Shown here in pieces: positions 1-41,187 of a DNA stretch of 41,187 bases. Made by a program: the position numbers and the translations under genes. Under the pieces are notes generated by a model, which searched no databases, had not been told where the DNA came from, and was given only the letters and a program-made list of their open reading frames with translations. Position 1 is the stretch's first letter, and each line of letters starts with the position of its first letter. Origin of the DNA: Candidatus Nanohalarchaeota archaeon QJJ-9 (GTDB lineage Archaea > Nanohalarchaeota > Nanosalinia > Nanosalinales > Nanoanaerosalinaceae); assembly GCA_022865275.1 (NCBI GenBank), contig JALIDQ010000004.1:1-41187 (forward strand), read 5' to 3'.

Positions 1-360
1 GGTTCCGGCTGAACCCCACGTTATATCAGCTCCCGAAAGACCGCAACTAGTGATTTTACTGGGATGAGATGTATCATCTGCTTCAGGGATACTCCCGTTA
101 CCGAGGACCATGAATTCCAGACCGGGGTCACTACCGCCGTCTGGATCTAGCTGGGTATTGGTCAGCCAATCCTTCCCATCGTCTGTCAACAGGTTATGGG
201 TTGATTCGACCAGGTCTCCGTTCTTGTAGATGTTTACCTGAGAATGGTAATTAAGACTTTCTTCCTTCCCAGAGGTAGGAGTATCTGCTATTGGCAATGC
301 AAAGATCCCTGCAATCGAAATTGCTAGTAGGATTGGTATACCTAAATTTGTTTCTTTCAT
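1..360 (-). CDS. Secreted/membrane-associated hypothetical protein, 3' end off the window
   Basis: Manual minus-strand translation from ATG at 360 is open to base 1: MKETNLGIPILLAISIAGIFALPIADTPTSGKEESLNYHSQ...; N-terminal hydrophobic signal-like segment. Confidence 0.65.
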   Translation of the reverse strand, partial: MKETNLGIPILLAISIAGIFALPIADTPTSGKEESLNYHSQVNIYKNGDLVESTHNLLTDDGKDWLTNTQLDPDGGSDPGLEFMVLGNGSIPEADDTSHPSKITSCGLSGADITWGSAGT

Positions 361-388
361 AGTATCATTTCATAAGTCTTTTAGCTTT

Positions 389-556
389 TTATTTAAAATT
401 TTCTCCTTTATCGGACTGTTCTCTGTTTGAGAGATATATTATAGCTAGGTAAAGTATGAAAGGAGTTCCAAAAGTTCCACCTAAAAGCCAGGATGCGCTT
501 CCGAGTCCTACAGCTATCCCGACTTCTTTAAGGAGTTTCCTGATGTTTATTTCCAT
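389..556 (-). CDS. Small membrane protein (55 aa)
   Basis: Manual translation MEINIRKLLKEVGIAVGLGSASWLLGGTFGTPFILYLAIIYLSNREQSDKGENFK*; overlaps the upstream ORF stop by about 10 nt, as in an operon. Confidence 0.55.
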   Translation of the reverse strand: MEINIRKLLKEVGIAVGLGSASWLLGGTFGTPFILYLAIIYLSNREQSDKGENFK

Positions 557-939
557 ACAAAATCAACCTCTTCCTCTCTTATTTCAAATATGATGCTTGA
601 GATTATTAAAACCACCGAACCGTATAGAGCTATAGAATGCACTCCACTGTCCTTGAAGTCGGCTCCAAGGACATTATCAGGTAGTGATATTAGCCCTCCG
701 AGGTAAAGCGAGTAACCTTTTCTTACTCTGGTATATCCAAGCAACGTATTTCTCTCTACAGTTACAGAGATATCTGAGCCCAGACCTATTTTTTCCGAAG
801 TCCCTGATGCGTTGGTTATTTCGTTCTCCTGGTTGTTTACTCCTGGTCCTCCTGGTAGAGTTGCCAGGACATGGCTTAGAAATATGTACGAGAGTAGGAA
901 TACTACTGATGCCAGCAGTATAGATTTTGCCTGGGACAT
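547..939 (-). CDS. Hypothetical membrane protein with two hydrophobic segments
   Basis: ORF 547..1005; likely start is internal Met MSQAKSILLASVVFLLSYIFLSHVLA; C-terminal second TM VVLIISSIIF. Confidence 0.55.
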   Translation of the reverse strand: MSQAKSILLASVVFLLSYIFLSHVLATLPGGPGVNNQENEITNASGTSEKIGLGSDISVTVERNTLLGYTRVRKGYSLYLGGLISLPDNVLGADFKDSGVHSIALYGSVVLIISSIIFEIREEEVDFVWK

Positions 940-1079
940 ACTAACTTTTTCCCCTGAAGGTATAAAATGTTTTTTTTTGGTGGTGTATGGTCTAGATGTT
1001 ATCACTGTTAGACTGGGATCATAGCCTGTGTTTGTGGGAGAGAAAAGAGTTTTAACTTTGGCACGGCAATCTTTTACCG

Positions 1080-2768
1080 ATGGATTATTCTGAACTGGCG
1101 GATGTATACGAGTCTTTGGAATCCACGCAGTCCAACCTTGAAAAGACCAGTATATTGGCCAAGGCGTTCTCTTCCTTGGATAAAGAAGAGCTTGAGAAGG
1201 TTGTTAGGCTTTCTATGGGCAGGGTGTTTGCGGCGTGGAAGGATAAGGAGATAGGTATATCATCAAAGCTGATGGTGAAGGCGATATCTAAGGCTACTGG
1301 GGAAAAAGAATCTGATATAGAGGATTTATGGCGAGAGACTGGTGATCTAGGCCTTACCGCGGAGAGGCTTGTAAAGGATAAGAAGCAACAGACTCTTGCG
1401 AAGCAGGAGCTAACTGTGGAAAAGGTCTTCATGACTCTCCAGGAGATGGCTACGTATGAAGGTTCGGGGAGCCAGGAGAAGAAGTTGGATAAAGCGGCGG
1501 AGCTTCTGTCTTCCGCGGAACCACGAGAAGCGAGATATATTACGAGGACTATAATAGGTGATATGAGGGTAGGTGTCGGTGAGGGAACGGTAAGGGATGC
1601 TATAGCTGAGGCTTTCTTTCCTGAAGAAGAGAAGGAAGAGGTTAAATCCAAAATTCAGCATGCGTACGATATGGCTAACGATTTCTCGGTTGTTGCAAGG
1701 ACTGCAAAGGAGGAGGGTTTTTCGGGTCTTGAAGAGGTTGAGATGGAGCTTTTCAGGCCTATACAGATGATGCTTGCGCAGAAAGCGGAGGATATGGAGG
1801 ATGGTTTTGAATCTGTAGGAGGTGAGGAGGGCGCTGTTCTGGAGTATAAATACGATGGGATGCGTGTACAGATTCATAAGAAGGGTGATGAGGTTAAGGT
1901 TTTTACGAGAAGGCTTGAAGATGTTACTGAGCAGTTTCCGGATATAGTTGACGCTGTTCGAAAAAACGTTGATGCTCAGGAATGTGTTTTGGACGGTGAA
2001 GCTGTCGCCTATAATCCGGAAGATATGTCTAATATTCCTTTCCAGAAGCTTTCAAAGCGTATAAAGAGGAAGTATGGTATAGAGGAGATGGTGGAAGAGA
2101 TTCCTGTGGTTGTACATCTGTTTGATGTTCTCTATCTGGAGGGAGATTCTTTTATAAGCAAACCCCTTGAAAAGCGTTGGAGTAAGCTTAAGGAGGTTGT
2201 AGAGGAGGCTGAATATGACTTAGACCTGGCAAAGCATCTTGAGACTTCAAGTATCGAGGATGCAAACTCTTTCTACCAGGAAGCGCTCCAGTCAGATGCT
2301 GAGGGTATAATGATGAAGAATCCTGATGCTGAGTTCAAGCCTGGGTCTCGTGTCGGCTATATGGTTAAGCTGAAGCCTGTAATGGAGACTCTTGACCTTG
2401 TAGTTGTTGGAGCGGAATGGGGGGAGGGTAGAAGGAGCGACTGGCTAGGATCTTATCGTCTTGCATGTAGAGACGAGGATTTGGGCGAGTTTAAGGTTGT
2501 AGGAAAGATGGCTACCGGTTTTACAGACGAGCAGCTTGAGGAGATGACTGAGAAGATAAAGCCTCTGATCACTAAGGAAGAGGGTAGAGAGGTTGATGTG
2601 AAGCCTGATCTGGTTGTTGAGGTCTCTTACGAGGAGTTGCAGAAGTCTCCGCAGTATTCTTCGGGTTATGCTTTAAGGTTTCCAAGGCTTGTCCAGATAC
2701 GGGAGGACTTGGGCGTTGAAGGCGCTGATACTCTTTCAAAGGTTAGTGATTTGTATGAGAGTCAGTAG
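1080..2768 (+). CDS. lig: ATP-dependent DNA ligase
   Basis: 562 aa; adenylation motif EYKYDGMR, motif EGIMMKNP, MVKLKP; archaeal/eukaryotic ligase I layout. Confidence 0.96.
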   Translation: MDYSELADVYESLESTQSNLEKTSILAKAFSSLDKEELEKVVRLSMGRVFAAWKDKEIGISSKLMVKAISKATGEKESDIEDLWRETGDLGLTAERLVKDKKQQTLAKQELTVEKVFMTLQEMATYEGSGSQEKKLDKAAELLSSAEPREARYITRTIIGDMRVGVGEGTVRDAIAEAFFPEEEKEEVKSKIQHAYDMANDFSVVARTAKEEGFSGLEEVEMELFRPIQMMLAQKAEDMEDGFESVGGEEGAVLEYKYDGMRVQIHKKGDEVKVFTRRLEDVTEQFPDIVDAVRKNVDAQECVLDGEAVAYNPEDMSNIPFQKLSKRIKRKYGIEEMVEEIPVVVHLFDVLYLEGDSFISKPLEKRWSKLKEVVEEAEYDLDLAKHLETSSIEDANSFYQEALQSDAEGIMMKNPDAEFKPGSRVGYMVKLKPVMETLDLVVVGAEWGEGRRSDWLGSYRLACRDEDLGEFKVVGKMATGFTDEQLEEMTEKIKPLITKEEGREVDVKPDLVVEVSYEELQKSPQYSSGYALRFPRLVQIREDLGVEGADTLSKVSDLYESQ

Positions 2769-2896
2769 AGGAAAGGTTTATATAAGTTTGATGCCTATAT
2801 ATAAGTAGTGGCTTTGAAGTGATAACAAGGGTTTTGAGGTTTAGTTATATAAACGATAAGGTGGAAAAAATATATTGAGTAAAGGGTGCTAAAATA

Positions 2897-3715
2897 ATGG
2901 TTGCTAGTCAAGAAACTCTGGATGCTTTGGAAGAATTAGGCCTTAACATGTACGAACGTAAGATATATTCTGCGCTAATCTCAAGGGGAGTTTCTACTGC
3001 TGGAGAGCTGTCTAAGATGACTGGTGTACCTCGTTCAAGGACCTATGATGTTCTTGAGTCTCTAGCTGAGAAGGGTTTTGCTGTAATTAAGCCTTCTAAG
3101 CCTATGAAATATGTATCAGTTCCTCCTGGAGAAGCGCTTGAAAACGCTAAGGAAATACATAAGGAGGAGATACAGAAGAAGATGGATAAGCTCGATAAGT
3201 TTAAGGAAAGCGAGGCTATAAGAGAGCTTAGAGAGCTTTATGACGAAGGTATTGAGAGAGTTGAGCCTGGAGAGATGACTGGCGCGGTAAAAGGTAGGCA
3301 TAACATTCACAAGCGGATGGGTAATATGATCCAGTCTGCTGAAAGTGAGATAAAACTTCTTACTACTGAGGAAGGTCTTAATGATCTGGTGGAGAACCAT
3401 ATGGATCTTCTTGAGGAGTCAGAGGATGCTGGTGTAAACATAAGGATTATAGCACCTATCACGGACAGTAACCAGGACGCGTATGAGAAGGTTGATGAGC
3501 TAGCTGAAGTAAGACACCTGTCTGAGGAAGATATAGAAGAGGTTCCTGAAGGTAGGTTTGCTATAGTTGATGATGAGGAGATGACATTCTCACTGACGCA
3601 TGAGGACACACATCCTACACAGGACACTGCTTTCTGGTCGAAGTCGAATCACGCTGCTTCTGAGGCGGTGGGACCTCTTTTTGAGGTTCTCTGGAACAAG
3701 TCTAGGGAGCTTTAA
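2897..3715 (+). CDS. TrmB family transcriptional regulator
   Basis: N-terminal wHTH LGLNMYERKIYSALISRGVSTAGELSKMTGVPRSRTYDVLESLAEKGF is typical of TrmB/Sugar-specific regulators. Confidence 0.88.
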   Translation: MVASQETLDALEELGLNMYERKIYSALISRGVSTAGELSKMTGVPRSRTYDVLESLAEKGFAVIKPSKPMKYVSVPPGEALENAKEIHKEEIQKKMDKLDKFKESEAIRELRELYDEGIERVEPGEMTGAVKGRHNIHKRMGNMIQSAESEIKLLTTEEGLNDLVENHMDLLEESEDAGVNIRIIAPITDSNQDAYEKVDELAEVRHLSEEDIEEVPEGRFAIVDDEEMTFSLTHEDTHPTQDTAFWSKSNHAASEAVGPLFEVLWNKSREL

Positions 3716-3730
3716 TTTCTCTTCTTTCTT

Positions 3731-4624
3731 CTATCTATATAATGCTTCTATTCCTCTGTTCTTTTCTACAGAAGTCAGCGCTTTCCCTATCCCTACCCCT
3801 ATCTGCTGTGAAATAAGTGAGAGGAAGTTGAAGGTCTTTTCAGGTTGGTATTCCTTTGTCTTAAGTTCCTGTTCTGTACGGTTCTCCAGATATTCCATCA
3901 CTTCTTTTCTTCCTCCTGTCTCGTCTATCAGTCCTATCTCGTCTGCTTTTTCTCCCAGAAAGGTCTGACCCTTGGCGTATTTCTTTACTTTTTCTTTACT
4001 CATGTTCCTGTTCTCTGCTACTGATTCTATGAATTTGGAGTGTATCTTCTCTATCTGCTCTTTGAGCATCTTTTTTTCCTTTTCTGTGATGTTTTCAAAG
4101 GGAGAACCTATGTCTTTGTATCTTCCCGCTGTTATGTTCACGTACTGGATTCCTAACTTTTCTAGAAGGCCTGTGTACTCGAGGTAGGATGATTTTACAC
4201 CTATGCTGCCTGTAAGGGTTAACTCGTCCGCTATTATATGGTCGCAGTCGCTTGATGCCCAGTATCCTCCTGAGGCAGCAACTTCGCCTAACAGACAGGC
4301 GGTGGGTTTTTCTATCTCGCCTATATACTCCGCCATATCTTTTGAAGCTACTGCACCGCCTCCAGGAGAGTTGATTTCGAAAATAAACGCTTCTACGCTG
4401 TCTTTTTCAGCTTCCTGTATGAGCTGCCTTATCTGCTCTGGTGAGGTTGAACTGGAGCCTAGCTGGCTTTCAGCTCCTATGATTCCGTTAATCTTTATCT
4501 CTGCAGTTTTTCCCTTACTTGATATGTTGTTTACGCTTGAGTTTAACCCTATCACACCTACTATTGCGATACCGATTATTCCGAGGAGAACAAAGTGCTC
4601 CCATTCCAGTTTTTCTATTTCCAT
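3731..4624 (-). CDS. sppA: Signal peptide peptidase SppA (S49 family)
   Basis: N-terminal TM; INSPGGGAVASKDMAEYI and GEVAASGGYWASSDCDHI with LTGSIGV: S49 signature. Confidence 0.92.
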   Translation of the reverse strand: MEIEKLEWEHFVLLGIIGIAIVGVIGLNSSVNNISSKGKTAEIKINGIIGAESQLGSSSTSPEQIRQLIQEAEKDSVEAFIFEINSPGGGAVASKDMAEYIGEIEKPTACLLGEVAASGGYWASSDCDHIIADELTLTGSIGVKSSYLEYTGLLEKLGIQYVNITAGRYKDIGSPFENITEKEKKMLKEQIEKIHSKFIESVAENRNMSKEKVKKYAKGQTFLGEKADEIGLIDETGGRKEVMEYLENRTEQELKTKEYQPEKTFNFLSLISQQIGVGIGKALTSVEKNRGIEALYR

Positions 4625-4628
4625 ACTA

Positions 4629-5264
4629 TCACTCTATCTTTTCCACTTCCTTTTTTACATCTTTCCAGACCTGTTCTATCGGGCGGTTTCCGTCGATTTC
4701 TTCTAGCAGACCTTTTTTCCTGTAGTATTCTACCAGTGGCTTTGTTTTCTCTCTGTAGACTTCTAGTCTTTCTTCGAGAACTTCTTCTGTATCATCATCT
4801 CTCTGTATTAGCTTTCCACCGCATTTATCGCAGGTTCCTTCCTGATCTGGCGGGTTGTACTTGGTGTGGTATATTTCTCCACATTCTTTGCAGATTCTTC
4901 TACCGGTAATCCTTTCTTTTATGTTTTCCTTACTCGCGTTTATATGGAGCACAAGGCCTATCTCGATTATTTCTTCCAGTTCTTGAGCTTGTACCTTATC
5001 TCTTGGAGCATCGTCTAACACAAATCCTTGGGCGGTATCCGGCTTCCTTAACCTTTTCTCAAACAGGTCCATTACTACTTCATCAGGTAGAAGCTCACCG
5101 TTCTTTAGGTATTCTCTGACGGTCTTGTGGTCGACTTCTATATCTTTATGGTGCCTTAGGATTTCTCCTATATCTATAAGTGGTATACCAAAGTTTTCTG
5201 TTATCTTTTCTGCCTGTGTGCCTTTTCCAGCCCCAGGCGGTCCGAGAACGATTATGTTTTTAGA
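4629..5264 (-). CDS. adk: Adenylate kinase (paralog 1) with Cys4 LID
   Basis: GPPGAGKGTQAEKI Walker A; CKECGEIYH...CDKCGG zinc LID; RDDDTEEVLEERLEVY. Likely start MSKNIIV after METMSKN (ORF 4629..5276). Confidence 0.9.
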   Translation of the reverse strand, partial: SKNIIVLGPPGAGKGTQAEKITENFGIPLIDIGEILRHHKDIEVDHKTVREYLKNGELLPDEVVMDLFEKRLRKPDTAQGFVLDDAPRDKVQAQELEEIIEIGLVLHINASKENIKERITGRRICKECGEIYHTKYNPPDQEGTCDKCGGKLIQRDDDTEEVLEERLEVYREKTKPLVEYYRKKGLLEEIDGNRPIEQVWKDVKKEVEKIE

Positions 5265-5916
5265 CATTGTCTCCATCTCTTTTTATTCTTGTTTTTACCT
5301 GGTTCCATGTGTTTTCTATCGTTCCGTTTGCATCTATTTTTTCCAGTTTACTGTATGCTTCGTAGAAGTCGACGAGTTTCTTTGTCTTGTTCCGGTACTC
5401 TTTTATCTGGCCTTTTAGAGCTGTTCGAGAGTTGTCTTCTCTTGCTTTTAGTTTTGAACCACATCGGTCGCATATACCGTATCTTTTAGGAGGTTTCAGC
5501 CTTAAGTGGTATGTTTCACCGCATTCTGGGCAGTACATTCTCTCGCTTGCTCTTTCCTGGATTTTTGCGTCTTCTAACTGGAGCATTAAGACTATATCTA
5601 GGGGTTTAAAGTCGTGTAGGGCTTCTGCTTGTTTTATTGTCCTAGGATAACCGTCGAGTACAAACCCTTCACTGAACTCAGGCTGGCTTAGGTGCTGTTT
5701 TACTATCTGGACTATAAGAGGATCTGGTACAAGCTTGCCTTTTTCTATATAGTTTCTAGGCTTGCCGTACTCGGTCTTCTGGTTCTTGTTCTGCCTTAGG
5801 ATCTGACCGGTTGTAAGCCTTGGCAGGTTAAACTTCTGTTCTATCCTTTCTGCCTGAGTTGTCTTTCCTGAGGCAGGAGGTCCTATAAGCGCTATTTTTT
5901 TGTACAGCTTAATCAC
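5260..5916 (-). CDS. Adenylate kinase-like protein (paralog 2)
   Basis: GPPASGKTTQAERI Walker A; DGYPRTIKQA; CPECGETYH...CDRCGSK zinc LID but degenerate REDNSRTALKGQIKEY. Confidence 0.85.
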   Translation of the reverse strand: MIKLYKKIALIGPPASGKTTQAERIEQKFNLPRLTTGQILRQNKNQKTEYGKPRNYIEKGKLVPDPLIVQIVKQHLSQPEFSEGFVLDGYPRTIKQAEALHDFKPLDIVLMLQLEDAKIQERASERMYCPECGETYHLRLKPPKRYGICDRCGSKLKAREDNSRTALKGQIKEYRNKTKKLVDFYEAYSKLEKIDANGTIENTWNQVKTRIKRDGDNV

Positions 5917-7252
5917 CTATTTCCAGGAAGTCCATAAGATATTTAAGCCAGTCTTCTCCTTTTAGCTCTGGTTTCTTGATTTTTCTGTTCTTTAAAGGTT
6001 CTACAAGGTTTTCTGGAACTCCTTTTTCTTTCATATCGTCTTGGAAAAACTCTTCCAGGAGCTTTTTTGCGTCTGTATGCTCTCTTTCTACTATTGTAGT
6101 AACCCTGCTGTCTTCTACCCAGACGTTTTCGTATTTTTTCCTGAACTGCCTGAGATGTTTTTCGTTGTGGAAGACTTCAGGACCCCAATGTTTGATTTTG
6201 CCGGGTAGATTGGCGACTTGGAAGTCGAATACTAGTTTTATGGTCTCTTCTCCAACGTAGAAGTCGGATTCGAAGAGTTTGAACTCGTTTTTCCTAAGCT
6301 CTTTTCTCGCTCTTCTCATGAGTTTTCTTAGCTGGGGCCACATGATGTCTTCGATAAGATCGGGTCTGTCAAACTCGACTATATATAACTCCCCGCGTGA
6401 TTCTATTTCTTCTCCGATCGCTTCCTTGTCTGTTTCTTTTTCTTCGGGGAAGAAGTATTCTTCTTCAGGTTGTTCCAGGTATCTCCATGCATTGTATACG
6501 AATTTTGCATAGTTTTCCTGGCTTAGTACTGAGGCTACGTTTCTCTCCGGATCAGTGGGGTCGATGACTATAAGATTGTCTTCCATGAATTTTTCCTTAA
6601 GCCTTTCTGGCAGTTCTTTGTGGTGTTCTTCTACGTCGATTATCTGGTTTTTACTCCAGTTCTTCGCTTTTTTCAGCAGGTTCTGGAAGCTTCCGTATTC
6701 CGCTATCAGTATTTCGCATAGCAGCCCTGAGAATCCTTCTGTTTTAAGCGATGATCCGTAGAGGTCTGTGCCTTTGAGGAACTGTTTGAGGAGTACGACC
6801 TGTTTCTTCTCTTCCTCGCTCAGATTCTCGTTCACCCACTCGGTGTGGAAGGGAGTTCTATCAACCGAGGACTTGAGCTCGTCTATTTCTTCTATCTCGT
6901 AAACTGGGATTATCTCTACCTCGAAGCCGTTTATTCTCCCCTTTGTATACGGATGTTCTGCGTAGTCTACTTTATGGTCTCCGTTGAATTCCTGAAAAAC
7001 CGCTTTCCCTATCTCGAGTCCTTTTTCTTCGAGGAAGTCTTCTTCTTTGTCTTTTGAGAAGTATACGAATATGTCCAGGTCCTTGTCCCCGGTTATGAAT
7101 GTCCTTTTTGCGGTTGAACCCATTAGTCCGGCTTTTTTTCCGAATTCTTCTTTTACAAACTGCTTTATGTCCTGGAACTGCTTCTGTACTGCTTTAACTT
7201 CCGCCTGGTCTGGCCAGGTTTTTTTTAGAACCTTTTCTTCGATTGAGTTCAT
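5909..7252 (-). CDS. cca: CCA tRNA nucleotidyltransferase, archaeal class I
   Basis: 447 aa; GLMGSTAKRTFITGDKDLDIFVYF nucleotidyltransferase motif; archaeal CCA domain organisation. Confidence 0.93.
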   Translation of the reverse strand: MNSIEEKVLKKTWPDQAEVKAVQKQFQDIKQFVKEEFGKKAGLMGSTAKRTFITGDKDLDIFVYFSKDKEEDFLEEKGLEIGKAVFQEFNGDHKVDYAEHPYTKGRINGFEVEIIPVYEIEEIDELKSSVDRTPFHTEWVNENLSEEEKKQVVLLKQFLKGTDLYGSSLKTEGFSGLLCEILIAEYGSFQNLLKKAKNWSKNQIIDVEEHHKELPERLKEKFMEDNLIVIDPTDPERNVASVLSQENYAKFVYNAWRYLEQPEEEYFFPEEKETDKEAIGEEIESRGELYIVEFDRPDLIEDIMWPQLRKLMRRARKELRKNEFKLFESDFYVGEETIKLVFDFQVANLPGKIKHWGPEVFHNEKHLRQFRKKYENVWVEDSRVTTIVEREHTDAKKLLEEFFQDDMKEKGVPENLVEPLKNRKIKKPELKGEDWLKYLMDFLEIGD

Positions 7253-7296
7253 CTAGAATAAGGCTTGGTTCTCCGGATAAAAATAAGTTGGGGAGG

Positions 7297-7680
7297 CTAG
7301 TCGTTCTTCCCTAGGATTTTCTTACGGTCACCGATTATCTGGAAGCGGATTTCTTCTCCTTCCGAGACGTCCATTTCTTCTGGCATCTTCATCTCTTCTG
7401 TCTCGTAGGTATCCATGTCCATTACCTGGGAGATATCTCCGTCCTTTGAGACGATCTGACCTACTTTCTTCTCGGTTGAAGGGGATAGAAGCTTTTTTTC
7501 ACCGCTTTTTGTGACGTTTCTGACTTTTTCATCGAATATTCCTTCTGCCTGTATTCTGAACTTCGCGTGTCCGTGTTTACCTGGTGCTGATTTGTTTACT
7601 TTTCTTACCTCACATGGTTCATCGTCTATCATTACGTAGTCTCCCTTGCTTACGCTTTTAGCTTCTATCTGATGTTTCAT
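7297..7680 (-). CDS. eif5A: Translation initiation factor aIF5A
   Basis: KVNKSAPGKHGHAKFRI hypusination loop; OB-fold C-terminus; 127 aa. Confidence 0.95.
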   Translation of the reverse strand: MKHQIEAKSVSKGDYVMIDDEPCEVRKVNKSAPGKHGHAKFRIQAEGIFDEKVRNVTKSGEKKLLSPSTEKKVGQIVSKDGDISQVMDMDTYETEEMKMPEEMDVSEGEEIRFQIIGDRKKILGKND

Positions 7681-7764
7681 TATTGATACCTCACTGGAAT
7701 AAGGTTTGACTATGCTTTTAAAATTGTTCTAGTCTTGTGGGGTTTTTCAAGAAGAAGTAGAAAG

Positions 7765-7891
7765 AGGTACGTCCCAGGCCTTTGAGCCCGAACGCGGTGT
7801 GCCATATGGTGTGGGGGAAAGGTTTTGGCACGTTTGTTAGGCTCTTCGACCTTGGGGAAGGTCTCGGCCTGTATAGTTTTGGGACGTACCT
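7765..7891. ncRNA. Candidate structured RNA/DNA element (strand undetermined)
   Basis: Closing stem AGGTACGTCCC (7765-7775) / GGGACGTACCT (7881-7891) plus A-U; inner stems AGGCC/GGCCT (7776-7780/7866-7870), GAGCC/GGCTC (7784-7788/7840-7844), TGTGCCA/TGGCACG (7798-7804/7826-7832), hairpin GACCTT-GGGG-AAGGTC (7848-7863). Nested and mutually compatible. Confidence 0.6.
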
Positions 7892-7912
7892 GGGGGATGT
7901 CAGGGGTTTAGG

Positions 7913-9019
7913 TTACTGCTGTTGGATAACTTTCAGTCCAAGCTCTTCCATCTCTTCTTCAGCCTCTTTCTGTTCCTGTTCTACAGGGCCGAGGACGTAA
8001 GGGGATTCTACACCGGTGATGATTGAGATAACCTGGACCTTGCCTTTTAGTTCCTCGTTAAGCCTTGCTCCCCAGATGACCTGTGCCTGAGGATCTAGCT
8101 TTTCCATCACGGTCTGTCCTATATCGTTGATTTCGTTGAGCGATAGGTCGTTTCCGCCTTCTACGTGTAGTAGAGCTCCACTTGCACCATCGAATTCCAC
8201 GTCAAGGAGGGGGTTACTCAGTGCCTCTGCAATAGCTTCTTTTCCTTTGTTTCTAGTGTCTGATTCTCCGTATCCGACTACTGCAACTCCTCCTGAATGC
8301 ATGATAGACTTGACGTCTGCGTAGTCCAGGTTGACTAGGGAAGGCTTGGAGATTGTTTCCGTGACACCTTTTATCATGGTTGTTATAAGCTCGTCCGCTA
8401 CTCCGAATGCCTGGTCAAGAGGCATGTCTCCTGCAATATCTATCAGCTTGTCGTTTTCGATTACGATTGCGGTGTCTACGTGTTGCCTAAGTCTATAAAG
8501 TCCGTCTTCTGCTTTTTCCTTCCTTGCTCCTTCTATTTCGAACGGTAGTGTTACGGTTCCGATTACTATGCAGTCTTCGTCTTTTGCGATGTCGGCTAGT
8601 ACGGGGATTGCTCCTGTACCGGTTCCTCCTCCAAGTCCACATGTGAGGAATACCATGTCGGCTTCGTCAAACAGGCTTCTCAATTCGGAGCGGTTTTCTT
8701 CTGCTGCTCTTGCTCCCTGTTTAGGGTGTCCTCCTGCTCCTAGTCCGTTTGTGAGGTCTTTTCCGATTAGGATTTTTCTGTCAGCTTTAGAGATTTTTAG
8801 GTGCTGTTTATCGGTGTTGACTGCTATGGTCTCTGCTCCGTCTACTCCTTTGGTCTGCATTCTTGTGACCATGTTGTTACCTGCTCCCCCTATTCCGACG
8901 ACTAGTATCTTTGCATCTTTTACGTCGTCTAGCCCCTCCATTCCTGAAGGGTCCGGACTGTTCTGGTTGTTTGTGTTTGGATTTTCTTCCTCGGCCGCGT
9001 TCTCGATTATGGATTCCAT
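7913..9019 (-). CDS. ftsZ: Cell division protein FtsZ
   Basis: Tubulin signature LTCGLGGGTGTGAIPVLADIAK; GIGGAGNNMV. Likely start MESIIENAAEEE, with AAGGAG six nt upstream (ORF 7913..9052). Confidence 0.96.
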   Translation of the reverse strand: MESIIENAAEEENPNTNNQNSPDPSGMEGLDDVKDAKILVVGIGGAGNNMVTRMQTKGVDGAETIAVNTDKQHLKISKADRKILIGKDLTNGLGAGGHPKQGARAAEENRSELRSLFDEADMVFLTCGLGGGTGTGAIPVLADIAKDEDCIVIGTVTLPFEIEGARKEKAEDGLYRLRQHVDTAIVIENDKLIDIAGDMPLDQAFGVADELITTMIKGVTETISKPSLVNLDYADVKSIMHSGGVAVVGYGESDTRNKGKEAIAEALSNPLLDVEFDGASGALLHVEGGNDLSLNEINDIGQTVMEKLDPQAQVIWGARLNEELKGKVQVISIITGVESPYVLGPVEQEQKEAEEEMEELGLKVIQQQ

Positions 9020-9153
9020 CTTCATCTCCTTGTATGGTTTTTGGTGTAACATCGAAACTTTTTTTAAAAGCGCGATGCAATACTTTCTTAGTAACTGAGA
9101 AAGATCGGTTGGATATTCAACTTCGACCGAGAGAAATGCCTACATAAAACTAG

Positions 9154-9277
9154 TTGCCCAAGAATTCGTCTGAGTTTTGCCCAAAATTCAGCCGAGTTGC
9201 CTAAATGAGTTCCAAGCTTTTGCCCGAAAGCTTGTCTTGACTCGTGTTGCCCAGACACGAGACGAAACTGAACTCGG
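9154..9277. repeat. Degenerate tandem TTGCCC array forming successive hairpins
   Basis: TTGCCC/T at 9154, 9177, 9197, 9220, 9247 (spacing 23, 20, 23, 27). Hairpins CTGAGTTTT-GCCC-AAAATTCAG (9170-9191), CAAGCTTT-TGCCCG-AAAGCTTG (9213-9234), CTCGTGT-TGCCCAG-ACACGAG (9241-9261); CCGAGTT (9192-9198) pairs with AACTCGG (9271-9277). Confidence 0.75.
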
Positions 9278-9413
9278 ATATAGTGATTACTATGTTTTAA
9301 TTCTTTGTAACCATTTATTAATATTGTTCGACTCTAAACCTTGTTTTGTGAAACATGTTTTTTACCCGATGTTTTTCGACAGTTTTTTATGGCTATCCTG
9401 GCAGGACTTATTT

Positions 9414-9839
9414 ATGAAGCTGGATAGTTTTTTCGATGAGAAGGATATAAGTTTTGAGGTGTTTGATGATTTTTCTGGAAGCCTGGATACTGCTCCTGAA
9501 CTGGATGAATCTAAACTGGTGAGGAGCCTGGTTCTTAAGAGGCAGGAAGGTTATCTACACTGTCTTCTTCCCAGTTCATCTAATGTCGATGAAGAGGCTT
9601 TACCTGCAGCGGTTAAGCTTGTTTCTCCTGTGGAGGTTGAGCAGGTTACTGGGTTTGAACCTGAGGGCCTACATCCGTTCTATTCTGGTATGAGGAAACT
9701 TGTTGATCTTGAGCTTTTGAAAAAGGAAGTACTGTATTTTGAGGCTGGAGAGTCTGGAAGGGTTGTTAAGCTTGGAAGGGATGATTTTTTCCGAGCGCTG
9801 GAGAGCTTTGACTTTGAGGTTACTGAGGTCTTTGAATAG
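9414..9839 (+). CDS. YbaK/EbsC-like aminoacyl-tRNA editing domain protein
   Basis: Internal start MKLDSFFDEKDIS within ORF 9177..9839; EVEQVTGFEPEGLHPFYSG and VLYFEAGESGRVVKLGRDDFFRAL resemble the YbaK/ProX fold. Confidence 0.65.
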   Translation: MKLDSFFDEKDISFEVFDDFSGSLDTAPELDESKLVRSLVLKRQEGYLHCLLPSSSNVDEEALPAAVKLVSPVEVEQVTGFEPEGLHPFYSGMRKLVDLELLKKEVLYFEAGESGRVVKLGRDDFFRALESFDFEVTEVFE

Positions 9840-9891
9840 AAATAGTCTGTGATGAGGTTTTTTAAGAAAATATTGGAATGGAAGAAGGATT

Positions 9892-10116
9892 TTACTCCTC
9901 TTCCTGAGCCTGTTGCATCTGCTCCTGCTGATCTTGGATGTTCTGCACTATTTCCTGTGCTTTCTCGTTGATCTCTTCTTCTTCTACGATTTCTTTTTCT
10001 ACTAGTGTTTCGATCAATGCGTTTAGGGAGATTTCCATGTTCCCCATCTTCTGCTGAATGACCTGCATCAGCTGCTGCTGATTGCCTTGTCCGCCTTGGA
10101 TATTTCCTTCTGGCAT
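9892..10116 (-). CDS. Small Gln/Glu-rich coiled-coil protein (74 aa)
   Basis: MPEGNIQGGQGNQQQLMQVIQQKMGNMEISLNALIETLVEKE...; followed upstream by a TATA-like tract. Confidence 0.6.
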   Translation of the reverse strand: MPEGNIQGGQGNQQQLMQVIQQKMGNMEISLNALIETLVEKEIVEEEEINEKAQEIVQNIQDQQEQMQQAQEEE

Positions 10117-10204
10117 AGTATCACTATCAAGCGTTCCCTGCCAGCTTTTAAAAAGGTGGTCCTGGAATGGTTAGTTTTTAAAGACTTGAGGGTAATAACA
10201 TACT

Positions 10205-10555
10205 GTGGTATCCATGCAGTACAGTGAAGAGGAAGCAGAACATGTTGCGGCTATGAAAGATTTCTTCTATATCCTGGACAGAGACTTTAAAGAGGTATAC
10301 GATGAAATTAATGATTTGAAGGAGTATACTAGAGACCTACAGAATGTGACAGGGATCCTCAACTCTGAGGAAGTCAGGAAAGAAGCTGAAAGAGATCCTG
10401 AAGAAGTTCTTGTCGACCAGTTGGAGGAGTCTGATATCTCTGAGATGTACGGGGATTTACTGGTTTTCCTTGACGGGTACAAGTCCGCTGTAGAATCCTA
10501 TGAAAGGCTTTTAGACGAGGGCTGGTCTCGCGAAGATGTGCTCGAGTCGATCTAG
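10205..10555 (+). CDS. Hypothetical acidic helical protein
   Basis: 116 aa ORF, no competing ORF of similar quality; likely start MQYSEEEAEHV. Confidence 0.6.
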   Translation: MVSMQYSEEEAEHVAAMKDFFYILDRDFKEVYDEINDLKEYTRDLQNVTGILNSEEVRKEAERDPEEVLVDQLEESDISEMYGDLLVFLDGYKSAVESYERLLDEGWSREDVLESI

Positions 10556-10638
10556 TCTTCGTTTTTGATTGGTTTTTTAGGTTTCTTCTAGTCCCTACTA
10601 GGGATTAAAAAACATTTGCGGGTAATGTTTGTGTGAAA

Positions 10639-10816
10639 GCCCAGGTGGCAGAGTCTGGTTCATTGCGCCGGATTCGAGCTTAGATGCGAGCCCTTCCCTC
10701 TAAGTCACTACGGTTCCACTCTCACTTCGTTCGAGTCAGGACCCCTAAAGGTTGTTTGAGATGACGAGATATCCGGTGGGCGCAAGCCCTCGCAGGTTCA
10801 AATCCTGCCCTGGGCG
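10639..10816 (+). tRNA. tRNA-Ser(CGA) with 92-nt intron at 37/38 (10679-10770)
   Basis: Acceptor GCCCAGG/CCTGGGC, discriminator G73; D-stem GCAG/TTGC; anticodon stem CCGGA/TCCGG with TTCGAGA loop after splicing; long variable arm GGGC-GCAA-GCCC; T-arm GCAGG-TTCAAAT-CCTGC. BHB: helix TTCG/CGAG flanked by bulges AG^C and AT^A. Confidence 0.9.
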
Positions 10817-10875
10817 TCACTTCGTTCCTTCCAGCGATTATTTAAACACTCGTCTTCTCTCCGAGAAGCCTCGTA

Positions 10876-10894
10876 TCAAATCCTGCCCTGGGCG
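10876..10894 (+). repeat. 19-bp direct duplication of tRNA-Ser 3' end (att-like)
   Basis: TCAAATCCTGCCCTGGGCG at 10798-10816 and again at 10876-10894. Confidence 0.85.
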
Positions 10895-10939
10895 CTAGTC
10901 TTTTGATTTAAAAATCTGGAGTTTTAACCCTTCTCTACG

Positions 10940-11500
10940 ATGGACCTTGCATACTTCCTCTCGGAGATAAACCAGCTTGAGAAGGTTCCTAGGACTGGAT
11001 GGCTACATATGGGTATAGACGATCCTCCTTCTGTTGCGGAACACTCCTACCAGGTCGCGGTCCTAGCCTACCTTATAGCGAAGATGGAGGGGGAAGACCC
11101 TCAGAAAGCTGCTTCCATCGCGTTGTTCCACGATCTAGGAGAGGCAAGGATTTTTGACATGCACTGGATCGCCCAGAAGTACTTTGATACAGATGAAGCG
11201 GAGGAAGAAGCTTTCCGTGACATAGCGGAGAGAGCTGAACCGATAGAAGAGGATATCAACGATTATTTCGACGAGTACGAGGAACGGGATTCAGAGATAG
11301 CTAAAATCGTAAAGGATGCGGACCATCTAACCTACGCGATGACCTCTAAAGAATACATTTCCCAGGGCTATGAAAAGCTGGAAGTCTACTTCGATAGGTC
11401 TATGGAGTTGCTAAAGACTGATTCTGCAAAGAAGCTAGGCGAGCAGTTGAGAGACATGGAACCCAGGGAACCATACAGAGACGTGGAGACTAAGGATTGA
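10940..11500 (+). CDS. HD domain hydrolase (YfbR/COG1896-like)
   Basis: GIDDPPSVAEHSYQVAVLAYLIA, LFHDLGEARIFD, VKDADHLTYAM. Confidence 0.88.
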   Translation: MDLAYFLSEINQLEKVPRTGWLHMGIDDPPSVAEHSYQVAVLAYLIAKMEGEDPQKAASIALFHDLGEARIFDMHWIAQKYFDTDEAEEEAFRDIAERAEPIEEDINDYFDEYEERDSEIAKIVKDADHLTYAMTSKEYISQGYEKLEVYFDRSMELLKTDSAKKLGEQLRDMEPREPYRDVETKD

Positions 11501-11514
11501 GTCTAGCTGAGGAG

Positions 11515-12381
11515 CTAAACCTTAGGTTCTACTACCTTATCAAACACCTTTTTCGCTTTCTGGTAGTTTTCCTCCTGGTTCTTGAAGAATCCCATAAGCT
11601 CTAGCGCAGGTATGAGTTTTAAAACATTTTTATGGTTTTTATAGTTCTCTGGCAGATTTCTTTTACGTTTATAACCTCTTATAATCGATTCAAATCCTTC
11701 TGAAAAAATGTTAGTCGATACTTCCGCCTTTGCTAGGTCGTAGGAAGTCGAGAGCGACATCGCGTATTCCCAGTCGATTATTCCCGAGATTTCTCCGTCA
11801 TCGACCATTACCTGCCAGAGACCAAAATCGTTATGGCAGAGCCTTCTCTCAGAGTCTTCAGGGATTTTTTCTAGGATCTTTCTGGCTTTTTCCGTCTCTT
11901 TATCTGTTAACTTGCCCTCAAGCTTTTCTAGGTTGTTTTTTACAATCCTTTCCGCATAATCTATAAACGATTCCCTTTCAATGTCTTTGTACAGGATAGT
12001 TCCCTGCTTATTGTACTCTATACTATGCACTTTTGCAAGGATTCTCCCCGCCTCCTCCAGTAGCTCTTCTCTGTTTTCTTCTATACCTTCTAGATTCTTC
12101 TTTCCCAGGTCTTCCATTATGTAGAAATGGTTTCCCAGCCTTTTCCCCTCAAGGTCCTGGTACTCTATTTCTGGAACCGGGATTTCGGTGTTCGACAGCT
12201 TTTCAAGAAGGTATACTTCCTTGTCCAGCTTCCATTCCCCTTCTTCCGGTGATATCTTAGCTATCTTGGTTTCTCCGCCTAGTTCGATCCGGTAGACCTG
12301 ATTGTGCTCGCTGGGTAGCTTCTCCAGCTCTGGTTTCTCTCCGTAAAGTTTTTTCGCGAGTGCTTTCAGTTTTTCCTCCAT
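11515..12381 (-). CDS. Aminoglycoside/choline-type phosphotransferase (APH family)
   Basis: FYIMEDLG, LCHNDFGLWQVMVDDGEISGIIDWEYA. Confidence 0.85.
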   Translation of the reverse strand: MEEKLKALAKKLYGEKPELEKLPSEHNQVYRIELGGETKIAKISPEEGEWKLDKEVYLLEKLSNTEIPVPEIEYQDLEGKRLGNHFYIMEDLGKKNLEGIEENREELLEEAGRILAKVHSIEYNKQGTILYKDIERESFIDYAERIVKNNLEKLEGKLTDKETEKARKILEKIPEDSERRLCHNDFGLWQVMVDDGEISGIIDWEYAMSLSTSYDLAKAEVSTNIFSEGFESIIRGYKRKRNLPENYKNHKNVLKLIPALELMGFFKNQEENYQKAKKVFDKVVEPKV

Positions 12382-12487
12382 AAACCCGCTTTATTCTTCA
12401 GGGATTTAATTTTTGGTGGAGGAAATTTTTCCTCCTGCTAAAAGACATTTAAGTCCGCTTCTACAATATTCCGTTGGTGCTTTGAAA

Positions 12488-12721
12488 ATGTGTGGAATAG
12501 AACTTGTGAACAGCTACCTTGATGTGGTTCTTAGGATTGTACTAGTACCGCTTCTGCTACTGACGGTATATCTGCTGTACAGAGCTATAGTAACCCTTGA
12601 CAAACTTGATGAAGCAGCTGAGACTCTTGAAGAAGGAGTTGAGGACCTTGGAGACTCGGCTGAAACTGTTAAAGAACTCATCGATTTGCTTAAAAAGCTT
12701 CCTTTTGTCTCCGGAGCTTGA
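12488..12721 (+). CDS. Small membrane protein with TM plus coiled coil
   Basis: Start MCGIELVNSYLDVVLRIVLVPLLLLTVYLLYRAIVTLDKL within ORF 12413..12721. Confidence 0.6.
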   Translation: MCGIELVNSYLDVVLRIVLVPLLLLTVYLLYRAIVTLDKLDEAAETLEEGVEDLGDSAETVKELIDLLKKLPFVSGA

Positions 12722-12736
12722 TTTAGAGGGATTAGC

Positions 12737-12934
12737 TTGTCAGGAAACGTAGAAGAGCTTGCAGGAGCTGTTGAAGAGTGGAAGCAGGCTAAGTACCACT
12801 TGCTCAATCTTGTAAAGGCTTTCGAGGACTCGGAGCTGAATATGCAGGAGTTCAAGGAGGAATTCGTGGAGGAAGGGAAACCGCTTGACCAGGAACTGTT
12901 CAAAGCGGTGGAAAACTTGGATGAGGAACGGTAG
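12737..12934 (+). CDS. Small acidic helical protein (65 aa, TTG start)
   Basis: Directly downstream of the previous ORF; SGNVEELAGAVEEWKQAKYHLLNLVKAF... Confidence 0.5.
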   Translation: MSGNVEELAGAVEEWKQAKYHLLNLVKAFEDSELNMQEFKEEFVEEGKPLDQELFKAVENLDEER

Positions 12935-13363
12935 CTACCAGTATCCCGCGTTCCTCTTCACTACTCGGTAAAGCTTGTCCTCTAGGTCAGGGTTTCTTTC
13001 TTCAATACTTTCTTCTTTCTCTATCTCCCACCATTCCGCGTATTTCTCGTCCATTGAATCCAGGAGGTCTATCATGTTCTCAAGAGAGTCTTCCAGTCTT
13101 TTTTCTCCGTCCAGTCCTATGAAGATTTCTTGCGGAGTCTCTATGTAGAAGCTAAGATTGTCGTGTCTGTCTATATACTTTTTCATAGCAGAATCCAACT
13201 GGGATCCTGACCATCCTGCTTCTTCTGCTTTTTTAGATAGAGGTGCATCGTATTTTACTTGGAAAAGATGCTTAGAATCGTCTTCGCCTATGTAGGCTAT
13301 CTCCGCTTTGTTGCTGTCGGATAGTTCGATACCTTTGAGAATCTCTTCTTTCTCATATTTCAT
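12935..13363 (-). CDS. Hypothetical protein
   Basis: 142 aa ORF with acidic composition matching neighbours. Confidence 0.6.
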   Translation of the reverse strand: MKYEKEEILKGIELSDSNKAEIAYIGEDDSKHLFQVKYDAPLSKKAEEAGWSGSQLDSAMKKYIDRHDNLSFYIETPQEIFIGLDGEKRLEDSLENMIDLLDSMDEKYAEWWEIEKEESIEERNPDLEDKLYRVVKRNAGYW

Positions 13364-13396
13364 ATTTACTACCTACTACTCAAAATTTTTATACTT

Positions 13397-13972
13397 TTAC
13401 AATTCTCTGAGCTCTTCCAAGACCTCTTGGTAACGGCTTCCTTCACTGATTATTTCTTTTAATCCAACATCTTCCCAGTCATAGTCCCCGAGCCTGGCTG
13501 TTTTTTCCCATTTCTCTGTTTTATGGTTTCCTTCTTCTAAAATTCTCTTTAAAACGAACCTTGAGTTGAACCCGCTGTTCCTCCTTCCAAACGTAAGTTC
13601 TGGAACGATGTTTGTTTCCACCTTTTTTCCTGTTGTTTCTTCTCCCTCTTTTATGCTTTGATAGGTGTTGTAGAGGCAAGCTTCGACATTCCCCCCGCAG
13701 AGGTCTATACTATCGTAATCTTCTACTATCACTGCTGAGTGCTGCTCTTCTATAAATCCTTTTCCTCTTGAAGGCTGGTAGCGCTGGTCTGGTATAATCA
13801 TATCATAGCTCTCGAACCCGCCGTAGGGCTGTCGTTCATCCTCGCTACCTTTTAGCATCACGAGGATTTTGTCTCCTGAATCTTTCTCCAGAGCTTTTTC
13901 GAACTCGTCTTCAAGCAGTCCCTGGTCGTAGACCGGATAAGGATGCACGTATATTTCTGCGGGTTCCACCAT
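13397..13972 (-). CDS. Hypothetical protein
   Basis: ORF 13397..14023; likely start MVEPAEIYVHPYPVYDQ. Confidence 0.6.
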   Translation of the reverse strand: MVEPAEIYVHPYPVYDQGLLEDEFEKALEKDSGDKILVMLKGSEDERQPYGGFESYDMIIPDQRYQPSRGKGFIEEQHSAVIVEDYDSIDLCGGNVEACLYNTYQSIKEGEETTGKKVETNIVPELTFGRRNSGFNSRFVLKRILEEGNHKTEKWEKTARLGDYDWEDVGLKEIISEGSRYQEVLEELREL

Positions 13973-14055
13973 AGCGGACAAGTTAGAAATGGTTATCCTT
14001 TTATTGTTATTGCAGGGTTTCAACCCTTTGATTTAAATTATCTGCTCGAGTAAAT

Positions 14056-14376
14056 ATGCTTATGGCAGAAAAAAGAAGTCCTCTGGCAGCTATTGTCCTT
14101 TCAGTGATAACTTTAGGAATTTATGCTCTGTACTGGTTCTACTCGACCAGCAAAGAGCTGATCAATGAAGCAGGAGAGGATTCTTCACCAGCACTATGGC
14201 TAATAGGTCTATTTGTACCACTTGTGAACTTTATCGTCTTTTGGAAGTACTCCAAGACCTATGATAAAGCGTTAGGAACGGACGATAGTCTGGTGATCTT
14301 CCTGCTGTTTGTAGTAATCTTCCCAGCAGCGATCTACATCGTACAGGACAAGATAAACGAGGAGCTCCATAGCTAG
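14056..14376 (+). CDS. DUF4234-like membrane protein
   Basis: RSPLAAIVLSVITLGIYALYWFYSTSKEL motif. Confidence 0.75.
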   Translation: MLMAEKRSPLAAIVLSVITLGIYALYWFYSTSKELINEAGEDSSPALWLIGLFVPLVNFIVFWKYSKTYDKALGTDDSLVIFLLFVVIFPAAIYIVQDKINEELHS

Positions 14377-14451
14377 GTTTTCAAGCTCCTCTTTCACTCT
14401 TTTTTTCTTCTTATAGAAAAGGTTGAAAAATCTCGTCACATATATCCAACC

Positions 14452-15855
14452 ATGGTCGCGATTGTCTGGCTGAGGAGAAGTATGCGGGAATACGACAACA
14501 CCGCAATAGTTCGAGCCTCGAAAAATCACGATAAAATCGTTCCTTTCTACGTGGTGGATGACGAATACTTCGCCAGCCACGACCTGGGCTACCCAAGAGT
14601 GCGGTTCTGGAGGGACTCGCTAGCGGATTTGAAAGAGAAGCTTCAGGAGAAAGGAAAAGACCTGGTAATCCGGAAAGGAAAACCTCTAAAAGAGCTGAAA
14701 AAGGTTGTAGACGAGGTCGATGCGGATGAGGTCTACCACAACAGGGACTACGAGCCCTACGCGAGGGAGAGAGACGAAAAGGTAAGCCAGGAGCTTGATA
14801 TCTCTGTAAAGACGTTTAAAGACGTAGTGCTCCACGAGAAGAGGGAAATCCTCACCAACAAAGGAGAGCCGTACAAAGTCTACAGCTACTACCGAGACAA
14901 ATGGTTCAAGAAGGAGAAGAGAAAGCCTCAAGAGCCTGAAAACTATGAAGTACCGAAACTTGAGTCTGATAACGTTCCTAGTCTAGAAGAGCTAGGCTTT
15001 AAATGGGAAGGAGACTGGCCCTGGAGAGGTGGAAGGAAGTCAGGCAAGAAGAAGCTGGAAAAATTTGTGGAAAACCAGATTTTCAACTACGAGGACAAGC
15101 GTGACTTTCCTGCAGAAAGCTCGACTTCGAAGCTATCGCCTCATCTAAAGTTCGGTACCATCTCTATCCGCGAAGCTTATTGGGCTGCAGAGGAGGCTAG
15201 GAAAAAAACAGGAGACGAGTCCGGGATAGATACTTGGGAGGAAGAGCTTGCATGGAGAGATTTCTACTTCCAAGTCCTATGGAACTGGCCTGAGGAAGCG
15301 GAAAAAGCGTTTCTGGAGAAGTATCGCGGAATAGACTGGCACTGGGACGATAAGCATAAGGAACTTTGGAAGAAGTTCAAGAAGGGAAGGACTGGCTTTC
15401 CGTTCGTTGACGCGGCTATCCGCCAGATGAACGAGACAGGCTGGATGCACAACCGTCCTAGGATGGTTGTAGCGAGCTTTGCGGCGAAGGACTTACACGT
15501 GGACTGGAGAAAACTACATAAGGTTATGAGCGAGAGGCTTGTCGACGCGGAGATCGCTTCTATGCTTGGAGGAATCCAGTGGGCTTATTCGGTAGGGACA
15601 GACGCACAGCCCTACTTCCGCGTGTTCAATCCTTGGACTCAGGGTGAGAAGCATGATCCTGATGGAAAGTATATCCGAGAATGGATACCTGAGCTGGATA
15701 AAGTCCCTGAACAGTACATACATAGACCCTATAAGATGCCAGAGGATGTTCAGGAAGAATCGGGCTGTAGGATAGGAGAAGATTATCCGGAACCGGTAGT
15801 CGCTCACAAAGAAGAGAAGGAAAAAGCAGTGGAGCTTTTCGAGAAAGCTAGCTAG
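14452..15855 (+). CDS. phr: Deoxyribodipyrimidine photolyase
   Basis: IVWLRRSMREYDN; WEEELAWRDFYFQVL; GFPFVDAAIRQMNETGWMHNRPRMVVASF; YFRVFNPWTQGEKHDPDGKYIREW. Confidence 0.95.
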   Translation: MVAIVWLRRSMREYDNTAIVRASKNHDKIVPFYVVDDEYFASHDLGYPRVRFWRDSLADLKEKLQEKGKDLVIRKGKPLKELKKVVDEVDADEVYHNRDYEPYARERDEKVSQELDISVKTFKDVVLHEKREILTNKGEPYKVYSYYRDKWFKKEKRKPQEPENYEVPKLESDNVPSLEELGFKWEGDWPWRGGRKSGKKKLEKFVENQIFNYEDKRDFPAESSTSKLSPHLKFGTISIREAYWAAEEARKKTGDESGIDTWEEELAWRDFYFQVLWNWPEEAEKAFLEKYRGIDWHWDDKHKELWKKFKKGRTGFPFVDAAIRQMNETGWMHNRPRMVVASFAAKDLHVDWRKLHKVMSERLVDAEIASMLGGIQWAYSVGTDAQPYFRVFNPWTQGEKHDPDGKYIREWIPELDKVPEQYIHRPYKMPEDVQEESGCRIGEDYPEPVVAHKEEKEKAVELFEKAS

Positions 15856-16487
15856 CCCCAGTAGTCCGCTTCCACGTCAATTTTTTCGACTTCAAGCAGT
15901 TCATGATTGTCCAGGGTTTCTACAGCTTTGATCCCTGTCTTTGATTTTGGTGTTACAACCATCTTATCCTTTTCTCCTTGGTCGGTTACTGTGGCGGCGA
16001 TATGTGGTATCTGTACTGGTACTTCTGCATCAGGATTGTCTCTGCTGTAAGTTTCTCTTATAAGATGGTTTTTCTCCTTTATAGGCTCCTCCACACTACA
16101 GACTTCTCCATAGCCCTGTACTTCTCCGTTTTCCTGAAGCATGCTTTCTAGCTCGTTTTCCAGTTCTTCCATTATTTTGTAGGATTCAGGATTGAAGTTC
16201 AGCTCTTCCCTAGTTACTCCGTGTCCGTTTGCAGGGATTGCGCGTCCTAATCTAAAGACGTTGAAGTCTCCTGATTTTACTGGATATGCTTGCACTCTGT
16301 TGGTTGCATCAAGTGTTTTAAGGTCTTTTCTCAGCTTCTCCCAGTCTTCTTTATAGTCAAAGTCGCTATGTCTTTCCCCAACCTTTGTAAGGAGTTCTGG
16401 AGTTGTCAGAGTTTTATGTGAATCAGTTTCTTCGAGGACTTTCATCGCCTCATTGCCGTATTTCGATATATCGTCGTGTTTTTGCAT
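15852..16487 (-). CDS. Hypothetical protein
   Basis: 211 aa ORF, convergent with photolyase; no family recognised. Confidence 0.6.
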   Translation of the reverse strand: MQKHDDISKYGNEAMKVLEETDSHKTLTTPELLTKVGERHSDFDYKEDWEKLRKDLKTLDATNRVQAYPVKSGDFNVFRLGRAIPANGHGVTREELNFNPESYKIMEELENELESMLQENGEVQGYGEVCSVEEPIKEKNHLIRETYSRDNPDAEVPVQIPHIAATVTDQGEKDKMVVTPKSKTGIKAVETLDNHELLEVEKIDVEADYWG

Positions 16488-16647
16488 GTTACCGACCGAT
16501 GTTACGGATTAGTAGATAAAGTATAAAAAAGAACCGATTTGCACGGGCGGTAGATTCCTAGTATTTAGAACGTTTTCTATATGTATTCTAGACTTATTGG
16601 AAAATCAACGTAAGGTTTTTTTATCGCTAGAGATACCATTCTTATAC

Positions 16648-17679
16648 ATGGTCCCCAGTTTACCCGCCCAGAACTTTTTGGAGCTAACTTCTGCAAACCC
16701 ATGGAGAAGTTTTGTATTACTGGCGGTTATATCTATAGTAGGCGCTAAGATAGTAGAGTTCGTCGTTGTAAAAATCTTAAAGGTTGTTTTCGATAGAACG
16801 GATAATCCCAAAGTTAAAGCGATTTTTAAAAACCTCTCCGTTCCTCTTTACGCCACTTTAGCTCTATCAGGGCTCTACAAAGCGGTGATGTATCTTCCCA
16901 ACGCTGTGAGCTATGTGTTCTATATTAAAAGTGTATTTTTAACAGCTATGATCGCTGTATGGGCTAAATACCTTTCTCGGATGGGTAAAGGAGCTATCTC
17001 GGGGGAAGATGACTATAAGTTCTCTCCGGTTATAGCCAATCTATGGACTCTTTTGGTAGTTATAGGAGCGGTTTTTAGCCTTTTATCAGTCTGGAACGTG
17101 GATATAACTCCTTTACTTGCCTCCGCTGGAATAGCAGGACTGGCTATTGGATTTGCCGCGCAGGAAACTATAGCCAACTTCTTCGGAGGCCTTTCGCTGT
17201 ATTTTGATCATACCTATAACGTGGGCGACTATATACGGCTTGAATCGGGAGAAGAAGGGACTGTAGAGGACCTAGGAGTCCGTAGCACTACTCTGAGGAC
17301 AAGGAATAATGAGATTATTACCGTGCCTAATTCCTTGCTCAATTCTTCAAAAGTTACAAACCACTCTTCACCTGATCCTAAAAGGCGTATAGAAGTGCCT
17401 ATCGGAGTGGAATACGGTGCGGATATAGAAGAGGTAGAGGAAGCGCTTGATAAGGTAGTCAGCGAGGAGGAAGAGGTTCTTGGGGAACCTGGACCAAAAA
17501 TATTCTTTGATAACTTCGGAGACTCTGCTCTTAACTTCAGAGTCCTCTGCTGGGTGGATGAGCCTATGAAGGATGTTAAGGTAAGGGATAGGCTTAATCG
17601 AGAAATCTACAGAGAACTCAACAGTCGAGGTATAGGGATACCGTTCCCGCAGAGAGATATCCATATGCAAGAAGATTAA
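16648..17679 (+). CDS. mscS: MscS-family mechanosensitive ion channel
   Basis: ASAGIAGLAIGFAAQETIANFFGGLSLYFD; GEEGTVEDLGVRSTTLRTRNNEIITVPNS. ORF track start 16597; MVPSLPAQ at 16648 is preferred. Confidence 0.92.
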   Translation: MVPSLPAQNFLELTSANPWRSFVLLAVISIVGAKIVEFVVVKILKVVFDRTDNPKVKAIFKNLSVPLYATLALSGLYKAVMYLPNAVSYVFYIKSVFLTAMIAVWAKYLSRMGKGAISGEDDYKFSPVIANLWTLLVVIGAVFSLLSVWNVDITPLLASAGIAGLAIGFAAQETIANFFGGLSLYFDHTYNVGDYIRLESGEEGTVEDLGVRSTTLRTRNNEIITVPNSLLNSSKVTNHSSPDPKRRIEVPIGVEYGADIEEVEEALDKVVSEEEEVLGEPGPKIFFDNFGDSALNFRVLCWVDEPMKDVKVRDRLNREIYRELNSRGIGIPFPQRDIHMQED

Positions 17680-17685
17680 ATGGAG

Positions 17686-18660
17686 TCAGTCCTTGAAAGC
17701 CCCCGCGATTATCAGAGGCAGTACAAGAGTGGCTTCCGCCTCCACTTCTGCATAATTCTTCGACTTCTCCTTTATCTTACCCCAGGAAACCGCTTCTTCG
17801 GGCGGGGCACCGGATAGACTTCCGTCCCCTTCCATCCCTGTAGAGATGTATACCGCGTAGTCAGCTCCGCCTCGGAAAAGGTTGGTCATAATCGCCTGGT
17901 GTTTAGGTACTCCTCCTCCAACTACGATAAGACCGGTCTTTTCCGCATCCAAACCTTCTTGGATGAGCCTGTCGTAGTCTTCCAGTATCTCTATCCCTAC
18001 GTCCTTGTCTTCCTCTTTTCTATAGTAGTAAAGGAAGTTTCCGACCTCTGCGTCTATCAAAGCGGGACAGAATATGGGTATATCGTTCTTTGAAGCGTGT
18101 TTGAGGAACGAGTCCTCGTCTTCAAGCATCTCCCCAACTTCTTCGGAGAACTCTGTAGGGGTACGAATTTTCTCTTCTTCGAAAAATTCTGGGAAGAAAT
18201 CTTCTCTCAAAAAGTCTTCAAGCCATATGTACCGATCTGAAGGGACGAAGATATTTCCTAACCGGTTTACACCTCTTTCACGCATCTCAGCCTCGTCTAC
18301 CTCCCATTCACCTTTTTTGAACGGTTTTTTTGTCTTTATTATGTCTTCTGTTACCGAGCCTGAGGTGGTTATCATCACGTCGACTAGTTCTTCCCTTGCA
18401 AGGAAGGCTACAGCCTCTCGAAGCCCGGAAGAGATTATGTTAGAGGTAAAGGTGAGGTATATTTTCGCCTCTTCTTTCTGCATCTCTTTTATGAGTTCTA
18501 TAGCCTCGTACAGCTCTGAGGCCTGGAATCCTGTTGTTTTGTACTTTTCAAGCATCTTATTGAAGTCTAACTCTCCGCGGAAACTATATCCTTCGATATC
18601 TTCTCTTTTATTTACTTGCTCTGATTGCTTGTAGATGTCCTCTGGTGGGTCTTCTGTCAT
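17686..18660 (-). CDS. dhs: Deoxyhypusine synthase
   Basis: TSGSVTEDI, VGGGVPKHQAIMTN, SGAPPEEAVSWGKIK with active-site Lys. Confidence 0.95.
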   Translation of the reverse strand: MTEDPPEDIYKQSEQVNKREDIEGYSFRGELDFNKMLEKYKTTGFQASELYEAIELIKEMQKEEAKIYLTFTSNIISSGLREAVAFLAREELVDVMITTSGSVTEDIIKTKKPFKKGEWEVDEAEMRERGVNRLGNIFVPSDRYIWLEDFLREDFFPEFFEEEKIRTPTEFSEEVGEMLEDEDSFLKHASKNDIPIFCPALIDAEVGNFLYYYRKEEDKDVGIEILEDYDRLIQEGLDAEKTGLIVVGGGVPKHQAIMTNLFRGGADYAVYISTGMEGDGSLSGAPPEEAVSWGKIKEKSKNYAEVEAEATLVLPLIIAGAFKD

Positions 18661-18742
18661 CGTTTGGGTTTTCTCCCGAAGATTTTTTAGGATGGGCTAT
18701 CTGGCCTAAACTTTTTTATGTGTCATAAGGTAGTAACAATAT

Positions 18743-19570
18743 ATGCTCTCTGGTAAAGTTGATGAGGTATGTAATGGGGCTATAGATTTTGATTACGATG
18801 GTATAAATGTAGGAAAGCTATGGAATCTTTTAGAGCGGGAGAACTTTGATAAGCTTAAAGAAAGCGTGGGAAAAGAATTTAAGACTGTATATGGTTATGA
18901 GGCCTACTATAAGGACAATAAAAATGTTTTATTTGATCCACACACCGGTCTAGGAGAGCTTGTATACTCTAAAGAGAGCTGTAAAGAATGGAAGGATAAA
19001 TACTGTAATACTGGTGAGTGTTTAGGAGAGGGATGTGAAAACTTCCGTCAGTCCATAGAGTTCTTAGCGATTGGTTATAGTAACGGGAGGGGAAAAGGCG
19101 GTGTTCTAGTCAAGGATGAGTTCGATAACACTGCTTCACATATCCCTGGCGAGGTTGATGAGATTGATGGAGCTGTGGGAGAGGAGTTTGTGGATGCTAT
19201 ATATCAGGCTGTTACCGATGCTCCCGGCTGGCGAGGTGTAGCAAAGAATCTTTCTGGCTCTCAGGAAAATACGAGTTCTCTGGAGAAGAGCTACGATGTT
19301 GAGCTAGCTCCTGAAGTCAGGCATAAACTCGAGAAGTTAGATAAGAGCGTACGCGAGAGCATACAGAGTTCGCTGGATGTTATAGGAAAAAGACCGGATG
19401 CAAAAAGAAATCTCTCCGGTGGATTGAGAAAGAAACTGGTCGATAGGTCCTACGAAGCTGTCTTCAGGATAAATGAGGATAGGGAACTGGTCAAGATCGT
19501 CGACCTCGGCAAGCACAACGAGTTCGCAAGAAACGGCAAATACATGGTAAAGAGGGCGGAGAAATTTTAG
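18743..19570 (+). CDS. Uncharacterised Cys-containing domain fused to C-terminal RelE/ParE-like domain
   Basis: C-terminal ELAPEVRHKLEKLDKSVRESIQSSLDVIGKRPDAKRNLSGGLRKKLVDRSYEAVFRINEDRELVKIVDLGKHNEFARN; N-terminal CKEWKDKYCNTGECLGEGC. Confidence 0.7.
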   Translation: MLSGKVDEVCNGAIDFDYDGINVGKLWNLLERENFDKLKESVGKEFKTVYGYEAYYKDNKNVLFDPHTGLGELVYSKESCKEWKDKYCNTGECLGEGCENFRQSIEFLAIGYSNGRGKGGVLVKDEFDNTASHIPGEVDEIDGAVGEEFVDAIYQAVTDAPGWRGVAKNLSGSQENTSSLEKSYDVELAPEVRHKLEKLDKSVRESIQSSLDVIGKRPDAKRNLSGGLRKKLVDRSYEAVFRINEDRELVKIVDLGKHNEFARNGKYMVKRAEKF

Positions 19571-20203
19571 TCAGGCTCTAGCTTTCGTTCTATAGCTTTT
19601 TAGGCTGCTCTGAACTTTTTTCCTGCTTTTCATGGCTTTGAACCTTTTAGCTACTGGTTTGTATGTCTGTTTATATATTTGATCACCTTTTCTCCCTACT
19701 TCAGCTATCGAACGCGCTAGATCAGCTAATCTTTTATATGGCTTTCTCTTGTCGATAATAACCACTGGATAATCTTCTTTAACGCGTGATAGTTCCTCTG
19801 CCGCTCTTTCTAGGGCTGAATATTCGTGGTTGTTTATCCCTTTTCCAAGGTTGGTTATTCCATAACCCACTACCTGAGTATAATCTTTCTCCCATAAATC
19901 TTTCCAGTCCTTTCCTGCAGGAGTTCCGCTAGGAGTAATCCTTTCGATCTCAAGCTTTTCCTTTACCTTCTCCACATCCAGGTAGATACTGCACAGGTTG
20001 ATTGTACTCTCCAGGTCAAAGCTCCAGTAACCTTCCCTTGGGTCGGTGAAACTAAGGAGGAGTACAGAGCCTCTACTCCCAGAATTAGCAATCGAACGGG
20101 CTAGAAAAATATGGCGTAACTTTCTGCTACGGGACTGCAGGTAAGCTATACCAGCCTCCTTTACAGAGTTTTCAACCGTTACCTGACTGGTTTTGAGGCT
20201 CAT
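19571..20203 (-). CDS. Hypothetical protein with basic C-terminus
   Basis: 210 aa; C-terminal KPVAKRFKAMKSRKKVQSSLKSYRTKARA. Confidence 0.6.
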   Translation of the reverse strand: MSLKTSQVTVENSVKEAGIAYLQSRSRKLRHIFLARSIANSGSRGSVLLLSFTDPREGYWSFDLESTINLCSIYLDVEKVKEKLEIERITPSGTPAGKDWKDLWEKDYTQVVGYGITNLGKGINNHEYSALERAAEELSRVKEDYPVVIIDKRKPYKRLADLARSIAEVGRKGDQIYKQTYKPVAKRFKAMKSRKKVQSSLKSYRTKARA

Positions 20204-20267
20204 ACACGCAAGTAAGGGCTGGTTGAATAAAAAGAGCTGGGCGTACTTTCCCCGATTTCCGGTAGAG

Positions 20268-20540
20268 CTATTCAGGCTCCACGTAGCTGTAAAGGTGGGT
20301 AGAAAAAGCTTCTTCTATCTCTTTCTCAACGTTTGGTTGGTTAGGAAGTCTATCCGTATCTTCAAGAAAGGGAACTATCTGCTCCTCCAAGACCTCCGAT
20401 ACCGCGTTTTCGACTTTCTGACCGTCGAGCCTTCCTTCAACTAGCTCTCCAAGATGTTTTATGTCGTAGTTAGAAAGCTGTAACTCAACCTCTCCAAACC
20501 GCAGACTTCTTTCTTCCAGCTCTACTTCAACTTCTTCCAT
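20268..20540 (-). CDS. Hypothetical acidic protein, 2 nt downstream of SBDS
   Basis: 90 aa ORF in an operon-like arrangement with SBDS. Confidence 0.6.
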   Translation of the reverse strand: MEEVEVELEERSLRFGEVELQLSNYDIKHLGELVEGRLDGQKVENAVSEVLEEQIVPFLEDTDRLPNQPNVEKEIEEAFSTHLYSYVEPE

Positions 20541-20542
20541 CT

Positions 20543-21226
20543 CTATATATCCTTTATGTCAAGGTCTCCGTGGCATACTGAGTTCAATTCCGTCTCCAGC
20601 TTGTCAATCATCCCTGCAGGTATAGTTACTTTAGCCATGAAAGCCTCGTCACCCCATTCCTCATCTTTTACTGTGGCTATATTCTTCATCTTGCTGTAAC
20701 ATTTTCCAGCGTACTTATTAGGTATTTTTACAGCTATTTCTTTCTTTTCCATTGTAATAGGGAGCTTGGACTTTATTGCGTCTACTGTATCCTGCATTTG
20801 ACTATCTATAGGCTTCATAGGGTCTATATGAACCCCTGATTCTTCCATAGCGTTCTCTATTCGTTCTGGAGGGTGTGGGGAGTTGGTTTGAGGGTTCATT
20901 GCCTTCTTTGAAATTTTGGAGACTACTTGTTTCTTCTTCTCTTTCCTAAGCTGGTTTTTCTGTTCGGTTGTGAGAGCCATCCGTCCATCCTTAAAGAGCT
21001 TTTTTGCAGCTTCAACAATCCGCTTAGTTCCAAACTCATCTTCTATTTCATTCGCAGAGGCTTTTTCCGCTGCTCTGGCGTCGTTGAAAACCTCTCTTAC
21101 GAATAGAACTTTTTCAAAATTATCCATTTTTCCCTGTCTGTAGTCCAATGCCTCATCGGGCTTTACTAGAATTTCAAAGTCTGGATCGCCTTTGTATTCA
21201 ACCCGTATAGCTTGGTCAGAGTCCAT
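20543..21226 (-). CDS. sbds: Ribosome maturation protein SDO1/SBDS
   Basis: EILVKPDEALDYRQGK; NPQTNSPHPPERIENAMEESGVHIDP; LPITMEKKEIAVKIP. Confidence 0.93.
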   Translation of the reverse strand: MDSDQAIRVEYKGDPDFEILVKPDEALDYRQGKMDNFEKVLFVREVFNDARAAEKASANEIEDEFGTKRIVEAAKKLFKDGRMALTTEQKNQLRKEKKKQVVSKISKKAMNPQTNSPHPPERIENAMEESGVHIDPMKPIDSQMQDTVDAIKSKLPITMEKKEIAVKIPNKYAGKCYSKMKNIATVKDEEWGDEAFMAKVTIPAGMIDKLETELNSVCHGDLDIKDI

Positions 21227-21320
21227 GTCCAGAAACTGTTCAGAGAGCTTTTTATTTTTTTGCAGAGACTATGGTCAAAGAAATAGAACTAGAGATAAGA
21301 AAAAAAGAGTAGGAGAAAAA

Positions 21321-22013
21321 CTATATCTCCAGCCCTCTATCCTCAAGATCCTCCGGCATAACCCTGTGGAACTTCTCTTCCGAGTTAATAAGGGTTAGCT
21401 CGATGTTCTCGAGGTCTATATCGTCTTCTACTTTTCCTAGGATTTTTACTGCAAGCTCGACCGCCTCGTCTTCCGCCATCTCCTCATCGTACTCATCCTG
21501 CAGAATCTCTGTGGCTTCTTCCCCACCTCTTCCGATAGATACTGCGTGCCATTCCTTCAGTATCCCTGATGGATCTGTCTGATACAGCTCAGGCTGATTG
21601 TCTCTGACTCCTCCTACGAGCATAGCGAGTCCGAACGGTCGGACACCACCGTACTGCGTAAACATCTGCTCTCTGTCCGCTAGGAATTTCGCTAAGACAT
21701 TGGTAGGAATCGGTTCTCCATATGTTACCTGATTCTGCTGGGCTCTTTCCCTTGCTTCATCGACTAGTACACGGCCGTCCGCGACTAAACCAGCTGTAGC
21801 TACTCCCGCATGGGTATCAACCTTAAATACCTTTTCAGGATTACGTGATCGGAGCTGAGGCACCTGTCTTACCGCTGAAAGCAATACTCCTCCGTCATAA
21901 ACTATTCCTAAAGAGGTTGATCCCTTAGTTACAGCTTCTCTAGCGTATTCGACCTGGAAAAGCCGTCCATCTGGGCTGAATATTGTTTTCGCCCTGTCGT
22001 ACTGCATATTCTG
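21321..22013 (-). CDS. psmA: Proteasome subunit alpha
   Basis: MQYDRAKTIFSPDGRLFQVEYAREAVTKGSTSLGI; start at MQYDRA within ORF 21321..22031. Confidence 0.96.
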   Translation of the reverse strand, partial: QNMQYDRAKTIFSPDGRLFQVEYAREAVTKGSTSLGIVYDGGVLLSAVRQVPQLRSRNPEKVFKVDTHAGVATAGLVADGRVLVDEARERAQQNQVTYGEPIPTNVLAKFLADREQMFTQYGGVRPFGLAMLVGGVRDNQPELYQTDPSGILKEWHAVSIGRGGEEATEILQDEYDEEMAEDEAVELAVKILGKVEDDIDLENIELTLINSEEKFHRVMPEDLEDRGLEI

Positions 22014-22124
22014 GTTTCCTCCTAATTGCATTAGTATTCACCTGGTAGAACAACTAAGTTTTTACAGCACAATTTTATAAATCAAAAGGTCGGGAGGATG
22101 AAAGAAAAAAGAAGGGAAGAGGGT

Positions 22125-22490
22125 TTATAGCCTCTCCTTCAGACCTTTCAGTGCTTTCTTGTGCCTGGATTCGTCTTCTGCAGTGGTTATCAGGTGCGAC
22201 TTAGCTGGCTCGTCTGCTTTGTCTGCTATGTTTATCCTGTCCTTGTTTGCGTTGTCTTCTCCACCGATCATCTTTTCCAGGTTTTCTTTTGTAGAGCCGA
22301 TTTTCCCTGCTAGTTCTGCTGCTATTCCTGCATGCTCTGCTTCCTGGATGGCTGTCTCTCTGAACTGTCTTGCTATCCCTGGGTATCCTTCCCGTTCGGC
22401 TTGGCGGGCCATCGCCATGTACAAGCCTGCTTCCTCGGTTTCGTCTTCGAACCATTCTTCAAGATATTCGTCTAGTTCCATGATTTTCAC
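22125..22490 (-). CDS. Rubrerythrin/ferritin-like diiron protein
   Basis: EETEEAGLYMAMARQAEREG, ETAIQEAEHAGIAAELAGKIG, AEDESRHKKAL. Confidence 0.85.
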   Translation of the reverse strand: MKIMELDEYLEEWFEDETEEAGLYMAMARQAEREGYPGIARQFRETAIQEAEHAGIAAELAGKIGSTKENLEKMIGGEDNANKDRINIADKADEPAKSHLITTAEDESRHKKALKGLKERL

Positions 22491-22520
22491 CTTGTTGTAT
22501 TTGTTTCCAAGTTTGAAAAG

Positions 22521-23114
22521 TCAAAGCCTTCCTACGTCGTCCGGCACGTTTATGTGCATGGTTTCATCTCCTGCACTCCAGCACGCGGGAACTATATCAA
22601 AATCTGTGTCGTTTCCTGGGTTGTTGTAAAGGTGCTTTAGTCCCTTGAACGCGTCGTATATATGGTCCACGTCTTTTCCTAGCCTTGATTCGAACTTTGA
22701 TATGTACTTTACGACTCCTTCGGGGTCTATTATAGCTATTCCACGCTTAGCCATCCCTGATTCGTCCAGGAATCCGTAGGAGGTTGAGATGTCCTTGTCT
22801 ATGTCCTCTACCATAGGGTAGTCCACCTTTCCTACTCTCTCTGAGGTCTCGTGCCACATTTTGTGGCTAAAGACCGTGTCCGTGCTTACAGCGAGAATTT
22901 CAGCGTTCTCTTCCTTGAAGTCTTCGTATCTGTCTGCGAATTCTGCCAGATCTGTCGCGCAGACGAAGGTGAAGTCTCCTGGATGGAAAGTTATTATGAC
23001 CCATTGGCCTTTCAACTCTTTAAGGCTGAGTTCCTCGATTTTTCCCTTATCCGGTTTGTATGCCTTTGCTTTAAACTCTGGCGCTTTTTCGTCTATGTCT
23101 ATCATTTCTATCAC
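22521..23114 (-). CDS. ahpC: Peroxiredoxin (AhpC/TSA)
   Basis: FHPGDFTFVCATDLAEFADRY; IVPACWSAGDE resolving Cys. Confidence 0.93.
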   Translation of the reverse strand: MIEMIDIDEKAPEFKAKAYKPDKGKIEELSLKELKGQWVIITFHPGDFTFVCATDLAEFADRYEDFKEENAEILAVSTDTVFSHKMWHETSERVGKVDYPMVEDIDKDISTSYGFLDESGMAKRGIAIIDPEGVVKYISKFESRLGKDVDHIYDAFKGLKHLYNNPGNDTDFDIVPACWSAGDETMHINVPDDVGRL

Positions 23115-23235
23115 ATAGTTGTATTATCCTCTATCTTTTTATTCTTTTTCGTTAGAATATCAAACCTTATCCAAGTATATTTTTTGAAAAACAAACTAAA
23201 AGCTTTTAAATCTGAATGAGAAACTTGTTTTTAGG

Positions 23236-23655
23236 ATGGACGAGAAAGACCGTAAGATAATTGACTTGCTTTCAGAGAACTCTCGGATGGCTTATACAAA
23301 GATCGCTGAGGAGATCGGCATAAGCGAGACTGCTGTGAGGAAACGTATATCCAATCTGGAGGATGAAGGGGTTATAAAGAACTATACTATCGATGTCGAT
23401 CCTTCAAAGCTCGGTTATGATGTAGTATCCATTACAGGGATAAATACGGAGCCTGAAAACTTTTTAAGTATAGCTGAAGACGTTAAGAGGCTAAAAGAGG
23501 TCCGTGACGTTAAGATAACTAGTGGAGACCATACTTTAATGGCTAATATCTGGGCTAAGTCTGGAGAAGAGCTTTCTCGCATTATTTCGGAGGAGATAGG
23601 GGAGATAGAAGGTGTGAAGAAAGTCTTTCCTGCGATAATCCTTGAGGAGGTCTAG
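23236..23655 (+). CDS. Lrp/AsnC family transcriptional regulator
   Basis: MDEKDRKIIDLLSENSRMAYTKIAEEIGISETAVRKRISNLEDEGVIKNY. Confidence 0.93.
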   Translation: MDEKDRKIIDLLSENSRMAYTKIAEEIGISETAVRKRISNLEDEGVIKNYTIDVDPSKLGYDVVSITGINTEPENFLSIAEDVKRLKEVRDVKITSGDHTLMANIWAKSGEELSRIISEEIGEIEGVKKVFPAIILEEV

Positions 23656-23692
23656 GGTAAAGATTAAAACTGGCTATTCCCAATTTCTGGGT

Positions 23693-23917
23693 ATGAGAAA
23701 ACTAGTCTGTCTTTTGTTTATTGTACTCATTCTTTCTAGCTTTGCAACTTCTCTAGATGAGGAAAGGGGTGAGAGGCTTATCAACTCCAGCGAACCTGAG
23801 TTTCTCCGAGATATAGGGCCTCGTGATCCAAGGGTTGATAATCCTTTGGCGGCGGTTGTAGTGACTTCTGCTGTTTCTTTAGTGTTTGTTTACGCTTTTT
23901 CTAAGGCTAGAGACTAG
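23693..23917 (+). CDS. Small secreted/membrane protein
   Basis: Start MRKLVCLLFIVLILSSFATSL within ORF 23642..23917; C-terminal TM. Confidence 0.55.
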   Translation: MRKLVCLLFIVLILSSFATSLDEERGERLINSSEPEFLRDIGPRDPRVDNPLAAVVVTSAVSLVFVYAFSKARD

Positions 23918-24903
23918 TCTACCGCGAAGAAACCAAACCTTATTACTAGATAGAACACGTAAAGGCATATGAGGTATACTCCACCCTTCCAACCTAGTTT
24001 TCTGTCCGATACGAATAGTAGGTAGGCTAGTAGAAGAGCTGCGGTTACAGTTTCCATCGGAAGGTCCCAAAGGACTAGGGGTCGGGGAACCCAGTAGGTG
24101 GACATTATGCTTCCCAGACCTATGCCTAGTAGGGGATTGGTTATATTGCTTCCTATCAAGGTTCCGAGTGAGATCCCTTCCGCGTCCTGTCTCAATCCTT
24201 CAATCGCGGTAAAAAGTTCTGGGAGTGCTGCTGCAAGGCCTATGGTGATTACACCGATAGCGGAGCCTCCAAGACCGATCTTGTCTATCAGGAGGCTGGT
24301 TGTGTCTAGTATTATATGGGCGCTGACGAGGACTACCGATAAGGCTGTAACTCCTATAAGGCTATCGAGTTTTATGTTCTGGCTCGGAGTAGCTTCATGG
24401 TTTAGTCTTTCGTGCTTGGAGTAGTAAAGGTATGCCATGTATGTTACAAAGCTTCCAAACAAAACTAGGCCGTCTATACGCGATAAAACTCCATCCCATG
24501 CCAGTATCATCGTCATGAGTGTGGTGCCTATCATGGGAAGGTAGTCTTTCTTTAGAAAGCTTTTCTTGAACTGTAGACCTCCTACACCTATCACTACTAC
24601 TCCGATGACTAGGGTCTGCTGTATAACGTCTGAACCTATGTTTCCACCTAGAACCGCTGCAGAAGCCACTTCGTAGCTTAAAGAACCGGTTAAAATTCCT
24701 GTTGAGGCTATTATATGAGATGCAAGCTCTGGAAGGCTGGTTCCTATAGAAATTACGGACATTGCGATTAATACGTCCGGTATACCTAGATAAGCGGCTA
24801 TACCTTCCATCTTATCTACAGCTTTCTCTGCTCCGTAGACCAGCGCGCCAAGGGATAAAATCGCTAGTACTAACTGCTGTGTAAATCCTAGTCCAAGTAC
24901 CAT
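23914..24903 (-). CDS. CaCA family cation (Na+/Ca2+) exchanger
   Basis: VISIGTSLPELASHIIAS and GLAAALPELFTAIEG alpha repeats; many TM segments. Confidence 0.9.
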   Translation of the reverse strand: MVLGLGFTQQLVLAILSLGALVYGAEKAVDKMEGIAAYLGIPDVLIAMSVISIGTSLPELASHIIASTGILTGSLSYEVASAAVLGGNIGSDVIQQTLVIGVVVIGVGGLQFKKSFLKKDYLPMIGTTLMTMILAWDGVLSRIDGLVLFGSFVTYMAYLYYSKHERLNHEATPSQNIKLDSLIGVTALSVVLVSAHIILDTTSLLIDKIGLGGSAIGVITIGLAAALPELFTAIEGLRQDAEGISLGTLIGSNITNPLLGIGLGSIMSTYWVPRPLVLWDLPMETVTAALLLAYLLFVSDRKLGWKGGVYLICLYVFYLVIRFGFFAVD

Positions 24904-24941
24904 GTAGAAGTTTTCTTACACCACTAGTTTTATTTTTTGGG

Positions 24942-25298
24942 TCAGTCGATTGCTCTTATGTACTTGCTCCTCGCTGATTCTATAGTTCCGGTGACACCGA
25001 GAACGTGGAAACAGACATCATGGTTGTTTACCTGTCTTGTCAATGCTAGTGCGGCTCTTGCATCTTCTACATAATCTTTAGAGACTCTTACAGCTCCTAC
25101 TTGTTTATCTCTATTGAAAAGATCTCCCATTATCCACGGATTAACTCCGGATACGGTCTGTTCTCCTAGAAAGTTGATAAAAGACCTCCATACTGCTTTT
25201 ACTACCTCTCCAAGCCCGAACTTTGTATCTGATTCTATCTTGAAGATGAGATAACGTTCTTTACCTCGCAGGCTTGAGGGTAGGGGTTTAAGACTCAT
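24942..25298 (-). CDS. rnp2: RNase P protein component 2 (Pop5)
   Basis: KPLPSSLRGKERYLIFKIES; GVTGTIESARSKYI. Confidence 0.88.
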   Translation of the reverse strand: MSLKPLPSSLRGKERYLIFKIESDTKFGLGEVVKAVWRSFINFLGEQTVSGVNPWIMGDLFNRDKQVGAVRVSKDYVEDARAALALTRQVNNHDVCFHVLGVTGTIESARSKYIRAID

Positions 25299-26022
25299 CT
25301 TTTTCCACCTCTATTCCCGGCCTGACTTGGTTTTCTGAATGTGTTTCTGTGGCTCTCTGTATTATCTGAGCTGGATTGCCTTCTACAAGCTTGAAAGCCT
25401 CGCTAAGGTTCAAACCTAGACTACATGCGAAACCTACAGTATCCCGCGGCTTTCTTAACTCCTCTATCCTTTTAGCCCCTGAGTTGAGTATCAAGGGGGC
25501 GTGATACTTCCTAGCAAGCTTTACGTTCTGTTTCATGTGATGCATTATCTGTGAGCGTACCTTTCTGTAGGTATTTAGAACGGTTCTGAAGTTTATCTCG
25601 ATGGCTACGCGGTTTTTCGCTGCTTTTTTTGCTATTACATGGTCTATACCCTGGTCTTTTCTCTTGTACTCCGGATGGGAGAGTATATCGACTCTAGAGT
25701 CCTCGCATGCTGCTCTGTTTATGTCTTCATCTCCTCCGTCTACGACTATAACGTCCACAGAGTCTCGATAGGCTGATAGCTGGTCTTTGAGTTCCTTGGT
25801 ATCCTCGGCTTTGATTCTAACCCCAGGATGTACGTTTACAGTTGTATCCAGCTCTCCTATAGAGTTTTTTAGTTCTTCGACCTCATGGTAGCCGTTTAAA
25901 GTATTACATATTGCTATGCGATCTATGTCAAGCAGTTCGGCTCTTTCTGCTATCTCCTCTACCGAGTTCTTTCCCTCTCCTGCTTTGGAGTGGATGTTGA
26001 GATCGTGGAATGTGTGGGCCAT
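25288..26022 (-). CDS. rnp3: RNase P protein component 3 (Rpp30)
   Basis: PHP-like fold; VDILSHPEYKRKDQGIDHVIAKKAAKNRVAIEINF; overlaps rnp2. Confidence 0.9.
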   Translation of the reverse strand: MAHTFHDLNIHSKAGEGKNSVEEIAERAELLDIDRIAICNTLNGYHEVEELKNSIGELDTTVNVHPGVRIKAEDTKELKDQLSAYRDSVDVIVVDGGDEDINRAACEDSRVDILSHPEYKRKDQGIDHVIAKKAAKNRVAIEINFRTVLNTYRKVRSQIMHHMKQNVKLARKYHAPLILNSGAKRIEELRKPRDTVGFACSLGLNLSEAFKLVEGNPAQIIQRATETHSENQVRPGIEVEKDES

Positions 26023-26075
26023 CGGTTCTATTTGAAGGGAGAACTGTTAAATCAGTTTTTGTTAACGTGCTTTAA

Positions 26076-27050
26076 TCAGAATTCGTAGACTTTCTTTACT
26101 GCGTCCTTTACTTTGGACTTGTCTGGAAGGTATTTGTCTTCCATCTGGTACATTGGTATTATTGTATCGAATCCGGTCACTCTTTTCACAGGAGCTTTTA
26201 GATGTAGGATATCGTCCTCTGTTAGCCTTGCTGAGATTTCAGCTCCGACTCCACAGGTCTGTGGGGCTTCATGAACGATTATGCATCTTCCAGTCTTGTC
26301 AACAGATTCTTTTATCGTTTCAAAGTCCATAGGCTTTATTGTTCTCAGGTCGATAAGTTCCACGTCAATACTATCCAAATCTTCTGCTGCTTTCTTTGCT
26401 TCGCGGAAGGAAGCGCCGTAGGAGACTACGGTAACGTCTTCACCTTCTTTTGCTATCCTAGCCTTTTCTAGCTCCCCTACTTCACCTACCTCGACTTCCT
26501 GCTTGAAGGAGCGGTAGATTTTTTTGGGTTCGAGGAATATTACTGGGTCTTCGTCCCTTATCGAGGCTTTTAGAAGTCTGTACGCGTCGTCGGGATTTGA
26601 AGGTATTACTACCTTCAGTCCTGGGGTATGCGCGTATAGTGCTTCTGTGGACTCTGAATGGTGTTCTGGAGCCTGTATGCCACCTCCATAAGGCATTCGA
26701 ATCACCATTCCTGCGTTGTATACCTCTCTTGAACGGTTTCTTATGCGTGAAATATGCGAGATTATCTGGTCGAACGCTGGATAGCTGAAACCCATGAACT
26801 GGATCTCCGCGACAGGCTTCATTCCGTAGACCGCCATTCCGTAGGCGGTCGAGACTATACCCGACTCGCTTAGAGGAGTGTCTATTACTCTTTCCTCTCC
26901 AAATTTATCGTATAATCCTTCAGTAACTCGGAACACACCACCATCCACACCAACGTCTTCCCCCATAACTAGAACGTCTTCGTCTCTTTCCAGCTCTTCT
27001 TCTAGAGCTTTGTTCAACGCTTTGACTATATTGAGCTTCTCTCCCATCAC
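26076..27050 (-). CDS. pdhB: Pyruvate/2-oxoacid dehydrogenase E1 beta
   Basis: GEDVGVDGGVFRVTEGL; RMPYGGGIQAPEHHSES. Confidence 0.94.
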   Translation of the reverse strand: MMGEKLNIVKALNKALEEELERDEDVLVMGEDVGVDGGVFRVTEGLYDKFGEERVIDTPLSESGIVSTAYGMAVYGMKPVAEIQFMGFSYPAFDQIISHISRIRNRSREVYNAGMVIRMPYGGGIQAPEHHSESTEALYAHTPGLKVVIPSNPDDAYRLLKASIRDEDPVIFLEPKKIYRSFKQEVEVGEVGELEKARIAKEGEDVTVVSYGASFREAKKAAEDLDSIDVELIDLRTIKPMDFETIKESVDKTGRCIIVHEAPQTCGVGAEISARLTEDDILHLKAPVKRVTGFDTIIPMYQMEDKYLPDKSKVKDAVKKVYEF

Positions 27051-28126
27051 TTACCACCTCGTTTCCCGGACTTGAGCTCCTCTAACTGCTTCTTGTGCTC
27101 TTCTGGCATCTCTTTGTAATGGTGCTGGAATATGTCTTCTATATCCTGATCTTCTACCTTGTCAGCCTTATCTACCGCTTCTTCGACTTTTTCCTCCGCT
27201 TCTTTTGCCTTTTCTTTGAACCAGGACTTTTCTACGATTTTTTTCTCCATCATGTAGGCTTTTAGCCGTTTTATAGGGTCTTTTTCCTTCCAGCGCTCTA
27301 CTTCTTCCTTGTCTCTGTAGCGAGATGCATCATCTGCGGTTGTATGGTCCTCTCTCCTGTATGTAACCGCTTCAATCATTGTGGGCTTGTTTTCCTCACG
27401 TGCTTTTTCTAAAGCGTCTTTTGTAGCTTTGTAAGTAGCTAATACATCGTTTCCGTCGACCTGAATACCTTCAAAGCCGTACGCGAGAGCTTTCTGAGCG
27501 AGAGTATCAGATCCGGTCTGGTCTTTTCTTGGCATGGATATAGCGTACTGGTTGTTCTGGCAGAGGAAGACTGTAGGAATGTTAAACGTTCCTGCAAAGT
27601 TCATCCCTTCGTGAAAGTCTCCTTCGCTAGTAGCGCCGTCTCCGAAGAATACTAGGCTCGCAACATTATCCCCCTGTTTTTTCGCAGCCCATGCCGCCCC
27701 TACGGCGTGCGGTATCTGGCTTCCTACGGGAACTGAGATTACGAAGTTTTCAGGCCTGTCTTCGTTTGCTGTACCACGTTCGTCCCCTCTCCAGTACTGT
27801 ATGAACTCTATCATTGATTTTCCACGCACGAAATAGGCTCCCTGCTCTCTAAACGAAGGGAACAACCAATCTTTCTCGTCCATAGCTAGTGCCGGACCAA
27901 CTTGAGCGGCTTCCTGCCCTTTGGATGAGGCGTAGGTTCCTAGCTTTCCCTGCCTCTGGAGTTTTAGCGCTTTTTCGTCAAATTTGCGCGTTAGAATCAT
28001 GTACCAGTACATTTCTTTTAGTTCTCCTTCGCTTATCGCCGGCTTTTCTTCTTCGTCGATTTTTCCGTCTTTGTCCATGACTTGAAGGTGTTCTATTTCT
28101 CCGTGGTATTTTGTCTCGCGCGGCAT
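27047..28126 (-). CDS. pdhA: Pyruvate/2-oxoacid dehydrogenase E1 alpha
   Basis: ThDP motif FFGDGATSEGDFHEGMNFAGTFNIPTVFLCQNNQYAIS; YRREDHTTADDASRYR. Confidence 0.94.
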   Translation of the reverse strand: MPRETKYHGEIEHLQVMDKDGKIDEEEKPAISEGELKEMYWYMILTRKFDEKALKLQRQGKLGTYASSKGQEAAQVGPALAMDEKDWLFPSFREQGAYFVRGKSMIEFIQYWRGDERGTANEDRPENFVISVPVGSQIPHAVGAAWAAKKQGDNVASLVFFGDGATSEGDFHEGMNFAGTFNIPTVFLCQNNQYAISMPRKDQTGSDTLAQKALAYGFEGIQVDGNDVLATYKATKDALEKAREENKPTMIEAVTYRREDHTTADDASRYRDKEEVERWKEKDPIKRLKAYMMEKKIVEKSWFKEKAKEAEEKVEEAVDKADKVEDQDIEDIFQHHYKEMPEEHKKQLEELKSGKRGGK

Positions 28127-28171
28127 CAGCTATCTCCATCTATTTCTTCCTTTTCCTAAGATAAAAAACCT

Positions 28172-28564
28172 CTAGACGAGTATGGTTTCTAACTCTTCGA
28201 TCTCCTTGAAGTGCTTGTCTCTGGTTATCACGGTTATCCGGTTTTCTATTGCGATGGATGCTATATAGATGTCAAGAAGCGGTATTTTCTTTCCTTCCTC
28301 CTCCAATCGATGCTTTAACTCGCTGAATCTCTTTGCTGTACGAGGTGAGCTCTTAAGGTAGGTGAATTTGTTGAGAAACTCTTCTGCTCTCTGTTTTTCC
28401 TTTTTATCCTTTTCTTCGAAGCCTTGGTAGAATTCTGCGAAGTTTGCAAAGGTTATTGTAGGGTTTTCTGGATGGAGATCTGATTTTTCTTCGAGCTTCT
28501 TGACTGTCTCTTCTTTTCCTTGGTAGAGGTCGATTAGAACGGAGGTATCAAGCATCAGGGTCAT
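28172..28564 (-). CDS. vapC: VapC-type PIN domain toxin
   Basis: MLDTSVLIDLYQGKE; LLDIYIASIAIENRITVITRDKHF. Confidence 0.9.
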   Translation of the reverse strand: MTLMLDTSVLIDLYQGKEETVKKLEEKSDLHPENPTITFANFAEFYQGFEEKDKKEKQRAEEFLNKFTYLKSSPRTAKRFSELKHRLEEEGKKIPLLDIYIASIAIENRITVITRDKHFKEIEELETILV

Positions 28565-28814
28565 ATTCTCTCGTCTTGAAGTCTTTGCGCAGTTTTTCTG
28601 CCTTTCTTTTGATTTCTTCTGCTTCTTTTTTGGTTATACTCTCTTTGTAGGAAAGGATCTCGTCCCAGTTGTTCCTCTTTTCTCTCTTCCTATGCTCGCT
28701 GACCAGTCTGGTTAGGAATTCTCCCATCGTCATTCCGTGCTTGGTTGCTTCTGCTTTAAATGTCTTCCAGGTCTTCTCGTCTACGTTTTTTATGGAACGG
28801 ATGTTTTCTCCCAT
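28548..28814 (-). CDS. vapB: VapB-type antitoxin
   Basis: MGENIRSIKNVDEKTWKTFKAEATKHGMTMGEFLTRLV (RHH-like); overlaps vapC by 17 nt (ORF 28548..28865). Confidence 0.8.
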   Translation of the reverse strand: MGENIRSIKNVDEKTWKTFKAEATKHGMTMGEFLTRLVSEHRKREKRNNWDEILSYKESITKKEAEEIKRKAEKLRKDFKTREYDPDA

Positions 28815-28906
28815 TCTGGTATTACTTGTTTTACTGAAACTTAAATAGCTTCCTTTCACTGCCAAATTTCAAAAAGACTGTTCGCTAATTTTTGACTGTG
28901 ATCATC

Positions 28907-31180
28907 ATGTCTGACTATGTTCTCAGATTTGAAGATATCGGCTCTGAAGACACTTCTAGAGTGGGAGGTAAGAGTGCAAACCTCGGTGAGATGGCTAATA
29001 ATATCGATGTTCCGGTTTTACCTGGTTTCGCTACCACTAGTAAGGCCTACGATAAGTTTATGGAGGAGACCGGTCTAAAGTCGGAAATAAGGGATTTACT
29101 AGAGGGTTTGGATGTGGAAGATGTTAATGACCTCAAGGAAAAAGGCGAAAGGATTCGCTCTCTTATAAAGGGGGCTGAGATGCCTAAAGAGCTTAGGAAG
29201 GAATTTATAGAGTCTTATAGAAGTTTTTCCGATCTTTTAGGTGTTGAGGAACCCAAGGTCGCTGTGAGGTCCTCGGCTACCGCAGAAGATCTGCCTGGCG
29301 CATCCTTTGCGGGACAGCAGGAGACTTACCTTAATGTTTCCGGAGAGGAAGAGTTGGTAAAGAGGATTAAAGATTGTTTTGCTTCGCTTTTTACCGATCG
29401 AGCGATTTCCTATAGGGAGGATAAGGGTTTTGACCATTTCAAGGTCAAGCTTTCTGCTGCGGTACAGAAGATGGGCCGTTCGGATATCGGTGCTTCGGGT
29501 GTGATGTTTACTATTGACCCTGATTCGGGATTTGAGAATGCTATAGTAATCAACTCCGCGTACGGTTTGGGCGAAACGGTTGTACAGGGTGAGGTCAACC
29601 CTGACGAGTTTGTGGTTTTCAAAGAGAACTTTGGAATCATCGAGAAGACGCTGGGAGACAAGGAGAAGAAGCTTATAAGGGTTGAGGACGGTAACGAGGA
29701 GGTAGAAGTTCCAGAAGGGGAGAGAAATGAGCTAAGTATAACTGATGAGCAGGCAAAGGAGCTTGCTGGTTATGCGAAAAGGATAGAGGATCATTACGGT
29801 AAGCCGATGGATATCGAGTGGCTCTACGACGGTCAGGTTGAACAGTTATACGTTATCCAGGCAAGGCCTGAGACTGTGCAGAGCGAAAAAAAGGAGAATA
29901 TTATAAGAGAGTATAGCTTGGAGGAAGAGTCTGAGGTTCTGCTTGAGGGGGTGGCTATAGAATCAAAGATCGCTTCAGGCGATGCCAAGCTTCTAGACTC
30001 TCCTGACGAGATTGATAAGTTTGAGGAGGGCGAGGTCCTTGTTACGGATATGACCGATCCGGACTGGGAGCCTATAATGAAGAAAGCTGGAGCTATCGTA
30101 ACTGAACGGGGTGGAAGAACTTCCCATGCTGCGATAGTTTCTCGGGAGCTAGGAGTTCCTGCTGTTATTGGAGCTGAAGGTGCAAGGAAGGTTTTAGATA
30201 CTGGAGAAACTGTCACGGTGGACTGTTCTTCTTCGGATGGTAAGGTCTGGCTAGGAAGTCTTGAGTTTGATGTGGAGGAGCACAGGCTTGATGAGATCCC
30301 TGAGACTGACACCAAGGTCCAGGTGAATATAGGGGAGCCTAGTGAGGTCTTTGATATAGCACAGCTCCCTGTGGAGGGGGTTGGACTTGCGAGAGAGGAG
30401 TTTATTATTTCCTCCCACGTAGGAAAGCATCCATTAAAGCTTATAGAGGATAATGAGGAAGAAAAATATGTTGAAGCGCTAAGGGAAGGTATAGGGAAGA
30501 TTGGCGCCGCATTTTATCCCGAACAGGTTGTTGTAAGACTCTCTGACTTCAAGTCGGACGAGTATGCGGAGCTTGATGGCGGAGGAAACTTTGAACCGGA
30601 GGAAGCCAACCCTATGCTAGGTTTCAGAGGAGCTTCCCGCTACTACGATGAGGGGTTCTCTAAGGCGTTTGATCTGGAGTGCAAGGCTTTACGTGGGGCG
30701 ATAGACGAGCTTGGTCTGGATAATATTACGGTTATGGTGCCGTTCTGTAGGACTGTTGAGGAAGGTGAGAAGGTGCGGGAGGCTATGCGGGATTATGGCC
30801 TGGATAAAGGCGATCTGGAGGTCTATGTTATGGCCGAGGTTCCGAGCAATATTGTCTTAGCGGAGGAGTTTGCCGGGGTTTTTGATGGTTTTTCAATTGG
30901 TACGAACGATCTGACTCAGTTGACTTTGGGTGTGGATAGGAATTCGGATAAGCTGTCTAAGCTTTTCGATGAGAGGAATGCAGCGGTCAAGCGCTCGGTT
31001 AGAAAGCTTATCGAGCGTGCGCATGATCATGGTAACCATGTAGGTATATGTGGAGATGCGCCTTCTACTCATGAAGGATACGCGGAGTTTCTGGTTGAGT
31101 CGGGTATAGATGCGATATCTGTCTCTCCCGATGTAGCGCTTGAAACTATCCTTAGCGTTGCTGACGCGGAGGGGAGTTAG
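28907..31180 (+). CDS. ppsA: Phosphoenolpyruvate synthase
   Basis: GGKSANLGEM; VRSSATAEDLPGASFAGQQETYLNV; ERGGRTSHAAIVSRELGVPAVIG. Confidence 0.95.
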   Translation: MSDYVLRFEDIGSEDTSRVGGKSANLGEMANNIDVPVLPGFATTSKAYDKFMEETGLKSEIRDLLEGLDVEDVNDLKEKGERIRSLIKGAEMPKELRKEFIESYRSFSDLLGVEEPKVAVRSSATAEDLPGASFAGQQETYLNVSGEEELVKRIKDCFASLFTDRAISYREDKGFDHFKVKLSAAVQKMGRSDIGASGVMFTIDPDSGFENAIVINSAYGLGETVVQGEVNPDEFVVFKENFGIIEKTLGDKEKKLIRVEDGNEEVEVPEGERNELSITDEQAKELAGYAKRIEDHYGKPMDIEWLYDGQVEQLYVIQARPETVQSEKKENIIREYSLEEESEVLLEGVAIESKIASGDAKLLDSPDEIDKFEEGEVLVTDMTDPDWEPIMKKAGAIVTERGGRTSHAAIVSRELGVPAVIGAEGARKVLDTGETVTVDCSSSDGKVWLGSLEFDVEEHRLDEIPETDTKVQVNIGEPSEVFDIAQLPVEGVGLAREEFIISSHVGKHPLKLIEDNEEEKYVEALREGIGKIGAAFYPEQVVVRLSDFKSDEYAELDGGGNFEPEEANPMLGFRGASRYYDEGFSKAFDLECKALRGAIDELGLDNITVMVPFCRTVEEGEKVREAMRDYGLDKGDLEVYVMAEVPSNIVLAEEFAGVFDGFSIGTNDLTQLTLGVDRNSDKLSKLFDERNAAVKRSVRKLIERAHDHGNHVGICGDAPSTHEGYAEFLVESGIDAISVSPDVALETILSVADAEGS

Positions 31181-31714
31181 ATGACGGTTGTGATCGTCTC
31201 TGGTCCTCCTGGTGCAGGTTCTTCTACTGCTGCGAAAAAGGTTGCGGAGGAGATAGGTTTGGATTACTGGTCTGCAGGGAAGTTTTTTAAGGAGGAATCC
31301 CCTGGCGAAGGTTCTGTAGGAGTTGAGAAGGCCTGGGAAGATGAGGAGTTGGGCAGTAAGGATTTCCATTCTGATTTGGATAGGAGACAGGCTCTTAAGG
31401 CTAAGAGAGGTGATGTAGTCCTTGACGGAAAGCTTGCTATAAGGATGGCGGGAGAGTATGCGGATCTAGCGGTCTGGCTTACAGCTTCTCTTGAGGAACG
31501 GGCTAGGCGTACGGCTGAAAGGGATGATCTTTCTTTAGAGGAGGCTAGGAAGACTGTAAAGGCACGTGAGAGGAAGGATTTGGAGAATTTCCAGGATATT
31601 TATGGTTTTGATTACCGGAATCAGAAGGAGGAGGCTGATCTGGTTGTAGATACTGATTATAAAGGGCCTGATGAGATAGTGGAGGTTATATTGTCGCGTT
31701 TAGGCGAGGATTAG
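31181..31714 (+). CDS. cmk: Cytidylate kinase, archaeal type
   Basis: VSGPPGAGSSTAAKKVAEEIGLDYWSAGKFF; VLDGKLAIRMAGEYADLAVWL. Confidence 0.88.
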   Translation: MTVVIVSGPPGAGSSTAAKKVAEEIGLDYWSAGKFFKEESPGEGSVGVEKAWEDEELGSKDFHSDLDRRQALKAKRGDVVLDGKLAIRMAGEYADLAVWLTASLEERARRTAERDDLSLEEARKTVKARERKDLENFQDIYGFDYRNQKEEADLVVDTDYKGPDEIVEVILSRLGED

Positions 31715-32235
31715 ATTATTTTGTTCTTTATTTCTTGGTGTTCCGGATCCTGTTTCTGTGTAACATGTGATTTCATTGCTTTCCTGTTTGGAAACCTCCT
31801 ACCGCAGGCTGGACATTCTGTTCTTATAACTTCTTCTAGCTCTTCTTTCGCGTTCATTATTTTAACGGAGGCTTCTGAGCAGATTTCTGCTATTATGTCC
31901 AGAAGCTCTTTTCTGTTGTACTGCTCTGTGGTCTTTTTTAGGAGGGGAGAGTACATTATCTTGTTTCCGAACTGGTTGAATTTTTCTATAGCGGTGTTGA
32001 GCTCTTCTATATGCCTGTAAGCTTTTGCGACTTCGCCTGCTGATTCTTCCAGGTTCTTAAGTTCTCCTGAACTAGTTACTGAGTCCCATACATCGGTCGA
32101 TAATGTGTATAGCAAGACTCTTTCCTGGCTGTTTCCCTGTAGCATGTCTCTTTCTTTTGTAATAAGGTTCTCTGCTGACTTTGCTGCTTCGAAGTTTTCT
32201 GCAAGTTCTTCTTTAAGAGGTTCCAGTAGCCGCAT
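31711..32235 (-). CDS. Helical protein with C-terminal C2H2-like zinc finger
   Basis: CPACGRRFPNRKAMKSHVTQKQDPEH. Confidence 0.75.
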   Translation of the reverse strand: MRLLEPLKEELAENFEAAKSAENLITKERDMLQGNSQERVLLYTLSTDVWDSVTSSGELKNLEESAGEVAKAYRHIEELNTAIEKFNQFGNKIMYSPLLKKTTEQYNRKELLDIIAEICSEASVKIMNAKEELEEVIRTECPACGRRFPNRKAMKSHVTQKQDPEHQEIKNKII

Positions 32236-32313
32236 GTTCTGTTTTTCGCTTTCCAGGTTTAAATTGGTTCTACCTCTGGAACATCCTTTTAAAGTTCTTA
32301 ATCGGATTTTTCT

Positions 32314-32844
32314 ATGATGACAGACGAGGTTTTTTGTGGCTTGGTGATTACGGGAGAGAAGGAGAAACCGTGTGGAGTAGCTTTTTTAAACGATGATTTG
32401 GAGAGTTTTTCTGTTACGGAGGATGAGGAGATTCTTACTCTTATGGATAAACATAAGCCGGATGTTATCGCGTTTAATGTTCCTCTTACCGGCCCAGGAA
32501 AAACTGAGGGTTTTAGAGAGGATGAGGAGGATTTGGTTGATGAGGGATACAGTTTCCTTCCCCCAGCGGTGCACGATGATATGAAGCTTGAGAGGGCTGT
32601 GTTCCTCAAGAATTCGATCAAGCGAATGGAGTTTATGCCTGAACTGGTCGAATGTAGGCCTGAGCTTACATCGGAGATACTTAAGGTAAAGAGCGATGCT
32701 GAACTGGAGGACCGCGGTTTTGATCCTTCGCCTGTTAGTAACGTTAGAGAGTTCAACGCGGTTTTAGCTGCGATAACTGCTAAGCTTTACTCGAATGATG
32801 GATGTGTGGATAAAGGAGTGCTTGTGCCTGAGGAAGGTCTTTAA
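32314..32844 (+). CDS. DUF429-like predicted nuclease
   Basis: VIAFNVPLTGPGKTEGFREDEEDLVDEGYSFLPP resembles the DUF429 pattern (weak). Confidence 0.55.
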   Translation: MMTDEVFCGLVITGEKEKPCGVAFLNDDLESFSVTEDEEILTLMDKHKPDVIAFNVPLTGPGKTEGFREDEEDLVDEGYSFLPPAVHDDMKLERAVFLKNSIKRMEFMPELVECRPELTSEILKVKSDAELEDRGFDPSPVSNVREFNAVLAAITAKLYSNDGCVDKGVLVPEEGL

Positions 32845-33011
32845 TCCAGGGTTTCTAGCTTGCCTTTTTCTCTTTCGATTGCTTTTCTAGCCTTTTCTAC
32901 TACTTCCATCGCCTCTCTGAACTCTTTTTTTCCGGTTTCTGTTTTAAATTCTCTAAGTTTTTCTGTGGCTTTCTCCACTCTATCCAGTTTTTTGTAAAAC
33001 TCTCTGTCCAT
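32841..33011 (-). CDS. xseB: Exonuclease VII small subunit candidate (56 aa)
   Basis: Manual translation MDREFYKKLDRVEKATEKLREFKTETGKKEFREAMEVVEKARKAIEREKGKLETLD*; helical, directly downstream of xseA. Confidence 0.6.
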   Translation of the reverse strand: MDREFYKKLDRVEKATEKLREFKTETGKKEFREAMEVVEKARKAIEREKGKLETLD

Positions 33012-33013
33012 GC

Positions 33014-33997
33014 TCATAGAGCTAACACTGTAAGAGCAGCTATAACCCCTAATAGCAGAATTATAGCGGCTTTATAGAGTTTTTCACGTCTTTCCTGCTT
33101 TTTCTTAGCCTTATAGTTTTCAAAGGTTTTTCCCAGCTTTCTTTCTTTTTCTTCGAGTTTTTCAACCAGTTTTTGTTTTTCGGCTACTGCTTTTCTTCCT
33201 GCATCGGTTGGTGTTATCCCTCTCACGTCTGCTACAAGTCCTGCTACGGTCTCGTCTTCTTTATGGCCTATACCGCTTATTATCGGCTTTTCGCATGAAT
33301 AGATAGCTTTAGCGACTCTCTTTGAGTTGAAAGGCTGGAGAGCTTCTATATCCCCTCCACCTCTCGCGATTATTATCGTATCTACTTCTGATTCTTCGAG
33401 TTTTTCTATAGCCTTGATTATCTCTTCTTCCGCTTTCTCTCCCTGTACAGAGGCTGGGGCTAGTAGGATATCTGTTCCTGGCATACGGTTTTCTATTGCT
33501 CTTCTAACATCCTTTAGAGCGTCTCCTGTCTCTGCTGTGACTATCCCGACTTTTTCTGGTATTTTATCCGGTTGTTTTTCTCTGTCAAACAGTCCTTTTT
33601 CTTTAAGCTCTTTCTTAACCTTCCTGAGCTTTTTGTAGTATTTTCCCTCTCCGACTGGCTCTACAAGGTTCGCTTTCAAGGAGAGCTTTCCCTGTTCCTG
33701 GTAGAAGTCTACTTTTCCTCTCGCAACTATCCTGTCTCCTTCCTGGGGTCTGTAGTCTTGGATATGTTTTTCGAATATTATGCACTGTATCTTTGCGTTC
33801 TTGTCTTTTAGTGTAAAGAACTGGTTTCCTTTCCATTCTCTTGAGTTGGTTACTTCGCCGATCACATGGGCGGCCTGGAGCTGAGGTTTTTCTATGGCGT
33901 TTCTCACCTTTTTTGCGAGATCTGCGACTGTGTCTATCTTTTCTTCAGGGATTTCTATACTTCCCTCTACTTCCTCCTGTATGCCTGCTTTTCCCAT
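33014..33997 (-). CDS. xseA: Exonuclease VII large subunit with C-terminal TM
   Basis: VIGEVTNSREWKGNQFFTLKDKNAKIQCIIFE OB domain; IARGGGDIEALQPFNSKRVAKAIYSCEKPIISGIGHKEDETVAGLVAD. Confidence 0.93.
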   Translation of the reverse strand: MGKAGIQEEVEGSIEIPEEKIDTVADLAKKVRNAIEKPQLQAAHVIGEVTNSREWKGNQFFTLKDKNAKIQCIIFEKHIQDYRPQEGDRIVARGKVDFYQEQGKLSLKANLVEPVGEGKYYKKLRKVKKELKEKGLFDREKQPDKIPEKVGIVTAETGDALKDVRRAIENRMPGTDILLAPASVQGEKAEEEIIKAIEKLEESEVDTIIIARGGGDIEALQPFNSKRVAKAIYSCEKPIISGIGHKEDETVAGLVADVRGITPTDAGRKAVAEKQKLVEKLEEKERKLGKTFENYKAKKKQERREKLYKAAIILLLGVIAALTVLAL

Positions 33998-34055
33998 ACA
34001 GAAGTTTTCTTAGAACAGGTTGAAAAGGGTTTGAGAGACGTTTCCTTTATTTCCG

Positions 34056-34634
34056 TTATCTTTTTTCTTTCAGCTCCTCTTTTGCTTTTTCTAGAGCTTC
34101 TAGGATATGCTGGTTCCCGTTTTCTTCTCCGTAGTGCCCGTGACCTGGAAATATCTTCTTTACGTCCAGTTCTGCCAGTTTTTCCACCGATCTAACGATT
34201 TTGTCATTGTCTCCATCCTTGAGGTCTGTTCTTCCGAAGATTCCATTTGGGAAGACGGTGTCTCCTGAGAATAGAATCTTTTCTTCCTTGTTATACAAGC
34301 ATATCGAGTCTTCGGTGTGGCCGGGCGTATGTATGACCTCAAACTCTTTTTCTCCCAGCATAACTTTTTCTCCGTCTTTAAGCTCCTTTGTTTCTATTTC
34401 TATCTTATCTGGAGCGAACGCGTAGATTTTAGGATTGTGTTTGTTGAGAATGAGTTCTAGATTTTCTATATGGTCGTGATGGCTGTGTGTGACGATGATT
34501 TTTTCTAAATTTATTCCTTCCAGCCTGTTAAGAACTATATAGTCTTTTCCCGCATCGATCAACGCTTTTCCTTCTACAAGATACGAGTGCGAGGTGAATT
34601 CTCCTGCTCCTTCAGAAAGGTTTTCTATGTCCAT
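34056..34634 (-). CDS. Metallo-beta-lactamase fold hydrolase
   Basis: THSHHDHIENLE, HTPGHTEDSICLY, FSGDTVFPNG, FPGHGHYG. Confidence 0.92.
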   Translation of the reverse strand: MDIENLSEGAGEFTSHSYLVEGKALIDAGKDYIVLNRLEGINLEKIIVTHSHHDHIENLELILNKHNPKIYAFAPDKIEIETKELKDGEKVMLGEKEFEVIHTPGHTEDSICLYNKEEKILFSGDTVFPNGIFGRTDLKDGDNDKIVRSVEKLAELDVKKIFPGHGHYGEENGNQHILEALEKAKEELKEKR

Positions 34635-34666
34635 AGGGTGGTTTTACTGGGCTAGGTTTTAATCCT

Positions 34667-35113
34667 TTATTTTTCTAGTTCGGGATTGTATATCTCTCCA
34701 CCAGGGAGTTCAACGTCTTCTTTTACACCGTTATATTCTATCTGGTATTTGAACCCTGCTGTGGTTCTGAATTTCACTTTCACAGTATTGTCCCACTTTA
34801 ACACCTTTGCGGGAATTTCTTCCGGTTCCGCATCGTACATTTCTGTCAATACGTCCTTGGACCATTCGTATGCTTTTTCTATATCGCTGAAGTATTCTTC
34901 TTTTTCTTTTTTAAGCGGTGTTTCGCCTGGCTTTTCTGTATATTCTCTTTTTACCTTTACTCTGGGTTTTTCTAGCTCTTTTATCATCTGGATGCATTTC
35001 TCTGGGTTTTCTCTGAAGATTTCTTTTTCTTCGGCGAGGTATTTTTTGATAGTTTCGTCCATCTCTTTACCTACGTCTTCTAGAATTTTGCCCACTTTCT
35101 TGAGCGACTGCAT
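34667..35113 (-). CDS. Hypothetical protein
   Basis: 148 aa ORF, acidic/helical N-terminus. Confidence 0.6.
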   Translation of the reverse strand: MQSLKKVGKILEDVGKEMDETIKKYLAEEKEIFRENPEKCIQMIKELEKPRVKVKREYTEKPGETPLKKEKEEYFSDIEKAYEWSKDVLTEMYDAEPEEIPAKVLKWDNTVKVKFRTTAGFKYQIEYNGVKEDVELPGGEIYNPELEK

Positions 35114-35155
35114 GGATTATCACTATAGGGTAACAGTTAAACTAGTTTTGGTTGG

Positions 35156-36055
35156 CTAGTCTTTGAGAAGCTGTTCAGCGATTTTTTCAGGTTCGAACCT
35201 GTCTAAATCCTCGTAGTCCTGACCGGTTCCGAGGTAGAGGATGGGCTTGCCTGTAACGTAACCCAGGCTTAGTGCGGCTCCTCCTTTCTTGTCGACGTCT
35301 GCTTTGGTAAGGATTATTGAGTCGAATCCCATTTCTTCGTATTTCTCTGCCTGCTCTACTACATCGTTCCCGGACAATGCGTCTACGACTAGTATCTTAT
35401 ATTCCGGATCGTTTACACGGCATATCTTTTCCAGCTCGTCCATGAGGTTCCTATCCTCGTGCGACCTTCCTGCTGTGTCCGCAAGAACCATGTCGTAGCC
35501 TTTCTTTTCCGCGTGCTCTTTTGCGTCGTAGATTACTGCTGCGGAATCAGCTCCGTATTCGTGTTTTATCAGCTTTAGATCAAGGTTTTTGGCGTGCTCT
35601 TCGAGCTGGTCTATCGCTGCGGACCTGAACGTATCTCCTGCCGCGAGTAAGACTTTATAATCCTCTTTAAGCATCGATGCAACTTTTGCTATGGTGGTGG
35701 TTTTCCCTGAACCGTTGAATCCCATGAATAAAACAGTTTTTGGCTCTTCTTCCTCGCACAGTTCTCTTATATCTCTTTTTCCCTGTTTTAATATGTCTTT
35801 TACTGATTTTTCAAGCGCTTTCTTGACTTCTTCTCCAGCTTTTCTTCTTGAAACTTTTTCTCCTGCCAGTTCTTCTTTCAGGTCTTTTTTTAGACGGTCT
35901 ACTACTTCTTCTGCGACGTTGTTTTTCAGTAGAGAAAGTTCAAGATCCCAGAGAAGTTCGTCTAGTTCTTCTTCCTCCAGCTCTTTCTCTGCTACTGCTG
36001 ACTTTGCCTTGTCTGAGAAGTCTTTTATAGAGTCTTTGAGCTGGTCGAACATCAC
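35156..36055 (-). CDS. ftsY: Signal recognition particle receptor FtsY
   Basis: FMGFNGSGKTTTIAKVASML; AAGDTFRSAAIDQLEEHA; DTAGRSHEDRNLMDEL. Confidence 0.96.
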   Translation of the reverse strand: MMFDQLKDSIKDFSDKAKSAVAEKELEEEELDELLWDLELSLLKNNVAEEVVDRLKKDLKEELAGEKVSRRKAGEEVKKALEKSVKDILKQGKRDIRELCEEEEPKTVLFMGFNGSGKTTTIAKVASMLKEDYKVLLAAGDTFRSAAIDQLEEHAKNLDLKLIKHEYGADSAAVIYDAKEHAEKKGYDMVLADTAGRSHEDRNLMDELEKICRVNDPEYKILVVDALSGNDVVEQAEKYEEMGFDSIILTKADVDKKGGAALSLGYVTGKPILYLGTGQDYEDLDRFEPEKIAEQLLKD

Positions 36056-36483
36056 TGATCGGTGTTTTGCATTTGCTGCATTTTTTGGATCTCGGGAACT
36101 ATGTCCTGCATCTCTTCCTGAGCTTTATCTATGTTCTCGTTGATTTCCTGCTTTGTATCGTCTATCTTGTCTATTCTATTGTCTATAAGTCTCTGCGCCT
36201 CACTAACCTCTTTCTTGGCGTGGACGTCTGCACCTAGGTCGACTAGGACTTTTGAATCGTCCTTTAGCTCGCCTATAACGTGTGCTCCAGAACCTAGTGA
36301 GAAAAGCATTTCCTGCCCTTTTTCTGTGTTTTCTAGTTCTTCTAGAGATTTTTTTGTCTCTTCTAGTTTTTCTCTCTCTGCTTCTATCTGTTCTTTGTAC
36401 TGTTCAAATGTCTGCATCTGCTGCTGTAGCTGCTGGTATTTCTGCACCTTCTGCTGCATCTCTTTCTGATCTTGTTCAGGCAT
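36052..36483 (-). CDS. pfdA: Prefoldin subunit alpha
   Basis: Coiled coils flanking LFSLGSGAHVIGELKDDSKVLVDLGADVHAKKEV; overlaps ftsY start. Confidence 0.92.
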   Translation of the reverse strand: MPEQDQKEMQQKVQKYQQLQQQMQTFEQYKEQIEAEREKLEETKKSLEELENTEKGQEMLFSLGSGAHVIGELKDDSKVLVDLGADVHAKKEVSEAQRLIDNRIDKIDDTKQEINENIDKAQEEMQDIVPEIQKMQQMQNTDQ

Positions 36484-36484
36484 C

Positions 36485-36658
36485 TTAAGCTTCCTCCAGT
36501 TTTTCTATCTCGATTTTGGTCCTGTTAATCTGGTGTTTGCTCCCGATTGTGGAGTATAGTTTCTCTCTGGCGTATTTTTCTGTCTCCGCTTCTATCTCTT
36601 TTTCGAAAGGCTGGGTGTGGTCTCCCATCTTGGCTTTTCCTGTTGCTTTGAATCGCAT
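36485..36658 (-). CDS. rpl18a: Ribosomal protein L18Ae/LX
   Basis: MRFKATGKAKMGDHTQPFEKEIEAETEKYAREKLYSTIGSKHQINRTKIEIEKLEEA. Confidence 0.88.
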   Translation of the reverse strand: MRFKATGKAKMGDHTQPFEKEIEAETEKYAREKLYSTIGSKHQINRTKIEIEKLEEA

Positions 36659-36737
36659 TGTTCTCACTTGTGGAAAAGGAGTTTCCAATCTTTTTATAGG
36701 TTGATAGGTTTGGTAAGGAAAAAAGAAGTGGAAGAGA

Positions 36738-37070
36738 TCAAAGCTCTTCTTCTATGTCTTCTGAGTCTATTTCTTCGGTTTCTAGGTCGCTTGATTCTTC
36801 TTCGGGTTCTTTAGGTTCTTCCTTGACTTCTTGTTTTTCTCCTTCTGGTTCTACTCCTCTCTCTTGAACTTCTGCGAACGCAAATTTCCTCCCTACTGAT
36901 GTTATCTCTGCTTTGACAGTTTCACTGACTTCTGTATCTGGTACGAAGACGATAAATCCATCTACTCTTGCTATACCGTCACCTTTTGACCCTATGTCCT
37001 CTATATTTAGTACAGTGGTTTCGCCTTCTTCTACAGGTTTTGTAGGATAGGAATCGTCGTTATCTGGCAT
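36738..37070 (-). CDS. TRAM domain protein with acidic tail
   Basis: VLNIEDIGSKGDGIARVDGFIVFVPDTEVSETVKAEITSVGRKFAFAEV. Confidence 0.9.
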   Translation of the reverse strand: MPDNDDSYPTKPVEEGETTVLNIEDIGSKGDGIARVDGFIVFVPDTEVSETVKAEITSVGRKFAFAEVQERGVEPEGEKQEVKEEPKEPEEESSDLETEEIDSEDIEEEL

Positions 37071-37138
37071 ATTTGAACACCTTACAGTTAAACAATCGTA
37101 AAGAATATTTATAAAACCGCTGCTTGTCCTGTAGCGAT

Positions 37139-37159
37139 AAAAATCGTGGAACGATTTTT
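37139..37159. promoter_or_regulatory. Perfect dyad in TRAM/HIT divergent promoter
   Basis: AAAAATCGT-GGA-ACGATTTTT, abutting TATA-like TTTTATAT; further AATCGT at 37094-37099. Confidence 0.6.
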
Positions 37160-37185
37160 TATATCCTCTAGACGGATAGTTTGGT

Positions 37186-37761
37186 ATGCCCCAAAGACAG
37201 CAGTGCCCTTTTTGTCAACTACTGGAAAACCCGGAGCAGACTTTTATCGTCCATGAGACTGAGAAATTTAGGGCTTGGCTGGATGTAAATCCCCGTGCGA
37301 GAGGCCATACTGTAGTAGTTCCAAAGGAACACGTTGAGTCGTACGATGAACTTGGTGAAGACTTTCTTGAAATGTTTGATGTCGCTAGAATAGCTGGGGA
37401 GAAGGCTAAGTCGGGATTAGGTGCGGAAGGTTATTCTATTGTGTTTAACGATGGGGAGGTCGCGGGCCAAAGAATAAGCCACGTCTACATGCTTGTATTT
37501 CCACGATTTGAAGGGGAGGAGAATGAGGGAACTCCTGCTGGAGCTGTGTTTAGGCCGGAGGAGCTGGAAAAGTCTGATTTGGAGGAGATTCACGGTAAGA
37601 TGGAGGACGCTTCTTTTGAAGATTTTTCTAAGGAGGTTAAAACGGTCTACGAGAAAGCTAAGGAAGGAAATAATACGGATGGGGAAAGGTCTCAGGAAGA
37701 GGAGAAAAGTTCCCAGGAAAACAGTAACTTTGATTCTTCTAAGAGAGCGGATTTTGTGTGA
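37186..37761 (+). CDS. HIT-family protein with degenerate histidine triad
   Basis: CPFCQLLENPEQTFIVHETEKFRAWLDVNPRARGHTVVVPKEHV; C-terminal SHVYMLVFPRF replaces HxHxH. Confidence 0.87.
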   Translation: MPQRQQCPFCQLLENPEQTFIVHETEKFRAWLDVNPRARGHTVVVPKEHVESYDELGEDFLEMFDVARIAGEKAKSGLGAEGYSIVFNDGEVAGQRISHVYMLVFPRFEGEENEGTPAGAVFRPEELEKSDLEEIHGKMEDASFEDFSKEVKTVYEKAKEGNNTDGERSQEEEKSSQENSNFDSSKRADFV

Positions 37762-37766
37762 TATAA

Positions 37767-38663
37767 ATGCTTCCCTGGTATTTTTTCGCTCTGGCAACTG
37801 CGTTTTTAGCGGCTTTCGCTTCTATAGTGGAGAAGAGGACTTTAAGCTTTAAGGATGAGTCTCCTATACAGTACGCTACTACTTTCGGTGTGATAAACGC
37901 GGCTTTGTCATTTGTTCTCTTACCGCTTGCTGACTTTTCGTTTCCTTTAACTGCTTACGCTGCGTTGTATCTATGTTCTGTTATAGGTAGTACTGCAGGT
38001 TTCTACCTTATAGCTAAGGCGTTAAAGTCCGGTGAGATTTCAAAGGTTTCCCCTCTTTTGAACATCAACCCGGTCTTTGTGGCTGTTCTTGCAATGGTTT
38101 TCCTGGGGGAGAGTCTTTCAAAGATGCAGTATATGGGTATAGGCCTTACGGTAGTGGGTTCCTATGTACTGGAGTCTGATGGAGGTTTTAAGCACCTTTT
38201 AGGTCCTCTGAAAAGGCTTTTTACCCATCATACGGAGAAGCTGATGTTAGCTGCTACTGGCCTTTATGCGGCGGCTTCTATCCTGAACAAGTATGTACTA
38301 GGGTTTACGGACTCTATTACTGTCCTTATATTGCTTCAGGCAATGGTGGCGTTTAATTTTTTGTGTATGATGCTTTTCAGAGCTCGAGGAAGTATTTTTG
38401 ATCGTTTGAGATTTGTTGAGCACGAGGCTTCTGTTGAATGGCACTGGGTTTTGGTTGCCGCTCTTTTAACGACTTCCTACCGCCTTCTACAGATGCAGGC
38501 TTTCTCGATGGCGATGGTTTCTCTTGTAGTTCCTATAAAGAGGCTTAGTACTCTTATAGCAACGGTTATCGGCGGAGAACTTTTCAGGGAGGATAGGTTG
38601 TTGCATAAGGTAGTGGCGTGTATCGTGATGATTGTCGGCGCTTATCTTGTGATTGTGATGTAG
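37767..38663 (+). CDS. EamA/DMT family transporter
   Basis: Around 10 TM segments; NINPVFVAVLAMVFLGESLSKMQYMGIGLTVVGSYVL and VVPIKRLSTLIATVIGGELFRED. Confidence 0.88.
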   Translation: MLPWYFFALATAFLAAFASIVEKRTLSFKDESPIQYATTFGVINAALSFVLLPLADFSFPLTAYAALYLCSVIGSTAGFYLIAKALKSGEISKVSPLLNINPVFVAVLAMVFLGESLSKMQYMGIGLTVVGSYVLESDGGFKHLLGPLKRLFTHHTEKLMLAATGLYAAASILNKYVLGFTDSITVLILLQAMVAFNFLCMMLFRARGSIFDRLRFVEHEASVEWHWVLVAALLTTSYRLLQMQAFSMAMVSLVVPIKRLSTLIATVIGGELFREDRLLHKVVACIVMIVGAYLVIVM

Positions 38664-38721
38664 AGCTCTACGGTAAAAACTTAAAGCTTTTCCGGCAATT
38701 TACCAAAGTAGCTGGTGTCCT

Positions 38722-41187
38722 ATGTCATACAATCCAAAGGAGCTTGAGGAGGAAGTGAAGAAATTCTGGAAGAATAATGATGTTAAGAGGAAGGTTAGAG
38801 AGTCTACTGAGGGTAATGAACCCTTCTTTATGATAGATGGCCCTCCTTATCTCAATGGAGCTCCTCACGTGGGCCATATGCAGGGCAAGGTTCTGAAGGA
38901 TGTTATGTTGAGGTATAAGCAGATGCAGGGATTCGATGTCTGGGATCAGGCAGGTTTTGATACGCATGGACTTCCTAACGAACTCGCGACTGAGGAAGAG
39001 CTTGGTATAGAGAATAAGAATGAAATTGGAAAATCTATCTCTGCTTCTAAGTTTATAAAAGAGTGTAGGGAGAGAGCTACTTCCGCCCAGGATCTCTGGA
39101 AGGGGGTTATGGAGGATTTGGCGGTGTGGCAGGACTTTGAAGACCCTTACATGACCTATGATCCGGACTATATCGAGAGCGAGTGGTGGCTTGTAAAGAA
39201 GACTTGGGAAGAGGATCTGATATATAGGGCTAAGAAGCCTATACACTGGTGCCCCCGCTGCCAGACCTCATTGTCTGGCTACGAGGTAACTGATGAGTAT
39301 CAGGAGATCGAGGATATATCGATTTTCGTTAAGTTCCCGATAGAGAACCGCGATGAAAAGCTTCTGATATGGACTACTACTCCATGGACCATTCCTAGCA
39401 ACATGGCGATATATGTCCACCCTGAGTTCCGTTATGCAAGGGTTAAACTGGACGATGAGATACTTATAATCGCGGACCAGCTTGTTGATAAGGTTATGGA
39501 GAAGGCAGGCTATGAAGAGGAGGATTACGAGGTCTTGAACAGCTTTACTGGAGTAGAGCTTAAAGGGAAGAGGTACGAGCATCCTTTCCTTGAAGAGGTT
39601 CCAAGGCAGGAGGAACTGGAAGAGGAGGACGATTCGGTCCACAGAGTCCACACGTCTGACGAGCTTGTGTCTCTTGAAGAGGGAACAGGTCTGGTCCACG
39701 CTGCGACAGGCCATGGACAGGAGGATTATGAGGTTACTAGGCAGATAGATCTGCCTGTCTTTTCTCCGATAGACAAAGAAGGCTATTACACTGAGGAAGC
39801 TGGTAAGTTTGAAGGTGAGTATGTCTTAGATGTCGATGAGAGGATAGTCGATGAGCTTGAGAAGAAAGGTGTTCTCTTCCACTCGCACCATTTCGAGCAC
39901 GAGTATCCGCACTGCTGGCGCTGTAAGAATCAGCTGCTTATGCGTGCGGCTGATCAGTGGTTTATCGAGAACGATGAGGTTAAGCGTAGGATGCTTGAGG
40001 AGAATGAGCTGGTTGACTGGCTTCCTCCACATGCACAGAAGCGTTTCAGGAAGTTTGTTGAGGATAGCCCGGACTGGTGTATTTCTAGGCAGAGCTACTG
40101 GGGTGTACCTCTTCCGATATGGGTATGTGATTCCTGTGGTGAGAAAGAAGTAGTAGGAAGCTTTGAAGATCTGGAGGAAAAAGCTGGAGGCTTATCCGAC
40201 GACTTTGACCCTCATAAACACGTTGTGGACGATATTAGTTGGAACTGTGCCGAGTGCGGAGGTAATATGGAACGTGTACCTGATATTATGGATGTATGGT
40301 TCGATTCTGGTTCTGCACCTTTCGCTTCTCTACACTATCCTTTTGATAAGGAGCCTTTTGGGTCGATGTTTCCTATGGACTTTATAACCGAGGCTTCGGA
40401 CCAGATAAGAGGTTGGTTCTACCACCTTCTTTTCTGTGGAATCCTGGGATTCGACGAAGCACCCTATGAGAAAATACTGTTTCAGGGACATGTGCTGGAT
40501 GCGGAAGGAAAGAAAATGTCTAAGTCCTTGGGCAACGTGGTCGATCCTGTGGAGCAGGTTGAGGAGTATGGTGCGGATTTGCCTCGTTTCTATTCCCTGA
40601 GAGTCGCGGCTCCATGGGAGCAGACTAAGTATGATGAGGAGGAGATTGAGAACGAGATCTACCGCCTGTTCAACGTCTACTGGAATACTAAGGAGTTCTT
40701 TGAGACCCATGGGAAGCTGGTAGATGAGGGCTTGGATAAGGAGGATCTTGAAATCGAGGATCTTTGGATTCTTTCAAGGCTTAACACGCTGTTAAGCGAG
40801 GTGGAGGAGAAGATTGAGAACGGTCTTTTCCATGAGTACACTAGAAGCCTTGAGGAGTTCGTTGTTCAGGACCTTTCCCGCTGGTATGTCAAGTCGGTAC
40901 GTTCAAGGATAAAAGAGGAAGACCTTGCGGCTAACTGGACTCTTGAAAAGGTCATAAGTAAAGCTAACCGTGCATTAGCTCCTTTTGTTCCCTATATTAC
41001 TGAAAAGGTCTATCAGGATCTGGGGGGTGAAAAGCTTTCTGTACATATGGAAAGCTATCCGGAAGAGGATGAGGAGATGATTAACGAGGAGATAGAGGAG
41101 GGTATGGCCCTTACTAGGGATATAGTGGAGAAGGCGAATAAGCTGAGGGATGAGAACCAGTACAACCTCCGCTGGCCTGCTAAAAGG
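38722..41187 (+). CDS. ileS: Isoleucyl-tRNA synthetase, 3' end off the window
   Basis: Manual translation open for 822 codons: IDGPPYLNGAPHVGHMQGKVLKD; GKKMSKSLGNVVDP; zinc-type CPRCQ and CDSCGE...CAECGG. Confidence 0.96.
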   Translation, partial: MSYNPKELEEEVKKFWKNNDVKRKVRESTEGNEPFFMIDGPPYLNGAPHVGHMQGKVLKDVMLRYKQMQGFDVWDQAGFDTHGLPNELATEEELGIENKNEIGKSISASKFIKECRERATSAQDLWKGVMEDLAVWQDFEDPYMTYDPDYIESEWWLVKKTWEEDLIYRAKKPIHWCPRCQTSLSGYEVTDEYQEIEDISIFVKFPIENRDEKLLIWTTTPWTIPSNMAIYVHPEFRYARVKLDDEILIIADQLVDKVMEKAGYEEEDYEVLNSFTGVELKGKRYEHPFLEEVPRQEELEEEDDSVHRVHTSDELVSLEEGTGLVHAATGHGQEDYEVTRQIDLPVFSPIDKEGYYTEEAGKFEGEYVLDVDERIVDELEKKGVLFHSHHFEHEYPHCWRCKNQLLMRAADQWFIENDEVKRRMLEENELVDWLPPHAQKRFRKFVEDSPDWCISRQSYWGVPLPIWVCDSCGEKEVVGSFEDLEEKAGGLSDDFDPHKHVVDDISWNCAECGGNMERVPDIMDVWFDSGSAPFASLHYPFDKEPFGSMFPMDFITEASDQIRGWFYHLLFCGILGFDEAPYEKILFQGHVLDAEGKKMSKSLGNVVDPVEQVEEYGADLPRFYSLRVAAPWEQTKYDEEEIENEIYRLFNVYWNTKEFFETHGKLVDEGLDKEDLEIEDLWILSRLNTLLSEVEEKIENGLFHEYTRSLEEFVVQDLSRWYVKSVRSRIKEEDLAANWTLEKVISKANRALAPFVPYITEKVYQDLGGEKLSVHMESYPEEDEEMINEEIEEGMALTRDIVEKANKLRDENQYNLRWPAKR

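Follow-up and report, generated by a model that had tools for sequence, protein, structure and literature searches.

Our analysis shows that the ftsZ locus of small-genome archaea from at least three phyla carries an array in which one motif of about six letters is repeated three to ten times beside the gene; both the existence of this array and selection on it are well supported. The motif differs between lineages (GCCCA, TCCCA, CCCCCA, TGTCCAG, CGCCAA, AGTTCCA, ACGAGA, TTGGGGGA and others), and all copies within a genome agree. Judged from sequence, this pattern points to a previously undescribed regulatory element that would co-evolve with a partner.

The array was recognized in the window (the whole stretch of 41,187 nucleotides analysed, from Candidatus Nanohalarchaeota archaeon QJJ-9), where it occupies the upstream intergenic region of ftsZ. 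The gene lies on the minus strand at 7913..9019 and encodes Tubulin (PF00091) and FtsZ_C (PF12327) domains; its conserved start, MESIIEN, is at 9019, and the longest open reading frame starts at 9052. Those relatives of the encoded FtsZ that bear a name belong to the Nanohaloarchaea (SG9, M3_22, Nanosalina, Nanosalinarum and Nanoanaerosalina), on which basis we refer to the order of the window as Nanosalinales. The right-hand neighbour is a plus-strand gene for an aminoacyl-tRNA editing domain protein (PF04073; 9414..9839); because this neighbour varies among species, the linkage of the array is with ftsZ rather than with the PF04073 gene. Farther to the right, an Rfam tRNA match extends across 178 bases of the plus strand (10639-10816), is absent from the ARAGORN output and is probably an intron-containing tRNA gene.

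Five copies of TTGCC(C/T) start at 9154, 9177, 9197, 9220 and 9247, within 100 bp and at spacings of 23, 20, 23 and 27. The first-pass annotation had reported five copies every 20–27 bp, which these positions confirm; 0/2000 shuffles contained five TTGCCY in 161 bp. As the motif is not enriched over the whole window (28 seen vs. 36 expected, both strands), it is the clustering that constitutes the signal. Three of the five copies lie in the loops of plus-strand hairpins with unrelated stems: hairpin 1, CTGAGTTTT[GCCC]AAAATTCAG (9170-9191), contains one G-T pair and the copy at 9177; hairpin 2, CAAGCTTT[TGCCCG]AAAGCTTG (9213..9234), contains the copy at 9220; and hairpin 3, CTCGTGT[TGCCCAG]ACACGAG (9241..9261), contains the copy at 9247. 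The arrangement is exactly as first described, with TTGCCC in three loops and a different stem each time, and none of the dinucleotide shuffles (0/5000) produced a trio of hairpins with a common loop 4-mer and stems of 7 bp or more.

Folding of positions 9150-9280 gives −41.3 kcal/mol (z = −4.5) for the plus strand, and z = −1.3 for the minus strand. In the predicted plus-strand fold, the first motif copy (TTGCCC, 9154..9159) is unpaired; AATTCG (9163-9168) pairs with CGAGTT (9193-9198) around hairpin 1 in the minimum-energy structure, extending that element to 9163..9198; the third copy (TTGCCT, 9197..9202, plus strand) sits at the edge of hairpin 1, in the linker between helices; and GAGTTC (9207-9212) is predicted to pair with GAACTC (9270-9275), closing a domain around hairpins 2 and 3 (9207..9275, plus strand). 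The two segments previously proposed to pair across the array, CCGAGTT and AACTCGG, are indeed complementary, but the minimum-energy fold prefers two other closing helices.

In the order Nanosalinales, ftsZ was found by protein in 29/29 genomes, and 28 upstream regions were recovered. A plain DNA similarity search of 60 genomes matched only the genome of origin, so the homology of the array is invisible to BLAST; the array escapes sequence alignment because nothing but loop motif and pairing has been preserved. Of these upstream regions, 26/28 contain two or more Watson-Crick hairpins whose loops read YCCR, with a loop polarity of 74 plus vs. 1 minus, and the 28 loci together contain 72 perfect hairpins that have CCC or CC at the centre of the loop and at least five contiguous Watson-Crick pairs. 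Stem sequences vary between hairpins and between species, and pairs with both sides changed are retained. The suggestion that constant loops on variable stems reflect selection on structure withstands the comparison that was proposed to refute it: in the ftsZ upstream regions of relatives the array persists, with its loop motif and its pairing intact on stems of different sequence. A coding origin of the array was rejected, as relatives differ by indels and share no conserved frame. In the complete 973-kb genome of the relative G011, where 18 hairpins combine a CCC(A/G) loop with a stem of at least 6 bp, the ftsZ upstream region is the sole site with at least two such hairpins together, and it holds four. 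The array is absent from the sampled paralogous second ftsZ copies (L031, L032).

Members of two other archaeal phyla, whose genomes are mostly 0.5–1.4 Mb and which we infer to be DPANN, likewise have the array on the upstream side of ftsZ. Under hairpin rules set after viewing Nanosalinales and then left unchanged for the other groups and the controls, at least two Watson-Crick YCCR-loop hairpins were found at 22/~80 loci of the second phylum and 11/~28 of the third, at 0/24 loci of other archaea and at 3/60 of Halobacteria; these groups are samples of partly incomplete genomes, some loci are closely related, and the upstream windows contain a little coding sequence. Loop polarity was 83:20 in the second phylum, 29:3 in the third and 5:6 in other archaea. 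A motif-free test of loop sharing (p ≤ 0.01) was positive at 17/28 loci of Nanosalinales, 16/80 of the second phylum and 7/27 of the third; the corresponding numbers were 0/24 for other archaea and 5/60 for Halobacteria. The Halobacteria show a loop polarity of 26:8 yet have at least two hairpins at only three loci; this small excess may reflect their GC-rich background, and the array signal at the 60 ftsZ loci tested is at most marginal. No clear array is seen among the halobacterial loci (L241-L300), two of which (L259 and L261) share GTAAGAC[ACCC]GTCTTAC. Within the array-bearing phyla themselves, the array is absent or unrecognised at many ftsZ loci. In the 786-kb genome G078, which carries the motif ACGAG, the sole cluster of at least five copies is the one upstream of ftsZ.

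Other readings would take the array for a product of chance, for palindromes of low complexity, or for an element of the CRISPR, integron attC or replication-origin type. Repeats and hairpins in an intergenic region give these a superficial likeness, but we consider them extremely unlikely given the shuffle results (0/5000), the single cluster per scanned genome and the conservation across phyla. A CRISPR array was rejected since the units share only ~4–6 bases and not long identical repeats, and a replication origin was rejected because in complete genomes Cdc6/Orc1 lies far from ftsZ (in G011, at about 1 kb vs. 338 kb). In G078 (contig C2, L301-L340) the cumulative GC-skew minimum, at 706,795, is ~18 kb from the ftsZ array at 688,607; in G011 the minimum is not similarly close.

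Comparison across lineages shows that the motif is conserved in its own right, even where hairpins are missing. Hairpin-loop motifs in the two further phyla include CCCCCA, TGTCCAG, TGTCCG, CGCCAA, TACCAA and TTGGGGGA; other loci there carry repeats without clear hairpins (AGCCCGA, TTTAGCCC, TAGTCCCAA, AAGTTCCA, AAGTCCAA and ACGAGA). That the motif itself is retained follows from the hairpin-free lineages (L132, L159, L164, L174, L178, L188 and L195), whose repeats keep the same orientation; the same lineages weaken the earlier idea of a purely cruciform-forming element. Mapped onto the FtsZ tree, the motif classes at 66 loci must have changed at least 13 times, a descriptive test with classes labelled by hand. 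Sister lineages may differ, as with AAACCC vs. ACGAG inside one family; TTGGGGGA is nested within the CCCCCA clade on the FtsZ tree and appears again in L200, whose family mates carry other motifs. In L119, L124 and L200 the loops read TTGGGGGA where relatives have CCC, which places the C-rich motif on the opposite strand in two separate families (L119/L124 and L200). Overall, copies are oriented 290 one way vs. 11 reversed, and their 214 spacings show no helical phasing (p about 0.5). The agreement of copies within a genome is the strongest hint of a trans-acting partner.

We propose that this is an ancient regulatory array of small-genome archaea which is transcribed and, by offering a site in many single-stranded copies to a trans factor that co-evolves with it, regulates ftsZ, an explanation to which we give an even chance of being correct. 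An intergenic stretch of ~150–200 bp would be transcribed, as promoter-like signals suggest; its three to ten motif copies would be presented single-stranded, either in hairpin loops, kept open by stems that have no other role, or in spacers that lack structure; and the copies would jointly engage one partner, an RNA-binding protein or a small RNA. If the specificity of this partner shifted between lineages, all copies in a genome would shift along. By titrating or assembling the partner beside ftsZ, the array could adjust ftsZ expression. A multivalent binding array of this kind would explain most of the pattern: the copies are many, in one orientation, single-stranded by prediction and unphased, the stems are free to vary, the motif changes only in every copy together, and the location is fixed at ftsZ; the sponge-like role suggested in the first-pass annotation is in this respect plausible.

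A promoter-like signal on the plus strand, consisting of a BRE (CGAAAC, 9053-9058) and a TATA element (TTTTTTTAAAA, 9059-9069), spans 9053..9069 and points from ftsZ into the array; an example of this ftsZ-side pattern elsewhere reads CGAAAT-GTTTTTAA, followed by TTAGAA ~30 bases on. The plus-strand BRE-TATA pattern is present at 14/28 loci of Nanosalinales, 59/82 of the second phylum and 14/28 of the third, and in the controls at 4/24 loci of other archaea and 0/60 of Halobacteria. Near the expected plus start site lies an inverted repeat, CTTTCTTAG-TAA-CTGAGAAAG (9083..9103). In Nanosalinaceae, TTCTA-NNN-TAGAA occupies the position of this inverted repeat, and short conserved dyads of the forms TTCTA-NNN-TAGAA and GGTA-NNNN-TACC (for instance at L009, L021 and L026) lie in the stretch that separates the array from the ftsZ-side TATA box; these dyads at the left array edge are possibly a DNA operator. 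On the other side, a TATA-like element on the minus strand (AATATTAATAAAT, 9313..9330) faces ftsZ through the array, and relatives have a far-side minus element, GAAAC-ATTTATAAA, together with an A-rich element at −10 spacing. The promoter-like signals are convergent and flank the array on both sides. Just right of the array, T-runs on the plus strand outnumber A-runs (14 vs. 1 of 27, 16 vs. 7 of 28 and 9 vs. 4 of 10); these may be a plus-strand terminator or a minus-strand −10 element.

This convergent layout, which is a prediction from promoter-like sequences, also suits a sense-antisense pair: the far-side promoter would yield an ftsZ mRNA with the array as leader, the near-side promoter a convergent antisense RNA, and the complementary hairpins would kiss through their constant loops, in the manner of CopA/CopT or RNAI/RNAII, controlling ftsZ translation or stability. 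A leader is plausible in view of the Shine-Dalgarno-like sequences at several ftsZ genes. If both strands must fold, one expects stems built largely of Watson-Crick pairs, without a clear preference between G-T and A-C, as is observed: internal wobbles number 36 G-T vs. 29 A-C, or 9 vs. 5 outside Halobacteria under a strict rule, applied since the loose hairpin finder inflates counts at loop-closing and outer pairs. The exchange of the C-rich loop strand between lineages is in keeping with such a pair and would be unexpected if a single RNA mattered. A precedent from E. coli is StfZ, a non-coding RNA whose gene adjoins ftsZ and which is antisense to it in cis (PMC9628754); StfZ is bacterial, and the description consulted mentions no repeated-loop array. 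However, antisense pairing alone requires neither alike loops nor their joint change, the repeats retained without hairpins are left unexplained, and a promoter-like box closer to the gene could drive ftsZ itself. We regard the sense-antisense pair as rather unlikely; both strands of the array may be functional. The plasmid-type systems CopA/CopT and RNAI/RNAII resemble the array in that both strands form stem-loops and convergent promoter-like signals lie on either side, but they have one or few loops, whereas the array has identical loops on unrelated stems beside a chromosomal division gene.

The measures of strand preference do not all agree. The plus strand is favoured by mean shuffle z-score (−4.7 vs. 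−2.3) and by array pair probability (0.91 vs. 0.79), and the minus strand by the consensus structure predicted for ten Nanosalinaceae (−21.25 vs. −14.03 kcal/mol). The last result, with more G-U pairs tolerated on the minus strand and a complete BRE/TATA/−10-like element at its far edge, would fit a minus RNA that is simply the ftsZ 5′ leader, with G-rich UUGGGC loops binding a translation factor and the plus signal being incidental. Given that the plus promoter-like signal is conserved over three phyla and that the plus strand folds better by the two former measures, we consider this very unlikely.

The array could alternatively act as DNA, offering double-stranded or cruciform sites to a lineage-specific DNA-binding division regulator. 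Its position in the ftsZ promoter region, the lack of strand bias among mismatches and the reversed orientation in two lineages are compatible with this, as is the case of CdrS, a ribbon-helix-helix protein that regulates haloarchaeal ftsZ through a single symmetric DNA site (PMC8406309, PMC7439475) and that, in Haloferax, is bound to DNA upstream of ftsZ1 (PMC8406309). The CdrS site resembles the array in being a regulatory sequence upstream of an archaeal ftsZ, but the site reported is one symmetric sequence and not an array. Moreover, one would not expect protein-binding sites on duplex DNA to have long self-complementary arms with unrelated sequences, the strongly biased orientation without helical phasing does not suit such sites (a phased operator array was rejected on the latter ground), and the hairpin-free lineages speak against cruciforms. 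A DNA-level array is thus unlikely in our view.

Among known systems, the transcribed multivalent array that we favour resembles CsrB/CsrC and RsmX/Y/Z, in which many hairpins or linkers likewise expose one short motif for multivalent binding; several hairpins of this kind are found in the array as well. CsrB-type RNAs expose GGA for CsrA, and their motif is nearly invariant across bacteria. The repeated GGA loops of CsrB/RsmZ are not found in the array, whose loops read GCCC/YCCR on the plus strand and UUGGGC on the minus strand; its motif, usually YCC(A/G), switches between lineages, and it is archaeal and lies beside ftsZ. To our knowledge, CsrA does not occur in archaea. By analogy, the array would work most like a CsrB-type sponge, yet it lacks the defining motif of that family. 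Bacterial C-rich-loop sRNAs also have repeated CCC-type loops and pair with Shine-Dalgarno sequences; in G011 the array motif is not complementary to the AGGTGA-type Shine-Dalgarno sequence. Pairing in trans at start codons was rejected, as the loop complement is not enriched there in G011 (TGGGC 0.61×, GGGCA 0.38×).

At the gathering score, Rfam gave no match at the window array, where a snoU13 hit (E 0.32) stayed below threshold, and none in nine array loci. We found no earlier description of the array in the literature searched, chiefly papers available without subscription; the main text of the Nanoarchaeum equitans RNA paper refers to neither ftsZ nor antisense RNA. A conserved 266-nt nanohaloarchaeal intergenic sRNA, STRG.4577.1, is reported from halite metatranscriptomes, with no locus given in the excerpt of PMC7002113, and could conceivably be a transcript of the array.

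In conclusion, we describe a candidate regulatory element of ftsZ in at least three phyla, at a time when the control of division in archaea with very small genomes is almost unknown. We suggest, tentatively and at slightly less than an even chance, that it represents an undescribed cross-phylum class of regulatory RNA that controls ftsZ through many copies of a recognition loop, the loops being rewritten together with a co-evolving partner. The concerted change of the copies would document, in nature, how a nucleic acid and the factor that reads it have evolved together, and would offer a direct way of finding that factor.
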